Part shown: one piece after another, positions 1 to 64,000 of the stretch | Layout: the number at the start of each line of letters is the position of its first letter | Position numbering within the stretch: the first letter of the stretch is position 1 | Assembly: GCF_004001245.1 (NCBI RefSeq) | Contig: NZ_AP018724.1 | Span: 2,596,501 to 2,660,500 of the forward strand | DNA: 64,000 nucleotides | Reading direction: 5' to 3' | Source: Sulfurivermis fontis | GTDB lineage: Bacteria; Pseudomonadota; Gammaproteobacteria; Thiohalomonadales; Thiohalomonadaceae | Translations under genes and position numbers: made by a program | The notes under the pieces: generated by a model | Databases searched by the model: none | What the model was told of the DNA's origin: nothing | Seen by the model: the letters and a program-made list of their open reading frames with translations, nothing else

Positions 1-9
1 GGACTTCCC

Positions 10-365
10 ATGCCCCACCACACCGCCTCCTGCCACTGCGGCAAAGTAAAGTTCTCCTTCGACTGTCCGCCGATCACCAAGGGCCTGCGCTGCAACTGCT
101 CCATCTGCGCGCGCAAGGGCGCGATGATGTCGCCCGAGCCGATTGCGCCGGAGCTGTTCAGGATTGAAGCGGAGGAAGGCGCGCTGGGGCTGTACCAGTT
201 CGGCGCCGGGCGGCGAAGCACTACTTCTGCAGGCACTGCGGCATCTACACCTTCCACGAAACCGCACGCAAGATCGGCCACTTCCGCGCCAATCTAGGCT
301 GCGTCGACGGCGTGGATACGTTCGCGCTGGAGGCGGACGTGTTCGACGGGAAACATCTGCTGTGA
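10..365 (+). pseudogene. GFA/CENP-V family zinc-binding protein, frameshifted
   Basis: This resembles a small zinc-binding protein of the GFA family, once called glutathione-dependent formaldehyde-activating; its substrate cannot be told from sequence. The family cysteine pairs are visible as CHCGKVKF near residue 9, CNCSICARKG near residue 29 and CRHCGIYTF. The third pair lies in another reading frame. The frame opened by the ATG at 10 drifts into low-complexity sequence and stops near 297, while the homologous continuation, from AKHYFCRHCG to FDGKHLL, ends at the TGA at 363-365. The switch falls at about 205-216 in a GC-rich run. It may be a real inactivating frameshift or a sequencing error; reads would decide. 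It is convergent with the coiled-coil gene downstream. Confidence 0.7.
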
Positions 366-425
366 TGGCAGGATACGCATTGCGTACCCTACGACCGCTG
401 GAGCCTGTCGCCCCGTGAGTTGAGC

Positions 426-456
426 CGCGCCTGACTGCCCCCGTCAGTCAGGCGCG
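426..456. terminator. Bidirectional hairpin between convergent genes
   Basis: A perfect 12-bp inverted repeat pairs 426-437 (CGCGCCTGACTG) with 445-456 around a 7-base loop. It lies between the convergent GFA-family and coiled-coil genes, where a shared terminator is expected. There is no good T tract, so the call rests on stem strength and position. Confidence 0.6.
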
Positions 457-476
457 CTCACTTGAAGCAGCACCGA

Positions 477-1244
477 TCAGCGATTGCCCTTGCCGGCCTT
501 CTTCTCTTCCTCGGCACCGGCCTTCTCGATGCCTTCCAGCGCGGCGACCTCCAGCGCCGGCAGCTCGGGCAGGCTCTTGGCGTCTTCCACCAGCGACTTG
601 AGCTGGGCGTGCAGATCACTGCACAGGGTATACAGTTCGCGGTATTTCTCCGCCAGCTTGGCGGCGTTGTCCTGCGCGGCCTGCATGTTCTTTACCTGCT
701 GCTCCAGGGCCTGCTTTTCCTTGCGCAGGGCGGCATTGGCGGCGGCGACTTCCTTACGCGCGTCGGCCTCGTCCATCTTTTCCTTCTTCAGGGCCTTCAG
801 CTTTTTCACCACGTTTTCCGGCGTGTCGGCCAGGGCGGTGTTGATGGCCTTGATGGCGCGCTCCTTCTCGGCGACGGCGTCCTTCAGCTTCTTCACCTCG
901 GCGGCGTGCTGGGCGCGCTCGGCGACCATTTGCTGTTCGAACTTCTCCAGCTTGGCCTGGGTTTCGGCGCGGGCGGCTTCGGCGATGTTGCGCGCCTTTT
1001 CACTGTCGGCCAGTTTCTTCTCCATGGTGGAGACGGCGACCTTGGCCTGCTCCTGCGCCTTGCTGACGCTGATGTCGGCCTCGATATAGCGCTTGATGGC
1101 GTTATCGAGGGCAGCCTTGAGTTCTTCCTGGGAACAATTCGGGTCCAGCTTGAGGGCATCGGTTGCGGCGCGCATCAGCACCTGCTTGCTGATGGCGAGG
1201 TCTTTCCAAACTTTCAATTGCAGTTCGAGATCTGCTTCAGCCAC
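477..1244 (-). CDS. Coiled-coil protein of unknown function
   Basis: A predicted soluble protein of 255 aa, almost entirely charged heptad-type sequence (runs of K, E, A, Q from about residue 65 to 230), so a long coiled coil is likely. No enzymatic motif, signal peptide or membrane segment is seen. The N-terminus (VAEADLELQLKVWKDLAISK) is the least repetitive part; the C-terminus is rich in Glu and Lys and ends KKAGKGNR. The GTG at 1244 is chosen as start because AAGGAG lies six bases upstream, and the longer frame to 1292 has no comparable ribosome site. The gene stands alone between two hairpins. I do not recognise a named family; a structural or DNA-associated role would be speculation. 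Confidence 0.75.
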   Translation of the reverse strand: MAEADLELQLKVWKDLAISKQVLMRAATDALKLDPNCSQEELKAALDNAIKRYIEADISVSKAQEQAKVAVSTMEKKLADSEKARNIAEAARAETQAKLEKFEQQMVAERAQHAAEVKKLKDAVAEKERAIKAINTALADTPENVVKKLKALKKEKMDEADARKEVAAANAALRKEKQALEQQVKNMQAAQDNAAKLAEKYRELYTLCSDLHAQLKSLVEDAKSLPELPALEVAALEGIEKAGAEEEKKAGKGNR

Positions 1245-1479
1245 ATGGTTCTCCTTGGAAAACTGTCGGGGGGTCAAATTTTGAGGGGGCACATATTAGT
1301 CGAAATCGCGGCAAATTGCTGATTTTTCCGTGGCCTACGGAGGAAGCCGGCTTGGGGAAGGAGGCCGTCGACAGGTGTATGGTGGCCCCAAAAGGCCTCT
1401 GCCGCACCGCGATGAGAGCAAGCAAACCCTTTTATATCAATTGGATACGAATACCCGGGCGTGATCGCTCGGTCGGCAC

Positions 1480-1554
1480 GCCGGCTCCCTCTCCCCCCAG
1501 GAAGAGAGGGAACCCGGCGTCATGGTTTGGATGGAGGGCCGGTTTCGACGGCCC
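1480..1554. terminator. Two stem-loops downstream of glgC
   Basis: The 362-base stretch between the coiled-coil gene start and the glgC stop holds no convincing gene. It contains two hairpins: 1480-1518 (arms GCCGG and TCCCTCT against AGAGGGA and CCGGC) and 1536-1554 (GGGCCG / CGGCCC). Both lie just past the glgC stop on the minus strand and may end its transcript, though neither has a strong U tract. Confidence 0.4.
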
Positions 1555-1606
1555 TACGGTACCGAACCGGCGCCGCGCACCGTGTCCCTCGTGCCCCCCG
1601 GAGGGG

Positions 1607-2839
1607 TCAGGCGAAGCGATAGCCCTTGGGCACCACCACGATGCCCTGCTCGCTGACGGTGAAGCGCTCGCGGTCGCGCTTGCCGTCGTAGCCGATCTGC
1701 TCGCGTGGCGGCACCACCACGTCCTTGTCGAGGATGCAGCGGCGCAGGCGCGCGCCGGCGCCGACGCGCACGCCCTGGAACAGGATGGCATCCTCGACGA
1801 AGGCGCCGTCGTCGATGAACACCTGGGGAAACAGGATCGAGTGCTGCACGCTGCCGCCGGCGATGACCACGCCGCCGGCAACGATGGAGTTGATGAAGAT
1901 GCCCTCGGTACCGGAGACGCCGGGCACGGTGCGCGCCGGCGGGGTCTGCATCTGGTAGGAGCGGATCGGCCAGTCGGCCTGGTACAGGTCCAGCGGCGGC
2001 ACCGGTTCGAGCAGGTCCATGTTGGCCTGGTAGTAGGCGTCGATGGTGCCGACGTCGCGCCAGTAGCGATCTGGCGTGACGCGGCCGGTGTCGCCGCCGA
2101 AGCGGTAGGCCATCACCTTCCGGCTGGCGATGAGGCGTGGCAGGATGTCCTTGCCGAAATCGTGACTGGACGCCTCGTCGGCATGGTCACGGCGCAACTC
2201 GTCCAGCAGCAGCGCGGTGGAAAACACATAGATGCCCATGGATACCAGCGCCTCGTCGGGCTGTCCCGGTATGGGTTTGGGCGCCGCAGGCTTTTCCTCG
2301 AAGCCGATGATGCGGTCCGCGTCATCCACCGCCATGACGCCGAAGGCGCGCGCCGCGCCCAGCGGCACCTCCATCGCCGCCACGGTGACATCGGCGCCGC
2401 CGGCCTTGTGCGCCTTGAGCATCGCCGCGTAGTCCATGCGGTAGATGTGGTCGGCGGAGAGGATCAGCACCGCCTCGGCCTCGCTGCGCTCCACCAGATA
2501 CAGGTTCTGGTAGATGGCGTCGGCGGTACCCTGGTACCAGCGCTCGCCGGTGCGCATCTGCGGCGGCACCGGCGTGATGTACTCGCCCAGCTCGGGATTG
2601 AAGATCGACCAGCCGTCGCGCAGGTGTTTCTGCAACGAGTGGGATTTGTACTGGGTCAGCACCAGCACGCGGCGCAGGCCGGAGTGCAGGCAGTTGGCCA
2701 GTACGAAGTCGATGATGCGGTACTTGCCGCCGAAGGGCACCGCCGGCTTGGCGCGCTCGGCGGTGAGCGGCTTGAGGCGGGTGCCGGTGCCGCCGGCGAG
2801 GACTACGGCTAGGGTCTGGTCCAGCATGATGCGTTGCAC
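1607..2839 (-). CDS. glgC: Glucose-1-phosphate adenylyltransferase
   Basis: Makes ADP-glucose from glucose-1-phosphate and ATP, the committed step of bacterial glycogen synthesis, in the cytoplasm. The nucleotidyltransferase signature [13 protein letters not shown] is at residues 14-26, followed by [15 protein letters not shown], the sugar-nucleotide motif [12 protein letters not shown] near 145 and SMGIYVFS near 215. A left-handed beta-helix-like C-terminus with repeated hydrophobic/Gly steps follows ([15 protein letters not shown] onward). The 410-aa length is normal for the family. The frame opens with GTG at 2839; an ATG at 2827 (MLDQTLAVV) is an equally plausible start. No other glg gene is adjacent, so it is either monocistronic or separated from its pathway partners. 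Allosteric control by pathway intermediates is known for the family but cannot be read here. Confidence 0.95.
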
Positions 2840-2970
2840 CTCTGTGGGGTTGTCCGTTGCAGCTTACAGAGCAAGAAGCGCACCAGGACGAGGCAGGTGG
2901 CGTCCGAGGGGTGTTGTGGCCTGTGGCTTGTGTCAATTTGGTGCAGGCCGTGGGGCAGGCGCACCAACTA

Positions 2971-3034
2971 GTTGCAAGTGACAAGTTTCAAGTGGCAAGA
3001 AAAGGCTTTTCCACTTGTAACTTGCAACTTGGGA
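2971..3034. repeat. CAAGTGACAAGT-type hairpin repeat, copy 1
   Basis: An imperfect long inverted repeat with arms AGTTGCAAGTGACAAGT and ACTTGTAACTTGCAACT around an AAAAGGCTTTT centre. It begins immediately after the stop of the HD-GYP gene (minus strand). The same GTGACAA-derived unit recurs at 53515, 54599, 59440, 60098 and 62694. Confidence 0.75.
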
Positions 3035-3035
3035 C

Positions 3036-6000
3036 TTATTTACCCTGCCAGGTGAAACCCTTTTCGCGGAACAGCCTGAGGCAGGCGTCCACCACCACCG
3101 GGTCGTAGCGGACGCCGCGGAAGCGCTCGATCTCCACCAGCGCCTCCTCCAGCGGCAGGGCGGCACGGTAGGGACGGTGCGAGGCCATGGCCTCGACCAC
3201 GTCGGCCACGGCGAGGATGCGCGCCTCGAGCAGGATCTCGTCGCCCTTGAGTCCCTTCGGATAGCCGCTGCCGTCGAGGCGCTCGTGGTGCTGCACCACC
3301 ATCTGCGCCACCGGCCAGGGGAATTCGATGCCCTTGACGATGTCGTGGCCCATCACCGGATGGGACTGGATGATCTCGAACTCGGTATCGCTCAGGTGGC
3401 CGGGGCGGTTGAGGAATTCCGCCGGCACATAGATCTTGCCGATGTCGTGGATCAGCGCACCGAGGCGCAGGCCTTCGCGCTGTTCTTCCGGCAGGCCCAT
3501 CTCACCGGCAATGGCGGTGGCCAGCTCCGCCACGCGCTGCTGATGGCCGGCGGTGTAGGGGTCGCGCTTTTCGATGGTGACGGCGATGGCCTGGATGGTC
3601 TGCACCAGGGAGCGCTGCAGGCTCTCGCCGATGCGCTTGCGCTCGTCCTCCACCTGCTTGCGCGCGGTGATGTCGCGGGCGATGCCCTCCAGCGCCACCA
3701 GCCGCCCGGTTTCATCGTACAGCAGGGTATTGCGCTGCTCGGTCCAGATCAGCGTGCCATCCTTGCGAATCCAGCGCAGGGTGAGGACGCCGTCGCCCAC
3801 CTGTTCGCCGGCCGCCATGGCTTCCAGCAGGTGGCGGTCGTCGGGATGCACCAGCTTCAGACCCAGGTCCGGATCGGCATAGTGCTCCTCCGGCGTATAG
3901 CCGGTCATCTCCAGCGCCGAGGGGCTGACGTATTCGAAGCGGCGCTCCGGGTAGAGCTGATAGCGGTAGATGAGGTCCTGTGCGCTCTCGGCCAGGGCGC
4001 GGTAGCGCTCCTCGCTCTGCGCCAGTTCGCGCTCCGCCGCCTCGCGCCGCACGCGGCTGCGCTGGCTGACGATGCCGAAGGCGAGGTCGTTGGACAATTC
4101 GGTGAGCAAAGCCACCTCCTCCTTGTCGAAGGCATCCGGCTCCGCCGCGTCGATGGTGAGCACACCCAGCGTCTCGCTGCCGTGGCGCAGCGGCAGGGCG
4201 ATGAGCGAGGCATAGCCGCGTTTCTGTGCCTCTTCGCGCCAGGGCGTGTAGGACGGATCATGCAACAGATCGCGGGCGATGATGGTTTCGCCGCTGCGCA
4301 ACGCCGTGCCGGTAGGGCCGCGGCCCCACTCATCGTCCCCCCAACTGAAGCGTGAGTGCTGCAGATAGCCGGCATCATGACCGGCCCAGGCCACCGGCAG
4401 GATGCGCTTCTCGGCGTCCTGCTGCGGATAACCGACCCAGGCCAGGCGGAAGCCGCCCACGTCCACCAGCACCTGGCAGATGTCGCGCACCAGCTGGTCT
4501 TCGCTCTCGGCGCGCACCAGGGTTTCATTGCCGCGGCTCAGAGTGCGCAGGGCGCGGTTGAGGCGCTGCAGCTCGCGCTCGGCGCGGCGGATGTCGGTGA
4601 CATCCTGCACCGTGCCGATCATGCGCTGCGGTGCACCGTCGGCGGCAACGATCACCTGCCCCTTTTCGTGTACCACCTTGTGCGAGCCGTCGGGCAACAC
4701 GATGCGGTGGTCGATCTCGTAGGCCGATTCCTGGCGCAGTGCGCTGTCCACCGCCGCCTCCACCAGGGACCGGTCATCGGGATGCACGTAGCCGAGGAAG
4801 GCCTCATAGGTGGCGCCGAAGGCCTGCGGTTCGATGCCGAAGATGCGGTAGATCTCGTCGGACCAGTACAGCGTGCCGGCGACGATGTCCCACTCCCAGT
4901 TGCCGAGGTGGGCGATCTCCTGCGCCTCCTTCAGCCGCATCTCGCTGCGCCGCACGCGCAGTTCCGCCGCCAGGCGCTGCAGGGAGCTGGAGATGATCTC
5001 GCCGGCGGCGCGCAGCATGCGTATATCCTCCTTGGCCCAGCTGCGCGGCTGCTGCGTCACATCGAAACCGATGTAACCGGCGAGGTGTTCGCCGTAACTC
5101 ATCGGCACCATCAGCATGGCGCGGATACCCTCGGCGAGGAACTCGTCGCGTTCGGCTGCCGCTTCCGGGGGCAACGTCATTACGTCATTGATGAGCAACG
5201 GCTCGTTGCGCTTGAGACGCCCCAGCCACCAGGGGAATTTGTCCATCGCCAGCTCGGCCAGGCGGGCCGCCTGCGGTGTCACACCCTCGGCACACCACTC
5301 ATGCACATTGCTCAGACAGCCGGCCTCGTCATCCAGGCCGAAGATGTAGGCCCGATCGGCGTTGACGAACTGACCGATCTGCTGCAGGGCACGATTGATC
5401 TCCTGTTCGATGGAATCCGCGCTGGCGGTGACGAAGCGGCTGGCAATACCGCCCACCAGTGACTCGAAGGCAAGGCGATATTTCAACGCCGCCTCGGCCT
5501 CCTTCACCGAACTGAGATCCATCAGCGTAAAGACATAGCCGGTATGGACCCGTTGCTCATCATGAATAGCGCTGGCGGTGAGAAACACCGGTATCTGCCG
5601 GCCGCCGCGCGCCCGCAGCAGCGACTCGCCCATCCAGCCCTCCGGACGCGCCGCCTGCTCTAAGATGACATTCACCTGTTCGTGCTGTGCCGGCAGAAAC
5701 AGCTCGAACAGCGTGCGCCCCTCGAACTCGGAATGGGAGCCACCGAGCAGACCGCATAGCGCCGGGTTACAGTAGGTGATGATGCGCGCCGGGTCGAGCA
5801 CCAGGATGCCTTCGCCGGCCTGGGCCACGGCATGGCTCAGGGTGCGGCGCTGCGCCTCGGCGCGGCGCTCGGCAGTGACGTCCTCCAGGATGTGGATGGC
5901 GTGACGGATGCTGCCGTCCATGTGGCGGATGCCGAAGGACTGCGACACGAACACCTCGCCGCTGGGCAGCACCACCTCGTCGCCGTGGGCCTGCAGGCGA

Positions 6001-7355
6001 TCGGGGAACTGGCGGCAGGCCGGCAGCGGTCCGTCGCCGCGCGGAAACACTTCCCAGTACGGCTTGCCGATGATCTGCGCGGCGTCCATGCCGGCGCGGG
6101 CGATGTAGGCCGGGTTGCCGTGGACAATGCGCATGTCCTTGTCGTGGATGAAGATGGGATGGGGGATGGCATCGAAGGCGTCGTGCCAGTCGCGCTGCGA
6201 CAGCTCGATGCGGCGGCGGCTGTCCTCCAGTTCTTCCAGCGCATGGCGCAGTTCGGAGGTGCGCTCATCCACCCGCCGCTCCAGTTCGTCACGGGCGTGG
6301 CTCAGTTCGGCATCGGTCATGCGCAGGCGGCGATTGACGCGACCGATCTGCACCATGCCGCCGACAAGCAGCACGATGGCGAGCGCGCCCAGCAGCAGCC
6401 AGTACCAGTACTGCCGCAGCACGTCGCCGGGGTGTACCCGGCCATAGTCACGGTAGGGACCGATGCGCAGTTCGCGCAGCAGGTCATGCACCGGCTGGTA
6501 ATCGGCGGGAATGGTCCAACCGGCGGTATTGCTGCGCCGCGCCGCTTCGCTGTCCGGCGGCATCTGCATCAGCGTCAGGGCCACGCTGTGGGCGAGGTCC
6601 TGCGGCGTGTGCTTTAACCGCGCCATGGGCCATTCCGGATAGAGCCGGGTGCTGCTCAGGAAGATAAAGTCCGGGTGGCTGGTGGGCTGGATGATGCGGT
6701 AATCCTCCAGCCGGATCTTGCCCTCTTTGGCCATGCGCTCGAGGGTGTCGGTACGCACCGTGCCGGCGTCCACCGTGCCGTCGCGCACTGCGTACACCAC
6801 CGCATCATGGGTGCCGCCGAAGCGCAGCGGTTTGAAGTCGCGGTGGGGATCGATGCCGGCGTCCTTCAGCTCGCGCCAGGCGGCATGAAAGCCGCCCAGG
6901 GACTGCTCGTCCACCGCCATGAAGGATTTGCCCTTCAAATCGGTGACCTCGCGCAGGTCGGCGCGCTCGGCGCGGGTGAAGATCACGCCGCCGAAGTGGG
7001 TGTAGGCGTGCCCCGCGTCACGGTTGCGCAGGGTGACGATGCGGCTGGCACCGTAACGCAGCTCCATCTCCGGGTAATAAGAGGAGTTGGCCAGCACGAA
7101 ATCCACGTCGCCACTCGCCACCGCCGGCAGCAGCCGATCGAAGGCCAACGGGACGATCACGAAACGATAGCCGGCGACGTGCTGCGTCAGGTAGGTGGCA
7201 GTGGGTTCCCACATGCGCAGGGTCTGCTCCGGCCCGCGCCAGGCCAGCACACCGATCTTGACCTCCAGCGGCGCAGCCTGGGCCAGCGTGGCCAGCAGGC
7301 ACGACATGAAAAGCAGGCGTCGCCACCAGATCGGCGATACGGAACGTATAGTCAT
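3036..7355 (-). CDS. PhnD-like sensor with PAS/GAF and HD-GYP c-di-GMP phosphodiesterase domain
   Basis: A 1439-aa inner-membrane signalling protein. Residues 1-27 are a signal peptide ending AQA. Residues 28-310 look like a PhnD/phosphonate-type periplasmic binding domain (KIGVLAWRG, then FVLANSSYYPE and FGGVIFTRA). A membrane helix spans about 317-338, and a coiled coil follows to 390. Then come PAS (about 390-500), PAS (510-630), GAF (650-800), PAS with a PAC (810-920), GAF (930-1090), PAS (1100-1215) and a C-terminal HD-GYP domain. The HD-GYP motifs are intact: HDIGKIYVP, HHERLDGSGYPKG. HD-GYP domains hydrolyse c-di-GMP, so ligand binding in the periplasm probably tunes c-di-GMP breakdown. 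The ligand is unknown. It is followed by the GTGACAA hairpin repeat. A second HD-GYP protein lies at 22.3-26.4 kb. Confidence 0.92.
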   Translation of the reverse strand: MTIRSVSPIWWRRLLFMSCLLATLAQAAPLEVKIGVLAWRGPEQTLRMWEPTATYLTQHVAGYRFVIVPLAFDRLLPAVASGDVDFVLANSSYYPEMELRYGASRIVTLRNRDAGHAYTHFGGVIFTRAERADLREVTDLKGKSFMAVDEQSLGGFHAAWRELKDAGIDPHRDFKPLRFGGTHDAVVYAVRDGTVDAGTVRTDTLERMAKEGKIRLEDYRIIQPTSHPDFIFLSSTRLYPEWPMARLKHTPQDLAHSVALTLMQMPPDSEAARRSNTAGWTIPADYQPVHDLLRELRIGPYRDYGRVHPGDVLRQYWYWLLLGALAIVLLVGGMVQIGRVNRRLRMTDAELSHARDELERRVDERTSELRHALEELEDSRRRIELSQRDWHDAFDAIPHPIFIHDKDMRIVHGNPAYIARAGMDAAQIIGKPYWEVFPRGDGPLPACRQFPDRLQAHGDEVVLPSGEVFVSQSFGIRHMDGSIRHAIHILEDVTAERRAEAQRRTLSHAVAQAGEGILVLDPARIITYCNPALCGLLGGSHSEFEGRTLFELFLPAQHEQVNVILEQAARPEGWMGESLLRARGGRQIPVFLTASAIHDEQRVHTGYVFTLMDLSSVKEAEAALKYRLAFESLVGGIASRFVTASADSIEQEINRALQQIGQFVNADRAYIFGLDDEAGCLSNVHEWCAEGVTPQAARLAELAMDKFPWWLGRLKRNEPLLINDVMTLPPEAAAERDEFLAEGIRAMLMVPMSYGEHLAGYIGFDVTQQPRSWAKEDIRMLRAAGEIISSSLQRLAAELRVRRSEMRLKEAQEIAHLGNWEWDIVAGTLYWSDEIYRIFGIEPQAFGATYEAFLGYVHPDDRSLVEAAVDSALRQESAYEIDHRIVLPDGSHKVVHEKGQVIVAADGAPQRMIGTVQDVTDIRRAERELQRLNRALRTLSRGNETLVRAESEDQLVRDICQVLVDVGGFRLAWVGYPQQDAEKRILPVAWAGHDAGYLQHSRFSWGDDEWGRGPTGTALRSGETIIARDLLHDPSYTPWREEAQKRGYASLIALPLRHGSETLGVLTIDAAEPDAFDKEEVALLTELSNDLAFGIVSQRSRVRREAAERELAQSEERYRALAESAQDLIYRYQLYPERRFEYVSPSALEMTGYTPEEHYADPDLGLKLVHPDDRHLLEAMAAGEQVGDGVLTLRWIRKDGTLIWTEQRNTLLYDETGRLVALEGIARDITARKQVEDERKRIGESLQRSLVQTIQAIAVTIEKRDPYTAGHQQRVAELATAIAGEMGLPEEQREGLRLGALIHDIGKIYVPAEFLNRPGHLSDTEFEIIQSHPVMGHDIVKGIEFPWPVAQMVVQHHERLDGSGYPKGLKGDEILLEARILAVADVVEAMASHRPYRAALPLEEALVEIERFRGVRYDPVVVDACLRLFREKGFTWQGK

Positions 7356-7468
7356 GGTCGATACCGTGCGCCCCCGCGTGTGTACGGCGAAAAAAGCTGC
7401 CCAGGCGCAAGTGGGTGGTTGCAGTCAGGAACATGCCCAGCGCTGGAGTGGCCCGACGTTGTTCTTAG

Positions 7469-7496
7469 GAAGGCTCTGAATAAGTTCAGACCTTCC
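7469..7496. mobile_element. Remnant MITE: fused terminal repeats only (copy E)
   Basis: A 28-base sequence, GAAGGCTCTGAATAAGTTCA followed by GACCTTCC, consists of the two ends of the MITE family at 26561, 33642, 46382 and 62832 joined without an interior. TTAG flanks both sides (7465-7468 and 7497-7500), matching the NTAR duplication seen at other copies. It is probably an internal deletion derivative. It sits in the promoter-side gap between two sensor genes. Confidence 0.65.
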
Positions 7497-7538
7497 TTAG
7501 TGTAGGTGCCCGCGCGGATGGCGTGGGGAAAGCATACG

Positions 7539-9608
7539 TCAGACAGGGTCTTTATAGAAGCGGTAGCCGTTGCGCCCAGCCTCCTTGGCACGGTACATGG
7601 CTGCATCGGCCCGGCGCAGCAACTCGTCGGCGGTGGCGCCGTCATCGGGATAGAACACGATGCCCACCGAGGCCGACAGGGTGACACTCTGCTCCTGCAA
7701 CTGGAATGGCTGCATCAGCACCTGCAACACCTTCTGCGCCACCACCTGCGCGCCGCTGACGCCGTGCACCTGGGCCAGCACCATGGCGAACTCGTCGCCG
7801 CCGAGGCGCGCGACGGTATCGCTGTCGCGCACGCAGGTGAGCAGGCGCCGCGCCACCTCGCGCAGCAGCGTATCACCGGCGGCGTGGCCGAAGCTGTCGT
7901 TGACCTGCTTGAAACCGTCGAGATCGATATACAACAGGCCGGCCTGAGCCTCGCTCAGGTCCGTCTGATTGAGCGCCTGCTCCAGGCGCTTGGCGAACAG
8001 TTCGCGGTTGGGCAGGCCGGTCAGACCGTCGAAATGGGCCTGGCGCCAGATGAACTCCTCCTGCGCCTTGCGCTCGGTGATGTCCTCCTTCACCGCCACG
8101 AAGTGGGTGATCACGCCGGCGTCGTTCTTGATGGGCGAAATGCGCGCGTTCTCCCAGAACAGGTGACCGTCCTTGGCCTTGTTGAGCACCTCGCCGTGCC
8201 ACACCTCGCCGCCCTTGATGGTGGCCCACAGGCGCTGGTAGGTCTTGAGCGGCGTCATGCCCGACTGCCACAGACGGGGATTCTGGCCGATGACCTCCTC
8301 CGGCTGATAGCCGGTCATTTCCACGAAACGCGGATTGACGTATTCGATGGTGCCCTCGCTGTCGGTGATGATGGCCGCGGCCGGGCTGTGCTCCACCGCG
8401 CTGGACAACTTGCGCAACTGCGCCTCGGCCTCCTTGCGCGCGGTGATGTCGCTGAAGGTAACCACGGCGCCGAGCAGGCGGCCGTCGTTGTACAGCGGGT
8501 GGGAGCGGTATTCCACCGGGAAACGACTGCCGTCGGCGCGCCAGAACACATCGCTGTCGTCGTGCACCACGCTGCCGTCGCGCAGGGTGCCGTGCAGCGC
8601 GCACTCGTCGACCGGATGCACGCGGCCATCGGCATAGCTGTGATGGATCAGCTCGTGCACCGCACGGCCCAGCAACTGCTCCGGCCGCGCCATACCCAGC
8701 AGGCGCAGGGCCTCGGGATTGACCAGGGTACACAGCCCCTGCAGGTTCATGCCGATGATGCCCTCGCCGGAAGACTCGATGAACAGGCGCAACTGCGCCT
8801 CCGCCTGCTGCCGCTCCGCCACCTCGGCGCGCAGCTCGGCGGTGCGCTGCTCCACCATGCATTCGGTCTGCGCCTTGGCCGACTCCAGCGCCAGCATCTG
8901 GCGGCGGAAACGCGACAGGGCGAACAGCGTCAGGCCGGACAGCAGCAGCCACACCGCCAGATGGGTCAGGCCGATGTTGCGCAGCTGCACCGCCTCCGGC
9001 GCCAGCAGCGGCGCGGCGGCGAAGGACACGCTGACGCCGCCGCGGATATCGCCGAGCCGATAGCCCTGGTGCTCATGGCACTTGAGGCAGGGCTGCTGCA
9101 CGCGCAGCGGCGCGATGAAGCGGAAAACCGCCTGCTCACCCTGCCCCACCAGCTCGCTCACCTCGCCCACGCCGTGCTCAAACTTCTCCAACTGGCTGCG
9201 CTCCCAGGCATCGGGCGCGTTGTGCGGGTTGAGCGGCTTGAGGCTGGTGAGGTGCAGGCGCAACTGGCTCAGCTCCGCCACCACGTCGGTGAGCTGGCGC
9301 GTCATGTAGGCCGGATTGATCATGGTGAGCGTGGTGCCCGATGGCGTGGTGATCTCGCGCTCCGGCACATCGAGATAGGGATTGGGCTGGGTGTAATCAT
9401 CGATGGGGGCATACACACCGCCGTGGCGCGCGTTCCACAGGCGCACCGACTCCACCATCTTGAACACGAACTGGGCGCGGTCGTTGGCCAGTTGCAGCGC
9501 CTTCTGCTCCATCTGCGCCTGGTTCCACAGAAAGGAGACGAGGACCACCAGGGTCCAGATCAGGATCGGCAACGGCCAGTAACGGTACTGCAGGACTATT
9601 TTTCTCAT
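7539..9608 (-). CDS. Membrane diguanylate cyclase with Tll0287-like heme domain, PAS and GGDEF
   Basis: A 689-aa protein predicted to make c-di-GMP. A membrane helix (about 10-28) precedes a periplasmic Tll0287-like/DUF3365 domain (about 35-205). That domain carries a c-type heme motif, CLKCH, at 174-178; in this family the domain is a gas or redox sensor. A second helix covers about 212-232. Two PAS regions follow (about 272-400 and 405-520; the second contains GYQPEEVIGQNPRLWQSG). The GGDEF domain (about 530-689) has the intact signature RLGGDEFAMVL. RDSD five residues before GGDEF is the usual product-inhibition I-site, so the enzyme is likely active and feedback controlled. It is transcribed towards the PhnD/HD-GYP gene, separated by the MITE remnant. 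Heme attachment would need the cytochrome c maturation system, which lies outside this window. Confidence 0.93.
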   Translation of the reverse strand: MRKIVLQYRYWPLPILIWTLVVLVSFLWNQAQMEQKALQLANDRAQFVFKMVESVRLWNARHGGVYAPIDDYTQPNPYLDVPEREITTPSGTTLTMINPAYMTRQLTDVVAELSQLRLHLTSLKPLNPHNAPDAWERSQLEKFEHGVGEVSELVGQGEQAVFRFIAPLRVQQPCLKCHEHQGYRLGDIRGGVSVSFAAAPLLAPEAVQLRNIGLTHLAVWLLLSGLTLFALSRFRRQMLALESAKAQTECMVEQRTAELRAEVAERQQAEAQLRLFIESSGEGIIGMNLQGLCTLVNPEALRLLGMARPEQLLGRAVHELIHHSYADGRVHPVDECALHGTLRDGSVVHDDSDVFWRADGSRFPVEYRSHPLYNDGRLLGAVVTFSDITARKEAEAQLRKLSSAVEHSPAAAIITDSEGTIEYVNPRFVEMTGYQPEEVIGQNPRLWQSGMTPLKTYQRLWATIKGGEVWHGEVLNKAKDGHLFWENARISPIKNDAGVITHFVAVKEDITERKAQEEFIWRQAHFDGLTGLPNRELFAKRLEQALNQTDLSEAQAGLLYIDLDGFKQVNDSFGHAAGDTLLREVARRLLTCVRDSDTVARLGGDEFAMVLAQVHGVSGAQVVAQKVLQVLMQPFQLQEQSVTLSASVGIVFYPDDGATADELLRRADAAMYRAKEAGRNGYRFYKDPV

Positions 9609-9750
9609 CAGGCACCCGATATCTGAATAGTGCCTTCCGGTGGCAACGGGAGCGGCGTGTGGCGCGCGTGTTCCCGTGATGATGCGGTATGGCGCAAGGT
9701 GAGCGCGTTCACATTATGAATGGATGCACCAATAACAGGCAAATACTGTC

Positions 9751-9766
9751 TGGCACGCGGCTTGCT
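9751..9766 (+). promoter_or_regulatory. Sigma-54 promoter of nasT
   Basis: TGGCAC (9751-9756), five bases, then TTGCT (9762-9766): an exact -24/-12 match with the GG-GC spacing required by RpoN. The predicted start is near 9777, about 27 bases before the nasT ATG. A weak NtrC-like half site TGCACC lies at 9725-9730. Confidence 0.8.
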
Positions 9767-9803
9767 GCCTTGACACATATCTACTCTCGATTACTTCTTT
9801 GCC

Positions 9804-10403
9804 ATGCCACCGTCATCTGCCAAGCCAGCCCTGCGCGTCCTGCTCTGCGACGCGGATCGCGGCCGCGCGGCCCTGCTGGAGCAGGCGCTGGCCGACGCCG
9901 GCTACAGCGTCATCGCCCGCCTGAGTGGCGCAGAAAACCTGAGCGCCGAGGTGGCACATCACCAGCCCGATGTGATCATCATCGACCTCGACTCCCCCGA
10001 CCGCGACACCCTGGAGCAGATGCGCAGCATCAGCCGCGAGCAACCGCGGCCCATCGTGATGTTCGCCGAGGATGACGACAGCGGCACCATCAACCAGGCC
10101 ATCAAGGCCGGCGTCAGCGCCTATGTGGTGGACGGCCTGAGCGGCAAGCGCGTGCGCCCGGTGATGGAGGTGGCCATCGCCCGCTTCCGCGAATACCAGG
10201 CCCTGCGCGAGGAACTGGCGCGTACCAAGACCTCGCTGGAGGAGCGCAAGGTGATCGAACAGGCCAAGGGCCTCTTGATGCAGCACCGCGCCATGAGCGA
10301 GAACGAGGCCTACCAGGCCCTGCGCAAGCTGGCGATGGATCAGGGCAAGAAGCTGCCCGAGGTGGCGAAGAGCGTCATCGCCATCATGAAGCTGCTGGGC
10401 TGA
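9804..10403 (+). CDS. nasT: ANTAR-domain response regulator, nitrate antiterminator
   Basis: A 199-aa RNA-binding antitermination protein of the NasT type. Residues 10-125 form a receiver-like domain (LRVLLCDADRG, then VIIIDLDSPDRDTLEQM). A coiled linker follows (about 130-148), and then an ANTAR domain (about 149-199: ERKVIEQAKGLLMQHRAMSE with a C-terminal VAKSVIAIMKLL). In studied systems NasT binds a two-hairpin leader RNA to prevent termination before nitrate assimilation genes. It is itself held inactive by NasS when nitrate is absent. Consistent with this, a hexaloop hairpin and an intrinsic terminator lie between nasT and nrtA. No nasS is found directly beside it; the candidate is at 14286-15602. 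Transcription is predicted from the sigma-54 promoter at 9751. Confidence 0.92.
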   Translation: MPPSSAKPALRVLLCDADRGRAALLEQALADAGYSVIARLSGAENLSAEVAHHQPDVIIIDLDSPDRDTLEQMRSISREQPRPIVMFAEDDDSGTINQAIKAGVSAYVVDGLSGKRVRPVMEVAIARFREYQALREELARTKTSLEERKVIEQAKGLLMQHRAMSENEAYQALRKLAMDQGKKLPEVAKSVIAIMKLLG

Positions 10404-10415
10404 CGCCCGGCAGTT

Positions 10416-10524
10416 CCAGGTACGAAGAACACAGGTACGAGGGGCGAGATACGAGGTACAAGAAAAAGCCGTGCGCGCAGCGCACCCCTCCCTCGTATCT
10501 TGTCCCTTTCCCCTCGTACCTTCC
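10416..10524. repeat. GGTACGAGG-type long inverted repeat after nasT
   Basis: Short near-repeats (AGGTACGAAG, AGGTACGAGG, AGATACGAGGTACAAG) on the left are mirrored by CCTCGTATCTTG and CCCTCGTACCTTCC on the right. The loop holds GTGCGCGCAGCGCAC. The arrangement is like the GTGACAA hairpins elsewhere but with a different unit. It starts 12 bases after the nasT stop and may act as its terminator. Confidence 0.6.
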
Positions 10525-10649
10525 TTGCCTTAAAACCGGGCACCGCGCTCCGCGTTGGTGCAACGAAGGCGTGCGGCAGGGGCCGGCAACACAGGTGATA
10601 ACGCCCCAACCCCACTCCTGACGCGGCCCTGGCCCAACGCAGCCTTCCT

Positions 10650-10665
10650 TGGCACAGCGGTTGCA
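10650..10665 (+). promoter_or_regulatory. Sigma-54 promoter of the nrt-nir-nas operon
   Basis: TGGCAC (10650-10655), five bases, then TTGCA (10661-10665) is an exact -24/-12 element. Initiation is expected near 10676, which would put the hexaloop hairpin at 10681 at the very 5' end of the transcript. A GGTGCA half site of NtrC type is at 10557-10562. Confidence 0.82.
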
Positions 10666-10680
10666 AAACACCAGACAGGC

Positions 10681-10698
10681 ACCGGCAACGTCGCCGGT
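10681..10698 (+). promoter_or_regulatory. ANTAR-target hairpin in the nrtA leader
   Basis: ACCGGC (10681-10686) pairs perfectly with GCCGGT (10693-10698) around the six-base loop AACGTC. The loop has A at position 1 and G at position 4, the hallmark of hexaloops bound by ANTAR proteins such as NasR and NasT. The second hairpin of the usual pair is not clearly identifiable; 10706-10760 contains several alternative stems. Confidence 0.65.
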
Positions 10699-10764
10699 CT
10701 CATCCAGCCGCAACATCGACCCAATGGCGGGCCGCGGCGGGTGACGGCTCAAGCCGACCAGGAC

Positions 10765-10816
10765 AAAGGCGTCCATGCGTGTGGATTTCGATCTGCACGG
10801 ATGGACGCCTTTTTTA
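10765..10816 (+). terminator. Leader intrinsic terminator (attenuator) before nrtA
   Basis: AAAGGCGTCCATGCGTG (10765-10781) pairs with CACGGATGGACGCCTTT (10796-10812) with one mismatch, followed by a run of T. It is a strong Rho-independent terminator placed 25 bases before the nrtA start codon and after the sigma-54 promoter. As a leader attenuator it is the expected target of NasT-mediated antitermination. Confidence 0.85.
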
Positions 10817-10840
10817 TTTCCCGCAAACGAGGACGAGGCA

Positions 10841-12232
10841 ATGACACAGGACAGACAACGCACCGGCAGCACCCGCCGCCGCTTCATAAAACACACCACC
10901 CTGGCCCTGGCCGGCCTGTTGCTGCTGGGCGGTCAGACCCAGGCGGCCAAGCTGGAAAAGGAAGAGCTGAAGTTCGGTTTCATCAAGCTGACCGACATGG
11001 CGCCGCTGGCCATCGCCTACGAAAAGGGCTACTTCGAGGATGAAGGCCTGTACGTCACCCTGGAGGCCCAGGCCAACTGGAAAGTGCTGCTCGATCGCGT
11101 CATCACCGGCGAACTCGACGGCGCCCACATGCTGGCCGGCCAGCCGCTCGGCGCCACCATCGGCTTCGGCACCCAGGCCCACATCATCACCGCCTTCTCC
11201 ATGGACCTGAACGGCAACGGCATCACCGTCTCCAACGCCGTGTGGGAAGAAATGAAATCGCACCTGCCCAAGGGCAAGGATGGCAAGCCGCTGCACCCGA
11301 TCAAGGCCGATGCGCTCAAGCCGGTGATCGAAAAGTTCAGGAAGGAAGGCAAACCCTTCAACATGGGCATGGTGTTCCCGGTATCCACCCACAACTACGA
11401 GCTGCGCTACTGGCTCGCCGCCGGCGGCATCCACCCCGGCTATTACGCACCGCACAAGGGCGACACCTCGGGCCAGCTCAAGGCCGAGGCGCTGCTCTCC
11501 GTCACGCCGCCGCCGCAGATGCCGGCAACGCTGGAGGCCGGCACCATCAACGGCTACTGCGTGGGTGAGCCATGGAACCAGCAGGCGGTATTCAAGGGCA
11601 TCGGCGTGCCGGTGATCACCGACTACGAAATCTGGAAGAACAATCCCGAGAAGGTGTTCGGCGTGTCCGCCGCCTGGGCCGAAAAGCACCCAAACACCCA
11701 CAAGGCCGTGATCAAGGCACTGATCCGCGCCGCCCGCTGGCTGGACGAGAACGACAACGCCAACCGCGCCGAGGCGGTGCAGATTCTGGCCCGGCCGCAG
11801 TATGTCGGCGCCGACGTCAACGTCATCGCCAACTCCATGACCGGCACCTTCGAATACGAAAAGGGCGACAAGCGCGCGGTGCCCGACTTCAACGTGTTCT
11901 TCCGCTACCACGCCACCTACCCCTACTACTCCGACGCGGTGTGGTACCTGACGCAGATGCGCCGCTGGGGCCAGATCAGCGAAGGCAAGCCGGACAGCTG
12001 GTACATGGAAACGGCGAAGAAGGTCTACCGCCCGGACATCTATGCCGCCGCGGCACAGGAACTGATCGCCGAGGGCAAGATGCAGGCCGAGGAGTTCCCG
12101 GACTTCGCCACGGAAAGCGGTTTCCGCCCACCGCAAACCGGCTTCATCGACGGCATCACCTACGACGGCCGCAAGCCCAACGACTACCTGAGGCAGTTCG
12201 CCATCGGTCTCAAGGACAAAGAACAAATCTGA
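10841..12232 (+). CDS. nrtA: Nitrate ABC transporter substrate-binding protein
   Basis: A 463-aa NrtA/NasF-type periplasmic nitrate-binding protein. Residues 1-37 carry a twin-arginine-type signal (TRRRFIK followed by a hydrophobic stretch and QTQAA), so export by Tat is likely. The family core is clear: [52 protein letters not shown] and [21 protein letters not shown]. The open frame extends upstream to 10775, but those 22 codons lie inside the terminator stem. The ATG at 10841, preceded by GAGGACGAGGCA, is therefore the start. First gene of the nrtA-nrtB-nrtD-nasS?-nirB-nirD-nasA operon. A cytoplasmic paralogue is encoded at 14286-15602. Confidence 0.95.
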
Positions 12233-12278
12233 CACACCGCCGGCCGGGTTAGCCCCAGCCGGCACGGAGGACCACGCC

Positions 12279-13301
12279 ATGATCATCGCCCTGTTCAACC
12301 CGCGCACCACCTTCAACGCCCCGGCCCTGGATCGCCTACAGGCCTGCCTGCAGAGCACACGGTTCCCGCGCCGCGTCGTCGCCATGGTGCGTCACCTGCT
12401 CATCCCGCTCATCGCCATCGCCATATTTCTCGGCGTGTGGAGCGCCGCGGCAAAAAACATCCAGACCTCGCTGGGCGAACTGCCCGGCCCGGTAGCCGTC
12501 TGGCAGCAGGCCGGCGCCCTGCTGGACGAACACATCTCCGAACGCGCCAAGGCGGCAGCGTTCTATCAGCGCCAGGAAGAACGCAACGCCGCGAAGCTGG
12601 CGGAGGACCCCGCTGCCGAGGTGAAGATCCGCCCCTACACCGGCAAGCCCACATTCATCGATCAGATCGGCACCAGCCTGTTCACCGTCGCTACCGGATT
12701 CATCCTCGCCACGCTGATCGCCCTTCCGGTCGGCATCGCCTGCGGCATGAGCGCCACCCTGTACACGGCGCTCAATCCGTTGATCCAAATCTTCAAGCCG
12801 GTGTCGCCGCTGGCCTGGCTGCCGCTGGTCACCATGGTGGTGAGCGCGCTCTACGTCAGCGACGATCCGCTGCTGGCCAAATCCTTCGTCAACTCGGCCA
12901 TCACCGTCACCCTGTGCTGCCTGTGGCCGACCATCATCAACACCACCGTCGGCGTCGCCTCGGTGAGCAAGGATCTGCTCAACGTCAGCCGCGTGCTGCG
13001 CCTGGGCTGGTTCACCAAGACGGTGAAGATCGTGCTGCCCTCCGCCCTACCGCTGATGTTCACCGGCATGCGCCTGTCCCTGGGTATCGGCTGGATGGTG
13101 CTCATCGCCGCCGAGATGCTGGCGCAGAATCCGGGCCTCGGCAAATTCGTCTGGGACGAATTCCAGAACGGCAGCTCCAGTTCGCTGGCCCGCATCATGG
13201 TGGCGGTGTTCGCCATCGGCCTGGTCGGCTTCCTGCTCGATCGCGGCATGCTGCTGCTGCAACGGCGCGTGAGCTGGGACCGCAACGCGGTCCTGCGCTG
13301 A
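12279..13301 (+). CDS. nrtB: Nitrate ABC transporter permease
   Basis: A 340-aa inner-membrane permease of the NrtB/SsuC (BPD_transp_1) family that forms the nitrate channel. It has an N-terminal helix at about 40-58, then a charged segment (about 75-125) with many Ala, Glu and Arg residues. Five further hydrophobic segments follow, including FTVATGFILATLIALPVGIA and MRLSLGIGWMVLIAAEMLAQ. The EAA loop that contacts the ATPase is visible around VASVSKDLLNVSRVLRLGWF. The start has a good ribosome site (CGGAGG, nine bases upstream). It lies 46 bases after nrtA and before the ATPase gene, as in standard nrt operons. Confidence 0.93.
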   Translation: MIIALFNPRTTFNAPALDRLQACLQSTRFPRRVVAMVRHLLIPLIAIAIFLGVWSAAAKNIQTSLGELPGPVAVWQQAGALLDEHISERAKAAAFYQRQEERNAAKLAEDPAAEVKIRPYTGKPTFIDQIGTSLFTVATGFILATLIALPVGIACGMSATLYTALNPLIQIFKPVSPLAWLPLVTMVVSALYVSDDPLLAKSFVNSAITVTLCCLWPTIINTTVGVASVSKDLLNVSRVLRLGWFTKTVKIVLPSALPLMFTGMRLSLGIGWMVLIAAEMLAQNPGLGKFVWDEFQNGSSSSLARIMVAVFAIGLVGFLLDRGMLLLQRRVSWDRNAVLR

Positions 13302-13337
13302 GATGCATTCGTCATGCAAACAACAAGGAGTCCGCAA

Positions 13338-13445
13338 ATGAACGCCAATGGACCCAAATACTCGTGGGTTATCAAGATTCGCGTTGATTCGCGTTTATTT
13401 GCGGATTACTGGCCTTGTGTTTGCAGAGAAAGGAGCAAGTCATGA
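13338..13445 (+). CDS. Possible 35-aa leader peptide overlapping nrtD start
   Basis: A short frame (MNANGPKYSWVIKIRVDSRL, ending REKSK-like) opens at an ATG preceded by AAGGAG at good spacing. Its TGA overlaps the nrtD ATG (ATGA), a layout typical of translational coupling. Against a real gene, residues 12-23 are encoded by three tandem 10-bp units (ATTCGCGTTG, ATTCGCGTTT, ATTTGCGGAT at 13377-13406) of repeat type. No homologue is recognised. It may be the original nrtD start region displaced by insertion of the repeat. Confidence 0.25.
   Translation: MNANGPKYSWVIKIRVDSRLFADYWPCVCRERSKS
13377..13406 (+). repeat. Three 10-bp tandem units in the nrtB-nrtD spacer
   Basis: ATTCGCGTTG, ATTCGCGTTT and ATTTGCGGAT follow one another without gaps. 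The sequence differs in base composition from the flanking genes and lies in the only sizeable gap inside the nrt transporter genes. Confidence 0.5.
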
Positions 13446-14275
13446 CCTATCTGAACATCGATCATGTCGGCATCACCTTCCCCACCGACCACGGCCCGCT
13501 CGAAGTACTCAGGGACGTGGCGCTCAAGGTGAACAAGGGTGAATTCGTCTCCCTCATCGGCCACTCCGGCTGCGGCAAGTCGACGGTGCTCAACATCGTC
13601 GCCGGCCTGCTCAAGGCCACCACCGGCGGCGTGCTGCTGGAGAACCGCGAGGTGGACGAGCCGGGACCGGATCGCGCGGTGGTGTTCCAGAACCATTCCC
13701 TGCTGCCCTGGCTCAGCGTGTACGACAACGTGCGCCTCGCCGTCGACACCGTATTCAAAGGCAGCAAGAGCAAGCAGGAGCGGCACGACTGGACGTTGCA
13801 CAACCTGGAACTGGTGCACATGACCCACGCCCTCGACCGCCGCCCCGACGAGATCTCCGGCGGCATGAAGCAACGCGTCGGCATCGCCCGGGCGCTGGCC
13901 ATGGAACCCAAGGTGCTGCTGATGGACGAGCCGTTCGGCGCGCTGGACTCGCTGACCCGCACCCACATGCAGGACTCGCTGATGGAGATCCAGGCGCGGT
14001 TGAACAATACGGTGATCATGATCACCCATGACGTGGACGAGGCCGTACTGCTGTCCGACCGCATCGTGATGATGAGCAACGGGCCGAGCGCGACGGTGGG
14101 CGAGGTGCTGCACATCGACCTGCCGCGGCCGCGCGATCGCCTGCTGCTGGCCGACAACCCCCGCTACAACCACTACCGCGCCGCCGTGCTCAAGTTCCTG
14201 CACGAGCGCCATGCCCAACCCGATGTGCCGGCGCAGCCGCGTCACAAGCCGGCGCTGAAGCTGGCGGCCGGTTGA
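13442..14275 (+). CDS. nrtD: Nitrate ABC transporter ATP-binding protein
   Basis: A 277-aa ABC ATPase that energises nitrate import through NrtB. Walker A GHSGCGKST is at about residues 40-48, the signature SGGMKQRVGIARAL at about 139, and Walker B VLLMDEPFGALD at about 160. The H-loop (MITHDVDEAVLL) follows. The start at 13442 has AAAGGAG seven bases upstream; the reading frame extends nine codons further back without a better site. Unlike cyanobacterial NrtC, it carries no C-terminal NrtA-like domain. That domain type is instead encoded as a separate protein starting 10 bases downstream. The C-terminal 30 residues are rich in Pro, His and Lys. Confidence 0.94.
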   Translation: MTYLNIDHVGITFPTDHGPLEVLRDVALKVNKGEFVSLIGHSGCGKSTVLNIVAGLLKATTGGVLLENREVDEPGPDRAVVFQNHSLLPWLSVYDNVRLAVDTVFKGSKSKQERHDWTLHNLELVHMTHALDRRPDEISGGMKQRVGIARALAMEPKVLLMDEPFGALDSLTRTHMQDSLMEIQARLNNTVIMITHDVDEAVLLSDRIVMMSNGPSATVGEVLHIDLPRPRDRLLLADNPRYNHYRAAVLKFLHERHAQPDVPAQPRHKPALKLAAG

Positions 14276-14285
14276 GGAGCCCGCC

Positions 14286-15602
14286 ATGTTTGCAAGCAAC
14301 GCACTGGAAAAGACCAGCCTCACCCTCGGCTTCATCCCGCTGACCGACTGCGCGCCGCTGATCGTCGCGCAGGAGCACGGCTGGTTTGCCAAATACGGTC
14401 TCGATGTCACGCTGTCGAAGGAAACCTCCTGGGCCAATATCCGCGACAAGGTGGCGCTCGGCATCCTCGACGGCGCACAGATGCTGGCGCCGATGCCGCT
14501 GGCGATGAGCCTGGGGCTCGGTCCGATGCACAAACCGATGGTCACGGCGCTCACCCTCGACCTCAACGGCAATGCCATCACCGTTTCCAACGCCCTGTAC
14601 GAGCGCATGCAGCGGGCGGATGTCGCCGCCATGAATGAACGCCCGCTGAGCGCGCGGGCGCTCAAGGCGGTGATCGATGCGGAACGCCAGGCCGGCCGCC
14701 CGCCGCTCACCTTCGCCATGGTGTTCCCCGAATCCACCCACAACTATGAACTGCGCTACTGGATGGCCGCCGCCGGCATCGACCCCGACAACGACGTGCG
14801 CCTGGTGGTGGTGCCGCCGCCGCAGATGACCGGCCGCCTGGCCCAGGGCGAGATCGACGGCTATTGCGTCGGCGAGCCGTGGAACGCGCAGGCGGTGCAG
14901 GCCGGCATCGGCCGCACGCTGATCACCAAGTATGAGATCTGGAACAACAGCCCGGAGAAGGTGCTCGGCGTGACACAGGAGTGGGCCGAGCAGTACCCCA
15001 ACACCCACCGTGCCCTGCTGTGCGCATTGCTGGAGGCCTGCCGCTGGCTTGACGATCCGCGTCATCGTGTGGACGCGGCGGCGCTGATCGCGCGCAGCGT
15101 GCACGTCAACGCCCCCGAGCATGTGGTGCGCATGTCGATGACCGGCACCTTCCAGTACGCCCCGGACGAGATGCCGCGCGCCCTGCCGGACTTCAACGTG
15201 TTCCACCGCTACGCCGCCAACTTCCCCTGGCGGTCGCATGCCATCTGGTTCCTCACCCAGATGCTGCGCTGGGGCCAGCTCGATCGCGCCATTGACCTGC
15301 AGGCGGTCGCCAGTGCCGTCTATCGCCCCGATCTCTACCGCGCCGCGGCGGCGCATCTGGAACTGCCCTGTCCCGCCAGCGACTACAAGAACGAGGGCCG
15401 CCACGAAGGCGGCTGGAAGCTGTATGACGGCGCCCGCAGCCTGCCCATGGGCGCCGATCGCTTTCTCGACGGCCGCCTGTTCGATCCGTCGCAGCCGCTG
15501 GAGTATTTGCAGGGCTTCGCCGTGCAGCACACGAAAGTGAATCCGGCGGAGCTTGCCATCCTCAATCCGGCCGATGGCTCGCGGCTGCAGCCCTCGGCAT
15601 GA
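14286..15602 (+). CDS. nasS: Cytoplasmic NrtA-like nitrate-binding protein, candidate NasS sensor
   Basis: A 438-aa member of the NrtA/CmpA/NasS family without a signal peptide: the frame starts directly at MFASNALEKTSLTLGFIPLT. The binding-fold core matches NrtA ([62 protein letters not shown]). Two known soluble homologues fit: NasS, which binds NasT and releases it on nitrate binding, and the C-terminal regulatory domain of NrtC. Because a NasT gene and an ANTAR leader are present but no nasS sits next to nasT, NasS is the preferred reading. Its position inside the controlled operon would then give feedback. The stop overlaps a possible nirB start (ATGA at 15599). The symbol is inferred. 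Confidence 0.65.
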   Translation: MFASNALEKTSLTLGFIPLTDCAPLIVAQEHGWFAKYGLDVTLSKETSWANIRDKVALGILDGAQMLAPMPLAMSLGLGPMHKPMVTALTLDLNGNAITVSNALYERMQRADVAAMNERPLSARALKAVIDAERQAGRPPLTFAMVFPESTHNYELRYWMAAAGIDPDNDVRLVVVPPPQMTGRLAQGEIDGYCVGEPWNAQAVQAGIGRTLITKYEIWNNSPEKVLGVTQEWAEQYPNTHRALLCALLEACRWLDDPRHRVDAAALIARSVHVNAPEHVVRMSMTGTFQYAPDEMPRALPDFNVFHRYAANFPWRSHAIWFLTQMLRWGQLDRAIDLQAVASAVYRPDLYRAAAAHLELPCPASDYKNEGRHEGGWKLYDGARSLPMGADRFLDGRLFDPSQPLEYLQGFAVQHTKVNPAELAILNPADGSRLQPSA

Positions 15603-15625
15603 CCCCGACGACGGAGATCGCCCCC

Positions 15626-18082
15626 ATGAAAGAAAAACTGGTAGTCATCGGCAACGGCATGGCCGGCATGCGCACGGTGGAGGAGCTGCTCAAGCTCAAT
15701 GCCGAGCTGTACGACATCACGGTGTTCGGCGCCGAGCCGCACGGCAATTACAACCGCATCCTGCTCTCGCCGGTGCTCTCCGGCGAGGCGCAATTCGACG
15801 ACATCCTGCTCAACCGGCCCGAGTGGTATGCCGAGCATGGCATCACGCTGTACGCGGGCAGCAAGGCCACCCGGATCGATCGCGTGCACCGCCAGGTGAT
15901 CGCTGCCGACGGCATGGCGGTTGCCTACGACCGCCTGCTCATCGCCACCGGTTCCAGACCGTTCATTCTTCCGGTGCCGGGCCACGGCCTGCCCGGCGTG
16001 GTCGGCTTCCGCGACATCGCCGACGTGGAGGTGATGCTGGACTGCGCACGGAAATACCGCCACGCGGTGGTAATCGGCGGCGGCCTGCTCGGCCTGGAGG
16101 CCGCCGTCGGTCTGGTGAAGCGTGGCATGACGGTGCGCGTGGTGCACCTCGCCGACACGCTGATGGAGCGCCAGCTCGACGCCGTCGCCGGGCAGATGCT
16201 GCAACGGGAACTGGAGTCGAGCGGCATCGAATTCCTGATGGGCGCAAAGACCAAGGAGATCATCGGCAAACAGCGCGTGCAGGGCATCGTGTTCGAGGAC
16301 GGCCGCGAGGTGAGCGCCGATCTGGTGGTGATGGCCGCCGGCATCCGGCCCGACATCGAACTGGCCAAGGCCGCAGGACTGCACTGCGAGCGCGGCATCG
16401 TGGTCAATGACACCCTGCAGACCTACGACCCGCGCATCTACGCCGTGGGCGAATGCGCGCAGCACCGCGGCCAGACCTACGGCCTGGTGGCGCCGCTGTT
16501 CGAGCAGGCCAAGGTGTGCGCCAATCATCTGGCCAAGTTCGGCATCGGCCGCTACGTCGGCTCGGTCACCTCCACCAAGCTCAAGGTGAGCGGCGTCGAC
16601 GTGTTCTCCGCCGGCGACTTCCTCGGCGGACCGGACAGCGAACAGATCGTCTACCGCGATCCCGGCGCCGGCATCTACAAGAAGGTGGTGCTGCAGGACA
16701 ACCGCATCCGGGGCGCCGTGCTGTACGGTAACACCCTGGATGGCGCCTGGTACTTCCAGCTCATGCGCGACGGCGCCGATGTCTCCGCCTTCCGCGACTC
16801 GCTGCTGTTCGGCCAGGCCCACCTGGGCGATGCCGGCCACGGCCAGCACTCGCCGGTGGCCATGATGGCCGACAGCGCCGAGGTGTGCGGCTGCAACGGC
16901 GTCACCAAGGGCGATATCGTCCGCGCCATCCGCAGCAAGGGCCTGTTCACCCTGGACGAGGTGCGCGCCCACACCAAGGCTTCCGCCTCATGCGGCGGCT
17001 GCACCGGACTGGTGGAGCAGATCCTCGCCTCGGTGGTGGGCTCCGATGCGGCACCGGCCGATCAGCAGAAGCCGCTGTGCCCCTGCACCGAGCACTCTCA
17101 TGACGCAGTGCGCGAGGCGATCCGCGCACGCCACCTCACCTCCATCGCGCAGGTGATGCGCGAGCTGGACTGGCACAACACCGACGGCTGCCCCACCTGC
17201 CGCCCGGCGCTCAACTACTACCTGATCAGCACCTGGCCCGCGGAGGCCAAAGACGACGACCGTTCGCGCTTCGTCAACGAGCGCCTGCACGCCAACATCC
17301 AGAAGGATCGCAGCTACACCGTGGTGCCGCGCATCTGGGGCGGCGTCACCACCCCGGCGGAACTGCGCGCCATCGCCGACGCGGCGGAAAAGTATCAGGT
17401 ACCGATGGTGAAGATCACCGGCGGCCAGCGCATCGACCTGGTCGGCGTGCAGAAGGAACAGCTGCCAGCCATATGGGCCGACCTCAACGCCGCCGGCCTG
17501 ATATCGGGCCACGCCTACGGCAAGGCGCTGCGCACGGTGAAAACCTGCATCGGTGCACAGTTCTGCCGCTTCGGCACGCAGGACTCGGTGCAGATGGGCA
17601 TCGACCTGGAGAAGTTCACCTGGGGCTCGTGGACGCCACACAAGTTCAAGATGGCGGTGTCCGGCTGCCCGCGCAACTGCGCCGAGGCGACCATCAAGGA
17701 CTTCGGTGTGGTGGCGGTGGATTCCGGCTGGGAACTGCACGTCGGCGGCAACGGCGGCGTCAAGGTGCGCGTCACCGACCTGCTGTGCCGGGTGAAGACG
17801 CCGCAGGAGGTACTCGAATACTGCGGCGCCTTCATGCAGCTCTACCGCGAACAGGCGCGCTACCTGGAACGCACCGCGCCGTGGATCGAGCGCGTCGGCC
17901 TCGACTACGTGAAACAACAGATGGTGGAGGACGCCGCCAACCGCGCCGCGCTGTACCAGCGCTTCGTCGAGTCGCAGCGCATCGCTCAGAACGATCCATG
18001 GGCGGAGCGCACCACGGAGATGCGGCGCAGTGAATTCGCGCCGCTGCGCAAACCCGATGCAGGCCGGGTCAGCGCGGCCTGA
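15626..18082 (+). CDS. nirB: Assimilatory NADH-dependent nitrite reductase large subunit
   Basis: Reduces nitrite to ammonium with NAD(P)H in the cytoplasm. The 818-aa product starts with an FAD/NAD(P)-binding domain (KLVVIGNGMAGMRTVEELL; second Rossmann motif VVIGGGLLGLEAAVGL near 145). Two BFD-like [2Fe-2S] segments follow (CGCNGVTKGDIV ... SCGGCTGL, then CPCTEHSHDAV ... CPTCRPALNYYL), then the siroheme/ferredoxin-like half domain. The siroheme-[4Fe-4S] ligands are intact: CIGAQFCRFG and SGCPRNCAEA. Start: the ATG at 15626 (MKEKLVVIG) matches the family N-terminus. An alternative ATG at 15599 overlaps the previous stop and would allow coupling. NirD follows after 32 bases. Confidence 0.95.
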   Translation: MKEKLVVIGNGMAGMRTVEELLKLNAELYDITVFGAEPHGNYNRILLSPVLSGEAQFDDILLNRPEWYAEHGITLYAGSKATRIDRVHRQVIAADGMAVAYDRLLIATGSRPFILPVPGHGLPGVVGFRDIADVEVMLDCARKYRHAVVIGGGLLGLEAAVGLVKRGMTVRVVHLADTLMERQLDAVAGQMLQRELESSGIEFLMGAKTKEIIGKQRVQGIVFEDGREVSADLVVMAAGIRPDIELAKAAGLHCERGIVVNDTLQTYDPRIYAVGECAQHRGQTYGLVAPLFEQAKVCANHLAKFGIGRYVGSVTSTKLKVSGVDVFSAGDFLGGPDSEQIVYRDPGAGIYKKVVLQDNRIRGAVLYGNTLDGAWYFQLMRDGADVSAFRDSLLFGQAHLGDAGHGQHSPVAMMADSAEVCGCNGVTKGDIVRAIRSKGLFTLDEVRAHTKASASCGGCTGLVEQILASVVGSDAAPADQQKPLCPCTEHSHDAVREAIRARHLTSIAQVMRELDWHNTDGCPTCRPALNYYLISTWPAEAKDDDRSRFVNERLHANIQKDRSYTVVPRIWGGVTTPAELRAIADAAEKYQVPMVKITGGQRIDLVGVQKEQLPAIWADLNAAGLISGHAYGKALRTVKTCIGAQFCRFGTQDSVQMGIDLEKFTWGSWTPHKFKMAVSGCPRNCAEATIKDFGVVAVDSGWELHVGGNGGVKVRVTDLLCRVKTPQEVLEYCGAFMQLYREQARYLERTAPWIERVGLDYVKQQMVEDAANRAALYQRFVESQRIAQNDPWAERTTEMRRSEFAPLRKPDAGRVSAA

Positions 18083-18114
18083 CCCGACCACAACCAACAA
18101 GTGAGGAAACGATC

Positions 18115-18450
18115 ATGAGCAACTGGATCACCATCGGCACACTGGAAGACATCCCGCGCCGGGGCGCGCGCGTGGTGCAGACCACCGCTGGCGAGATCGC
18201 CGTGTTCCGTGCCGCGAGCGACGCGGTCCTTGCCCTCGCCAACCGCTGCCCGCACAAGGGCGGTCCGCTGGCCGAAGGCATCGTGTTCGACCACTATGTC
18301 GCCTGCCCGCTGCACAACTGGAAGATCAGCCTGGAAAGCGGCGAGGCGGCGGCGCCGGACAAGGGTTGCGCACGGCGCTACGCGGTACGCGTGGAGGACG
18401 GCAGGGTATTGCTCGATCTGAATGGCGCAGGTCAGGTCAACGCCGCATGA
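18115..18450 (+). CDS. nirD: Nitrite reductase small subunit, Rieske type
   Basis: A 111-aa partner of NirB with a Rieske [2Fe-2S] fold. Both ligand pairs are present, CPHKGGPL (about residues 44-51) and CPLHNW (about 62-67). This is notable because many enterobacterial NirD proteins lack the cluster ligands; the form here resembles the Rieske-bearing type. GTGAGGAAACG gives a good ribosome site. The nasA coding region follows directly, with its preferred ATG 44 bases after this stop. Confidence 0.93.
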   Translation: MSNWITIGTLEDIPRRGARVVQTTAGEIAVFRAASDAVLALANRCPHKGGPLAEGIVFDHYVACPLHNWKISLESGEAAAPDKGCARRYAVRVEDGRVLLDLNGAGQVNAA

Positions 18451-18493
18451 GCCGACGCAAATCTTACTCCCCTTTGCGGTGAAGGCCCTTGAC

Positions 18494-21136
18494 ATGCCCA
18501 TCAAGACCACCTGCCCCTATTGCGGTACCGGCTGCGGCCTGATCGTCGAGGCCGGCGACAACACGCTGTCGATCAAGGGCGACCCGGAGCATCCGGCCAA
18601 CTATGGCCGGCTGTGCTCCAAAGGGGCCGCGCTGAATGAAACCCTCGACCTGGACGGCCGCCTGCTGCAGCCCGAGGTCGACGGCAAAGCCGTCGACTGG
18701 GGGCGGGCCCTGGACGCCGTGGCCGATGGCCTGCGTCAGACCATCGCAAACCATGGCCCCGATGCCGTGGCCTTCTATGTCTCCGGCCAGTTGCTCAGCG
18801 AGGATTATTACGTCGCCAACAAACTGATGAAGGGCTACCTCGGCAGTGCCAACATCGACACCAACTCACGCCTGTGCATGGCATCCAGTGTCGCCGGCCA
18901 CAAACGCGCCTTCGGCAGCGACAGCGTGCCGTGCAGCTATGAAGACCTGGAGCGCGCCAAGCTCATCGTGCTGGTCGGCTCCAACGCGGCGTGGTGCCAC
19001 CCGGTGCTGTACCAGCGCATCGCCAGGGCGCGGCGCGACAACCCGGACCTGCAACTGGTGGTGATCGATCCGCGCCGCACCGCCAGTGTCGATGGCGCCG
19101 ACCTGCACCTGGCGCTGACGCCGGGCTCGGATGCCGCGCTGTTCAACGGCCTGCTCGCTTACCTGCACGCGCAGGGCGAAGAAAACACCCTGTTCACCGC
19201 CCACCACACCCACGGCCTGGCGGACGCGCTGCACGCCGCGCAGCAAAGCAGCCCGGACGTCGAGACGGTGGCCACGCAGTGCGCGCTCGAGCCCACTGCA
19301 GTGCGCGAATTCTTCCGCCTGTTTGCGCGCACCGAACGCGTCGTCACCGTCTACTCGCAGGGCATCAACCAGTCGTCCAGCGGCACCGACAAGGTCAACG
19401 CCATCATCAACTGTCACCTGCTCACCGGCCGCATCGGCCGCCCCGGCATGGGACCGTTCTCCTTCACCGGCCAGCCCAACGCCATGGGCGGGCGCGAGGT
19501 GGGCGGCCTGGCCAACCAGCTTGCCGCGCACATGAGCATCGAGGATGCGCAGGCACGCGAACGCGTGCAGCGCTTCTGGCAGTCGCCGCGTATCGCCGAA
19601 CGCGCCGGGCTCAAGGCCGTGGATCTGTTCCGCGCCGTGGAGCTGGGCACGGTCAAGGCCATCTGGATCATGGGCACCAATCCGGTGGTGAGCCTGCCCG
19701 AGGCGGATCGCGTGCGTGCCGCACTGGAACGCTGTCCGCTGGTAATCGTCTCCGACTGCATGGCCGACACGGACACCGTGCGCCTGGCGCATATCCGCCT
19801 GCCGGCGCTGGCCTGGGGCGAGAAGGACGGCACCGTGACCAATTCCGAACGGCGCATCTCGCGCCAGCGCGCCTTCCTGCCCGCCCCCGGCGCGGCGCGG
19901 CCCGACTGGTGGATCGTGGCGCAGGTGGCACAGCGCCTTGGCTACGCCGATGCCTTCGCCTGGAACAGTGCCGCGGCAATCTTCCGTGAGCATGCGGCGC
20001 TGTCCGGTTTCGAGAATGCGGGCGAGCGCGCCTTCGACATCGGCGCCCTCGGCAACCTCGACGATGCCGGCTACGACACCCTGGCACCGCTGCAATGGCC
20101 GGTGACCGCGCAGGCGCCGCAGGGCACACCGCGCCTGTATGGCGACGGCCGTTTCCACACCGCCGACGGCCGCGCCCGCTTCATCGCCGTCACTCCGCAA
20201 CCGCCGCGCGCCGCACCCGATGCGCAGTCACCGCTGCGCCTCAACACCGGCCGCCTGCGCGACCAGTGGCACACCATGACCCGCACCGGCAAATCAGCGC
20301 GCCTGTCCACGCACGACCCCGAACCCTGCGTCCTGCTGCATCCGCAGGATGCGCGGCACCACGGCATCGACGACGGCGCCTTGGTGCAGCTCGCCAACGC
20401 CCACGGCCGCGTCGTCATGCGCGCCGCCATCAGCGAGGGGCAGCGGCCGGGCGAGCTGTTCGCCCCCATGCACTGGAATGATCGCTACACCGCGCAGGGT
20501 CGCATCAACGCACTGGTTGCCGCCCATACCGATCCCCACTCGGGACAGCCGGAATCCAAGCACGCCATCGCCGCCATCGCTCCCCTGCCGGCAGTCTGGC
20601 ACGGCCTGCTGCTGTCGCGGCGGCGCCTGCAACCGCACAGCGCCTACTGGAGCGTCAGCCGCATCGCCGGCGCCTGGCGTTATCGTCTGGCCGGAACAGA
20701 CACACCGCAGAATTGGCCGGTGTTCGCCCGCCAGCTCCTCTGCGTGCCGGAGAGTGACCCCGACTGGATCGAATATCAGGATCAGGCCGGTGGCCGCTAT
20801 CGCGCCGCGCGCCTGGCGCAGGGCCGCCTCGACAGCTGCCTGTTCATCACCCCGACCGGGGAACTGCCCGACAGCGCCTGGCTGGAATCGCTGTTCGCCG
20901 CCGACGCGCTGGATGCGCAGCAGCGCCACAACCTGCTCACCGGCCGCGCCCCGCAGGGCATGGCCACGGGCGGAGCGGTGGTCTGTGCCTGTCACGGCGT
21001 GCGCGCCGGCGCCATCCGCGCCGCCATCGATGCCGGCGCCCAATCCGTCGAGGCCATCGGCGAGATCACGCGCGCCGGCACCGGCTGCGGCTCCTGCGTC
21101 GCCGAGATCCGCGGCCTGCTGCAACACCCTGCGTAG
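18494..21136 (+). CDS. nasA: Assimilatory nitrate reductase catalytic subunit
   Basis: An 880-aa cytoplasmic molybdoenzyme reducing nitrate to nitrite. The N-terminal [4Fe-4S] motif CPYCGTGCGLIVE with a fourth cysteine in GRLCSKG is followed by the bis-MGD binding core (INQSSSGTDKVNAIINCHLL, then MGTNPVVSLPEADRV) and a molydopterin dinucleotide-binding domain (LNTGRLRDQWHTMTRTGK). A C-terminal BFD-like [2Fe-2S] segment carries CACHGV and GTGCGSC and is probably the electron entry site. The ATG at 18494 (MPIKTTCPYCGTG) fits the family N-terminus; the frame is open back to 18422 inside nirD. No separate flavoprotein nasB is present, so the electron donor must come from elsewhere. It closes the nitrate operon. 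Confidence 0.94.
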   Translation: MPIKTTCPYCGTGCGLIVEAGDNTLSIKGDPEHPANYGRLCSKGAALNETLDLDGRLLQPEVDGKAVDWGRALDAVADGLRQTIANHGPDAVAFYVSGQLLSEDYYVANKLMKGYLGSANIDTNSRLCMASSVAGHKRAFGSDSVPCSYEDLERAKLIVLVGSNAAWCHPVLYQRIARARRDNPDLQLVVIDPRRTASVDGADLHLALTPGSDAALFNGLLAYLHAQGEENTLFTAHHTHGLADALHAAQQSSPDVETVATQCALEPTAVREFFRLFARTERVVTVYSQGINQSSSGTDKVNAIINCHLLTGRIGRPGMGPFSFTGQPNAMGGREVGGLANQLAAHMSIEDAQARERVQRFWQSPRIAERAGLKAVDLFRAVELGTVKAIWIMGTNPVVSLPEADRVRAALERCPLVIVSDCMADTDTVRLAHIRLPALAWGEKDGTVTNSERRISRQRAFLPAPGAARPDWWIVAQVAQRLGYADAFAWNSAAAIFREHAALSGFENAGERAFDIGALGNLDDAGYDTLAPLQWPVTAQAPQGTPRLYGDGRFHTADGRARFIAVTPQPPRAAPDAQSPLRLNTGRLRDQWHTMTRTGKSARLSTHDPEPCVLLHPQDARHHGIDDGALVQLANAHGRVVMRAAISEGQRPGELFAPMHWNDRYTAQGRINALVAAHTDPHSGQPESKHAIAAIAPLPAVWHGLLLSRRRLQPHSAYWSVSRIAGAWRYRLAGTDTPQNWPVFARQLLCVPESDPDWIEYQDQAGGRYRAARLAQGRLDSCLFITPTGELPDSAWLESLFAADALDAQQRHNLLTGRAPQGMATGGAVVCACHGVRAGAIRAAIDAGAQSVEAIGEITRAGTGCGSCVAEIRGLLQHPA

Positions 21137-21195
21137 CGAATCGTATTCACACAAAGGCAATGAGCGGTGCCACCCCTTCGCGAATACGATTCGCT
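21135..21195. terminator. 14-bp inverted repeat after nasA
   Basis: AGCGAATCGTATTC (21135-21148) is perfectly complementary to GAATACGATTCGCT (21182-21195), with a 33-base loop. It overlaps the nasA stop region and lies before the glycosyltransferase promoter. It could end the long nitrate operon or be a REP-like palindrome. Confidence 0.5.
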
Positions 21196-21257
21196 CCTGC
21201 GCGAGCCACATCACGCACCATCCACCATCCGGTAGCGCCGGGTTATCATGTACCACC

Positions 21258-22271
21258 ATGTCCGCTCCCCGCATCTCCGTCCTGCTGCCCTTCTACAACG
21301 CCGCAGCCACGCTGGACGAAACCCTGCACTCGATCCGGCAGCAGACCTTCACCGACTACGAGCTGATCGCCGTGGACGACGGCAGCAGCGATGCGTCGGC
21401 GGAGATCGTGCGTATCCATGCCATGCAAGATCACCGCATCCGTCTGCTGCAACCCGGTCGCCAGGGTGTGGTCGGCGCCATGAACAGCGCGCTGGCGGCG
21501 GCGCGTGCCGCTATCGTGGCGCGCATGGATGCCGATGATGTGATGGCGCCGGAGCGGCTGGCGCGGCAATACGAACTGCTGTGTGCACAGCCGCACCTGG
21601 CGGCCGTCGGCAGCCAGGTGCGACTGTTCCCGGAAGAACAGATCCAGGGCGGCTTCCACGAATACATCCGCTGGCAGAACGCCTGCCTGTCGGCGCAGGA
21701 CATCGCCGACGAGATCTACGTCGAGCTACCCATCGCCCACCCCTCGCTGATGTTTCGCCGCGACGCCGTCCTGGCCCTGGGCGGCTACCGCGACGGTCCC
21801 TTTCCGGAGGACTACGACCTGCTGCTGCGCCTGCACCACGCCGGCCACGCCATGGCGAAAGTGCCCGCGATACTGCTGCACTGGCGCGAAAGCGGCGGCC
21901 GCCTCACGCGCACCGATCCGCGCTACAGCCGCGAGGCCTTCGCCCGCTTGCGCACGGAATTCCTCGCCCGCGACCCGCGCCTGCAGTCCGGCCGGCCGCT
22001 GGCGATCTGCGGTGCCGGCCGGCGCACGCGGCAGCGGGCGCAGCTGCTGCTGGATTATGGCTTCCAGCCGGTCGCCTGGATCGATATCGACCCGCGCAAG
22101 ATCGGCAACACGGTACATGGCGTGCCGGTGCATCCGCTGCAGTGGCTGGCGCAGAAGAGCAAGCCCTTCGTGCTCAGCTACGTCACCAACCACGGCGCGC
22201 GCGAGATCATCGCCGCACAGTTGCAGACGCTGGGATATGAGCGGGGACGGGATTATCTGATGGTGGGGTAG
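21258..22271 (+). CDS. Family 2 glycosyltransferase
   Basis: A 337-aa GT2-type sugar transferase. The GT-A nucleotide-sugar fold is shown by ISVLLPFYNAAATLDETLHS at the N-terminus, VDDGSSDASAEI near residue 38 and the metal-binding ARMDADDVM near 92. PFPEDYDLLLRLHHAG follows near 190. The last 90 residues (LAICGAGRRTRQRAQLLLDY, then IDIDPRKIG) form a separate Rossmann-like segment resembling a domain attached to some GT2 proteins. The acceptor is unknown; a surface polysaccharide or glycolipid is likely. It stands alone after the nitrate operon and is convergent with the HD-GYP gene. Confidence 0.88.
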   Translation: MSAPRISVLLPFYNAAATLDETLHSIRQQTFTDYELIAVDDGSSDASAEIVRIHAMQDHRIRLLQPGRQGVVGAMNSALAAARAAIVARMDADDVMAPERLARQYELLCAQPHLAAVGSQVRLFPEEQIQGGFHEYIRWQNACLSAQDIADEIYVELPIAHPSLMFRRDAVLALGGYRDGPFPEDYDLLLRLHHAGHAMAKVPAILLHWRESGGRLTRTDPRYSREAFARLRTEFLARDPRLQSGRPLAICGAGRRTRQRAQLLLDYGFQPVAWIDIDPRKIGNTVHGVPVHPLQWLAQKSKPFVLSYVTNHGAREIIAAQLQTLGYERGRDYLMVG

Positions 22272-22313
22272 GCACCGTCATGCAGAAGCCGCATTCGCCC
22301 ACGGAATTGGCTC

Positions 22314-25300
22314 CTACGCCTCCTCTCCGCGCCAGGTAAAGCCCTGTTCGCGGAACAGGCGCAGACATACCTGCACCACGGCCGGATCGTAGCGGCTGCC
22401 CTGGTGCTGCTCGATCTCGTCCAGTGCCGCCTGCAGCGGCAATGAGGCGCGATAGGGGCGATGCGAGGCCATCGCCTCGACCACGTCGGCCACGGCGAGG
22501 ATGCGCGCCTCGACACCGATGGCATTGCCGCGCAGCCCGTTGGGATAGCCGGAGCCATCGATACGCTCATGATGTTGCAGAATCATCTCCGCCACCGGCC
22601 ACGGAAAATCGATTTCCTTGACGATGTCGTAACCCACCTGGGGATGAGTCTTGATCAGATCGAACTCCACCGGCGCCAGGCGGCCGGGGCGGTTGAGGAT
22701 CTCGGCCGGGATGTAGATCTTGCCGATATCATGGATCAGCGCCCCCATCTGCAGACCGGTGATGGTGCCCTCGTCCAGGTTCATGCCATGACCAATGGCC
22801 ATGGCCAGCTCGGCGACACGCTGCATGTGACCGGCGGTATAGGGATCGCGCTTCTCCACCGTCAGCGCGATCACGCTCACCGTCTTGATCAGGATGCGCG
22901 CCAGTTCGGCCTGGGCGCGATCGCGCTCGCCGGTGGTACGGCGCATGCGGATACCGTAGGCGAGGTCGTCCGCCAGTTCCTGCAACAATTCCACCTCCGC
23001 CGGCGCCCACGGCTCGGTCTGGCCGGAACAAACGAACAGGACACCGAGGGATTCTTCACCACTGATCATCGGCAGGGCGATCGCGCTGCTGTCGTCGCCG
23101 CTGCGCTGACACAGCGGACAATCCTCGCCGACACGCAGCGTGTCGCGCTGCAGCTCGCCGCGATCCAGCGCAGTGCAGATCAGCCGGCTGACCGCATCGT
23201 GCGCCGTGCATGGCAGGTTGTCGGCCACCATGTTCTGTTCACCATCCCAGGCCAGGGTATGGAGCACACCATCGACATCGCGCGACCCGATCCAGACGGA
23301 GCGATAGCCGGCCTCCCGTACCAGCACCGCACAGATCTCCTGCTCGAAGTCCCGCTCATCGGAGGTGTACACCAAGGCCCGGTTGCTCAGGTTGAGGGTA
23401 CGCAACACGCGGTTGAGGCGATTCAGCGTCTGCTGGTGGATGCGCAGGCCGATGATCTGGCCCAGCTGGTCGGCAATCGCCTCGATCAGCTCGCGCTCCT
23501 CCTTGAAGAAGGGCCCCTCGTCCAGCTCCGGCAGGGCCTGGGTATAGAACACCTCGACACTGCCCACCTCCAGCGGGCCGACCATGATCAGGGCCGCCAG
23601 CGACGCGGGGCCGGCGGTGAAACCGGGTGAAAGATAGTCCTGCCCCTGATAGCGGATACGCGCCGTGGTCAGTTCCGGGTATTGCCAGGCCTCGGGCAGG
23701 TAGTTCACGGCGCGCTGCAACAGTTCGGGCAACGGCGTTTCGGTCTCCTCCGCCAGCTGCGCCACGCGGTACAGGCAGCGGCTTTCCTTGAGCCGCTCCT
23801 GCAACTGATAGGCCAGCTCCTGCACGCGCTCCTCCGCGACCCGCCGCCCGGTCACATCCTCATGGGTGCCGACCAGGCGCAGCGCCTTGCCGGAGGCATC
23901 GCGCACCACATGGCCACGGCTCTGGATCCACACCCAGTGGCCGTCCTTGTGACGCATGCGCACCTCGAATTGCAGCTTGTCGTCCTCCCCGCCCAGCACA
24001 CCATCAATCGCCGCCTCGGCGGCAGGCAGGTCATCCGGATGGACGAGGCGGCGCCACTCGCCGGTACCGTCACCAATCTCATCGTCGTGGTAACCCAGCA
24101 TGGTTTTCCAACGCGTGGAGTAAAACACCTTGCCGGTCGCCACATTCCAGTCCCACAGGCCGTCGCTGCTGCCCTGCAGGGCCAGCGCCAATTGTTCCTC
24201 GCTGGCCGCCAGCCTGGCCTCGATGGCCCGGCGCTCGCTGGTATCGTGAAACAGCCCGAGCAGACATCGGCGACCATCCAGTTCCACCGGAGCAGCACTC
24301 ACGTCGGCATATATGACGCGGCCATCATGGCGCAGCAATGGCACATCGCGGGCAACCGCCATCTCGCCGCGCACCTGTCGGGCAAATGTATCCTGAACCT
24401 GCGGCAGTTGATCTGCGGGATGGATATCCTCGACCTTGAGCCAGTACAGCTCGGCCTCGGTGTAACCGAGCATTTCCGCCATCGCCTTGTTGGCCAGCAC
24501 GAATCGTTGCGTGGCCAGTTCGGCGACGAGGATACCGTCGCGCGCCGTGTCGAATACGGTCTGCAGGCGTGACTGTGACTCACGCAGCGCCTCCTCCAGG
24601 CGATGGCGCTCGGTGATGTCCATGCCGGATGACAATGTGCCGGTGATTTTGCCGTCGGCATCGCGCAGCACGGTGTTGTGCCAGGCGATGAGCCGCTGCT
24701 CACCGCTGCGCCGCACGATCCAGCTCTCGACATAGGGATGCGACTTGTCGGCAAGGATGTCCGCGAATATGGCGCGCACCTGGGCATGCCCCGGCTGCGA
24801 CACGAATTTGTCCAGCCAGCTCTGGCCCAGCAACTCCTGCTCGTCGTAACCCAGTATCTCGCAACCCTTGCGGTTGATGAGCGTGATGCGCCCCTCGGTA
24901 TCCAGCGCCAGCAACATCACAGCCGCCACATCGAGATAGCGCTGGGCGCGCCCGCGCTCCTCCTCCACGCGCCGCGCCATGGCACACTGCTCGGTCACGT
25001 CGCGCAGGATGTGTATGGAGTAGCGGTAATCGCCGGCGTCGTTGCGGATGGCGAAAAAGCGCGCGGCATAGACATGGCCATTGCCCGCCACCACCTCTTC
25101 CTCCATCTGGCGCACCTCCTGACGCGCCAGCACGCAGGCCTGGGCCGGGCCGGAATCAAGAGGAAAGACTTCCCAATAAAAGCGGCCGATGATATCGGCG
25201 AAGTCAACGCCGGCACAGTCGGCATAGGCGCGATTGGCGCGCATCACGCGCCCGTCAGCATCGTGCAGGAAGATGGGGTCGGACACGGCATCGAAGGCAT

Positions 25301-26378
25301 CCATCCATTCGTGATGGGCATGCTCGATCAGCTCGCGGCTGAGCTCAAGGGCCTGATTGGCCTCCTCCAGACGCCGTGCCCGCAGCGCCTGGCTGTACAG
25401 GTGGTAGCCGAGCAACAGGGTAAACAGAACGCCGAGCCCCAGGGCCCACCATGCCAGCATGGGGTGGCCGATACCATGGCCCGCGCCGGGATTGAACACC
25501 ACGCGCCAGCTCCGCCCCGGCAACACCAGCTCACCCTGCCAACGCAACGGTGCCGTCGTTTCGGCCGGTTGCAAGGACTGGAACAGCGGCCGGCCGTTGC
25601 GTGCATCGAACAGCTCGAAGGCCAGGTATTCGGTGCCCGCCGCGCGTTGCACCGCCGCCATCAGCTCGGCAATGCGGAACACCCCTGCCACATAGCCGCG
25701 CAGTGCCAGGCGCCGCGCCACCACGTCCCCGGGTTCCGGCACGGACTGATACACCGGACGGAAGATCAGAAAACCCTGCCGCTCGTAGGCAGGCTGCAAC
25801 AGCGCCAGCATCGGCGTGGCCACCAGGGTGCCGCTGTCGCGCGCGGCTTCCATCGCCAGGCGCCGCAACGCGTGCGAGGCGAGATCGATGCCGAGGGCGC
25901 CGCGATTGCCCTCCAGCGGTGCGGCGAATTGCACGGGGAAATAGACTTCACTCTCGTCTGCCGGCAGCAGATCACCATTGGCGATTTTGCGGATTCGGTA
26001 GTCGGCAAATCCTTCGGCCTGCATCCCGCGCTCATGCGCCGCCCGCTCCGCGGCCGTCACCCGCGGCACCCAGATCAGCGCCTGGATCTCGCCATGACGG
26101 TTCAGGCGCGCCTCGGCAAAGCGGGCGAACTCAGCGTGGCTGACCTCATCCGAGGCGTCATACAGCGCGCCGAAACTATCCACCATCTCCACCGCCAGGT
26201 CCATCTGGCGCTGCATGCTCTCCAGCAGGCTGGCGGCATGGCGCTCGAAATTGAACCTCGCCTCCTGCATTTCATATCGGCGCACGCCCGCAAACAGTGC
26301 AGCAGACAGCAGTGCACCGAACAGCAGGGTGAACACGACAGAACGTGGCATGGGCGAAATACCGTGAAATAGCGACAT
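22314..26378 (-). CDS. CHASE-PAS-GAF-HD-GYP membrane sensor phosphodiesterase
   Basis: A 1354-aa c-di-GMP phosphodiesterase with an extracytoplasmic CHASE domain. A helix near 14-31 and another near 320-342 (MLAWWALGLGVLFTLLLGYH) bracket the CHASE region (FERHAASLLESMQRQMD, then IQALIWVPRVTAAERAAHER). Four PAS regions follow (starting near 365, 500, 620 and 745), then two GAF-like regions and a C-terminal HD-GYP domain. Catalytic motifs are intact: HDIGKIYIP, HHERIDGSGYPNG. The last PAS-GAF-HD-GYP part is closely similar to the 3036-7355 gene, so the two may be paralogues with swapped sensory heads. Start: the ATG at 26378 has AGGGAAAG four bases upstream; the frame reaches back to 26423 without a better site. 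Confidence 0.92.
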   Translation of the reverse strand: MSLFHGISPMPRSVVFTLLFGALLSAALFAGVRRYEMQEARFNFERHAASLLESMQRQMDLAVEMVDSFGALYDASDEVSHAEFARFAEARLNRHGEIQALIWVPRVTAAERAAHERGMQAEGFADYRIRKIANGDLLPADESEVYFPVQFAAPLEGNRGALGIDLASHALRRLAMEAARDSGTLVATPMLALLQPAYERQGFLIFRPVYQSVPEPGDVVARRLALRGYVAGVFRIAELMAAVQRAAGTEYLAFELFDARNGRPLFQSLQPAETTAPLRWQGELVLPGRSWRVVFNPGAGHGIGHPMLAWWALGLGVLFTLLLGYHLYSQALRARRLEEANQALELSRELIEHAHHEWMDAFDAVSDPIFLHDADGRVMRANRAYADCAGVDFADIIGRFYWEVFPLDSGPAQACVLARQEVRQMEEEVVAGNGHVYAARFFAIRNDAGDYRYSIHILRDVTEQCAMARRVEEERGRAQRYLDVAAVMLLALDTEGRITLINRKGCEILGYDEQELLGQSWLDKFVSQPGHAQVRAIFADILADKSHPYVESWIVRRSGEQRLIAWHNTVLRDADGKITGTLSSGMDITERHRLEEALRESQSRLQTVFDTARDGILVAELATQRFVLANKAMAEMLGYTEAELYWLKVEDIHPADQLPQVQDTFARQVRGEMAVARDVPLLRHDGRVIYADVSAAPVELDGRRCLLGLFHDTSERRAIEARLAASEEQLALALQGSSDGLWDWNVATGKVFYSTRWKTMLGYHDDEIGDGTGEWRRLVHPDDLPAAEAAIDGVLGGEDDKLQFEVRMRHKDGHWVWIQSRGHVVRDASGKALRLVGTHEDVTGRRVAEERVQELAYQLQERLKESRCLYRVAQLAEETETPLPELLQRAVNYLPEAWQYPELTTARIRYQGQDYLSPGFTAGPASLAALIMVGPLEVGSVEVFYTQALPELDEGPFFKEERELIEAIADQLGQIIGLRIHQQTLNRLNRVLRTLNLSNRALVYTSDERDFEQEICAVLVREAGYRSVWIGSRDVDGVLHTLAWDGEQNMVADNLPCTAHDAVSRLICTALDRGELQRDTLRVGEDCPLCQRSGDDSSAIALPMISGEESLGVLFVCSGQTEPWAPAEVELLQELADDLAYGIRMRRTTGERDRAQAELARILIKTVSVIALTVEKRDPYTAGHMQRVAELAMAIGHGMNLDEGTITGLQMGALIHDIGKIYIPAEILNRPGRLAPVEFDLIKTHPQVGYDIVKEIDFPWPVAEMILQHHERIDGSGYPNGLRGNAIGVEARILAVADVVEAMASHRPYRASLPLQAALDEIEQHQGSRYDPAVVQVCLRLFREQGFTWRGEEA

Positions 26379-26560
26379 GCGTCTTTCCCTGACCAAACTC
26401 CGCTCTCCAGCGCACACGACCACCCGGACTCCTGGTCGTTACACAGTTGTACGCCGTTATGACGGCGCTGCCTAGGGGATTCATGCTTATCTTGCCGACG
26501 GAACCGAAATGAACCTGCCCGGCAGGCGGCTGCGGCAACGCGCTGCTGCATGAAATATAG

Positions 26561-26765
26561 GGAAGGTCTGAATAAGTCCATCCTTGACTTCTCAGGTCGC
26601 TCCCGCCCCTCCCTGGGCTGCGCGACATAAGTCCATCCGTGGACAAAACCACGCCAAGCGAAAAGTGTGATTTTCGCTTGGCTTCATTTTTCAACGACTT
26701 ATCGTCGTTGAAAAATGGCGGCACATCCCTGTGCCGCGGAAGCTCTGAACTTATTCAGAGCTTCC
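26561..26765 (+). mobile_element. MITE copy A, long form (205 bp)
   Basis: A non-coding element bounded by GGAAGGTCTGAATAAGT and its inverted partner ACTTATTCAGAGCTTCC, flanked by ATAG direct repeats (26557-26560, 26766-26769). The interior is a chain of hairpins: GCCAAGCGAAAA / TTTTCGCTTGGC, CATTTTTCAACGAC / GTCGTTGAAAAATG and GCGGCACA / TGTGCCGC. It shares a 52-bp block (with CTCCCGCCCCTCCCTGGGC) with the copy at 62832 that the short copies lack. The NTAR duplication suggests mobilisation by an IS5-family transposase, which is not in this window. Confidence 0.8.
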
Positions 26766-26846
26766 ATAGATGATGTCGTCGCATGGAACAGGGCGCACGC
26801 ACTAGCCGAATGGCGCATCGGCATCGTTGCGTCAGATCAAAAACGG

Positions 26847-28155
26847 GGTCATCACCTGATCGAGTGGGTTGAATCACCGATTTCTCATCTGAGCGGGGTA
26901 TAGGTCAAGGCCGCCGAGATGGAAGTAGATGGCAGTACGGAAACGCTCCCGATTGCGGAACCCCCGCGCCCGGCTCTTCATGTGCTGGATGCGGCTGTTG
27001 ATGCTTTCGGCATGGCCATTGTGTACCTTCAACACCACGGCATTGATGATGCCCCACAGGTGCTTCTTGATCGTTGCGGCGGTTTTCTTCACCGGCTCCA
27101 GTCGGCTGCGTACAGCCCAAGACAGCCAGCGCGTCCAGCCCTTGGCCGCCCAGGTGCGGCTGTCGTAGTGCCACAGGCCCATGGCGAATTCCTTGATGGC
27201 CCAGGCCCGCGCCGTTTTCAGGCTGCCATCGCGCAGTGCACGAAAGCGGTTCTGCTGCGCACGCGTCATGTTGGCCGGGTTGGTGAGCCAGTCATATTTG
27301 CTGCCCTTGAGGCAGTCCTCGCCCACGGCCAACAGGGAGCGATGCTCCTGTCGCCGTACCTTGTCCACCGCATCATTCAGGTACTTGGCGACATGAAACT
27401 TGTCGAAGGCGATTTTCTCCCGCGCCTGTGGGATGTGCGCCTCCGTGGCGCTGATATAGGCCGGCCACATGTCCATCGCCACCGCCTTGATGTTGGCCTT
27501 CTGCTCATCACTCAGCCCGGCATAGTAGGCCGACAGGCTCTCCGTCTTGCGGTCGTCCGCCACGTGCAGCACGACGCCACGTTCCTGGTCAGTCACCACG
27601 GTCACGTACTCGTGGCGCCGGGCGAAGGCGGTCTCGTCCACGCTCAAGTATTCCGGCGCTTGGCTCTCACGTCGGGACAGCCCGCGCTTCACCGCGCGCT
27701 GCATCACTCTGTCGATGGCGCCCCAACTCAGCTTCAATTGTCGCGCCACCGCCTGCGTGCTCGCCTCCTTCAGCCAGTCAATGAGCAGCGCCTCGAACAG
27801 CGCCGTGAAACCCGAACCCGGTTCTGCCCACGGGACCGCCACCGTGACCACCCCGTGCTCTGCACATTGCACCCGCGGCACGTCCGCTTCCAGCACCGTC
27901 TTGTACTGGCAGGTGTCCAGATGGCGCCATTGCCGACGCCTGCTGTCGTAGCCGGGGCTGGGGCGTCCACAGTGCGGACAGCTCCACGTCACTCCCGGCT
28001 CCGGGACCACGTGAATCCGAACCTCCTCGGCATCACGCAGCAACTGCACATCGGCCACCTTCCACGGCGACCGTAAGCCAAGAATCTGGGCGTATAGGTC
28101 TATGTCTCTCATGACTCAACAGGGTAAGCTACCCACTCGATACGGGGAAGAGCCC
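26847..28155 (-). mobile_element. Complete ISL3-family insertion sequence
   Basis: A 1309-bp element encoding one transposase. The ends are imperfect inverted repeats sharing ATCGAGTGGGT: GGTCATCACCTGATCGAGTG on the left and, read inward, GGGCTCTTCCCCGTATCGAG on the right. AAAAACGG is directly repeated at 26839-26846 and 28156-28163, the 8-bp target duplication typical of ISL3. The intact duplication argues for a recent insertion. Confidence 0.88.
26874..28112 (-). CDS. ISL3-family transposase
   Basis: A 412-aa DDE transposase. The N-terminal zinc-finger-like part has CPHCGRPSPGYDSRRRQWRH and a second Cys in VQCAEHG. A helix-turn-helix-like part follows (STQAVARQLKLSWGAIDRVM), then the catalytic core with LSVDETAFARRHEYVTVV (first Asp), VAMDMWPAYISA (second Asp) and HAESINSRIQHMKSRARG (Glu). 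The length is usual for the family and the frame is uninterrupted, so it is probably functional. It occupies nearly the whole element. Confidence 0.93.
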   Translation of the reverse strand: MRDIDLYAQILGLRSPWKVADVQLLRDAEEVRIHVVPEPGVTWSCPHCGRPSPGYDSRRRQWRHLDTCQYKTVLEADVPRVQCAEHGVVTVAVPWAEPGSGFTALFEALLIDWLKEASTQAVARQLKLSWGAIDRVMQRAVKRGLSRRESQAPEYLSVDETAFARRHEYVTVVTDQERGVVLHVADDRKTESLSAYYAGLSDEQKANIKAVAMDMWPAYISATEAHIPQAREKIAFDKFHVAKYLNDAVDKVRRQEHRSLLAVGEDCLKGSKYDWLTNPANMTRAQQNRFRALRDGSLKTARAWAIKEFAMGLWHYDSRTWAAKGWTRWLSWAVRSRLEPVKKTAATIKKHLWGIINAVVLKVHNGHAESINSRIQHMKSRARGFRNRERFRTAIYFHLGGLDLYPAQMRNR

Positions 28156-28175
28156 AAAAACGGAGGGGTAACCGG

Positions 28176-28222
28176 TTGCTGAAAAACCGTTTCGTTCCGG
28201 AGCGAGAAGGCGTTTTCAGCAA
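28176..28222 (-). terminator. Inverted repeat downstream of the ClC gene
   Basis: TTGCTGAAAA (28176-28185) and TTTTCAGCAA (28213-28222) form a 10-bp stem just past the ClC stop on the minus strand. The stem is AT-rich, with A/T runs at its inner end; a terminator is the simplest reading. Confidence 0.45.
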
Positions 28223-28237
28223 TCCGCCATAGCACTG

Positions 28238-29977
28238 TCAGCGATAACGGTAGTTTTCCTCCACCGCCTCCCGCGTCAGCACGCCGTAGATGCGCTGGAT
28301 GAAGGGGGCCGTGGTGCGCTGCACGTAGAGCACCTCGGCTCGGGTGGATTGCAGAGTTTCCAGCGCCTCCTGCAGGGTGGCCTGCAGATGGATCGGCGCC
28401 AGGTCGCGGCGCCGCGCCGGGATGGCCATCAGGTCCAGGACTGGCGCTTCGCTTTCGCTCAGGGCGTGCGCCAGATCGGCGGCGGGCAGCAGGGTCAGCG
28501 GCCGCTCCTCGTCGCGCACCAGCAGCCAGCGCGGATTCTCCGCCAGCAGCCGCTCCGCCGCCGCCCGCTCCAACTGCGGCGCGCATTCGGCGAAGCTGCG
28601 CTCCATCACCGCGGCGACACCGACGCGGCGCAGCGACTGCGCCACCGGGTCGTTGCGGTAGTCGAGGCCGCGGGCGCGCATCAGCGCGAGATAGATGGAC
28701 TCCTGCCGGAACACCTCGCGCGCCACCAGATTGGCGATCACCACCGCCAGCATGCCGGGCAGGATGATGTTGGGGTTGCCGGTCAGCTCCAGCATCGCCA
28801 TCAGCGCCGCCAGCGGCGCCTGCAAGGTGGCGCTCATCATTGCCCCCATGCCCACCATGGCATAGAACCCCGGCGAGGATGCCTGCCCCGGATTGAGCAA
28901 GCCGCCCAGCACGCCGAGCGCCCCGCCGGCGGCGGCGCCGATCACCAGGGTCGGACCGATGAGGCCGCCGGGTAGGCCCAGCCCCAGGCCCAGCGTGGTC
29001 GCCAGCAACTTGAACACGGCGATGGCCAGCAGCAGGCCCAGCCCCACCTCGCCCAGCAGCATTGCATTCATGGTGTCGTAGCCCACGCCCATGATCTGCG
29101 GCACCGCCAGCGCCAGCAGCCCGACGATGGCACCGGCCAGGGTGGTGCGCAGCCACAGCGGCACCTTGGGCAACGCGGCGGAACTCGCGCGCAGCAGGCG
29201 GATGAAGGCCGCCGACAGCGTGCCCAGCACCAGGCCGATCACCACCAGCCAGGGCAACTCCCACAACGAATGCATCTCCAGCGCCGGCACGCTGAAGGCG
29301 GTGGCATCGCCGAACACCGCGCGGGTCAGTACCGCGCCGCTCACCGCCGCCAGGATCACCGGCGTGAAGCCGGCGATGGTGTACTCCATCATCACCACCT
29401 CCATGGCGAAGATGACCCCGGCGATGGGTGTGTTGAACGAGGCGGCGATCGCCGCCGCCGTGCCGCAGGCCACCAGGGTGCGGATGCTGTTGTTGGGCAG
29501 GCCGAGGCGCCGCCCCACCTGGCTGCCGGCGGCGGCGCCGAGATGGATACTCGGTCCCTCGCGGCCCACCGAATGGCCGCTCACCAGACAGATCGCCGCG
29601 CCGACGAACTGCGTCAGCAGATTGCGCAGCGGCAGATGGCCCTGGTGATAGCTCAGCCGCTCCATCACATGCACCACACCGACCATGCGCTGCGCCGGCG
29701 GCAAGGCCTGCAACAACAGGCCGACCACGAGGCCGCCCGCCGTCGCCACCGCCAGACGCAGCCACGGCTCGACCGTTTCGAATGACTCCGCCTGCCCCTC
29801 CGGCAGCCAGGCCACCTGGCCCAGATGGATGACCAGACGAAACGCGATGATCACCGCACCGGCCAGCAGGCCGCTCAGCAGCCCCAGCGCCGCCAGTTGC
29901 GGCAGCGCCTCCATGGCGGCGAGGCGCTCGCTCAGGCGATCGAGCCGGGCGCGCAGTGCCAGACGAAGATTGGTCAT
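28238..29977 (-). CDS. ClC-type chloride channel or H+/Cl- antiporter with CBS domains
   Basis: A 579-aa inner-membrane anion transporter. About ten hydrophobic segments span residues 25-430. The conserved gating motif is present as VGREGPSIHLGAAAG, with the glutamate that gates chloride. The later selectivity-region motif appears as GLPGGLIGPTLVIGAAAGG. The first motif (GSGIP in model ClCs) is not recognisable; the site reads VGVVHVMERLS. A cytoplasmic tail from about 445 has two CBS-like halves, which bind nucleotides in other ClCs. The start at 29977 (MTNLRLALRARL) is taken because the frame further upstream overlaps the preceding glycosyltransferase gene and is Arg/Cys-rich. Seven bases separate the two genes, so they are co-transcribed. 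Confidence 0.9.
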   Translation of the reverse strand: MTNLRLALRARLDRLSERLAAMEALPQLAALGLLSGLLAGAVIIAFRLVIHLGQVAWLPEGQAESFETVEPWLRLAVATAGGLVVGLLLQALPPAQRMVGVVHVMERLSYHQGHLPLRNLLTQFVGAAICLVSGHSVGREGPSIHLGAAAGSQVGRRLGLPNNSIRTLVACGTAAAIAASFNTPIAGVIFAMEVVMMEYTIAGFTPVILAAVSGAVLTRAVFGDATAFSVPALEMHSLWELPWLVVIGLVLGTLSAAFIRLLRASSAALPKVPLWLRTTLAGAIVGLLALAVPQIMGVGYDTMNAMLLGEVGLGLLLAIAVFKLLATTLGLGLGLPGGLIGPTLVIGAAAGGALGVLGGLLNPGQASSPGFYAMVGMGAMMSATLQAPLAALMAMLELTGNPNIILPGMLAVVIANLVAREVFRQESIYLALMRARGLDYRNDPVAQSLRRVGVAAVMERSFAECAPQLERAAAERLLAENPRWLLVRDEERPLTLLPAADLAHALSESEAPVLDLMAIPARRRDLAPIHLQATLQEALETLQSTRAEVLYVQRTTAPFIQRIYGVLTREAVEENYRYR

Positions 29978-29984
29978 GCGCCCA

Positions 29985-31058
29985 TTATGACAGACGCGCC
30001 CGCAGCAGTGCCGCCGCCTGCAGTACGCCGCTGGCGGCGCAGGCCGCCGGACGCGGCGGCTGCCACAGTGCCTGCAAACGCGGCAGGAATGCGCCGCGAT
30101 CGAATTCTTCGCGCGGCACCGCGGCACAGGGCACCTGCCGCTCCAGCCAGCGCACCAGCCACGGCTCCTCCGGCCAGTCCACCCGCGGCACATACAGCAG
30201 CGGCACCCCGGCGCAGGCCGCCTCGGCGAAGGTGCCGTAACCCGGCTTGGTCAACACGGCGTCGCACGAGGCCAGCACATCGGCAAACGGCAGGCCGAGC
30301 TCCTCCTGGATCAGCACATCGCCGCGCCGCGGCTGCCAGTCGCGCTGCATCACATAGCGCACACCCGGCGTCAGCGGCCAGCGTTCCAGCGGCGGGCGAA
30401 AGGCGATGCCGCCCATCACCACCAGCACCAGCCGCTCATCGGCGGCCAGTCCGCAACGCGCATCGATCTCCTCGCGCCGCGCGTTCCCCGTCAGCGCCAG
30501 CGGCCCGATGTCGTGCAGATTGTCGAGGCCGGGCATCGGCATCGCCGGCTCGGTGCGCAGAAACACGGCCGCACTGTTGTACGCCGCCAGCATCTGCGCG
30601 CGGATGCGTCCCGCCTCGGGCAGCGCGTGACAGTAATAGCCGTAGATATCCGCCCAGTTGAGGCAGCACATGGCCACGGCGGGAATACCGGCGCGCGCCG
30701 CCGCCGCCAGGGTGAGATAGGGAATGTCGGCCAGGATCAGATCCGGCGCCGCCTGCTCCAGCTCGCGCGCGACTGTTGCAACGCGCCGCTCCCAGTCGTG
30801 ATGGAACGCCGCATAGCGCGCCGCGCTCGCCCCCACGTCGACTTCCAGCGCATCGTGCATCACCATGCCGAAATCGTCCTCTGCCTGCTGGTGCACGAAC
30901 GGCCCGGCGATGCGCCGCGCCAGCACCTCCTGCGGCAGGCCGCAGCGCACGGTGAGTTGCAGTGCCGGCAGTTGTGCGCGCAGCGCATTCAGCACCGGCG
31001 CGGTCTGCGCGAGATGGCCATAGCCGTGGGCGGAGATGGCGGCGAGGAGATGGGGCAC
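29985..31058 (-). CDS. GT28/MurG-like glycosyltransferase
   Basis: A 357-aa protein with a GT-B-type fold, probably transferring a sugar from a nucleotide donor. The N-terminal acceptor-side signature SAHGYGHLAQTAPVLNALRA is at residues 9-28. The donor-side loop VLTKPGYGTFAEAACAGVPL is near 265-284 and is typical of MurG/UDP-glycosyltransferases. No signal peptide or membrane segment is present. The acceptor is unknown. It precedes the ClC gene by seven bases and follows the UPF0126 gene by 41, suggesting one minus-strand unit, although the products share no obvious pathway. Confidence 0.8.
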   Translation of the reverse strand: MPHLLAAISAHGYGHLAQTAPVLNALRAQLPALQLTVRCGLPQEVLARRIAGPFVHQQAEDDFGMVMHDALEVDVGASAARYAAFHHDWERRVATVARELEQAAPDLILADIPYLTLAAAARAGIPAVAMCCLNWADIYGYYCHALPEAGRIRAQMLAAYNSAAVFLRTEPAMPMPGLDNLHDIGPLALTGNARREEIDARCGLAADERLVLVVMGGIAFRPPLERWPLTPGVRYVMQRDWQPRRGDVLIQEELGLPFADVLASCDAVLTKPGYGTFAEAACAGVPLLYVPRVDWPEEPWLVRWLERQVPCAAVPREEFDRGAFLPRLQALWQPPRPAACAASGVLQAAALLRARLS

Positions 31059-31099
31059 GGGCGAGGTCTATCGGTAGGCGCGCGGCAGGGCAAACGACG

Positions 31100-31708
31100 T
31101 TACTGCGCCCTGCGGCATACGGGCAGATTCAGCCCCCAGCGGATCGCCAGCACGCGCAGCACCGCCACGACGACGATGCCGCTGGTGAAGGCCAGTGCCG
31201 GTGCAACCCCCAGGGATTGCAGCACGAGATACGCCACGATGCCGGCGATCGCCGCAGTGGCATAAATCTCCTTCTGCATGATGAGCGGGATCCGCGCCGT
31301 GACCACGTCGCGCAGCACGCCGCCGGTGACGCCGGTCATGGTGCCCATCAGCACCACGATCAGCGGTGAATACCCCGCCGCCAGGGTGAGCTTGGCGCCC
31401 GACAGGGCGAACAGCGCCAGGCCAAGGGCGTCGGCCACCAGAAAGCTCTTGCCCGGCGGCGGACGCAGACGCAGGTAGATGATGGTCGCCAGGGTGGCGG
31501 CGATGATGACGATCAGATACCAGGTGTCGACGATCCAGAAGATCGGATGCCGGTTCAGCAGCAGGTCGCGCAGGGTGCCGCCGCCGATGGCCGTCAGCGT
31601 CGCCACCATCAACACGCCGAGCAGGTCCAGCTCCCGATCCCGCGCCGCCAACACGCCGCTGGCGGCAAACACCGCCACACCGGCCAGATCCAGGTAATAC
31701 AACAACAC
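31100..31708 (-). CDS. UPF0126 (YadS/YicG-type) membrane protein
   Basis: A 202-aa polytopic inner-membrane protein made of two UPF0126 (Gly_transporter, PF03458) repeats. The paired signatures are ATLTAIGGGTLRDLLLNR near residue 35 and MTGVTGGVLRDVVTARIPL near 120. Six to seven hydrophobic helices are visible. The family is related in fold to TRIC cation channels, and glycine transport has been proposed for some members. Start: GTG at 31708 is preceded by GGAGG at five bases. The longer frame to 31840 adds 44 non-hydrophobic residues with no homology, so it is rejected. Confidence 0.88.
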   Translation of the reverse strand: MLLYYLDLAGVAVFAASGVLAARDRELDLLGVLMVATLTAIGGGTLRDLLLNRHPIFWIVDTWYLIVIIAATLATIIYLRLRPPPGKSFLVADALGLALFALSGAKLTLAAGYSPLIVVLMGTMTGVTGGVLRDVVTARIPLIMQKEIYATAAIAGIVAYLVLQSLGVAPALAFTSGIVVVAVLRVLAIRWGLNLPVCRRAQ

Positions 31709-31883
31709 GATGCCTCCGGAAGGAATGGATAGGGATGCTGCCGGCCGCTCCCCCGGGAGGGAGGCCGCGGCCATGTTCAGCACCCGAAAAAGGAATTGCT
31801 GGGTAACGTTGCGCCGCAAGCAGGCGCGCAAGCATAGCATTCCGCACGAAGGCGTTCTTCCCCCGGCGTGGCGCCGTAGCGTC

Positions 31884-32433
31884 CTACGCCCGCCAATGCG
31901 GCGGGGCGTTCAACACATCGGCACACCGCACCGTACCGCGCACCCGGCCGATGATGCCCGGCTTCAACTCCATCACCATCCAGGCGTCGTCATGCTCGGC
32001 GGGGATGGGATACGGCGCGGCCAGACCCAGCGCCCGCGCCGGACGGAATCCGAAGCGGGAATATATAGTCGGAATAGCCCAGGACGAAGACCAGATCGAC
32101 CCCCGCCGCTGCCAGCCATCGCAGCCCTTCCTTGACCAGGGCGCCGCCAACACCCTTGCCCTGCGCCTGCGGCAGAACCGCCAGCGGCGCGAGGACCTGG
32201 GCGGAAACATCCGGATCGGCCGGTTGAATCCCTACCGCGGTAAACAGCACATGGCCTACCACCTCGCCACCACGCTCAGCCACCAGCGAATACAGCGGCC
32301 TGGCCGTCGCATCAGCGAGCAAGCCCTCGACCAGGCCGACGATCTCCGGTCCCTCTGTGAGGCCGAAGGCCGTCGCATGGACCACCCGGACGGCAGCATG
32401 GTCATCTGCGGTAGCGAATCTGACGTTCACCAT
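31884..32433 (-). pseudogene. GNAT N-acetyltransferase (YhbS-like), frameshifted
   Basis: A YhbS-type acetyltransferase in two frames. The first part (MVNVRFATADDHAAVRVVHA to VDLVFVLGYSDY) contains the acetyl-CoA motif VLPQAQGKGVGGALVKEG. The second part (YSRFGFRPARALGLAAPYPI to NAPPHWRA) continues the family alignment in another frame and ends at 31884. The junction is at about 32061-32066, where the plus strand reads ATATATA; one extra base in this run explains the break. The uninterrupted first frame continues only as nonsense to 31990. The frameshift may be a mutation in a slippery dinucleotide run or a read error. Confidence 0.75.
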
Positions 32434-32785
32434 GGGATGTCTTTCATCACGATGGCCGCCCCCTGATATCAACCGGAGCCCTTGGTAGGTTGGCGCTGAC
32501 GCAGGAAGCCCAACGCATCGGCACGTGGCATGCCGGGCTTCGTTCCTCTGTCCTGCTAGTTCGGGGTCAGTAGTTCGGGGTCAGAGTAACGGAGTAGTTC
32601 GGTAGTTCGGGGTCAGAGTAAACGGAGTAGTTCGTAGTTCGGGGTCAGAGTAAAAACTCCAGCGGAGTAGTTCGGGGTCAGAGTAAAAACTCCCCGGACT
32701 CTCCAAGTAAAAATCCTCCAGTTGTTACTCTGACCCCGAACTACACGAACTACAGACCACTCGACAGGACGAATGAATGTTACGT

Positions 32786-32932
32786 TCAAGAAGATACCGG
32801 CTGATGCTTCAGGAAACATCGCTCAGACGTCATCCACACGCCAAGACCATAACTCGCCCCCGCCGCCATCCAGAGCAGCGACTGCCAGACCCAGTAATAA
32901 CCGGCCGGCTCTGCCCGATACGGCAAACCGAA
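32786..32932 (-). pseudogene. Truncated duplicate of the 98-aa membrane protein gene
   Basis: This segment is nearly identical to 33258-33404, 472 bases away, and encodes the last 48 or so residues of the small membrane protein (AGYYWVWQSLLWMAAG onward). It ends abruptly at 32932, where the repeat array resumes (CAGTAGTTCGGGG), so there is no start or N-terminal half. Only a few substitutions separate the copies, indicating recent duplication, probably by recombination between array units. Confidence 0.8.
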
Positions 32933-33257
32933 ACAGTAGTTCGGGGTCAGAGTAAAAACTCCCCAAGTAGTTCGGGGTCAGAGTAAAAACTCCCCAGGCA
33001 CTAGTTCGGGGTCAGAGTAAAAACTCCCCAGACTCTCGGCACTAGTTCGTAGTTCGGGGTCAGAGTAAAAACTCCTGTTGGAATGTAGTTCGGGGAGTAG
33101 TTCGGGGTCAGAGTAAAAACTCCCCGGACTCTCCAAGTAAAAATCCCCCAGTTGTTACTCTGACCCCGAACTAAAAATCCCCCAGTTGTTACTCTGACCC
33201 CGAACTACAGAACTACACGAACTACAGACCACTCGACAGGACGAATGAATGTTACGT

Positions 33258-33554
33258 TCAAGAAGATACCGGCTGATGCTTCAGGAAACATCGCTCAGAC
33301 GTCATCCACACGCCAAGACCATAACTCACCCCCGCCGCCATCCAGAGCAGCGACTGCCAGACCCAGTAATAACCGGCCGGCTCTGCCCGATACGGCAAAC
33401 CGAAATAAACCGGGGTGCACGCCATCACCAGGAACATGGGCAGCCCCCAGCGGATGACGCCATTGGAAACCACAAAACGCCATTTGCCCTGCCTGCGCGT
33501 TTCGCTCCAGGTCAGGTGGCGTCTTTCGGAGTAGTACCAGGAAAATTTTGGCAT
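33258..33554 (-). CDS. Small membrane protein of unknown function
   Basis: A 98-aa protein with a basic N-terminus (MPKFSWYYSERRHLTWSETR) and two hydrophobic segments (about residues 37-54 and 63-84), so probably a two-helix inner-membrane protein. No domain is recognised. AAGGAG lies only one base from the ATG, an unusually tight but strong ribosome site. It is enclosed by GGGGTCAGAGTAA units on both sides, and its 3' half is duplicated at 32786-32932. It may be cargo of the repeat array or simply its neighbour. Confidence 0.6.
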   Translation of the reverse strand: MPKFSWYYSERRHLTWSETRRQGKWRFVVSNGVIRWGLPMFLVMACTPVYFGLPYRAEPAGYYWVWQSLLWMAAGVSYGLGVWMTSERCFLKHQPVSS

Positions 33555-33641
33555 TGCATGCTCCTTATAACTTCGAACGCGTTGTTACTCTGACCCCGAA
33601 CTCCCTGCTGACCCCGAACTCCCTGACCCCGAACTCCTTAG

Positions 33642-33794
33642 GGAAGCTCTGAATAAGTTCAGAGCTTCCGCGGCACAGGGATGTGCCGCCATTTTTCAAC
33701 GACGATAAGTCGTTGAAAATTGAAGCCAAGCGCAAATCACACTTTTCGCTTGGCGTGGTCTGAGAAGTCCAGGATGGACTTATTCAGACCTTCC
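33642..33794 (-). mobile_element. MITE copy B, short form (153 bp), inverted
   Basis: Same family as the element at 26561 but in the opposite orientation and without the 52-bp block. The ends are GGAAGCTCTGAATAAGT and ACTTATTCAGACCTTCC. TTAG flanks both sides (33638-33641 and 33795-33798). The CATTTTTCAACGAC hairpin has an altered loop (GATAA) and one arm has lost a base. Confidence 0.8.
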
Positions 33795-33829
33795 TTAGCA
33801 CAGATACTGCCAAAGCCTCACGCCGCTGT

Positions 33830-33849
33830 CTGTAGGCATATGCCTACAG
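33830..33849. other. Perfect 20-bp palindrome
   Basis: CTGTAGGCATATGCCTACAG is fully self-complementary. Its core GGCATATGCC also occurs twice upstream of the copper-receptor gene (41427, 41447). It lies between the MITE and the 3' end of the sigma-54 activator gene, so it is either a protein-binding site or a terminator arm. Confidence 0.5.
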
Positions 33850-33879
33850 CGTCCTCTTCCGGCTTCCGCACTGTCGTGG

Positions 33880-33922
33880 AAAAAATTCCCCCTCCCGGCC
33901 TCCCCCACTGTCGTGGTGGAGG
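33880..33922 (-). terminator. Terminator of the sigma-54 activator gene
   Basis: CCTCCCCCAC (33899-33908) and GTGGTGGAGG (33913-33922) form a stem around TGTC. Read on the minus strand, a T run from the A6 at 33880-33885 follows after a short GC segment. It starts 15 bases past the stop codon. Confidence 0.55.
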
Positions 33923-33936
33923 AGTAGGCGGAGAGG

Positions 33937-35262
<1,326 letters not shown>

Positions 35263-35272
35263 GGGAATCTCC

Positions 35273-35291
35273 GCCAATTGCGTCAATTGGC
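35273..35291. promoter_or_regulatory. Palindromic operator-like site
   Basis: GCCAATTG-CGT-CAATTGGC is a perfect inverted repeat 11 bases upstream of the activator start codon and about 150 bases upstream of the cyd -24 element. That distance suits an upstream activator sequence for cyd combined with autoregulation. The binding protein is inferred, not shown. Confidence 0.5.
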
Positions 35292-35324
35292 ATGCAGTAT
35301 ATGTCACCTGCGGCACAGCACCCA

Positions 35325-35338
35325 TTGATTATTGTCAA
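35325..35338. promoter_or_regulatory. FNR/Anr-like box
   Basis: TTGAT-TATT-GTCAA differs from the FNR consensus TTGAT-N4-ATCAA by one base. It lies between the divergent activator gene and the cyd promoter; oxygen control of cyd genes by FNR-type proteins is well known. Confidence 0.45.
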
Positions 35339-35440
35339 TCAACCGGCTGCTTGATTCACATATTGGCAGTCGCATTATTTGACTTATGGCAATGAAAAAC
35401 CGGGCGATTTCCTGAACCGCCCCTGCCGCCTCTGCCCTGC

Positions 35441-35456
35441 TGGCACAGCCGTTGCT
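35441..35456 (+). promoter_or_regulatory. Sigma-54 promoter of the cyd operon
   Basis: TGGCAC (35441-35446), five bases, TTGCT (35452-35456): an exact -24/-12 element. Initiation is expected near 35467, 34 bases before cydP. A sigma-54 activator gene is divergently placed. Confidence 0.85.
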
Positions 35457-35500
35457 CTTACCGGGTGTGGCAACACGCTGCAAGCCGAGGGACAGCCGCC

Positions 35501-35683
35501 ATGTTTTCCAACCCGCTGGTACGCGAGATCGCCGTGGTGCTGGTGATCAAGCTGATCTTCATCTACGCGCTGTGGTTCGCCTTCTTCCGCCCGGGAGAGG
35601 TGCGTCCGCCGCTGGGGGAAGAACTCGGCCACGCCTTGCTGTTCTCCGGCCGCGCGCCGGAGCCGATTAAGCCCCAACCCTGA
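35501..35683 (+). CDS. cydP: Small subunit CydP of cytochrome bd oxidase
   Basis: A 60-aa single-helix membrane protein ([20 protein letters not shown], then a Phe/Trp-rich segment and [10 protein letters not shown]). This matches the CydP type found directly before cydA in many proteobacteria, with the NPLVREI N-terminus and one membrane helix at about 9-30. It starts 34 bases after the predicted sigma-54 transcription start and 13 bases before cydA. It is probably an accessory subunit of the oxidase; its exact role is not established here. Confidence 0.82.
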
Positions 35684-35696
35684 GAGGAGATACGGC

Positions 35697-37307
35697 ATGC
35701 TTTCGGAAAGTGTCGTCGACCTGTCGCGGCTGCAGTTCGCAGCCACTGCGATGTATCACTTCATCTTCGTCCCGCTGACGCTGGGATTGTCCTTCCTGCT
35801 GGTGATCATGGAGTCGGTCTATGTCATGACCGGCAAGCCGATCTACAAGGACATGACCAAGTTCTGGGGCAAACTGTTCGGCATCAACTTCGCCCTCGGC
35901 GTCACCACCGGCATCACCATGGAGTTTCAGTTCGGCACCAACTGGGCCTACTACTCCCACTACGTCGGCGACATCTTCGGTGCGCCGCTGGCCATCGAGG
36001 GCCTGATGGCCTTCTTCCTGGAGTCCACCTTCATCGGTCTGTTCTTCTTCGGCTGGGAGCGGCTCACCAAACGCCAGCATCTGCTGGTCACCTTCCTCAC
36101 CGCGTTCGGCTCCAACATGTCGGCGCTGTGGATCCTGGTCGCCAACGGCTGGATGCAAAACCCGGTGGGCGCCGACTTCAGCTATGAAACCATGCGCATG
36201 GAGATGACCTCCTTCGCCGAGCTGCTGTTGAATCCCGTGGCGCAGGTGAAATTCGTACACACCGTGTCCGCCGGCTATGTCACCGGCGCCATGTTCGTGC
36301 TGGCGATCTCCGCCTGGTACATGCTGAAGAAACGCGATCTGGAATTCGCCCGCCGTTCCTTCGCCATCGCCGCCGCCTTCGGCCTCGCCTCGGCGCTCTC
36401 GGTGGTGGTGCTGGGCGACGAGTCCGGCTACGAGCTGGGCGACGTGCAAAAGGTGAAGCTGGCCGCCATCGAGGCGGAATGGGAGACCCATCCGGCCCCG
36501 GCCGCATTCACGCTGTTCGGCTTCCCCGATCAGGAGAATGAAACCACGCACGCCGCCATCAAGATCCCCTACGCGCTGGGCCTCATCGCCACCCGCTCCA
36601 CCGACGAGGAGGTCAAGGGCATCCGTGACCTCAAGGTCGAACACGAGGCGCGCATCCGCAACGGCATGGTGGCCTATGACCTGCTCACCAAACTGCGCGG
36701 CGGCCAGACCGACGACGCCACCAAGGCGGCCTTCGAGGCGGTGAAGAAGGATCTCGGCTACGGTCTGCTGCTGAAGAAGTACACGCCCGACGTGGTCGAT
36801 GCCACGGAGGAGCAGATCCGCCTGGCGGTGAACGACACCATTCCACGCGTCGCGCCGCTGTTCTGGAGCTTCCGCGTGATGGTGCTACTTGGCTTCTGGT
36901 TCATCGTGCTGTTCGCGCTCGCCTTCTGGTACTGCGCCAAGCGCACCGCCGGGCAGAAGCCCTGGCTGCTGCGGGCCGCGCTGTGGTCGTTGCCGCTGCC
37001 GTGGATCGCCAGCGAGGTGGGCTGGTTCGTCGCCGAGTACGGCCGCCAGCCCTGGTCCATCGGCGAGGTGTTGCCGACGCGCCTGTCCACTTCCGTATTG
37101 AGCGAAGGCGACCTGTGGTTCTCCCTCGCCGGCTTCATCGGCTTCTACACCCTGCTGCTGGTCGTCGAGATGTATCTGATGTTCAAGTACGCCCGCCTCG
37201 GCCCGTCGAGCCTGGGCACCGGGAAATACCATTTTGAAAGCAAGGCAATCCAACGCAAAGACGCCGACAGCGCCAAGGACGCAAAGTTGGCCGATGCGAT
37301 CTCTTGA
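35697..37307 (+). CDS. cydA: Cytochrome bd ubiquinol oxidase subunit I
   Basis: A 536-aa membrane subunit carrying hemes b558, b595 and d; it oxidises quinol and reduces oxygen at high affinity. Family landmarks are [13 protein letters not shown] (heme ligand His near residue 19), [18 protein letters not shown] and [12 protein letters not shown] (His near 185). The quinol-binding Q-loop is of the long type (about residues 260-380). The last conserved segment is [23 protein letters not shown]. The following 22 residues ([20 protein letters not shown] and two more) are encoded largely by the left arm of a 36-nt inverted repeat (37251-37286), so the tail appears to be repeat-derived. GAGAGGAG precedes the start. 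Confidence 0.96.
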
Positions 37308-37352
37308 TCCAGACATCTTTGCGTTCTTCGCGTCCATTGCGTCTTTGCGTTG
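37251..37352. repeat. 36-nt inverted arms spanning the cydA end and the cydA-cydB spacer
   Basis: The left arm 37251-37286 (CAACGCAAAGACGCCGACAG...) and right arm 37317-37352 (ends GCGTCTTTGCGTTG) are near-complementary over 36 bases with a 30-base loop holding the cydA stop. The left arm lies inside cydA. A second pair of arms of the same family lies between cydB and cydX. Confidence 0.75.
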
Positions 37353-37367
37353 AAAGGGGTTTATAAA

Positions 37368-38510
37368 ATGGTCCTTGATTACGAAACATTGAAACTGGTG
37401 TGGTGGGTGCTGGTGGGCGTGCTGCTCATCGGCTTCGCGGTCACCGACGGCTTCGACATGGGCGTCGGCGCGCTGCTGCCCTTCCTCGGCAAGAACGATG
37501 ACGAACGCCGCGTGATCATCAACACCGTCGGCCCGCACTGGGACGGCAACCAGGTGTGGTTCATCACCGCCGGCGGCGCCATCTTCGCGGCCTGGCCGGC
37601 GGTGTATGCGGCGGCCTTCTCCGGCTTCTACATCGCCATGCTCCTGGTGCTGTTCGCGCTGTTCTTCCGCCCGGTGGGTTTCGACTACCGCTCCAAGGTG
37701 GCCGACCCGCGCTGGCGCAACACCTGGGACTGGGGACTGTTCGTCGGCGGCGCGGTGCCGGCGCTGCTGTTCGGTGTCGCCTTCGGCAACGTGATCCTCG
37801 GCGTGCCGTTCCAGCTCGACGAGTTCCTGCGCCCGAGCTACACCGGCAACTTCTTCGGCCTGCTGCGTCCTTTCGCCCTGCTCGCCGGCGTGGTGTCGCT
37901 GTCGATGCTGGTGATGCACGGTGCGGTGTGGCTACAGATGCGCACCGCCGATCCCATCGAATCGCGCGCCCGCCAAGCGGCACAGATTGCCGGTGCGGTG
38001 ATGATCGTGGCCTTCGCCGGTGCCGGCCTGTGGCTCGCGACGGGCGTGGATGGCTATCGCATCGTCAGCATGCCACCCACTGACGCACTGCCCAACCCCA
38101 TGGCCAAGACGGTGGCGATCGCCTCCGGCGCCTGGTTCGATAACTACGGCAAGTATCCGTGGATGATGATTGCACCGGCCCTCGGCCTCGGCGGCGCGCT
38201 GCTCACCATCCTGCTCGCCAGCGTGCGCCGTCCGGGCCTGGCCTTCGTCACCAGTTCGCTGGCAATGGCCGGCGTGATCCTCACGGCGGGCTTTTCCATG
38301 TTCCCGTTCGTGATGCCGTCCAACACCGTGCCCAATGCCTCGCTCACGGTTTGGGATGCGCCGTCCAGCCACCTGACCCTGACGGTGATGTTCTGGGCCG
38401 CCGCGATCTTCGTGCCCATCATCCTTGCCTACACCACCTGGACCTACAAATCCATGTGGGGCAAGTTGACGGTGGAATATGTGCGCAAGCACGACCACGA
38501 GGCGTATTGA
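37368..38510 (+). CDS. cydB: Cytochrome bd ubiquinol oxidase subunit II
   Basis: A 380-aa partner of CydA with about eight membrane helices. Characteristic features are the N-terminal VLLIGFAVTDGFDMGVGALL and GPHWDGNQVWFITAGGAIFA, then FFRPVGFDYRSK and the C-terminal SSHLTLTVMFWAAAIFVPII. The ATG at 37368 follows AAAGGGG by eight bases; six further codons upstream belong to the spacer. It is followed by a repeat-rich gap before cydX. Confidence 0.96.
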   Translation: MVLDYETLKLVWWVLVGVLLIGFAVTDGFDMGVGALLPFLGKNDDERRVIINTVGPHWDGNQVWFITAGGAIFAAWPAVYAAAFSGFYIAMLLVLFALFFRPVGFDYRSKVADPRWRNTWDWGLFVGGAVPALLFGVAFGNVILGVPFQLDEFLRPSYTGNFFGLLRPFALLAGVVSLSMLVMHGAVWLQMRTADPIESRARQAAQIAGAVMIVAFAGAGLWLATGVDGYRIVSMPPTDALPNPMAKTVAIASGAWFDNYGKYPWMMIAPALGLGGALLTILLASVRRPGLAFVTSSLAMAGVILTAGFSMFPFVMPSNTVPNASLTVWDAPSSHLTLTVMFWAAAIFVPIILAYTTWTYKSMWGKLTVEYVRKHDHEAY

Positions 38511-38522
38511 GTAACCCCTTTA

Positions 38523-38680
38523 AACGCAAAGACGCGAAGAGCGCAAAGGACGCAAAGGTTTGTCCTTGCTTTGCGCCGCAGACGTTTGCAGCGTAACAGC
38601 ATGCACTTACACGCGCATCGCCGACGTCAGGACACGAACAAGAACCTCTGCGCTCTTTGCGTCCTTTGCGTCTTTGCGTT
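38523..38680. repeat. 36-nt inverted arms in the cydB-cydX spacer
   Basis: The left arm 38523-38558 (AACGCAAAGACGCGAAGAGC...) pairs with the right arm 38645-38680 (...CGTCTTTGCGTT), separated by about 86 bases. Same family as the arms at 37251. The two arms frame the 199-base spacer, which holds no gene. Confidence 0.75.
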
Positions 38681-38709
38681 GAACGGCTTTTAAAACAGGA
38701 GATATGACG

Positions 38710-38826
38710 ATGTGGTACTTCACCTGGATACTCGGCGTTTTGCTGGCCTGTGCCTTCGGCGTGATCAACGTGATGTGGCTGGAGTCGGAAATGTCCGCCG
38801 ACCAGCGCGATGACAGCTGCGCATGA
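38710..38826 (+). CDS. cydX: Cytochrome bd small subunit CydX
   Basis: A 38-aa single-helix subunit: MWYFTWILGVLLACAFGVIN followed by VMWLESEMS. This is the CydX signature (MWYFxWILG and the WLE after the helix), needed for stability of heme centres in the oxidase of E. coli. AGGAG lies eight bases before the ATG at 38710; an in-frame ATG at 38704 is too close to that site. Its TGA overlaps the ybgE ATG. Confidence 0.92.
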   Translation: MWYFTWILGVLLACAFGVINVMWLESEMSADQRDDSCA

Positions 38827-39134
38827 TCGCGCTGCGGCAGGACAGCGGCACCGTGACCATCCCCTATCCCAATCCCCTGCCGGCGCGCCTGCTGTCGCTG
38901 GCGCTGGCGGTGGGCCTGGCGGTGCTGCTCCTGGTTTATCCACGTGCCGTTGCAAGCAGCATCGGCGACGTGCAGCACGGCCTGCTCACCCTGCTGATGT
39001 GGGGCATGGCCACAGGCTTCGTGCACGGTGTCGGTTTCGTGCCGCGGCTGTGGCCCTGGCGGTTGCTGTTCCACCCGCTGCTGGGCTGGGCCCTGATGGG
39101 TTGCGCTGCATGGGGGGTGCTGCTGAACGGCTGA
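38823..39134 (+). CDS. ybgE: Cyd operon membrane protein YbgE
   Basis: A 103-aa membrane protein with three hydrophobic segments (LLSLALAVGLAVLLLVYP; GLLTLLMWGMATGFVHGVGF; LLGWALMGCAAWGVLL). The size, topology, the GFVHGVGFxPR stretch and the position directly after cydX identify the YbgE type. Function is not established. It starts within the cydX stop (ATGA), so translation is coupled. Last gene of the cyd operon; convergent with the copper-receptor gene. Confidence 0.85.
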   Translation: MIALRQDSGTVTIPYPNPLPARLLSLALAVGLAVLLLVYPRAVASSIGDVQHGLLTLLMWGMATGFVHGVGFVPRLWPWRLLFHPLLGWALMGCAAWGVLLNG

Positions 39135-39272
39135 GGCAACACGCAGTTGATGCCGGTGCACGGTGCGCACGCTGTGATGGTTCTCTCCCTGGTGGGCGAC
39201 CACCCCGGCCCATGGACGGGCCTCTTTGAATCAAACGGTAAGCTGCACGTCCCTGTGCAGCCACCTTCCTGA

Positions 39273-41312
39273 TCAGTCCAACTTGATGCTGGCCTTGATC
39301 CAGTAGTTGCGGCCCGGCTCGTTGACACGGGTGGTCTGCTCGTAGCCGGTGATCATCACGCTGTTTCCGGCTCGGCTGATGTGCTCGGCATAGGTCTGAT
39401 CCGTCACGTTATCGATGCCGGCAGACACCAGCACCGTCTTGTTCGGCTTCCAGGAGCCGTTGATGGACAGCACGGTGAAACCGTCGGTTGTGCCGATATC
39501 CTGGCCGACGATATTGCCGGCGCCGACATCCACACGATCCTGCCGGGCCACCTTGCGCACCAGACCGCCCAACGACCAGGTGCCGGTGCTGTATTCCGCC
39601 CCCAGATGCAGTTCCAGCGGCGGCAGCTGCGCCAGCGGCGTGTTGTCGGTGGCGTTGTTGCCCTGCACATAGGCCAGCGAGCCGTCCAGCTTCCAGCGGC
39701 CCGAGGTCCATGCCAGTCCCGCCTCGGTACCCCAGGTGTTGGCAGCGACGTTGCGCACGATGGCAGTGCCTTCCTTGCCGGGGAACTGGGTGTCGATCAG
39801 GATGTAGTCGTCGATCTGGTTGATGAAGCCGGCGACGGAGAGATGCCACGGCCCCGCCTCACGGATCATACCGACGTCAAGCTGGGTAACCTTCTCCGGC
39901 CTGGTGAGGAAGGCGCTGATGGTGGTCTCGCTCTGCTTGTTGGCCGAGATCAGTTCCCAGTAGTCCGGGAAGCGCTCGCTGTGGCCGATACCGACGTAAC
40001 CGGTGGTGCCGGCGGAGAAGTCGTGCTCGTGGCGCAGGAAACCGCTGGCCAGCGTCTTGTCGCGCGCCATATTGGCGGTCGGATTGGGCACGCTCATCAT
40101 GCCCACCCGCACCGTGGCGCGCTTGTCCTCGGCATGCCACTGGTCGGCGCGCAGACCGGTGACGATGCGATCCACATCCCCCGCCAGATACTCGATTTCG
40201 CCGAAAACACCGATGTTGTCGAAGCGTGCATCCTCCACCCGCGCCATGTCCTCGTAGGGCATCATGGTCTGGTTCATGGTGCTGCGGATGGTGTGGATGT
40301 TGCGCTGCTGATCAATGCCGACAACGGCCTGGGTATCGGCGCCGGCACGCAGCGTCGTCGCCAGGCGCAGGCCGGTGGTCTCGCGGTCGGGATTCGATAC
40401 CGCCGGATTGGGCATCATCATGCTCGGCGTGAAGGTGCGCAGCGAATAGTTGTCCATCACGTGGTCGACATAGTTGTAATAGGCGTGCGCCTGGACCTTC
40501 TCCACCACGTCCGAAACGTTGCGTCGCTCAAATTTGACGCCCCAGTTCTCACGCTCGAATTTTGTGCCGTCCATGCTGCGATCGGCATAGGCCGCCTCGC
40601 CGTCGCTGTTGACGGTGGACAACTCGACGGTGGTATCGGCATCCGGCGTCCAGCCCAGCGCCAGGTCATTGCTCCAGCGCTCGTATCTGGAATGCACCGT
40701 CTTGCCGTCACCATCCTCATAGTCATCCATCTCGGAACGAGTGACGCCGCCGCGCAGATAGAAGGATGCGCTGCCGCCGCTGGCGCTCAGCACCTGATCG
40801 TTGCGGCCAAAGCTGCCGAACAGCGCACTGCCGTAGGCATTCCAGCCGGGCGCGGTGAAACGAACCGGATCACGCTCGAACAGCACCGTGCCGGCGGAGC
40901 CCACCGGACCGTACAGCACGGTCTGCGGGCCCTTGATCACCGTCACCTTGTCGAAGGCTTCGGGATAGATGTAGGCGGTGGGCGGGTCCATGCGGTTGCC
41001 GCAACCGCCAAGGATCACCTCGCCGTCCTGCAGAATGGACACGCGCGAGGCCGCCATGCCGCGCAACACCGGATCACCATCGGTGCCGCCCTTGCGAATG
41101 ACATTGAAGCCGGGAATGGTCTTCAGGTAATCGGCACCGTCATGGGCCGGCAGCGGCTGGCGCGGGGCCTTGGGATCGGTGACCACGGTGAGCGGCTCTT
41201 CCATCGCCGGCGCGGTAACGATTACGCTGCCCAGACTGACAGCGTCCTCTTCCGCCAGCGCGGTTTGATGGATGGCGCAAAGTACCGCCAGGGTAAGCAT
41301 ACGGTGCTGCAT
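39273..41312 (-). CDS. TonB-dependent copper receptor (OprC/NosA type)
   Basis: A 679-aa outer-membrane receptor. Residues 1-20 are a signal peptide (ending ALA). The plug domain holds ILQDGEVILGGCGNRMDPPT and AYIYPEAFDKVTVIKGPQTV, a signature of the OprC/NosA copper receptor group. The C-terminal barrel ends in a typical aromatic-terminated strand region (YWIKASIKLD). Methionine clusters (PSMMMPNP, VRVGMMSVPNP, MNQTMMPYEDM) may bind copper. It is preceded by GGGAG at five bases and by a perfect minus-strand sigma-54 promoter at 41354-41369. Upstream on the same strand are a His-rich NifX-like protein and DUF6858, possibly functionally linked. Confidence 0.9.
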   Translation of the reverse strand: MQHRMLTLAVLCAIHQTALAEEDAVSLGSVIVTAPAMEEPLTVVTDPKAPRQPLPAHDGADYLKTIPGFNVIRKGGTDGDPVLRGMAASRVSILQDGEVILGGCGNRMDPPTAYIYPEAFDKVTVIKGPQTVLYGPVGSAGTVLFERDPVRFTAPGWNAYGSALFGSFGRNDQVLSASGGSASFYLRGGVTRSEMDDYEDGDGKTVHSRYERWSNDLALGWTPDADTTVELSTVNSDGEAAYADRSMDGTKFERENWGVKFERRNVSDVVEKVQAHAYYNYVDHVMDNYSLRTFTPSMMMPNPAVSNPDRETTGLRLATTLRAGADTQAVVGIDQQRNIHTIRSTMNQTMMPYEDMARVEDARFDNIGVFGEIEYLAGDVDRIVTGLRADQWHAEDKRATVRVGMMSVPNPTANMARDKTLASGFLRHEHDFSAGTTGYVGIGHSERFPDYWELISANKQSETTISAFLTRPEKVTQLDVGMIREAGPWHLSVAGFINQIDDYILIDTQFPGKEGTAIVRNVAANTWGTEAGLAWTSGRWKLDGSLAYVQGNNATDNTPLAQLPPLELHLGAEYSTGTWSLGGLVRKVARQDRVDVGAGNIVGQDIGTTDGFTVLSINGSWKPNKTVLVSAGIDNVTDQTYAEHISRAGNSVMITGYEQTTRVNEPGRNYWIKASIKLD

Positions 41313-41353
41313 GTTTTCTCCCTTCGTTTTTGGATGAACACTCCGGGGAAGAG

Positions 41354-41369
41354 AGCAAGCACAGTGCCA
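41354..41369 (-). promoter_or_regulatory. Sigma-54 promoter of the copper-receptor gene
   Basis: On the minus strand TGGCAC (41369-41364), five bases, TTGCT (41358-41354) is an exact -24/-12 element. Predicted initiation is near 41343, 31 bases before the start codon. Confidence 0.8.
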
Positions 41370-41426
41370 AAGGCCAAGTCATTGGCGACAGGAAGGTTTT
41401 ATGCATCCCCTTACAAACAGGGGTGA

Positions 41427-41460
41427 GGCATATGCCGCAAGCTACCGGCATATGCCGCAA
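41427..41460. promoter_or_regulatory. Two direct copies of a palindromic site upstream of the sigma-54 promoter
   Basis: GGCATATGCCGCAA occurs at 41427-41440 and again at 41447-41460, exactly 20 bases apart (about two helical turns). Each copy contains the palindrome GGCATATGCC. They sit about 90 and 110 bases upstream of the predicted start, the usual place for enhancer-binding protein sites. Confidence 0.55.
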
Positions 41461-41463
41461 CCG

Positions 41464-41844
41464 TCAGTGATGATGACCGTGATCGTGCTGGTGGTCATGC
41501 CCGGCCATCTGCGCCGGGTCGATCGGTGGCAGATTGCCATCGGCATAGGCCTGCACCGCGGCCAGCGGATCTTCCAGCGTCGTCACCGCCACGCGGATGC
41601 CGCGCCCGGCGAGGCGGCGGGCAAAACCGGCGCCGCAGCTGGCGGTGAGCACGGCGGCGACGCCGTCGATCGGATGGGCGCCGTCGCCATGGAATTCGTG
41701 AAACGACAATTCCTTGGGCAGGTCGAGACGCTGCACCTCGCGCGGTGGGCTGTCGGCCTCGGCTTCATACACCAGGAAGCGGCGCGTCTTGCCGGCGTGG
41801 CCGGTGACGGTGCGGAAATTCTGGCTGGTCACTGCAATACGCAT
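41464..41844 (-). CDS. NifX/NifB-type cofactor-binding domain protein with His-rich tail
   Basis: A 126-aa protein of the dinitrogenase iron-molybdenum cofactor family (PF02579), which binds metal clusters or anions in other systems. The domain runs from MRIAVTSQNFRTVTGHAGKT to about residue 105 and includes VAAVLTASCGAGFARRLAG. The C-terminus is HDHQHDHGHHH, a clear metal-binding tail. No nif genes are near, so a role in nitrogenase is unlikely; metal handling beside a copper receptor is more plausible. The ATG at 41844 has GAGGT seven bases upstream; the GTG three codons earlier overlaps that site. Confidence 0.82.
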   Translation of the reverse strand: MRIAVTSQNFRTVTGHAGKTRRFLVYEAEADSPPREVQRLDLPKELSFHEFHGDGAHPIDGVAAVLTASCGAGFARRLAGRGIRVAVTTLEDPLAAVQAYADGNLPPIDPAQMAGHDHQHDHGHHH

Positions 41845-41854
41845 GGTTGTCACC

Positions 41855-42247
41855 TCACTTGTTCTTCAATGCCTTGACCCAGCTTTCCATCGCCTGATTG
41901 GCGCGCGGCATGGGTGCCTCCATGAAGGTGATGACGAACTTGTCGACCATCTCGGCGATGCCGATGGAACGCGGGCGCACGGCCAGCACGGCGGGACTGG
42001 GCAGCTTGACGCCGAAGCAGAAGATCAGGTTTTTGGCGTCGAGAATTTCTGGCGCGATCTCGCCCTCGGGCAAGGACTTGGTGTGGGCGTAGTGATCGAA
42101 CACGCCGATGTACACCGCGTCCGGGGTTTCGTCGATGCGCGCCTTGAGGAAATCGATGATGGCATCCACCGAGGTGCCGGTGGTTTCATCCTTGCTGAGT
42201 TCGACGGTGAAAACGGGATACTTTTCCTGAAACAGCGCTTGCTTCAT
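41855..42247 (-). CDS. DUF6858 family protein
   Basis: A 130-aa soluble protein that I recognise as the DUF6858 type from its conserved blocks KYPVFTVELSKDET, YIGVFDHYAHTKSL, DAKNLIFCFGVKLPSPAVLA and VRPRSIGIAE. No catalytic motif is known; one cysteine lies in the conserved FCFG. It lies 10 bases before the NifX-like gene and 56 bases after the SLAC1-type gene, so the three are likely co-transcribed. Function is unknown. Confidence 0.75.
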   Translation of the reverse strand: MKQALFQEKYPVFTVELSKDETTGTSVDAIIDFLKARIDETPDAVYIGVFDHYAHTKSLPEGEIAPEILDAKNLIFCFGVKLPSPAVLAVRPRSIGIAEMVDKFVITFMEAPMPRANQAMESWVKALKNK

Positions 42248-42303
42248 CGGAGTCGGCCTCGCATTGGGTTACATGGATTCAGTAAGCGGTGCTGCGGGGA
42301 GAC

Positions 42304-43266
42304 TCAGTCTTCTGCCACACAGATTTCACCGCGCTTCACTGCCATGGCGGTGCGCAGCAGGAGCATGGCCAGCAGCACGGTCAGCACGACGAGCAGCACC
42401 CGCCCCAGCCACAGCAGCGGGCTGTGGCCGAGCTGCTGATACAGCGCGAAGGTGGCGATGGTGATCGCCGCCAGCGGGAAGGAGTAGGCCCACCAGGAAA
42501 GGAAAAACTTGAGGCGGGCGAAGCGCCGTACCTGGGTGAACAGCAGCAGGGTGATGAACAGGCCGGAGTAATACAGCAGGCGCGCGAACACATCGACACC
42601 GCCGGTCAGCTTCAGATAGGCGATAAAGCCCACCGCCGGCGGCGCGATGAGAATGAACAGCGTCGGCACCAGTTTGCCGGGTAGCGGAGAATGGAAAATG
42701 ATGCGGTAGAAGACGATGGTCAACAGCACCAGCCAGAACAGCAGGCCGATGCTGAAGAAGAACCATGACACCTCGACATGGCCGTGGGCGACGCCGGCGA
42801 TGGGCACCAGGATGTTGCCCACCACCGGGATGAACCAGGCCGGGTTCATGTGCTGGATCTGGAAGTGCTCGTGATTGATCCAGGCGCTCAGCACATAGAG
42901 GGTGAACAGCAGGTGCAGGGCACTGCCGCCCAGCCACAATAGTTCAGACAGGCCATGGCTCACTTCCAGCGTGGCGATGGACAGCAGCACCAGGCTGATG
43001 GAGATGGTGGGAAAGAAACTGAGCCGCACCGGGTGGTGCAGTTCCTTCAGGACTTCGGCGCGGTACAGCACCAGCTTGCTGCCGTAGGCGAGCAGCAGCA
43101 CGGCGAACAGCAGGGCCGTGACCGCCAGCAGCACGTCGGCCACGCCGGAGAAGCCGTGCAGCACCTGCGCCTTTTCCCAGGCGATGGTGAGACCGGTCAT
43201 GCCCATGACGGTGGCAAAGACGGATATGGGCAGGAATTTGAGACGCGGGGATGCTGACTCGTTCAT
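42304..43266 (-). CDS. SLAC1/TehA-family anion channel or transporter
   Basis: A 320-aa inner-membrane protein with ten hydrophobic helices and the SLAC1/TDT family start (LKFLPISVFATVMGMTGLTI). Other landmarks are HHPVRLSFFPTISISLVLLS, HMNPAWFIPVVGNILVPIAG and FFLSWWAYSFPLAAITIATF. The family includes TehA, the malate transporter Mae1 and plant anion channels; the substrate here is an anion of unknown identity (nitrite, sulfite or organic acids are possible). The ATG at 43266 has GGAG eight bases upstream; the frame continues 12 codons further without a site. Confidence 0.87.
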   Translation of the reverse strand: MNESASPRLKFLPISVFATVMGMTGLTIAWEKAQVLHGFSGVADVLLAVTALLFAVLLLAYGSKLVLYRAEVLKELHHPVRLSFFPTISISLVLLSIATLEVSHGLSELLWLGGSALHLLFTLYVLSAWINHEHFQIQHMNPAWFIPVVGNILVPIAGVAHGHVEVSWFFFSIGLLFWLVLLTIVFYRIIFHSPLPGKLVPTLFILIAPPAVGFIAYLKLTGGVDVFARLLYYSGLFITLLLFTQVRRFARLKFFLSWWAYSFPLAAITIATFALYQQLGHSPLLWLGRVLLVVLTVLLAMLLLRTAMAVKRGEICVAED

Positions 43267-43377
43267 GGGTTTACTCCACAGCAGGGGATTGAATCCCGAC
43301 ATGAATGGTAAATATCTGCGTCTGCTGACGCATTGATGGATCGCAATCGAGGGGGGTTACAGAACGCTGTGCGCGCG

Positions 43378-44082
43378 TTATTCGGCAGCGATCTGTTCCA
43401 GCATGGCACGGTCGCAGTGAAAACGGCCGGCCTGCTCGCTCAGCGCGCCGGCGCGCTTGAGCTCGGCCACCATACGGCTGGCCGATTCGGTGGTGATGCC
43501 GAGCATGGCACCCATGTCCTTGCGGCTGAACAGATTACACAGGCCGTCACCCGCCTCGTTGGACAAACGCAGCAACAGGCGTGCCACGCGCTGGCGCGCA
43601 CTGCCGGTGCCGAGTTCGGTGAGCCAGGCATCGGCCTCGGACAGCGCCTGCTGCCAGCGCCGCATCAGCTCACGATAGAGTTGCGGGCTCTCCAGTTCGA
43701 GCCGGCGCACCACATCCACCGGGATGCGACATACCACGCTGTCCTGTTCGACGATGGCGTCATGCTGATAGGGCTGACCGAGCAGCGCCTCCAGACCGGT
43801 GACATCGGTGGAGCGCACCAGGCGCACGATGCGCTCGCCGCCATCGGGCAGGTATTGCACCAGCTTCACCAGTCCCTCGCGCACGGTAAAGATGGCGCGG
43901 CCGGGATCGCCCATGTGATACAGCGACTCGCCGCGCAGCATGTGCTGTTCATCGATGGCGTGCTGGATACGGCTGAGCAGTGCCGGCTCGATGCCGGCGA
44001 ACAGCACCGACGCGCGCATGGTGCACAGACTGCAATCTGCGGTCGCGCACCACTCGGTCATCACGGGTTGGGTCAGTTTCAT
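43378..44082 (-). CDS. Crp/Fnr-family regulator with N-terminal cysteine cluster
   Basis: A 234-aa transcription factor with a cyclic-nucleotide-binding-like domain (about 25-140) and a C-terminal helix-turn-helix (RKDMGAMLGITTESASRMVA). Cysteines at 12, 17 and 20 (WCATADCSLCTM) plus one at 118 (VVCRIP) resemble the four ligands of an FNR [4Fe-4S] cluster. The spacing, C-X4-C-X2-C, reverses the familiar C-X2-C-X5-C order. An oxygen or redox sensor is plausible but unproven. It lies upstream of the SLAC1 gene on the same strand and 10 bases past the murU stop; the longer frame to 44139 would overlap murU. Confidence 0.85.
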   Translation of the reverse strand: MKLTQPVMTEWCATADCSLCTMRASVLFAGIEPALLSRIQHAIDEQHMLRGESLYHMGDPGRAIFTVREGLVKLVQYLPDGGERIVRLVRSTDVTGLEALLGQPYQHDAIVEQDSVVCRIPVDVVRRLELESPQLYRELMRRWQQALSEADAWLTELGTGSARQRVARLLLRLSNEAGDGLCNLFSRKDMGAMLGITTESASRMVAELKRAGALSEQAGRFHCDRAMLEQIAAE

Positions 44083-44092
44083 GTCGGGCTGT

Positions 44093-44836
<744 letters not shown>

Positions 44837-44914
44837 CTAAGGGGACGGCGCGGCAGTCTAGCAGCATCGCCGCGCCATCGAATAGCGATAATAAGTAAGG
44901 GAAGGGACATCACC

Positions 44915-46312
44915 ATGCAGGCCACCGAGCGCATCGCGACCTATCTCAAGATCCAGAAGGTGCCGTACCGCCTGCTGCCCCATCCGCCCACCGATACCCT
45001 GGAGCAGGCGGCGGCCGCCGCCGGCATCGAACTGCGGCAGATGGTGCGCGCCATGATGCTGGAAGACGAGGCCGGCCTGCTGATGGCGATCCTGCCCGCC
45101 GACTACCTGCTGGATTTCACCGAACTCAACCGCCTGCTCGGCCGCCGGCTGCAACCCGCCAGCCGGGCCCATCTCGACAGCGTCTTTCCCGACTGCGAAC
45201 CCCGCTCCATCCCGCCGCTGGCCGAACCTTACGGCCTCACGGCGGTGGTGGACGAGCAGATATCTTTGATGCAGGACGTCTGTTTCGAGCCGGGCAGCCA
45301 TACCCACCTGCTGTGCATGGAAGGCGGCCTGTTCGACTGGCTGCACCAGGATGCCCGGCGCGGCGTGTTCTCCCACCCGGCCCAGGCCCTGACCCGGCCC
45401 AACACCTACACCTTCACCATGCCCGACGGCGCCGGCCTGAAAAAACTGCACCCGGTGGAGAACATGGAACAACGCGTGCGCGCCCTGCAGTCCCTGCCGC
45501 CGCTGCCCGGGGCTGCCCGCCGCCTGCTTCTGCTGCGCGACCACCCCGCCCCCACCCTGGCCGAACTGACCGCGATCATCACCCTCGACCCCGGCCTGCC
45601 GCCCCTGCTGGAGCACTACGCCCGCGCCGGCCATTACGGCTACCACGGCAAGGTGGAGAACCTGCGCGATGCCATCGGCGTGCTCGGCATCGACGCCACG
45701 CTGCACATGGCCCTGGGCCTGAGTGCCGTGCGCCATCTGCGCGCCCCGGTGGACGGCCCGCTGGGCCTGCACGGCTACTGGCGCCATGCCGTGCACACCG
45801 CCACCCTGGCCGCGGCCCTCAACGCCCTGCTGCCCCCGGCCAGCCGCTCCCGCGCCGGCCACGCCTACCTGGCCGGCCTGCTGCACGATTTCGGCTTCCT
45901 CGCCCTCGGCCACCTGTTCAAGGCCGAGTTCTTCCTGCTCAACAAAGTGGTGGCCGCCAACCCGGACGTGCCGGTAACCCTGATCGAGAAGCGTGTGCTC
46001 GGCTTCGAGCACACCCAACTGGGTAGCTGGGCCCTGGGCCACTGGCAGTTCCCGCCCGCCGTGATCACTGCAGCCCGGGAACACCACAACGAGTTCTACC
46101 GCGCCGAACATGCCAGCCTCGCCAATTTGGTCCTTGTGGCCGAGCATCTGCTCAAGGCCAGCCAGTTCAGCGACGCCGCCGCCGACGAGCCGCCCCCGGC
46201 CATCTACACCGCCCTCGGCCTGGCCCCCGCCCGTGCCCACGAGCTGGCCGTCCGGGTACTGGAGCATGGCGCCTACGCCCTGGACGATATGGCCCGCACC
46301 CTGGCCGGCTGA
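44915..46312 (+). CDS. YbaK-like deacylase domain fused to HDOD, paralogue 1
   Basis: A 465-aa two-domain protein. Residues 1-150 resemble the YbaK/ProX aminoacyl-tRNA deacylase fold (KVPYRLLPHPPTDTLEQAAA, MVRAMMLEDEAGLLMAILPA). Residues 185-400 form an HDOD domain (VRALQSLPPLPGAARRLLLL; YLAGLLHDFGFLALGHLF; AAREHHNEFYRAEHASLANL). HDOD proteins act in signalling without the full metal site of HD phosphodiesterases. The pairing suggests a sensor of misacylation or amino acids, but this is inference. The ATG at 44915 has GAAGGGA upstream. A closely similar gene follows at 46692, with a MITE between them. Confidence 0.82.
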   Translation: MQATERIATYLKIQKVPYRLLPHPPTDTLEQAAAAAGIELRQMVRAMMLEDEAGLLMAILPADYLLDFTELNRLLGRRLQPASRAHLDSVFPDCEPRSIPPLAEPYGLTAVVDEQISLMQDVCFEPGSHTHLLCMEGGLFDWLHQDARRGVFSHPAQALTRPNTYTFTMPDGAGLKKLHPVENMEQRVRALQSLPPLPGAARRLLLLRDHPAPTLAELTAIITLDPGLPPLLEHYARAGHYGYHGKVENLRDAIGVLGIDATLHMALGLSAVRHLRAPVDGPLGLHGYWRHAVHTATLAAALNALLPPASRSRAGHAYLAGLLHDFGFLALGHLFKAEFFLLNKVVAANPDVPVTLIEKRVLGFEHTQLGSWALGHWQFPPAVITAAREHHNEFYRAEHASLANLVLVAEHLLKASQFSDAAADEPPPAIYTALGLAPARAHELAVRVLEHGAYALDDMARTLAG

Positions 46313-46381
46313 CCCCGACAGGGCGGGATGTCGACCAGTTCACATTCCTGCACCCCGTTCGAACCTAGTCTTCCTTCCTAA

Positions 46382-46534
46382 GGAAGGTCTGAATAAGTCC
46401 ATCCTGGACTTCTCAGACCACGCCAAGCGAACAGTGTGATTTTCGCTTGGCTTCATTTTTCAACGACTTATCGTCGTTGAAAAATGGCGGCACATCCCTG
46501 TGCCGCGGAAGCTCTGAACTTATTCAGAGCTTCC
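46382..46534 (+). mobile_element. MITE copy C, short form (153 bp)
   Basis: Ends GGAAGGTCTGAATAAGT and ACTTATTCAGAGCTTCC, flanked by CTAA on both sides (46378-46381, 46535-46538). It is a chain of five stem-loops, the first being GGTCTGA ... TCAGACC enclosing AGTCCA-TCC-TGGACT. It lacks the 52-bp block of copies A and D. It sits in the 379-base gap between the two YbaK-HDOD genes; the rest of the gap holds no gene. Confidence 0.82.
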
Positions 46535-46691
46535 CTAAGGCCACTGATCTTTTGCGTTCATGCGCATGAGTAAGTGGTTACCAGCAAAATCAGAGAGCCG
46601 GGGATCGCCCCACCACCGGGTAACACCCGGAACGACACCCCGCCGATAGCCTACCATTTAGGTAGGAGTTTGGAGGAGGAGCAGCAGCACC

Positions 46692-48095
46692 ATGAGACGG
46701 CACAACCGCATCGAGCCCTATCTCAGCGCGCAGGGTATTCCCTACCGGCTGCTTCCCCATGCCCCGACCCGCACCCTGATCGAGGCCGCCCTCAGCGCCA
46801 AGGTGGATTACCGGCTGATGGTACGGGCGGTGATGCTGGAGGACGAGCATGGCATGCTGATGGCGGTACTCCCCGCCAGCCATATGCTGGATTTCGCCCG
46901 GCTGTGTCAGCAGTTGGGGCGCAAACTGCATCCGCTGCCGCAGGAACGCCTGGCCGGGATCTTTACCGATTGCGAGCCGGGTTCCGTGCCACCGTTGCCG
47001 CAGCCCTACAATCTGCCCGCCATCATCGACGAACAGATCCCGCGGATGCCCCGTGTCTGTTTCGAACCGGGTGACCACCAGACCCTGGCGCTACTGGCCG
47101 GTGCCGACTTCATGCGCCTGCACGCCCAGTCGCGCCGCCTCGCCATCGCCCGCCCGGCCGCCAGCCTCGCCGGACACAGTGAATTCGAATTTGTCAGCAA
47201 CGAGCCCCTGCCGGCGCTGCAGGGACTGCACCCGGGCGGCGATCTGCAGCAGCGCATCACTACCCTGTCCTCGCTGCCGCCGTTGCCCCAGTCCACGCAA
47301 CGATTGCTGCGGTTACGCAACAACCCCAGGGGCACCATCGCCGAACTGGCGGATATCGTCGCCACCGACCCGCTGCTGGCGGCGCAGGTGATCCGCTATG
47401 CCCGCTCCGCCTATTACGGCTACCGCGGCCGGGTCGAGTCCCTGCACGATGCCATCACCCAGGTGCTGGGCTTCGACATGGTGCTGCACATGGCGCTGGG
47501 GCTGAGCGCCTCCCGCGCCCTGCGCCTGCCTGCCGACGGTCCCCTCGGCCAGCGCGCCTTCTGGCGCCATTCGGTCTACACCGCCGGACTCGCCCAGGCC
47601 CTCAACACCCTGCTGCCGCCGGCCACCCGCGGCAAGCCCGGCCTGGTGTATCTGGCCGGCCTGCTGCACGACGTCGGCTTTGCGGTGCTGGGCCACTTGT
47701 TCCAGCCCGAGTTCTACCTGCTCAACAAGGCCGTGGCCACCAACCCGCACATCCCGGTCACCCTGCTGGAGAAGCGGTTGCTGGGCGTGGAGCACACCCA
47801 ACTGGGCGGCTGGCTGCTGGAAGGCTGGGACATGCCGGAGGAAGTCAGCGTCGCCGCACGGGAGCACCACAACGAGACCTATGGCGGCGAACACACCACC
47901 TACGCCAATCTAGTGCTGGCAGCGGACCATCTGCTGCGCGGCCACCAACCCAGCGATGCCGCCGGCGACAAGGTGCCACCGGCCGTCCTCACCGCCCTCG
48001 GCCTGGACCTGCGCCGGGTCACCGAGGTCACCGACAAGGTGCTGGAAGAGTCCCGCCCCGGCCTGGATGAAATGGCCGGCATCATGGCCGCCTGA
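46692..48095 (+). CDS. YbaK-like deacylase domain fused to HDOD, paralogue 2
   Basis: A 467-aa protein with the same architecture as its neighbour. The YbaK-like part has GIPYRLLPHAPTRTLIEAAL and MVRAVMLEDEHGMLMAVLPA. The HDOD part has ITTLSSLPPLPQSTQRLLRL, YLAGLLHDVGFAVLGHLFQP and AAREHHNETYGGEHTTYANL. The two proteins align along their whole length but have clearly diverged, so this is an old tandem duplication rather than an assembly artefact. A GA-rich ribosome site (GGAGGAGGAG) precedes the ATG. It could share targets with the first copy. Confidence 0.82.
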   Translation: MRRHNRIEPYLSAQGIPYRLLPHAPTRTLIEAALSAKVDYRLMVRAVMLEDEHGMLMAVLPASHMLDFARLCQQLGRKLHPLPQERLAGIFTDCEPGSVPPLPQPYNLPAIIDEQIPRMPRVCFEPGDHQTLALLAGADFMRLHAQSRRLAIARPAASLAGHSEFEFVSNEPLPALQGLHPGGDLQQRITTLSSLPPLPQSTQRLLRLRNNPRGTIAELADIVATDPLLAAQVIRYARSAYYGYRGRVESLHDAITQVLGFDMVLHMALGLSASRALRLPADGPLGQRAFWRHSVYTAGLAQALNTLLPPATRGKPGLVYLAGLLHDVGFAVLGHLFQPEFYLLNKAVATNPHIPVTLLEKRLLGVEHTQLGGWLLEGWDMPEEVSVAAREHHNETYGGEHTTYANLVLAADHLLRGHQPSDAAGDKVPPAVLTALGLDLRRVTEVTDKVLEESRPGLDEMAGIMAA

Positions 48096-48139
48096 TCCCC
48101 CGCGTCCCGGCGCGGGTTACACTGCATACGGCTGGCACC

Positions 48140-48168
48140 CAAATGTTGACAACAATCGTCAACATTTG
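48140..48168. promoter_or_regulatory. AT-rich 11-bp inverted repeat before the Sel1 gene
   Basis: CAAATGTTGAC (48140-48150) and GTCAACATTTG (48158-48168) are perfectly complementary around AACAATC. It is unusually AT-rich for this genome. It lies 45 bases after the paralogue 2 stop and 40 bases before the next start, so it is either an operator or a terminator without a T tract. Confidence 0.5.
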
Positions 48169-48208
48169 TACGGTAGCGCCATTCTGACCGAACCCACGGA
48201 GTTTCCCC

Positions 48209-48646
48209 ATGAATGCACTCGACGACGCCGACATGGAGCTCGGCAGCGGTATCGCCGCCTTCGAAGGCAAGCACTTTGCCACCGCCATGCAGCTGCTCTC
48301 GCCCCTCGCCGCGGCCGGCAATGCCGAGGCGCAGTACCGTGTCGCCATCATGTTGCAGAACGGCCTGATCGGCAGCCCCAACCTGGAAGAGGCCTCGCGC
48401 TGGATGATGGCCGCCGCCAATCAGGGCCACGCCATGGCCCAGCACGGCGTCGGCTTCATGTACCTGGAAGGCGAAGGCATGGAGAAGAATCCGGCCGAGG
48501 CGGCGGTCTGGTTCCGCAAGGCCGCCGATCACGGCCTGGCCGGTTCGCTCACCACCCTGGCGATGATGTACGAGCAGGGCCTCGGCGTACCGCAGGATGC
48601 CGCCAAGGCGAAGGAGTTGTACAAACAGGCCGGCTTCGACATGTAA
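48209..48646 (+). CDS. Sel1-repeat protein
   Basis: A 145-aa protein of about three Sel1-like (TPR-related) repeats, for example AGNAEAQYRVAIMLQNGLIG, GHAMAQHGVGFMYLEGEGME and GLAGSLTTLAMMYEQGLGVP. No signal peptide is seen, so it should be cytoplasmic. Such repeats mediate protein contacts; the partner is unknown. It follows the second YbaK-HDOD gene on the same strand, but an inverted repeat separates them. A terminator follows at 48671. Confidence 0.85.
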   Translation: MNALDDADMELGSGIAAFEGKHFATAMQLLSPLAAAGNAEAQYRVAIMLQNGLIGSPNLEEASRWMMAAANQGHAMAQHGVGFMYLEGEGMEKNPAEAAVWFRKAADHGLAGSLTTLAMMYEQGLGVPQDAAKAKELYKQAGFDM

Positions 48647-48670
48647 TCACCGCCGACCGGCCGGAGAGAA

Positions 48671-48693
48671 AATGCCCCGTCAGCGGGGCGTTT
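48671..48693 (+). terminator. Rho-independent terminator after the Sel1 gene
   Basis: GCCCCG-TCAG-CGGGGC (48674-48689) followed by GTTT, 25 bases beyond the stop codon. Compact GC stem with a short T run. The remaining bases to 48881 hold no gene I can defend. Confidence 0.7.
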
Positions 48694-48881
48694 CGCTGTC
48701 TACGGCTGCCCCTGACGCTGGCCATCATGCGCTCGAACCCGGCGCGGATGGTCACCAGGGTGTCCTGCTGGAACGGGTACTGAAAGCTGCGCGTACGCCA
48801 CCAAACTCCACCAGCCGCACCGGCAAGGCCAGGAGCAGTCTTTTCCCCACGCAACTCCCCGGTGTTTGCCGTTGTTCCCCT

Positions 48882-49892
48882 TCATCCCGCCGCCGGCACC
48901 CGCTCGTCGAGCAGCGTCCGCAACGGCGCCAGCTCACTGTAGCGCCCCGCCACCTCGCGCACATAGCCCAGGGTGCGCGGGATGTCCTTGAGGTAGCCGG
49001 GCTTGCCGTCGCGGTGGTTGAGGCGGGCGAAGATGCCGGTGGCCTTGAGGTGGCGTTGCACGCCCATCCAGTCGAACCAGCGCAGGAAGCGCTCCTCGTC
49101 GCGCCCGCGCAGGATGCCGCTGTCGATGGCCAGTTCCTGGTAGCCCAGCGCCCAGGCCTCCACCTGCGCCCGCGGCCAGGCGATGTAACAATCGCGCAGC
49201 AGCGATACCAGGTCGTAGGTCACCGGACCATGGACCGCGTCCTGGAAATCGAGGATGCCGGGGTTGTGTGGCGCCACCATCAGGTTGCGCGAATGGTAGT
49301 CGCGGTGCACCGCCACCTTTGGCTGCTCCAGCGCCGACTGCGCCAGCCTGCGGAAGGTGTCGTCCAGCAGGCGCTGCTCCGCCGCGCTCAGCGCGAGCCC
49401 CAGATGGCGCCCGAGATACCACTCGCGGAACAGTTCCATCTCGCGCAGCAGCAAGGCCTCGTCGTAGGGCGGCAGGTCTTCCTGCTGCGGTCCGCAGGCC
49501 TGCAGGGTGAGCAGCGCCCCCATGGCATCCCCGTACAGACGGCCGACGCTGGCCTCGTTGAGGGAAGAGAGATATTGCTCGCTGCCGAGATCGGACAGCA
49601 GCAGGAAGCCCTGCGCCAGGTCCTCGGCCAGGATCTCCGGCACATGCAGGCCGATGGCGTGCAGGGCGCGGGCGATGCGCACAAAGGGGCGACTGTCTTC
49701 CTTGTCCGGCGGTGCGTCCATCACGATGCGGCTCTCACCGTCGAAGCGGATGCGGAAATAGCGGCGGAAGCTGGCATCGGACGAGGCCGGGGCGATGTCG
49801 TAGGCCGGTAGGCCCAGCCCGCGGCTCAGCCAGTGGTTCAGTTGTTCCAGACGTTGCGGCACGGTGGCACTCTCTCGGGAAAAGTGCGCCAT
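48882..49892 (-). CDS. amgK: N-acetylmuramate/N-acetylglucosamine kinase
   Basis: A 336-aa sugar kinase with an aminoglycoside-phosphotransferase fold; it phosphorylates MurNAc at C1 in the recycling route completed by MurU. The catalytic loop VHRDYHSRNLMV (near residue 195) and the metal motif ILDFQDAVHG are intact. The N-terminal RLEQLNHWLSRGLG and ASSDASFRRYFRI match AmgK. The ATG at 49892 (MAHFSRESATVPQ) is chosen over a frame that extends into the lptD promoter. It is divergent from lptD, as in Pseudomonas; the 75-base gap must hold both promoters. Confidence 0.92.
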   Translation of the reverse strand: MAHFSRESATVPQRLEQLNHWLSRGLGLPAYDIAPASSDASFRRYFRIRFDGESRIVMDAPPDKEDSRPFVRIARALHAIGLHVPEILAEDLAQGFLLLSDLGSEQYLSSLNEASVGRLYGDAMGALLTLQACGPQQEDLPPYDEALLLREMELFREWYLGRHLGLALSAAEQRLLDDTFRRLAQSALEQPKVAVHRDYHSRNLMVAPHNPGILDFQDAVHGPVTYDLVSLLRDCYIAWPRAQVEAWALGYQELAIDSGILRGRDEERFLRWFDWMGVQRHLKATGIFARLNHRDGKPGYLKDIPRTLGYVREVAGRYSELAPLRTLLDERVPAAG

Positions 49893-49967
49893 TATAGCGG
49901 TTCCGCAATTGAAGCCCGTGACGTTCTGTGCCAACTTAGCGGGCCGCAACCATCAACCCGACGCCCC

Positions 49968-52160
49968 GTGACCATTCAGCGCCCATCCTCCCCTCTCCTC
50001 CTTGCCCTGTTGCTGGCCCTGCTGCCGGCAACGCTGCAGGCGCAGGAGCCGGAACAGGATGACCGCTGGAGCCTGTGCCGCCCCTCCGGCGAAATCATCC
50101 CCCTGCCGGAGCTGGGACCGAAGGAGGACGGCGCGACGCACATCTCCGCCGATCGCGGCACCTCGGAGGGCGAGGGAATCAGCCATTTCAGCGGTGACGT
50201 GGTGATGCTGCAGAGCGGCCGGCGCATCGAGGCCGACGAGGCGCGCTACGACCAGGCCAACGACCTGCTCAACCTCGACGGCAATGTGCGGCTCTACACC
50301 GACAACATGGCCCTGAACGGCAACCGGGCCAGCTTGCGTCCCGACAGCGACAGCGGCGAGATACACGACGCGCAGTACCACTTCCGCAGCAACCATGCCT
50401 TCGGCAGCGCCGATGTCATCATCATGCGCGACCCCGAGCACACCGAGCTGTCCGGCGCCACCTACACCACCTGCGATCCGGACAAGGTGGACTGGCTGCT
50501 CAAGGCGCGCCAGATCGATCTGGACGAGAGCACCAACACCGGCGAGGCGCGCCACCTGACGGTGGAGTTCAAGGGCGTGCCGTTTCTCTACCTGCCCTAC
50601 CTCAATTTTCCGCTCAAGGGACGCAAGACCGGCCTGCTGCCGCCGACCCTCGGCAGCAGCGACAAGACCGGCACCGACATCAGCGTGCCCTGGTACTGGA
50701 ACATCGCCCCCAACTACGATGCGACGCTGACACCGCGCTACATGAGCGCGCGCGGCACCCAGTTGCAGGGTGAATTCCGCTACCTGCATCCCGGCAACCG
50801 CGGCCAGCTCAACATGGAGATGCTGCCCGGCGATGACCGCTACAACAACGAGGACCGCAGCTACACGTCCTATCAGCACAACGGACGCTTTGGCGAAGGC
50901 TGGACCAACACCATCGTCTACAACGGCGTATCCGACACCGACTATTTCAACGACCTCGGCAACAGCCAGGCGCGCGCCAGCACCACCCACCTGGAACGCC
51001 GCGTCGACCTCGCCTATCGCGGCATCGGCTGGGACTTCCGCGGCCGCGTGCAGGACTATCAGGCGCTGAGTGGCAGCGAACCCTACCAGCGCCTGCCGCA
51101 GCTGCGCCTCAATGCCGCCAGCCCACACCGCCGCGACACCCTGCAATACACCCTGGCCAGCGAACTGGTGCACTTCGCCCACGACGAGCGCGCGCCCACT
51201 GGCAACCGCATGGATCTGACGCCGGGCATCAGCCTGCCCCTGGAAGGCACTGCCTGGTTTCTCACCCCGCGCTTCGCCCTGCGCCACACCCAGTACCAAT
51301 TACAGAATCAGCTCGGCGACGAAACACCGACGCGCACCACCCCCATCACCAGCCTCGACGGCGGCCTGTTCTTCGAGCGCGAGCTGAGCCTGGGCGAGCG
51401 GCCGGTGCTGCAAACCCTGGAGCCGCGCCTGTATTACCTCTATGTGCCCTACCGCGATCAGGATGAGCTGCCGCGCTTCGATACCGGCGAATACGACTTC
51501 ACCTTCGCCCAGCTGTTCCGCGACAACCGTTTCAGCGGCCCCGACCGCCAGGGCGATGCCAACCAGATCACCCTGGCCCTCACCAGCCGCCTGCTGGATC
51601 AGCACTCCGGCAACGAACTGCTGCGCGCCAGCATCGGCCAGATCCGCTACTTCGCCGATCGCCGCGTCACCCTGACCGGCAGCGAACCCATCGAACGGCA
51701 GACCTCCGACATCGTGGCGGAACTGGGGGTCAAGCCGGTGCCCGACCTCGACCTGGCCGCCACCACGCGCTGGAACCCGGAGGATGAGCGCGGCGAAGTG
51801 CTCACCGGGCGCGCCCGCTATGCTCCCGATCAGAACCACCTGCTCAGCTTCGACTACCGCTACCGCCGCGATCAGGAACTGCGCCAGACCGATATCGTCG
51901 CCTACTGGCCGCTGACCCCGCGCTGGCGCGTGCTCGGCCGCTGGAACTACGACCTGCAGCTGGAACGCAGCCTGGAGACCGTGGCCGGCGTGGCCTGGGA
52001 GGACTGCTGCTGGGCGCTGCATTTCGCCGTGCGCCAGCGCCTCGACACCGTCAGCTTCGAGTCCAACAACAGTTTCATGCTCACCCTGGAGCTGAAGGGC
52101 CTGTCCAGCCTGGGCAAGCGCCTGGAAGACGAACTGGAAACCTTCCAGACACGGCAGTAA
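49968..52160 (+). CDS. lptD: LPS-assembly outer membrane protein
   Basis: A 730-aa outer-membrane barrel that inserts lipopolysaccharide with LptE. Residues 1-25 are a signal peptide (LLLALLLALLPATLQA). An OstA/LptA-like N-domain follows (ISADRGTSEGEGISHFSGDV), then the barrel. Cysteines in WSLCRPSG and YTTCDPDKVD, and the adjacent pair in WEDCCWALHF near the C-terminus, match those forming the essential disulfides of E. coli LptD. Start: GTG at 49968 places the signal peptide at the N-terminus; the frame upstream overlaps amgK. First gene of the lptD-surA-pdxA-rsmA block. Confidence 0.95.
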   Translation: MTIQRPSSPLLLALLLALLPATLQAQEPEQDDRWSLCRPSGEIIPLPELGPKEDGATHISADRGTSEGEGISHFSGDVVMLQSGRRIEADEARYDQANDLLNLDGNVRLYTDNMALNGNRASLRPDSDSGEIHDAQYHFRSNHAFGSADVIIMRDPEHTELSGATYTTCDPDKVDWLLKARQIDLDESTNTGEARHLTVEFKGVPFLYLPYLNFPLKGRKTGLLPPTLGSSDKTGTDISVPWYWNIAPNYDATLTPRYMSARGTQLQGEFRYLHPGNRGQLNMEMLPGDDRYNNEDRSYTSYQHNGRFGEGWTNTIVYNGVSDTDYFNDLGNSQARASTTHLERRVDLAYRGIGWDFRGRVQDYQALSGSEPYQRLPQLRLNAASPHRRDTLQYTLASELVHFAHDERAPTGNRMDLTPGISLPLEGTAWFLTPRFALRHTQYQLQNQLGDETPTRTTPITSLDGGLFFERELSLGERPVLQTLEPRLYYLYVPYRDQDELPRFDTGEYDFTFAQLFRDNRFSGPDRQGDANQITLALTSRLLDQHSGNELLRASIGQIRYFADRRVTLTGSEPIERQTSDIVAELGVKPVPDLDLAATTRWNPEDERGEVLTGRARYAPDQNHLLSFDYRYRRDQELRQTDIVAYWPLTPRWRVLGRWNYDLQLERSLETVAGVAWEDCCWALHFAVRQRLDTVSFESNNSFMLTLELKGLSSLGKRLEDELETFQTRQ

Positions 52161-52226
52161 GCCCGGCCTCCGGCCCGGATCGCGTCCGTGGTATCCTTGG
52201 CCGCCTGTGATTTCCGGAATCCCCCA

Positions 52227-53513
52227 ATGAAACGCATCATCCTCCTTGCCGCCCTGCTCGGCGGCCTGCTGTCCGCCCTTCCCCTCCACGCCGCCAAGGT
52301 GGTGGAACTGAACCGCATCGTGGCGGTGGTCAACGACGAGGCAATCACCAACCTCGAACTGGAAAAGCGGCTGCAGAGCATCCTGGTGCAATTGCGCCAG
52401 AACGGCACCGCCCTGCCGCCCATGGAGATCCTGCGCCGTCAGGTGCTGGAACGCCTGATCATCGAACGCCTGCAACTCGCCCTCGCCGCCGACCGCGGCG
52501 TGCGCGTGGACGACGAAACCCTCAACGAAGTGATCACGCGCATCGCCGCACAGAACCAGCTGTCGCCGCAGCAGTTCCGCGCCGCCCTCGAACGCGACGG
52601 CGGCGACTTCGCCGAGTTCCGCGAGGAGGTGCGCCACGAGATCATCATGAGCAACCTGCGCGCGCGCGAGGTGGAGAGCCGCATCGAAGTGACGCCGCAG
52701 GAGGTGGACGACTTCCTCGCCCGCCAGGCCGCCGGCGGCGGCCTGGACACGGAGTACCACCTCGGCCACATCCTCATCGCCGTACCGGAAGGCGCCTCGC
52801 CGGAACAGGTGCAGACGGCCCGCGCCAAGGCACAGGAGGTGCTGGAGCAGTTACGTGCCGGCGCCGACTTCCGCCAGATGGCCATTACCCACTCCGCCGG
52901 CCAGCAGGCCCTGCAGGGCGGCGACCTCGGCTGGCGCAAGGGCGGCCAGTTGCCCACCCTGTTTGCCGACAGCGTGCTGCGCCTGGCGCCGGGTGAGGTG
53001 AGCGAGCCGCTACGCAGCTCCAGCGGCTTTCACATCATCAAGCTGATTGACAAGCGCGGCGAACAGCGCGAGTACGTGACGCAGACCCACGCCCGCCACA
53101 TCCTCATCCGCAGCACCGCGCTGGTAGCGGACACCGAGGCGCGCGCCAGGCTGGAACGCCTGCGCGAACGCATCCTGCAGGGCGAGGACTTCGCCGAACT
53201 GGCCCGCGCCAATTCCGAAGACCCCGGTTCCGGCGCCAAGGGCGGCGATCTCGGCTGGGCCAATCCCGGCACCTTCGTCGGCCCCTTCGAACAGGCCATG
53301 AACAAACTGCAGCCCGGCGAGATCAGCGAACCGTTCCGCAGCCAGTTCGGCTGGCACATCGTGCAGGTGATCGAACGGCGCCAGCGCGACAGCACCGAGG
53401 AGCTCAAGCGCGCCCGCGCCCACGACGCCATCCGCCAGCGCAAGATCGAGGAAGAAACCCAGGACTGGCTGCGCCGCCTGCGTGACGAGGCGTATGTCGA
53501 ATACAAAGATTAG
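52227..53513 (+). CDS. surA: Periplasmic peptidyl-prolyl isomerase and OMP chaperone
   Basis: A 428-aa periplasmic chaperone for outer-membrane proteins. Signal peptide at 1-22 (ends LHAA), a SurA_N domain (about 25-160: IVAVVNDEAITNLELEKRL) and two parvulin domains. The parvulin domains are marked by GGDLGWRKGGQLP near 235 and GGDLGWANPGTFVGPF near 350, each ending in GFHIIKL or GWHIVQV. The start at 52227 has only a weak ribosome site. A GTGACAA-type repeat begins at the stop codon. LptD is a known SurA client, consistent with the gene order. Confidence 0.96.
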   Translation: MKRIILLAALLGGLLSALPLHAAKVVELNRIVAVVNDEAITNLELEKRLQSILVQLRQNGTALPPMEILRRQVLERLIIERLQLALAADRGVRVDDETLNEVITRIAAQNQLSPQQFRAALERDGGDFAEFREEVRHEIIMSNLRAREVESRIEVTPQEVDDFLARQAAGGGLDTEYHLGHILIAVPEGASPEQVQTARAKAQEVLEQLRAGADFRQMAITHSAGQQALQGGDLGWRKGGQLPTLFADSVLRLAPGEVSEPLRSSSGFHIIKLIDKRGEQREYVTQTHARHILIRSTALVADTEARARLERLRERILQGEDFAELARANSEDPGSGAKGGDLGWANPGTFVGPFEQAMNKLQPGEISEPFRSQFGWHIVQVIERRQRDSTEELKRARAHDAIRQRKIEEETQDWLRRLRDEAYVEYKD

Positions 53514-53514
53514 T

Positions 53515-53542
53515 TACAAGATACAAGTGGCAAGATACAAGT
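53515..53542. repeat. GTGACAA-related repeat, surA-pdxA gap
   Basis: TTACAAGATACAAGTGGCAAG and ATACAAG follow directly on the surA TAG. One arm only; no mirrored arm is evident. The rest of the 120-base gap holds an imperfect CACACCCGATGTGTG palindrome near 53588. Confidence 0.55.
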
Positions 53543-53633
53543 GAACGAACTCGCTGCGCTCATGCTGAAACAACGATGCATAACCCACACCCGATGTGTG
53601 TGAGCCCGCATTCATTCGCGGATTGAGTCTCTC

Positions 53634-54623
53634 ATGACAGCCATCCCGCGTATTGCCTTCACCCCCGGCGAGCCGGCCGGCATCGGCCCCGACCTCGCCG
53701 TACTGCTGGCGCAGCAGCCGCAGGCGGCCGAGATCGTCGCCGTGGCCGATCCCGAACTGCTGTTGCAGCGCGCCCATCAACGCGGCGTGCCGCTGCAACT
53801 GCGTGAAGTCGACCTCGCCGCCGCGCCGCAGGTGAATGCGCCGGGCACGCTGAGCGTGCTGCCGGTGCCGCTGGCAGAGCCGGTCGTGGCGGGCAGGCTG
53901 GAGCCGGCCAATGCCCCCTGCGTGCTGGAGACGCTGCGCCGCGCCACCGCGCTGTGCCAGCAGGGGCACTGCGCCGCCCTGGTCACCGGCCCGGTGCACA
54001 AGGGCGTCATCAACGACGCCGGCGTCCCCTTCACCGGCCACACCGAATTTCTGGCTGAGCTGACCCGCACGCCGCGCGTGGTGATGATGCTGGCCACGCC
54101 CGGCCTGCGCGTGGCCCTCGCCACCACCCACCTGCCGCTGCGCGCGGTGGCCGATGCCATCACCCCGCACCTGCTGCGCGAGGTCATCGGCATCCTGCAT
54201 CACGACCTGCGCACGAAATTCGGCATCGCCCAGCCGCGCATCCTGATCTGCGGCCTCAATCCGCATGCCGGCGAGGGCGGCCATCTGGGGCGTGAGGAGA
54301 TCGAGGTGATCGAACCGGTGCTGGCCACCCTGCGCCCTACCGGCATGCATCTCACCGGACCGCTGCCCGCCGACACCCTGTTCACCCCGCGCCACCTGGA
54401 ACACGCCGATGCCGTGCTCGCCATGTATCACGATCAGGGCCTGCCGGTGCTCAAGCACAAGGGCTTCGGCCGCGCCGTCAACATCACCCTCGGCCTGCCC
54501 ATCGTGCGCACCTCCGTCGACCATGGCACCGCCCTGGAGCTGGCGGGCAGCGGTGCCGTCGATTTGGGCAGCCTGCAGTACGCCATCGAGGTGGCGTTGC
54601 AACAAGTCGCAAGTCGCAAGTGA
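53634..54623 (+). CDS. pdxA: 4-hydroxythreonine-4-phosphate dehydrogenase
   Basis: A 329-aa enzyme of pyridoxal phosphate synthesis; it oxidises 4-phosphohydroxy-threonine with NAD. Landmarks are [12 protein letters not shown] at the start, [20 protein letters not shown] near 120, [20 protein letters not shown] near 205 and [20 protein letters not shown] near 265. The last residues (QQVASRK) are encoded by the start of a GTGACAA-type repeat that also supplies the TGA stop, so the native C-terminus seems trimmed or replaced by a few residues. Otherwise normal in length. Confidence 0.95.
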
Positions 54624-54702
54624 CAAGTTGCATACGGGGATGCACGCGCTACGCGCGACTGTTTTTGCTGTTACTTGCAACTTGAAACCTGGAACTTGAG
54701 AC
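54599..54702. repeat. GTGACAA-type hairpin repeat, pdxA end
   Basis: Left units CAAGTCGCAAGTCGCAAGTG and ACAAGTTGC, right units TTACTTGCAACTTG and AACTTGAGACTT, with GCATACGGGGATGC in between. The left arm encodes the PdxA C-terminus and its stop; the right arm ends a few bases before the rsmA ATG. Confidence 0.7.
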
Positions 54703-54706
54703 TTCG

Positions 54707-55483
54707 ATGGAACATCGCGCCCGCAAACGCTTCGGCCAGAACTTCCTGCACGATCGCCATGTCATCGATCGCATCGTGCGCGCCATCCATCCCAAGGCCG
54801 GCGAGCGGCTGGTGGAGATCGGCCCCGGCCTCGGTGCGCTGACCCTGCCGCTGCTGCAGGCCGCCGGCCGGCTGGAGGTGGTGGAGCTGGACCGCGACCT
54901 GATCCCCAAGCTGGAGCAACAATGCGCCGGGCAGGGCGAACTCATCATCCACAGCGCCGACGCGCTCAAGTTCGATTTCTGCGCCCTGGCCCGGAGCGGC
55001 AAGTTGCGCCTCGCCGGCAACCTGCCCTACAACATCTCCACGCCGCTCATCTTCCATCTGCTCGAACAGGCCCACTGCATCGACGACATGCACTTCATGC
55101 TGCAAAAGGAGGTGGTGGAGCGGCTGGCGGCGAAACCCGACACCAGCGACTACGGCCGTCTCAGCGTGATGGTGCAGTATCGCTGCAAGGTGGAGAGGCT
55201 ATTCCTCGTGCCGCCCGGCGCCTTCACCCCGGCCCCCAAGGTGGACTCCGCCATCGTGCGCCTGGAGCCCTACGCCGCGCCGCCGGTGGATGTCGATGCC
55301 GGCGTCCTGGAAAGGCTGGTGGCCCAGGCCTTCAGCCAGCGCCGCAAGACCCTGCGCAACACCCTCAAGGGCCTGCTCGATGCCGCCGCCATCGAGGCCG
55401 CCGGCATCGACCCGCAGCGCCGTGCCGAAACCCTCAGCCTGGAGGAGTTCGCCGCCCTGGCGCGGCATGTCGCCGGCGGCTGA
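54707..55483 (+). CDS. rsmA: 16S rRNA dimethyladenosine transferase
   Basis: A 258-aa SAM-dependent enzyme that dimethylates A1518 and A1519 of 16S rRNA. The N-terminus MEHRARKRFGQNFLHDRHVI, the SAM motif VEIGPGLGALTLPLLQ near 33 and the catalytic GNLPYNISTPLIF near 104 are diagnostic. The usual pdxA-rsmA order is kept, but the spacer is filled by the repeat hairpin, leaving no clear ribosome site except GAGACTT. The downstream apaG is displaced by several inserted genes. Confidence 0.96.
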   Translation: MEHRARKRFGQNFLHDRHVIDRIVRAIHPKAGERLVEIGPGLGALTLPLLQAAGRLEVVELDRDLIPKLEQQCAGQGELIIHSADALKFDFCALARSGKLRLAGNLPYNISTPLIFHLLEQAHCIDDMHFMLQKEVVERLAAKPDTSDYGRLSVMVQYRCKVERLFLVPPGAFTPAPKVDSAIVRLEPYAAPPVDVDAGVLERLVAQAFSQRRKTLRNTLKGLLDAAAIEAAGIDPQRRAETLSLEEFAALARHVAGG

Positions 55484-55560
55484 GGCCGTCTGCCGCCACA
55501 GGGAAGTGGGCTCCGCGTCAAGGTCGCTGACCGCCGGCCGTTATACTCTGGGGGCACAGC

Positions 55561-56968
55561 ATGACAGCAACCACTCACTCATCCACCGGGGCAACGGCGC
55601 ACTGGCTGATCTTCCGTATCGGCCGTGTCGCCTGTGCCGTGCCGGCCCTGTCGGTGGCCAGCATCCTGCCGCTGCCGGAACACATCACCGCCATCCCCGG
55701 TGCCGATGCCGGCAGCCCCGGCCTGTTCCATCACGGCAACGGCACGGTGGCCATCATCGACCTGCGCCACCGCTTCGGCCGCGATGTGCTCGACCCGCAG
55801 CGCGGCCGCCTGCTGCTCGGCAAGGTGGGCAGCGGCAACTATGCCTTCTGGGTGGACAGCATCGTCGGCCTCGCCGATGCCGCCCAGGTGCGGCCAGCCG
55901 CGCTGCCGCCGGAACTGCCCCACAACGTCTTCAGCGCGGCACTGCGTTATCAGAATGAACTCGTCCTGTGCAGCGACCTGGCCCCCCTGCTCGCCATGCG
56001 CGATGCCGGCGGCCTGCGCCATCTGGTGTGTGCCGTGCCGCCGCCGCCAGCACCGGCCGCATCAGCACCGGCGGCTGCAGTCGCCCGGCCTCCGGCGCCC
56101 TCGCCAGCGGCGACCGCAGCACCGGCCGCCACAGCCGATTCAAGAAACACGCCACGGCCGCTCCCGCCGCCGGCTCCGCAACGCACGCCCCCGCCCCCGG
56201 CAGCCGCGCCGCGCCCTGTGCCGGCCAGGAGCCCCGCCCCCACCGTCCCCAGCCGCCCGGCGGTCACGCCGTCGCCGTCGGCCCCGGCCGCCCCTCCGCC
56301 GCGCCCTGTACCGGCCTCCGCCCCCCGGCAACCGCGCCCCGCCTCCACACCCCCCTCCGCCGAGGGAGGCAACGGCCTACACTGCACCGCCGCCCCCGGC
56401 GTCCACCAGCCGCCCCTGGCCGCTGATACTGGCGCTGGCCCTGCTCGCCGTCGCCATCGGCTATCTCCTCCGGCCGCAGGCGGAGAAAGCCACCCCACCG
56501 GCCCCACCCGTCGCCCGGGTGACGCCGGCGGCGGCGCCCGCCCCGGAAGCGGAGCCGCGCCCCGTGCCGCCATCGGAACCGGCGGTGGCAGCCGCCCCCC
56601 CGGCCAGCCCGATCTTTCAGGGCGAGGGCATCCAGGTGGAACAGAACGGCGAGGAGATCACCATCGTCATCGAGCGCGCCCGCCCGGAGGCTGCCCCCGA
56701 ACCGGAGCCCGACACCGCCGCACCGCATGACACCACCGCCGGCCCGGCGGCTCTGCCGGCGGCGCAACCCGTCGGCGAACCTGCCCCGCCGGAGCCGGAG
56801 CCGCAGCAGATGTACGTCCACACCGTGGTCAGGGGCGACACCCTGTGGGCCATCGCGGAACGTTACCTCGACGATCCCTGGCGCTACAAGGAGCTGGCAC
56901 AACTGAGCCGCATCAAAAATCCCGATCTGATCTACCCGGGTAACAAGGTGCGCATCATCATCCGCTGA
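55561..56968 (+). CDS. CheW-domain, membrane and LysM protein, interrupted by a frameshift
   Basis: The first frame (from the ATG at 55561) encodes a CheW-like domain (about residues 10-155: LIFRIGRVACAVPALSVASI, WVDSIVGLADAAQVRPAALP) and then a Pro/Ala-rich linker. After a C6 run at 56350-56355 the sense frame changes by +1. The second frame gives a membrane helix (LILALALLAVAIGYLL), an acidic/Pro linker and a LysM domain (YVHTVVRGDTLWAIAERYLD, KNPDLIYPGNKVRIIIR), stopping at 56968. Together these form a plausible CheW-TM-LysM protein of about 468 aa linking a cytoplasmic scaffold to peptidoglycan. Without correction, the first frame runs to 56730 as nonsense. The shift could be an error, a phase-variable tract or a pseudogene. 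Confidence 0.7.
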
Positions 56969-57029
56969 GCGGCAGGCGGGCAGGAATGCTAAACTGCAGA
57001 CACCTCCCACCCGGTCACGGAAGCGCGCG

Positions 57030-57305
57030 ATGAACTTCGAGAACATCCATAACTATTACGAAAAACTGGTGCTGGAACATCTGCAGGATGCCCTGACCAA
57101 GCAGCAGGGCATCACCGATCAGGACCTGCTGGAAGACGTGGCCTGTGTCGCCCTCAACCGCCTGCCCACCCGCTACGTGCGCCATGACGTGGACACGGCC
57201 TTCTTCACCAGCGACGAGGAATGGCAGCGCATGGAAAAACAGGTGGCGGCGGCGGTGGCGGCGGCCCTCGACTATGTGCGCGAACGCGGTGACATGCGCG
57301 ACTGA
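57030..57305 (+). CDS. ComFB-domain protein
   Basis: A 91-aa cytoplasmic protein covering one ComFB domain (PF10719): FENIHNYYEKLVLEHLQDAL followed by EDVACVALNRLPTRYVRHDV. The zinc-type cysteines of the Bacillus protein are not present. Some ComFB proteins of cyanobacteria have been reported as cyclic dinucleotide receptors. Given the five c-di-GMP enzymes or receptors in the window, a similar role is possible but unproven. It lies 61 bases after the CheW-LysM gene and overlaps the start chosen for pgl. Confidence 0.8.
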   Translation: MNFENIHNYYEKLVLEHLQDALTKQQGITDQDLLEDVACVALNRLPTRYVRHDVDTAFFTSDEEWQRMEKQVAAAVAAALDYVRERGDMRD

Positions 57306-58035
57306 TCATGTCCCGTCCGGCCCCCAGCTCCACATCCTGCCGGATACTGATGCACTGTATCGTGCAGCGGCGGAGCGACTGCTGGAACTGGGCAACCAGA
57401 CCCTCGCCCAACGCGATGCCTTTCACCTCGCCCTCGCCGGCGGCGCCACGCCGCAGGGACTGTATGCCCTGCTGGCCAGACAGCCGGAACGCCTCGACTG
57501 GTCCCGGGTGCATCTGTATTTCGGTGATGAGCGCGGCGTGCCGCCGGAACACCGCGACAGCAACTACCGCATGGTGCGGGAGGCCCTGCTCGACCCTCTG
57601 CCGGTCGCGCCGCAGGTACACCGCATCGCCGGCGAACTGGCGCCGGAACAGGCCGCTGCCGACTATGCCGCACTGTTGCGCCACCACCTCCCGGCAGACG
57701 GCTTCGATCTGCTGCTGCTCGGCCTCGGCCCCGACGGCCACATTGCCTCGCTGTTTCCCGGCAGCGACGCGCTCAACCAGCGCAAACAGACCGTGGTGGC
57801 CGACTACGTGCCCAAGCTCGACAGCTGGCGCATCACCCTTACCCTGCCGGCGCTCAACCGCGCCCGCCATGTGATGCTGCTGGTGAGCGGCGCCCGCAAG
57901 GCCGACGTGGTGCGCCACGTGCTGCGCAACATCGCCCACGCCAATCCGCTGCCGGTGGAAATGCTGCGCCCGAAGGGGCAACTGGAGTGGTTCGTCGATG
58001 CCCAGGCCGCGCGCCACATCACCCCCAGAAGCTGA
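57289..58035 (+). CDS. pgl: 6-phosphogluconolactonase
   Basis: A 248-aa enzyme of the pentose phosphate/Entner-Doudoroff entry, hydrolysing 6-phosphogluconolactone. Motifs: LALAGGATPQGLYALL, VHLYFGDERGVPPEHRDSNY and LLLLGLGPDGHIASLFPGS. No ATG exists in a suitable place; the GTG at 57289, within the end of comFB, gives the family length and suggests coupling. Glk follows seven bases later, forming a small glucose-metabolism pair; no zwf is in view. Confidence 0.9.
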   Translation: MTCATDHVPSGPQLHILPDTDALYRAAAERLLELGNQTLAQRDAFHLALAGGATPQGLYALLARQPERLDWSRVHLYFGDERGVPPEHRDSNYRMVREALLDPLPVAPQVHRIAGELAPEQAAADYAALLRHHLPADGFDLLLLGLGPDGHIASLFPGSDALNQRKQTVVADYVPKLDSWRITLTLPALNRARHVMLLVSGARKADVVRHVLRNIAHANPLPVEMLRPKGQLEWFVDAQAARHITPRS

Positions 58036-58041
58036 GCCGGC

Positions 58042-59046
58042 ATGACCCTGTTACGCGTCCTCGCCGCCGACATCGGCGGCACCAAGACCCTGCTGCAACT
58101 GGCGGAGTTCCTGCCCGGCGCCGTGCGGCCGCAGCGTGTGCTGCGCGAGGCGCGCTACGCCAGCGCCGACCATAACGATATCATACCGCTGCTCGATGAC
58201 TTCCTGCGCGGCGATACAGCACCGCTGCACGGCGTCTGCCTCGCCGTGGCCGGCCCGGTGCAGGGCGAGGCGCCGCGACAGACGGCGCAACTCACCAACC
58301 TCCCCTGGCAACTCGATGCGCAACGCCTCGCCACCCATCTCGGTGCGCCGGTGGTGTTCAGCAACGATTTCGAGGCCATCGGCCACGGCATCGCCGCGCT
58401 GCGGCCCGATGAGCTATGCACCCTGCACGAGGCCCCCGCCCGGTCACGGGCGCCACGCGTGGTGCTCGGCGCCGGTACCGGTCTCGGCGTGGCACTGCTC
58501 ATACCCTGTGCCGATCGCTATGAGGTATTCCCCACCGAGGCCGGCCACATCGATTTCGGTGGCGGCGATGAACTGCAGGACGGCCTGCTCGCCTTCCTGC
58601 GTGCCGAGTTCGGCCACGTCTCGTGGGAACGCGTCGTCTCCGGCCCGGGGCTGGTGAACATCTACCGCTATCTGTTGGCACACGACGGGGCCAGTGACAC
58701 GACGGGACTGTTGCTCGCACCCGATCCGGCGGCGGCCATCGCCAGTGCGGCGGATGCCCGTGCCAACGCCGCATTGGCACTGTTTACACGCCTCTACGGC
58801 GCCATCGCCGGCAATCTGGCCCTGGCCTGCCTGGCACGCGGCGGCGTGTATCTCGCCGGCGGCATCGCCGCCAAGATCCTGCCGCACTTGCAACAGGGCG
58901 GCTTCGCCCACAGTTACACCGACAAAGGCCGCATGCGTCCGGTGGTGGAAGACATCCCGGTGCATGTGGTGACCAATCCGCAGATCGGATTGCTCGGCGC
59001 CCTGCTGGTGGCCGCGCGCCGGGCTAACAGCCTTTCGAACTCATGA
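58042..59046 (+). CDS. glk: Glucokinase (Glk family)
   Basis: A 334-aa hexokinase-type enzyme phosphorylating glucose with ATP. It belongs to the bacterial Glk family (PF02685) rather than ROK. LAADIGGTKTLLQLAEF is at the N-terminus, then NDFEAIGHGIAAL near 110 and LGAGTGLGVALLIPCADRYE near 140. VYLAGGIAAKILPHLQ follows near 270. No ROK-type zinc cysteine motif is seen. It overlaps apaG by four bases (ATGA). Confidence 0.94.
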   Translation: MTLLRVLAADIGGTKTLLQLAEFLPGAVRPQRVLREARYASADHNDIIPLLDDFLRGDTAPLHGVCLAVAGPVQGEAPRQTAQLTNLPWQLDAQRLATHLGAPVVFSNDFEAIGHGIAALRPDELCTLHEAPARSRAPRVVLGAGTGLGVALLIPCADRYEVFPTEAGHIDFGGGDELQDGLLAFLRAEFGHVSWERVVSGPGLVNIYRYLLAHDGASDTTGLLLAPDPAAAIASAADARANAALALFTRLYGAIAGNLALACLARGGVYLAGGIAAKILPHLQQGGFAHSYTDKGRMRPVVEDIPVHVVTNPQIGLLGALLVAARRANSLSNS

Positions 59047-59432
59047 AACAGGCGATGAACGACAAATACCGTATTGCCGTCGAGGTGGAAACCCAGTACC
59101 TGGACGAACAATCCCTGCCGGAGGAAGACCGCTACGTCTTCTCCTACACCATCACCATCCGCAACACCGGCAGCGTGGCCGCCAAGCTGCTGTCACGGCA
59201 CTGGATCATCACCGACGGCAACGGTGCGGTGCAGGAGGTGCAAGGGGCCGGCGTGGTGGGCGAACAGCCGCATCTGGAGCCGGGCAAGCACTTCCGCTAC
59301 ACCAGCGGCACCGTGCTCGACACGCCGGTGGGGGCGATGCAAGGCAGCTACCAGATGCGCGCCGACGATGGCCACGAATTCGATGCCGATATCCCGGTAT
59401 TCCGCCTATCGATGCCCAAGACTTTGCACTAG
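59043..59432 (+). CDS. apaG: ApaG domain protein
   Basis: A 129-aa ApaG/Co2+-Mg2+ efflux-associated fold of unknown function. Family blocks VFSYTITIRNTGSVAAKLLS, HWIITDGNGAVQEVQGAGVV, GEQPHLEPGKHFRYTSGT and GAMQGSYQMRADDGHEFDAD are all present. Start at 59043 overlaps the glk stop; MNDKYRIAV at 59055 is an alternative. Normally adjacent to apaH, but here a methyltransferase gene and repeats separate them. A GTGACAA-type hairpin begins just after the stop. Confidence 0.94.
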   Translation: MKQAMNDKYRIAVEVETQYLDEQSLPEEDRYVFSYTITIRNTGSVAAKLLSRHWIITDGNGAVQEVQGAGVVGEQPHLEPGKHFRYTSGTVLDTPVGAMQGSYQMRADDGHEFDADIPVFRLSMPKTLH

Positions 59433-59439
59433 CGAAGTA

Positions 59440-59503
59440 GCAAGTCGCAAGTGACAAGTTCCAAGTGTTTTTCTTGCACTTGTCACTTGGAACGTGGAAC
59501 TGA
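59440..59503. repeat. GTGACAA-type hairpin repeat, apaG-methyltransferase gap
   Basis: GCAAGTGACAAGTTCCAAGTG on the left mirrors CACTTGTCACTTGGAACGTG on the right around TTTTTCTTG. It starts seven bases after the apaG stop and ends five bases before the next ATG. Confidence 0.75.
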
Positions 59504-59507
59504 TGTC

Positions 59508-60116
59508 ATGTCTCTACGCCACAGCTACACCCTGTTCGCCCCCATCTACGACCTGGCGCTCGACCGGGCGAGCCGGGCGCTGCGCCGCGACAGCCTGCAG
59601 CGGCTGCCGGTACAGGAGGGCGATGTGCTGCTTGCCGGCATCGGTACCGGACTCGACATCCCGCATCTGCCACCCGGCCCCTGCTACATCGGGCTCGACC
59701 TGACACCGGCGATGCTGCGCAAGGCGCGGCGGCGCAGCGCCGGACGCGACGACATCCGCCTGCACCTGGGCGATGCCATGCAGTTGCCCTACCGGGACGC
59801 CAGTTTCGATGCGGTGGTACTGCACCTGATCCTCGCCGTGGTACCGCAACCGGAGCGGCTGCTGGCCGAGGCCGAGCGCGTGCTCCGGCCTGGCGGCCAC
59901 ATCCTCATCGTCGACAAGTTTCTGCGCCCCGGGCAGCGCGCGCCGCTGCGCCGCCTGCTCAACCTCATCACCCGCCACATCGCCACGCGCACCGACGTGG
60001 TGTTGGAGGATGTCCTCGCCTGCTGCACGCATCTGCATCTCAAACTGGACGAGCCGATACTGGCGCGGGGATGGTTTCGCCGCATCGAGTTGAGGAAAGT
60101 GACAGGTGACGAGTGA
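59508..60116 (+). CDS. SAM-dependent methyltransferase
   Basis: A 202-aa class I methyltransferase (Methyltransf_11/UbiE-like). The SAM site is VLLAGIGTGLDIPHLPPG near residue 45 (a variant of the usual ExGxG with A for E), followed by LDLTPAMLRKARRR, LHLGDAMQLPYRDASFDAV and RVLRPGGHILIVDKF. The start MSLRHSYTLFAPIYDLALDR matches UbiE-like relatives that begin with a Y-x-x-APxYD motif. Substrate unknown. Its last residues (KVTGDE) and stop are encoded by the start of the following repeat. It is inserted between apaG and apaH. Confidence 0.85.
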   Translation: MSLRHSYTLFAPIYDLALDRASRALRRDSLQRLPVQEGDVLLAGIGTGLDIPHLPPGPCYIGLDLTPAMLRKARRRSAGRDDIRLHLGDAMQLPYRDASFDAVVLHLILAVVPQPERLLAEAERVLRPGGHILIVDKFLRPGQRAPLRRLLNLITRHIATRTDVVLEDVLACCTHLHLKLDEPILARGWFRRIELRKVTGDE

Positions 60117-60170
60117 CAAGCAGGCGTGTTGGTCTTTTCTTGCAACTTGTGTCTTATAACTTGTAACTTC
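60098..60170. repeat. GTGACAA-type hairpin repeat, before apaH
   Basis: AAAGTGACAGGTGACGAGTG and ACAAG on the left, CTTGCAACTTGTGTCTTA and TAACTTGTAACTT on the right. The left arm overlaps the 3' end and stop codon of the methyltransferase gene. Confidence 0.65.
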
Positions 60171-60200
60171 ACTGCTTTACACAACCCGGTAGACAGAACC

Positions 60201-61034
60201 GTGTCCACATACGCCATCGGCGACATCCAGGGCTGCTATGACCAGTTGCTGCAGCTGCTGGAGCAGATACGCTTCGATCCTTCCAGCGACCGGCTGTGGT
60301 TTGCCGGCGACCTGGTGAATCGCGGCCCGAAATCATTGCAGGTACTGCGCTTCGTGCGCGATCTGGGCGACAATGCCATCACCGTACTGGGCAATCATGA
60401 CCTGCACCTGCTGGCGGTATGGCAGCAGAAGCACCACCACTTCAGTTCCAACGACACCCTGCTGCCCATCATGCAGGCACCGGACCGCGACGAGCTGTGC
60501 AACTGGCTGCGTCGGCAACCACTGCTGCATCACGATGCCCAGCTGGACTATGTGATGGTGCACGCCGGCCTGCCGCCGCAGTGGGATCTGGCCACGGCGC
60601 GGCGTCTGGCCGGCGAAGTGGAAACGGTGCTGCGCGGTGATGACTTCCTCGCCTTCATGGAAAACATGTACGGCAACAAACCCAAGCTGTGGAAGGAAGA
60701 GTTGCGCGGCTGGGATCGCCTGCGCTTCGCCGTGAACTGCTTTACGCGCCTGCGTTTCTGCACGGCCGCCGGCGAGCTGGATTTTCATCACAAGGGGAAA
60801 CCGGGCAGCGCGGAGCCAACCGTGCTGCCATGGTTCGCCGTGCCCGGACGGCGCAGCTGCGACCAGCGCATCCTGTTCGGCCACTGGTCCACGCTCGGCT
60901 TCCACCGGGGCGACAACGTCTGCGCCCTGGATACCGGCTGCCTGTGGGGGGGCGCACTCACCGCCCTGCGTCTGGAGGACGGCACCGCCTTCCACATCGA
61001 CTGCCCCGCCACCTGCGCCCCCGGAGCCGAGTGA
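60201..61034 (+). CDS. apaH: Symmetrical bis(5'-nucleosyl)-tetraphosphatase
   Basis: A 277-aa metallophosphatase that splits Ap4A into two ADP. The motifs of the family are intact: YAIGDIQGCYDQL, WFAGDLVNRGPKSL, LGNHDLHLLAV, and VHAGLPPQWD with GHWSTLGFH for later metal-binding His. The GTG at 60201 (VSTYAIGDIQG) is the start giving the usual length; the frame upstream is repeat-derived. No ribosome site is obvious. Confidence 0.95.
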   Translation: MSTYAIGDIQGCYDQLLQLLEQIRFDPSSDRLWFAGDLVNRGPKSLQVLRFVRDLGDNAITVLGNHDLHLLAVWQQKHHHFSSNDTLLPIMQAPDRDELCNWLRRQPLLHHDAQLDYVMVHAGLPPQWDLATARRLAGEVETVLRGDDFLAFMENMYGNKPKLWKEELRGWDRLRFAVNCFTRLRFCTAAGELDFHHKGKPGSAEPTVLPWFAVPGRRSCDQRILFGHWSTLGFHRGDNVCALDTGCLWGGALTALRLEDGTAFHIDCPATCAPGAE

Positions 61035-61174
61035 TGCCGACCCCTTGATGCACGTCAAGTGGATACTGCCACGGCGCTTTTACACTCTATACTCACGAAA
61101 CACCGTCCTGTTGCCCCCCGGCGCCGGACGCAATCCAGCGGCAGGATGCCGCGCCCGCGCGGAGACTCGCTGCG

Positions 61175-62704
61175 ATGCTCATTCGAAACCGTTCCCTGTC
61201 CTTCAATATCCTGCTGCTCGCCGTCGTCATCGGCGCCCCCTATGCGGTGCTGTGGGGCTGGCTGCTCGCCGAGGGCCGCATCGGTCTGGACGTCATGGCC
61301 TGGGTAGTGGCGCTGCTGGTGCTCGATGCCGTCGTCATGGTGCTGTTCGTGCGCGGCCTGATGCAGCCGCTGCGTACCGTCAGCACCATCATGCGCCATG
61401 TCGCCGAGGGCGACTTCACCGTCGAGGTGCACAACCCCTATCAGGGACAGATCGGTGACATGCTCACCGACGTCGCCACCTCGGTACACGCCAACCGCAC
61501 CATGATGGAACGCATCCTCGGCAACACCGTGAATATCGCCTCGGCCAGCTTCGAAACGGTCAGCGCATCCTCCAAGGTAGTGTTCAACGTCGAAGCGGAA
61601 GAGAATCACGTCCACAGCATCTCCGAGGCCAGCCGCCAGATCAGCGCCACCGTCGCCGGCACGGCGGAAAATGCCCGCAGCGTCAGCTCGGCCGTCAATG
61701 CACTGAGCGCCACGGTGAGCGAGGGCAACAGCCTCGCCCAGCAGACCCTGGAGAGCATGAGCCAGCTGGCCGAGACCGTGGGCGAGGCGGCGGCCAAGGT
61801 GGAGGCGCTGGGTGATTCGTCACGGCGCATCGGCGAGATCACCGCCGTGATCAACGACATCGCCGGACAGACCAACCTGCTGGCCCTCAACGCCGCCATC
61901 GAGGCGGCGCGCGCCGGCGAGCACGGGCGCGGCTTCGCGGTGGTGGCCGACGAGGTGCGCAATCTGGCGGAACGCACCAGCAAGGCAACCAGCGAGATCG
62001 CGGCCATGATTCACTCCATCCAGAGCGAAATCGCGGCCGTCACCACCACCATGCAGACCGGTGTCGATCGCGCCGACAACAGCCGCCAAGCGGCCCTGCA
62101 AACCGGCGCGGCCTTCGATACGGTAAAGGGTGGCATCGAGACCGTGACCACCCTCATTGGCCAGATCGCTGCCGCTGCCAGCGAGCAGCAGACGGCCACC
62201 GAGGAGATTGCCGCCAGCATCCAGATGATCTCCGAACTCGCCAGCAACAACACACGTCAGGCACACAGCGCCGTCGATACCATCGAACAGATGAATGCCG
62301 TGATCGGCGATCAACTGCGCACGCTGGAGCAGTTCCAGATCCCGCACAAGGCGGTGCTGGTCGCCAAGTCCGATCACATGCTGTGGAAGAAGCGTCTCAC
62401 CGAACTGCTGCTCGGCCGCACCCAGATGCGCTCCAGCGAGGTGACCGACCACCACTCCTGCCGCTTCGGCAAGTGGTACTACAGCAGCGGCAAGGAGATG
62501 TACGGCGGCATCGCGGCATTCCGCGCCATCGAGGAGCCGCACCGCCAGATCCATGCCATCGCCCGCCAGGTAGTCGAGATGCACGAGACCGGCAACAAGA
62601 CCGAGGCACAACGCCTGGTGGAGCAGCTCAGCGCCCCCACCGCCGAGGTGCTGGCGCGGCTGGACGAATTGCACCGCATGGCGGCGGGAAAAAGTGACAA
62701 GTGA
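61175..62704 (+). CDS. Methyl-accepting chemotaxis protein with C-terminal CZB domain
   Basis: A 509-aa chemoreceptor. Two membrane helices (about 10-32 and 40-60) are joined by only a few residues, so there is no periplasmic ligand domain. A HAMP segment follows (about 60-115), then the signalling domain with its conserved tip [20 protein letters not shown] and [20 protein letters not shown]. The C-terminus (about 375-500) is a CZB zinc-binding domain, with [23 protein letters not shown] and [10 protein letters not shown] carrying the His/Cys ligands. CZB receptors respond to zinc or oxidants in other bacteria. The last residues (KSDK) and the TGA stop lie in the first two units of the heptamer array. 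Confidence 0.93.
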
Positions 62705-62791
62705 CAAGTGACAAGTGACAAGTGACAAGTGACAAGTGACAAGTGACAAGTGACAAGTGACAAGTGACAAGTGACAAGTGACAAGTGACAA
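62694..62791 (+). repeat. Perfect 14-copy GTGACAA tandem repeat
   Basis: Fourteen uninterrupted GTGACAA heptamers followed by a partial GTG. The first two units overlap the MCP stop codon. A short mirrored arm (CTTGTAACTTGTCACTT) follows at 62810-62826. Length change would not alter the MCP product because the stop lies in unit two. Confidence 0.95.
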
Positions 62792-62831
62792 GTGGGATTG
62801 TTCGCTTCTTCTTGTAACTTGTCACTTTTAA

Positions 62832-63036
62832 GGAAGGTCTGAATAAGTCCATCCTGGACTTCTCAGGTCGCTCCCGCCCCTCCCTGGGCTGCGCGACATA
62901 AGTCCATCCGTGGACAAAACCACGCCAAGCGAAACGTGTGATTTTCGCTTGGCTTCATTTTTCAACGACTTATCGTCGTTGAAAAATGGCGGCACATCCC
63001 TGTGCCGCGGAAGCTCTGAACTTATTCAGAGCTTCC
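62832..63036 (+). mobile_element. MITE copy D, long form (205 bp)
   Basis: Nearly identical to copy A, including the 52-bp block. Ends GGAAGGTCTGAATAAGT and ACTTATTCAGAGCTTCC; flanks are TTAA (62828-62831) and CTAA (63037-63040), so the duplication is imperfect by one base. It lies directly after the mirrored arm of the heptamer repeat. Confidence 0.8.
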
Positions 63037-63040
63037 CTAA

Positions 63041-63275
63041 CAAGCGTGTCCTGACCCTCATCACATCGCCACGGGACATCCAAGTCACCCTGGCAACATT
63101 CGGATTCAGGACAAACATGCGCTTCGCGCGGCCCCGGCACGTCCTGCGTCCCACGGGCCTCGTTGAGGCCCTGGCCACAAATGACTCTACGCCGACACAC
63201 CTTGGCTGCTCCGCCCGCCAAGGCCCGGCTACCGGGGGCTCCTTCGCCGTCCGGGCTCAGTCACTTGTATCTGCT
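63041..63275. other. Non-coding stretch without recognised content
   Basis: Between the MITE and the EAL gene stop. No frame shows protein-like sequence, and no repeat of the families above was seen apart from local GC-rich inverted segments near 63210-63260 (for example GCCCGGC/GCCGTCCGGGC). Confidence 0.4.
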
Positions 63276-64000
63276 CTATCCTTCCAACATCCGCTCGAAC
63301 TCCGCCAACGGCAGCGGCCGGCCGAGCAGATATCCCTGATATTCCTCGCAGCCCTGGGCCTGTAAGAAAGCCAGTTGCGCCTCCGTCTCCACACCCTCGG
63401 CGATCACCTCCAATTGCAGGCTGCGCGCCATGGCTATGATGGTAGTGACGATGGCGGCATCATTGCGATCGTCAGGGACGCCGTCGACGAAGGAGCGATC
63501 GATCTTGAGACGGTCCACCGGCAGGCGCTTGAGATAGCTGAGTGACGAATAGCCGGTACCGAAGTCGTCGATGGCGAGGGTGATCCCCAGCGCCTTGAGT
63601 CGCTCCAGGGTGCGCACACCCATCTCGGCATGGCTCAGCACGAAGCCCTCGGTAATCTCCAGTTCCAACCAGTGCGGATCGAGCCCTGTCTCGCTCAGTG
63701 CCTCACTCACCGTGGCCACGATGTCGCCATGCACGATCTGCTGGCCGGAAATGTTCACGGCAATACGCAGCGGCCGCCCCTGTTCCTGCCATCGTTGTGC
63801 CTGCCGGCAGGCGGCGTGCAATACCCAACGCCCCAAGGTCAGAATCAGGCCGGTCTCCTCCGCCAACGGGATGAAGCGGTCCGGCGGGATCAACCCCTTT
63901 TCCGGATGCTGCCAGCGCACCAGGGCTTCAGCCCCCACGCAGGACGAGCCATGCAGCGTCGCCTGTGGCTGGAAGTGCAGCAGCAATTCATTACGCTCCA
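63276..64000 (-). CDS. EAL-domain c-di-GMP phosphodiesterase, 5' part outside window
   Basis: The C-terminal 241 or so residues of an EAL protein; the N-terminus is cut by the window edge, so upstream sensory domains are unknown. The catalytic motifs are complete: [14 protein letters not shown] (EAL), [38 protein letters not shown] and [17 protein letters not shown], with [10 protein letters not shown] at the end. All residues needed for metal and substrate binding appear present, so activity is likely. Convergent with the chemoreceptor gene across the MITE. Confidence 0.93.

Follow-up and report, generated by a model that had tools for sequence, protein, structure and literature searches.

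To our knowledge, the positioning of chemoreceptor arrays is understood in a few species only, where it depends on multi-protein chains, the final link of which is still partly missing. In the Vibrio ParC/ParP system, ParP binds receptors and CheA via its CheW-like (AIF) domain and carries the anchor on a proline-rich linker, so that the other end of the protein is anchored to the cell pole (PMC5706961, PMC7534058). ParP itself is soluble and reaches the pole via ParC and HubP, and the ParC and HubP proteins of V. cholerae do not interact directly (PMC7534058). HubP/FimV is an inner-membrane protein that affects the position of chemotaxis arrays, and in FimV, peptidoglycan is bound by the periplasmic LysM domain, which is required for polar placement (PMC12918733).

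In this study, a stretch of 64,000 nt from the genome of Sulfurivermis fontis (the window, G000:C1:2596501-2660500; single-contig genome of 3.25 Mb) was analyzed, in which a CheW domain, a linker, a putative membrane helix and a LysM domain are encoded in this order, but in two reading frames. Similar to ParP, this CheW-LysM protein carries a CheW-like domain and a proline-rich linker with an anchor at the other end; similar to HubP/FimV, it would be an inner-membrane protein with a wall-binding LysM domain in the periplasm. On this reading, it would resemble the array-docking end of ParP merged with the wall-holding end of HubP/FimV, while being a member of neither family. We hold it to be probable, with modest confidence, that the locus is a single gene, broken very recently or misread, whose CheW protein is anchored in the membrane and binds peptidoglycan, and that such a protein would tether arrays to the cell wall. 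The features of the locus, in window coordinates, are as follows.

54707..55483, plus strand: rsmA (16S rRNA dimethyltransferase), upstream; from the sequence and surA-pdxA-rsmA synteny
55561..56730, plus strand: open reading frame of frame 1, 389 aa in the sequenced allele (CheW domain, then Pro/Ala linker and about 125 out-of-frame residues)
55603..55995, plus strand: CheW-like domain (Pfam PF01584; genome coordinates G000:C1:2652103-2652495)
55625..56968, plus strand: frame-2 open frame as listed mechanically; coding only after the switch, stop codon 56966-56968
55998..56416, plus strand: Pro/Ala-rich linker read from the sequence, putatively cytoplasmic, with the frame switch inside
56298..56372, plus strand: interval in which frame 1 gives way to frame 2, by the linker codon model; contains two C6 runs
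56417..56470 (approx.), plus strand: single transmembrane helix in frame 2, by hydropathy; sequence RPWPLILALALLAVAIGYLLRPQ
56615..56683, plus strand: short conserved segment FQGEGIQVEQNGEEITIVIERAR in the helix-LysM gap, frame 2; by conservation in congeners
56819..56956, plus strand: LysM domain in frame 2 (Pfam PF01476), putatively periplasmic
57030..57305, plus strand: ComFB-family gene, directly downstream (PF10719; G000:C1:2653548-2653787, E 7.1e-23)

The frame-1 product matched the Pfam CheW family over residues 15-145 (E 1.1e-14, 54.6 bits, cut-off 23.5), and the frame-2 product matched the LysM family (E 4.6e-12, 46.1 bits, cut-off 20.9). CheW and LysM were the only domains matched when both products were scanned against Pfam, and the chain terminates with LysM. 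A Kyte-Doolittle hydropathy of 1.6-2.9 over 19 residues was found for the helix in the window and in every homologue, and the frame-1 product has its start position and the N-terminus MTATTHSS in common with its congeners (L010, L011, L012). By the linker codon model, frame 2 ahead of the switch scored as non-coding, with an Arg-rich reading. From 56300 to the helix, frame 2 lacks a start codon, the earliest being the GTG at 56519; the second half is thus not a gene of its own, and the allele as sequenced should yield only a soluble 389-aa CheW product with a foreign tail. In the gap between the helix and LysM, a conserved stretch of roughly 20 residues, perhaps a beta hairpin, was also seen in L040, L045, L046, L121 and L130, where it ends in GITIVL or a similar sequence.

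The earlier note, made from the letters of the window alone, had read the two frames as sensible only as a pair, together encoding a CheW, linker, helix and LysM architecture, and had asked for CheW-LysM fusions to be sought in relatives. Both readings were borne out. Five relatives, namely three congeners (G001, G002 and G004), a member of another genus of the Thiohalomonadaceae (G013) and a member of another family (G052), encode the identical domain order as a single gene in one open frame. Intact fusions were found in many families. The same protein occurs in 3/4 congeners and in a second genus of the Thiohalomonadaceae; beyond the family, it was seen in no fewer than eight further families of Gammaproteobacteria and in one Thermodesulfobacteriota metagenome-assembled genome (MAG). 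Wider searches contributed L040, L042, L044, L045 and L046 from Gammaproteobacteria and Chromatiales MAGs, L041 from the Thermodesulfobacteriota MAG, and G352, G145, G309, G313, G205, G155, G362, G257 and G071. Across all homologues from these searches the domain order was invariant, and the architecture nearly always lay in a single open frame; an arrangement as two separate genes was sought in the intact relatives and not found. An annotation pipeline would call the S. fontis locus a pseudogene or two unrelated genes, while in the relatives a single protein is conserved.

The gene was carried by 15 of 369 genomes drawn evenly across the class. Among these 15, the copies of G120 and G209 end at contig ends, and that of G196 (L156, G196:C18:30000-48000, minus strand) has a frame change of its own in the helix-LysM gap, by error or mutation, in a fragmented genome that is 72% complete; most carriers are fragmented assemblies or MAGs. 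Carriage is patchy within the family: 4/5 genomes of the genus and G013 have the gene, and G007 has a fragment of it at a contig end. The 398 genomes drawn from the phylum gave no additional case at E 1e-25, and plasmid records gave no match.

A tree of CheW-type domains was built on about 130 aligned residues, in which the CheW-type proteins of the S. fontis genome itself were named by length, neighbours and sequence. All LysM-linked CheW domains, including those of the truncated G209 copy and the G196 copy, fell into one clade (support 0.989), apart from the CheW, CheV, CheA-P5, ParP, PilI and ChpC domains of the same genomes and separated by a long branch from the known CheW-type domains as a whole. 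This fits a single origin of the CheW-LysM fusion. The protein is real and seemingly undescribed: searches of 5.39 million open-access papers found no description of a CheW-LysM protein, the hits being unrelated or concerned with HubP, although the architecture may be listed in domain databases. MotV and MotW of V. cholerae were also weighed, but neither is described as a CheW-LysM protein.

The frame switch was located by a codon model trained on the linkers of congeners; general codon usage was dropped for this purpose, as the Pro/Ala linker scores oddly in all frames. The switch was placed at 56312-56366 at a likelihood ratio of 20 and at 56298-56372 at a ratio of 1000. The earlier note had put it at a run of six C. 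The interval does contain C6, but as two runs (56321-56326 and 56350-56355), and the exact site is consequently not nameable. In 863.5 kb of this genome, runs of exactly six letters were counted 71 times for C and 40 times for G, and a C6 run is unremarkable at 64% GC.

Comparison of the window with the congeners gave dN/dS values of 0.24-0.27 for the CheW part and 0.15-0.31 behind the break, where only 2 of 65 comparable residues were private to the window, the lowest number among the four sequences. Purifying selection is thus acting on both halves, still including the part behind the break, so that the break is very young or an error. What remains is a break private to the S. fontis genome, either a very recent mutation or a sequencing error. 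Of the origins proposed in the earlier note, error is thus kept, beside a very recent mutation, while programmed slippage and phase variation are not. Programmed slippage was rejected because the relatives are intact and do not conserve a frame switch at this position; a slippery site with an out-of-frame layout, the criterion for a programmed frameshift, was sought in them, and they are single-frame. Phase variation is unsupported, as length variants were not seen and the run comprises just six C. That C6 is nevertheless a phase-variable or programmed slippery site, from which cells make both free and anchored CheW forms, is very improbable in our judgement. Two C6 runs lie inside the switch interval, constraint persists on the half behind the break, and the unrelated carrier G196 is likewise frame-changed within a linker; but the break in G196 lies elsewhere, in the helix-LysM gap, the congeners and other families are intact in a single frame, and C6 runs, common in the genome, are shorter than a contingency tract would normally be.

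A serious possibility, if short of probable, is that the gene is a true pseudogene in S. fontis, a real and recent frameshift having removed the anchor and left soluble CheW only. The genome is complete in a single contig, and a GNAT gene on the minus strand of the same window (~32062-32068) is also frame-broken relative to a congener. However, the second half does not show relaxed selection, which requires a mutation of very recent date, and a sequencing error accounts equally well for the evidence. In 314 coding-like pairs (863.5 kb), for which a third-position excess was required, the CheW-LysM gene and the GNAT gene were the two convincing frame breaks, and two breaks per 314 comparisons fit a small number of young pseudogenes as well as a small number of residual errors. 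An initial tally of 18/191 frame changes consisted mostly of shadow frames and overlapping genes and was discarded. The GNAT acetyltransferase gene itself (~31890-32440, minus strand) is broken at TATATAT (near 32062-32068), and the copy in the congener G004 is intact.

To return to the tether reading, the CheW domain was modelled with AlphaFold (pLDDT 87, pTM 0.82), and the closest PDB structures to the model were CheW in core signalling units at Z scores of 16-17 (16.2-16.8); a CheW fold is predicted. In T. maritima CheW, L14, V27, I30 and V33 form the hydrophobic groove that binds receptors (PMC5706961). The positions of L14, I30 and V33 were occupied by Leu, Ile or Val in 19/19 sequences, while the fourth, V27, was mostly Ala, Ser or Thr in these 19. 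In E. coli CheW, the E38-R62 salt bridge keeps the receptor and kinase sites aligned, and the pair is invariant in class F7 (PMC3828127). The equivalent of E38 was Glu in 0/19 sequences and that of R62 was Arg in 3/19; further, the CheW-LysM homologues have a variable segment in place of the NLRG motif. By analogy with the AIF domain of ParP, a groove without E38/R62 would suit a seat in the baseplate that does not couple receptor to kinase.

The CheW domain could also have been repurposed as a plain interaction module that binds neither receptors nor CheA, the protein then being an envelope scaffold outside chemosensory signalling. The lost E38 and R62 equivalents, the replaced NLRG motif and the long branch of the clade would agree with this reading, but the fold and most groove positions are kept and CheA is encoded by every carrier, and we judge it rather improbable.

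Compared with the described CheW-type proteins, CheW-LysM shares its fold, and the receptor groove for the most part, with CheV and canonical CheW, but it has no receiver domain and no E38/R62 pair, carries an added membrane and wall anchor, and forms a separate clade. In ParP, the CheW-like domain is C-terminal and belongs to another clade, whereas the CheW domain of CheW-LysM starts at residue 15, with no N-terminal ParC-binding domain ahead of it. And while ParP depends on ParC and HubP to reach the pole, CheW-LysM has a membrane helix and LysM in the same chain. A separate ParP-like protein is encoded in the S. fontis genome.

The cytoplasmic linkers of the homologues were 121-396 residues long (median 177), of which the shortest would reach about 38 nm when extended. 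CheW is located at the membrane-distal tip of the receptors, roughly 25 nm from the membrane, so a helix-anchored CheW domain needs a long linker; the observed lengths suffice for the membrane-baseplate gap, which is consistent with tethering but not proof of it. In 18 proteins, 35 Lys/Arg were counted on the CheW side of the helix vs. 20 on the other side, which by the positive-inside rule weakly indicates an N-inside orientation, and we infer that the N-terminus is inside and the C-terminus outside.

LysM had a mean column identity of 65% in the alignment of 19 homologues. The FimV LysM core (TIGR03505) gave no match in the intact homologues or in either half from the window. FimV/HubP has a signal peptide, an N-terminal periplasmic LysM domain and an acidic cytoplasmic part, an orientation opposite to the one proposed for CheW-LysM, and it ends in a C-terminal cytoplasmic TPR domain, whereas CheW-LysM has no TPR domain and ends in LysM. 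For the LysM part, the closest NCBIfam models included the YgaU/PRK11198-type LysM proteins (E ~1e-8, below the cut-off), but LysM is the only part of them present in CheW-LysM.

The best available mechanism, which we infer from these features, is an array-wall tether, as the earlier note had proposed. The CheW domain would enter the baseplate of the chemoreceptor array via its receptor-binding groove, the long disordered linker would span the distance from the baseplate to the inner membrane, the helix would traverse the membrane and LysM would grip the glycan strands, and arrays would thereby be fixed at the wall or pole by a single protein. The single-frame homologues, their single clade, the purifying selection on both halves, the predicted CheW fold, the three kept groove positions, the linkers of at least 121 residues and the presence of CheA in all carriers speak for such a tether, while the loss of E38/R62, the changed V27 and the position of the gene, which at the loci examined was never within a chemotaxis operon, speak against it. 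If true, CheW-LysM would be a ready module for array placement, and one protein with array-docking and wall-binding domains would make array positioning directly testable in environmental gammaproteobacteria.

CheA was present in 19/19 carriers examined. In the even draw of the class, it was found in 15/15 carriers vs. 221/354 other genomes (p 0.001; like the other counts in carriers, uncorrected for kinship). Of the 236 CheA-positive genomes, about 50 had only weak, Chp-type matches by hand count, while the matches of all carriers were strong. FliM was present in 17/19 carriers and in 14/14 of those of good completeness. FimV was found in 18/19, and CheW-LysM is thus not a replacement for FimV. 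Since the carriers have FimV and the S. fontis genome has ParP as well, a further tether would be partly redundant. PilT scored above the family cut-off in 18/19 carriers, and the exception, G313, points to flagellar chemotaxis rather than pili.

The local gene order is lptD, surA, pdxA, rsmA, the CheW-LysM gene, the ComFB-family gene, pgl, glk, apaG, a methyltransferase gene, apaH and a chemoreceptor gene, where all neighbour names except ComFB were read from the sequence without a scan. The ComFB gene, matched by Pfam only and by no NCBIfam model, likely forms one transcription unit with the CheW-LysM gene, and a ComFB neighbour was also seen in L149, L045, L157, L162 and L164. In several families, the gene lies between rsmA and apaG within the old surA-pdxA-rsmA-apaG-apaH block, often with ComFB downstream; in other lineages it lies elsewhere, and L044, L154 and L155 have a different block in common.

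In Synechocystis, pili are under the control of ComFB, which binds c-di-AMP and c-di-GMP (PMC12313861). A wall-anchored CheW might accordingly act not in flagellar chemotaxis arrays but in pili or another envelope process, with ComFB as one conceivable partner and with the CheW domain recruiting a chemosensory-type partner to the envelope. The ComFB gene directly downstream in several families, its enrichment in the even draw of the class (8/15 carriers vs. 47/354 others, p 4e-4, uncorrected for kinship), its nature as a cyclic-dinucleotide receptor on which the pili of cyanobacteria depend (PMC12313861), the loss of canonical CheW residues and the wide occurrence of PilT would all agree with this role. 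But 7/15 carriers are without ComFB, the adjacency may merely reflect the old rsmA-apaG neighbourhood, CheA is present in all carriers, and G313 has flagella and CheA while being without PilT above the cut-off; a pilus or envelope role is thus unlikely in our view. For the tether reading, we tentatively extend the proposal, at a confidence below that given to the tether itself, to widespread undescribed single-protein tethers by which the wall would set array position without ParC/HubP, possibly with a cyclic-dinucleotide input through ComFB.

In relatives, a small conserved gene (~162-226 aa) with an HEACH or HESCH motif, possibly encoding a metalloprotein, lies directly 3′ of the CheW-LysM gene (L149, L045, L157, L162, L040, L043 and L156); it is absent from the S. 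fontis window. The chemoreceptor gene (61175-62704) lies about 4 kb downstream, and its C-terminal part resembles, by eye, a zinc-binding CZB domain. Directly behind it, at ~62698-62791, is a short tandem repeat that reads as LSLVTCH repeats on the minus strand.
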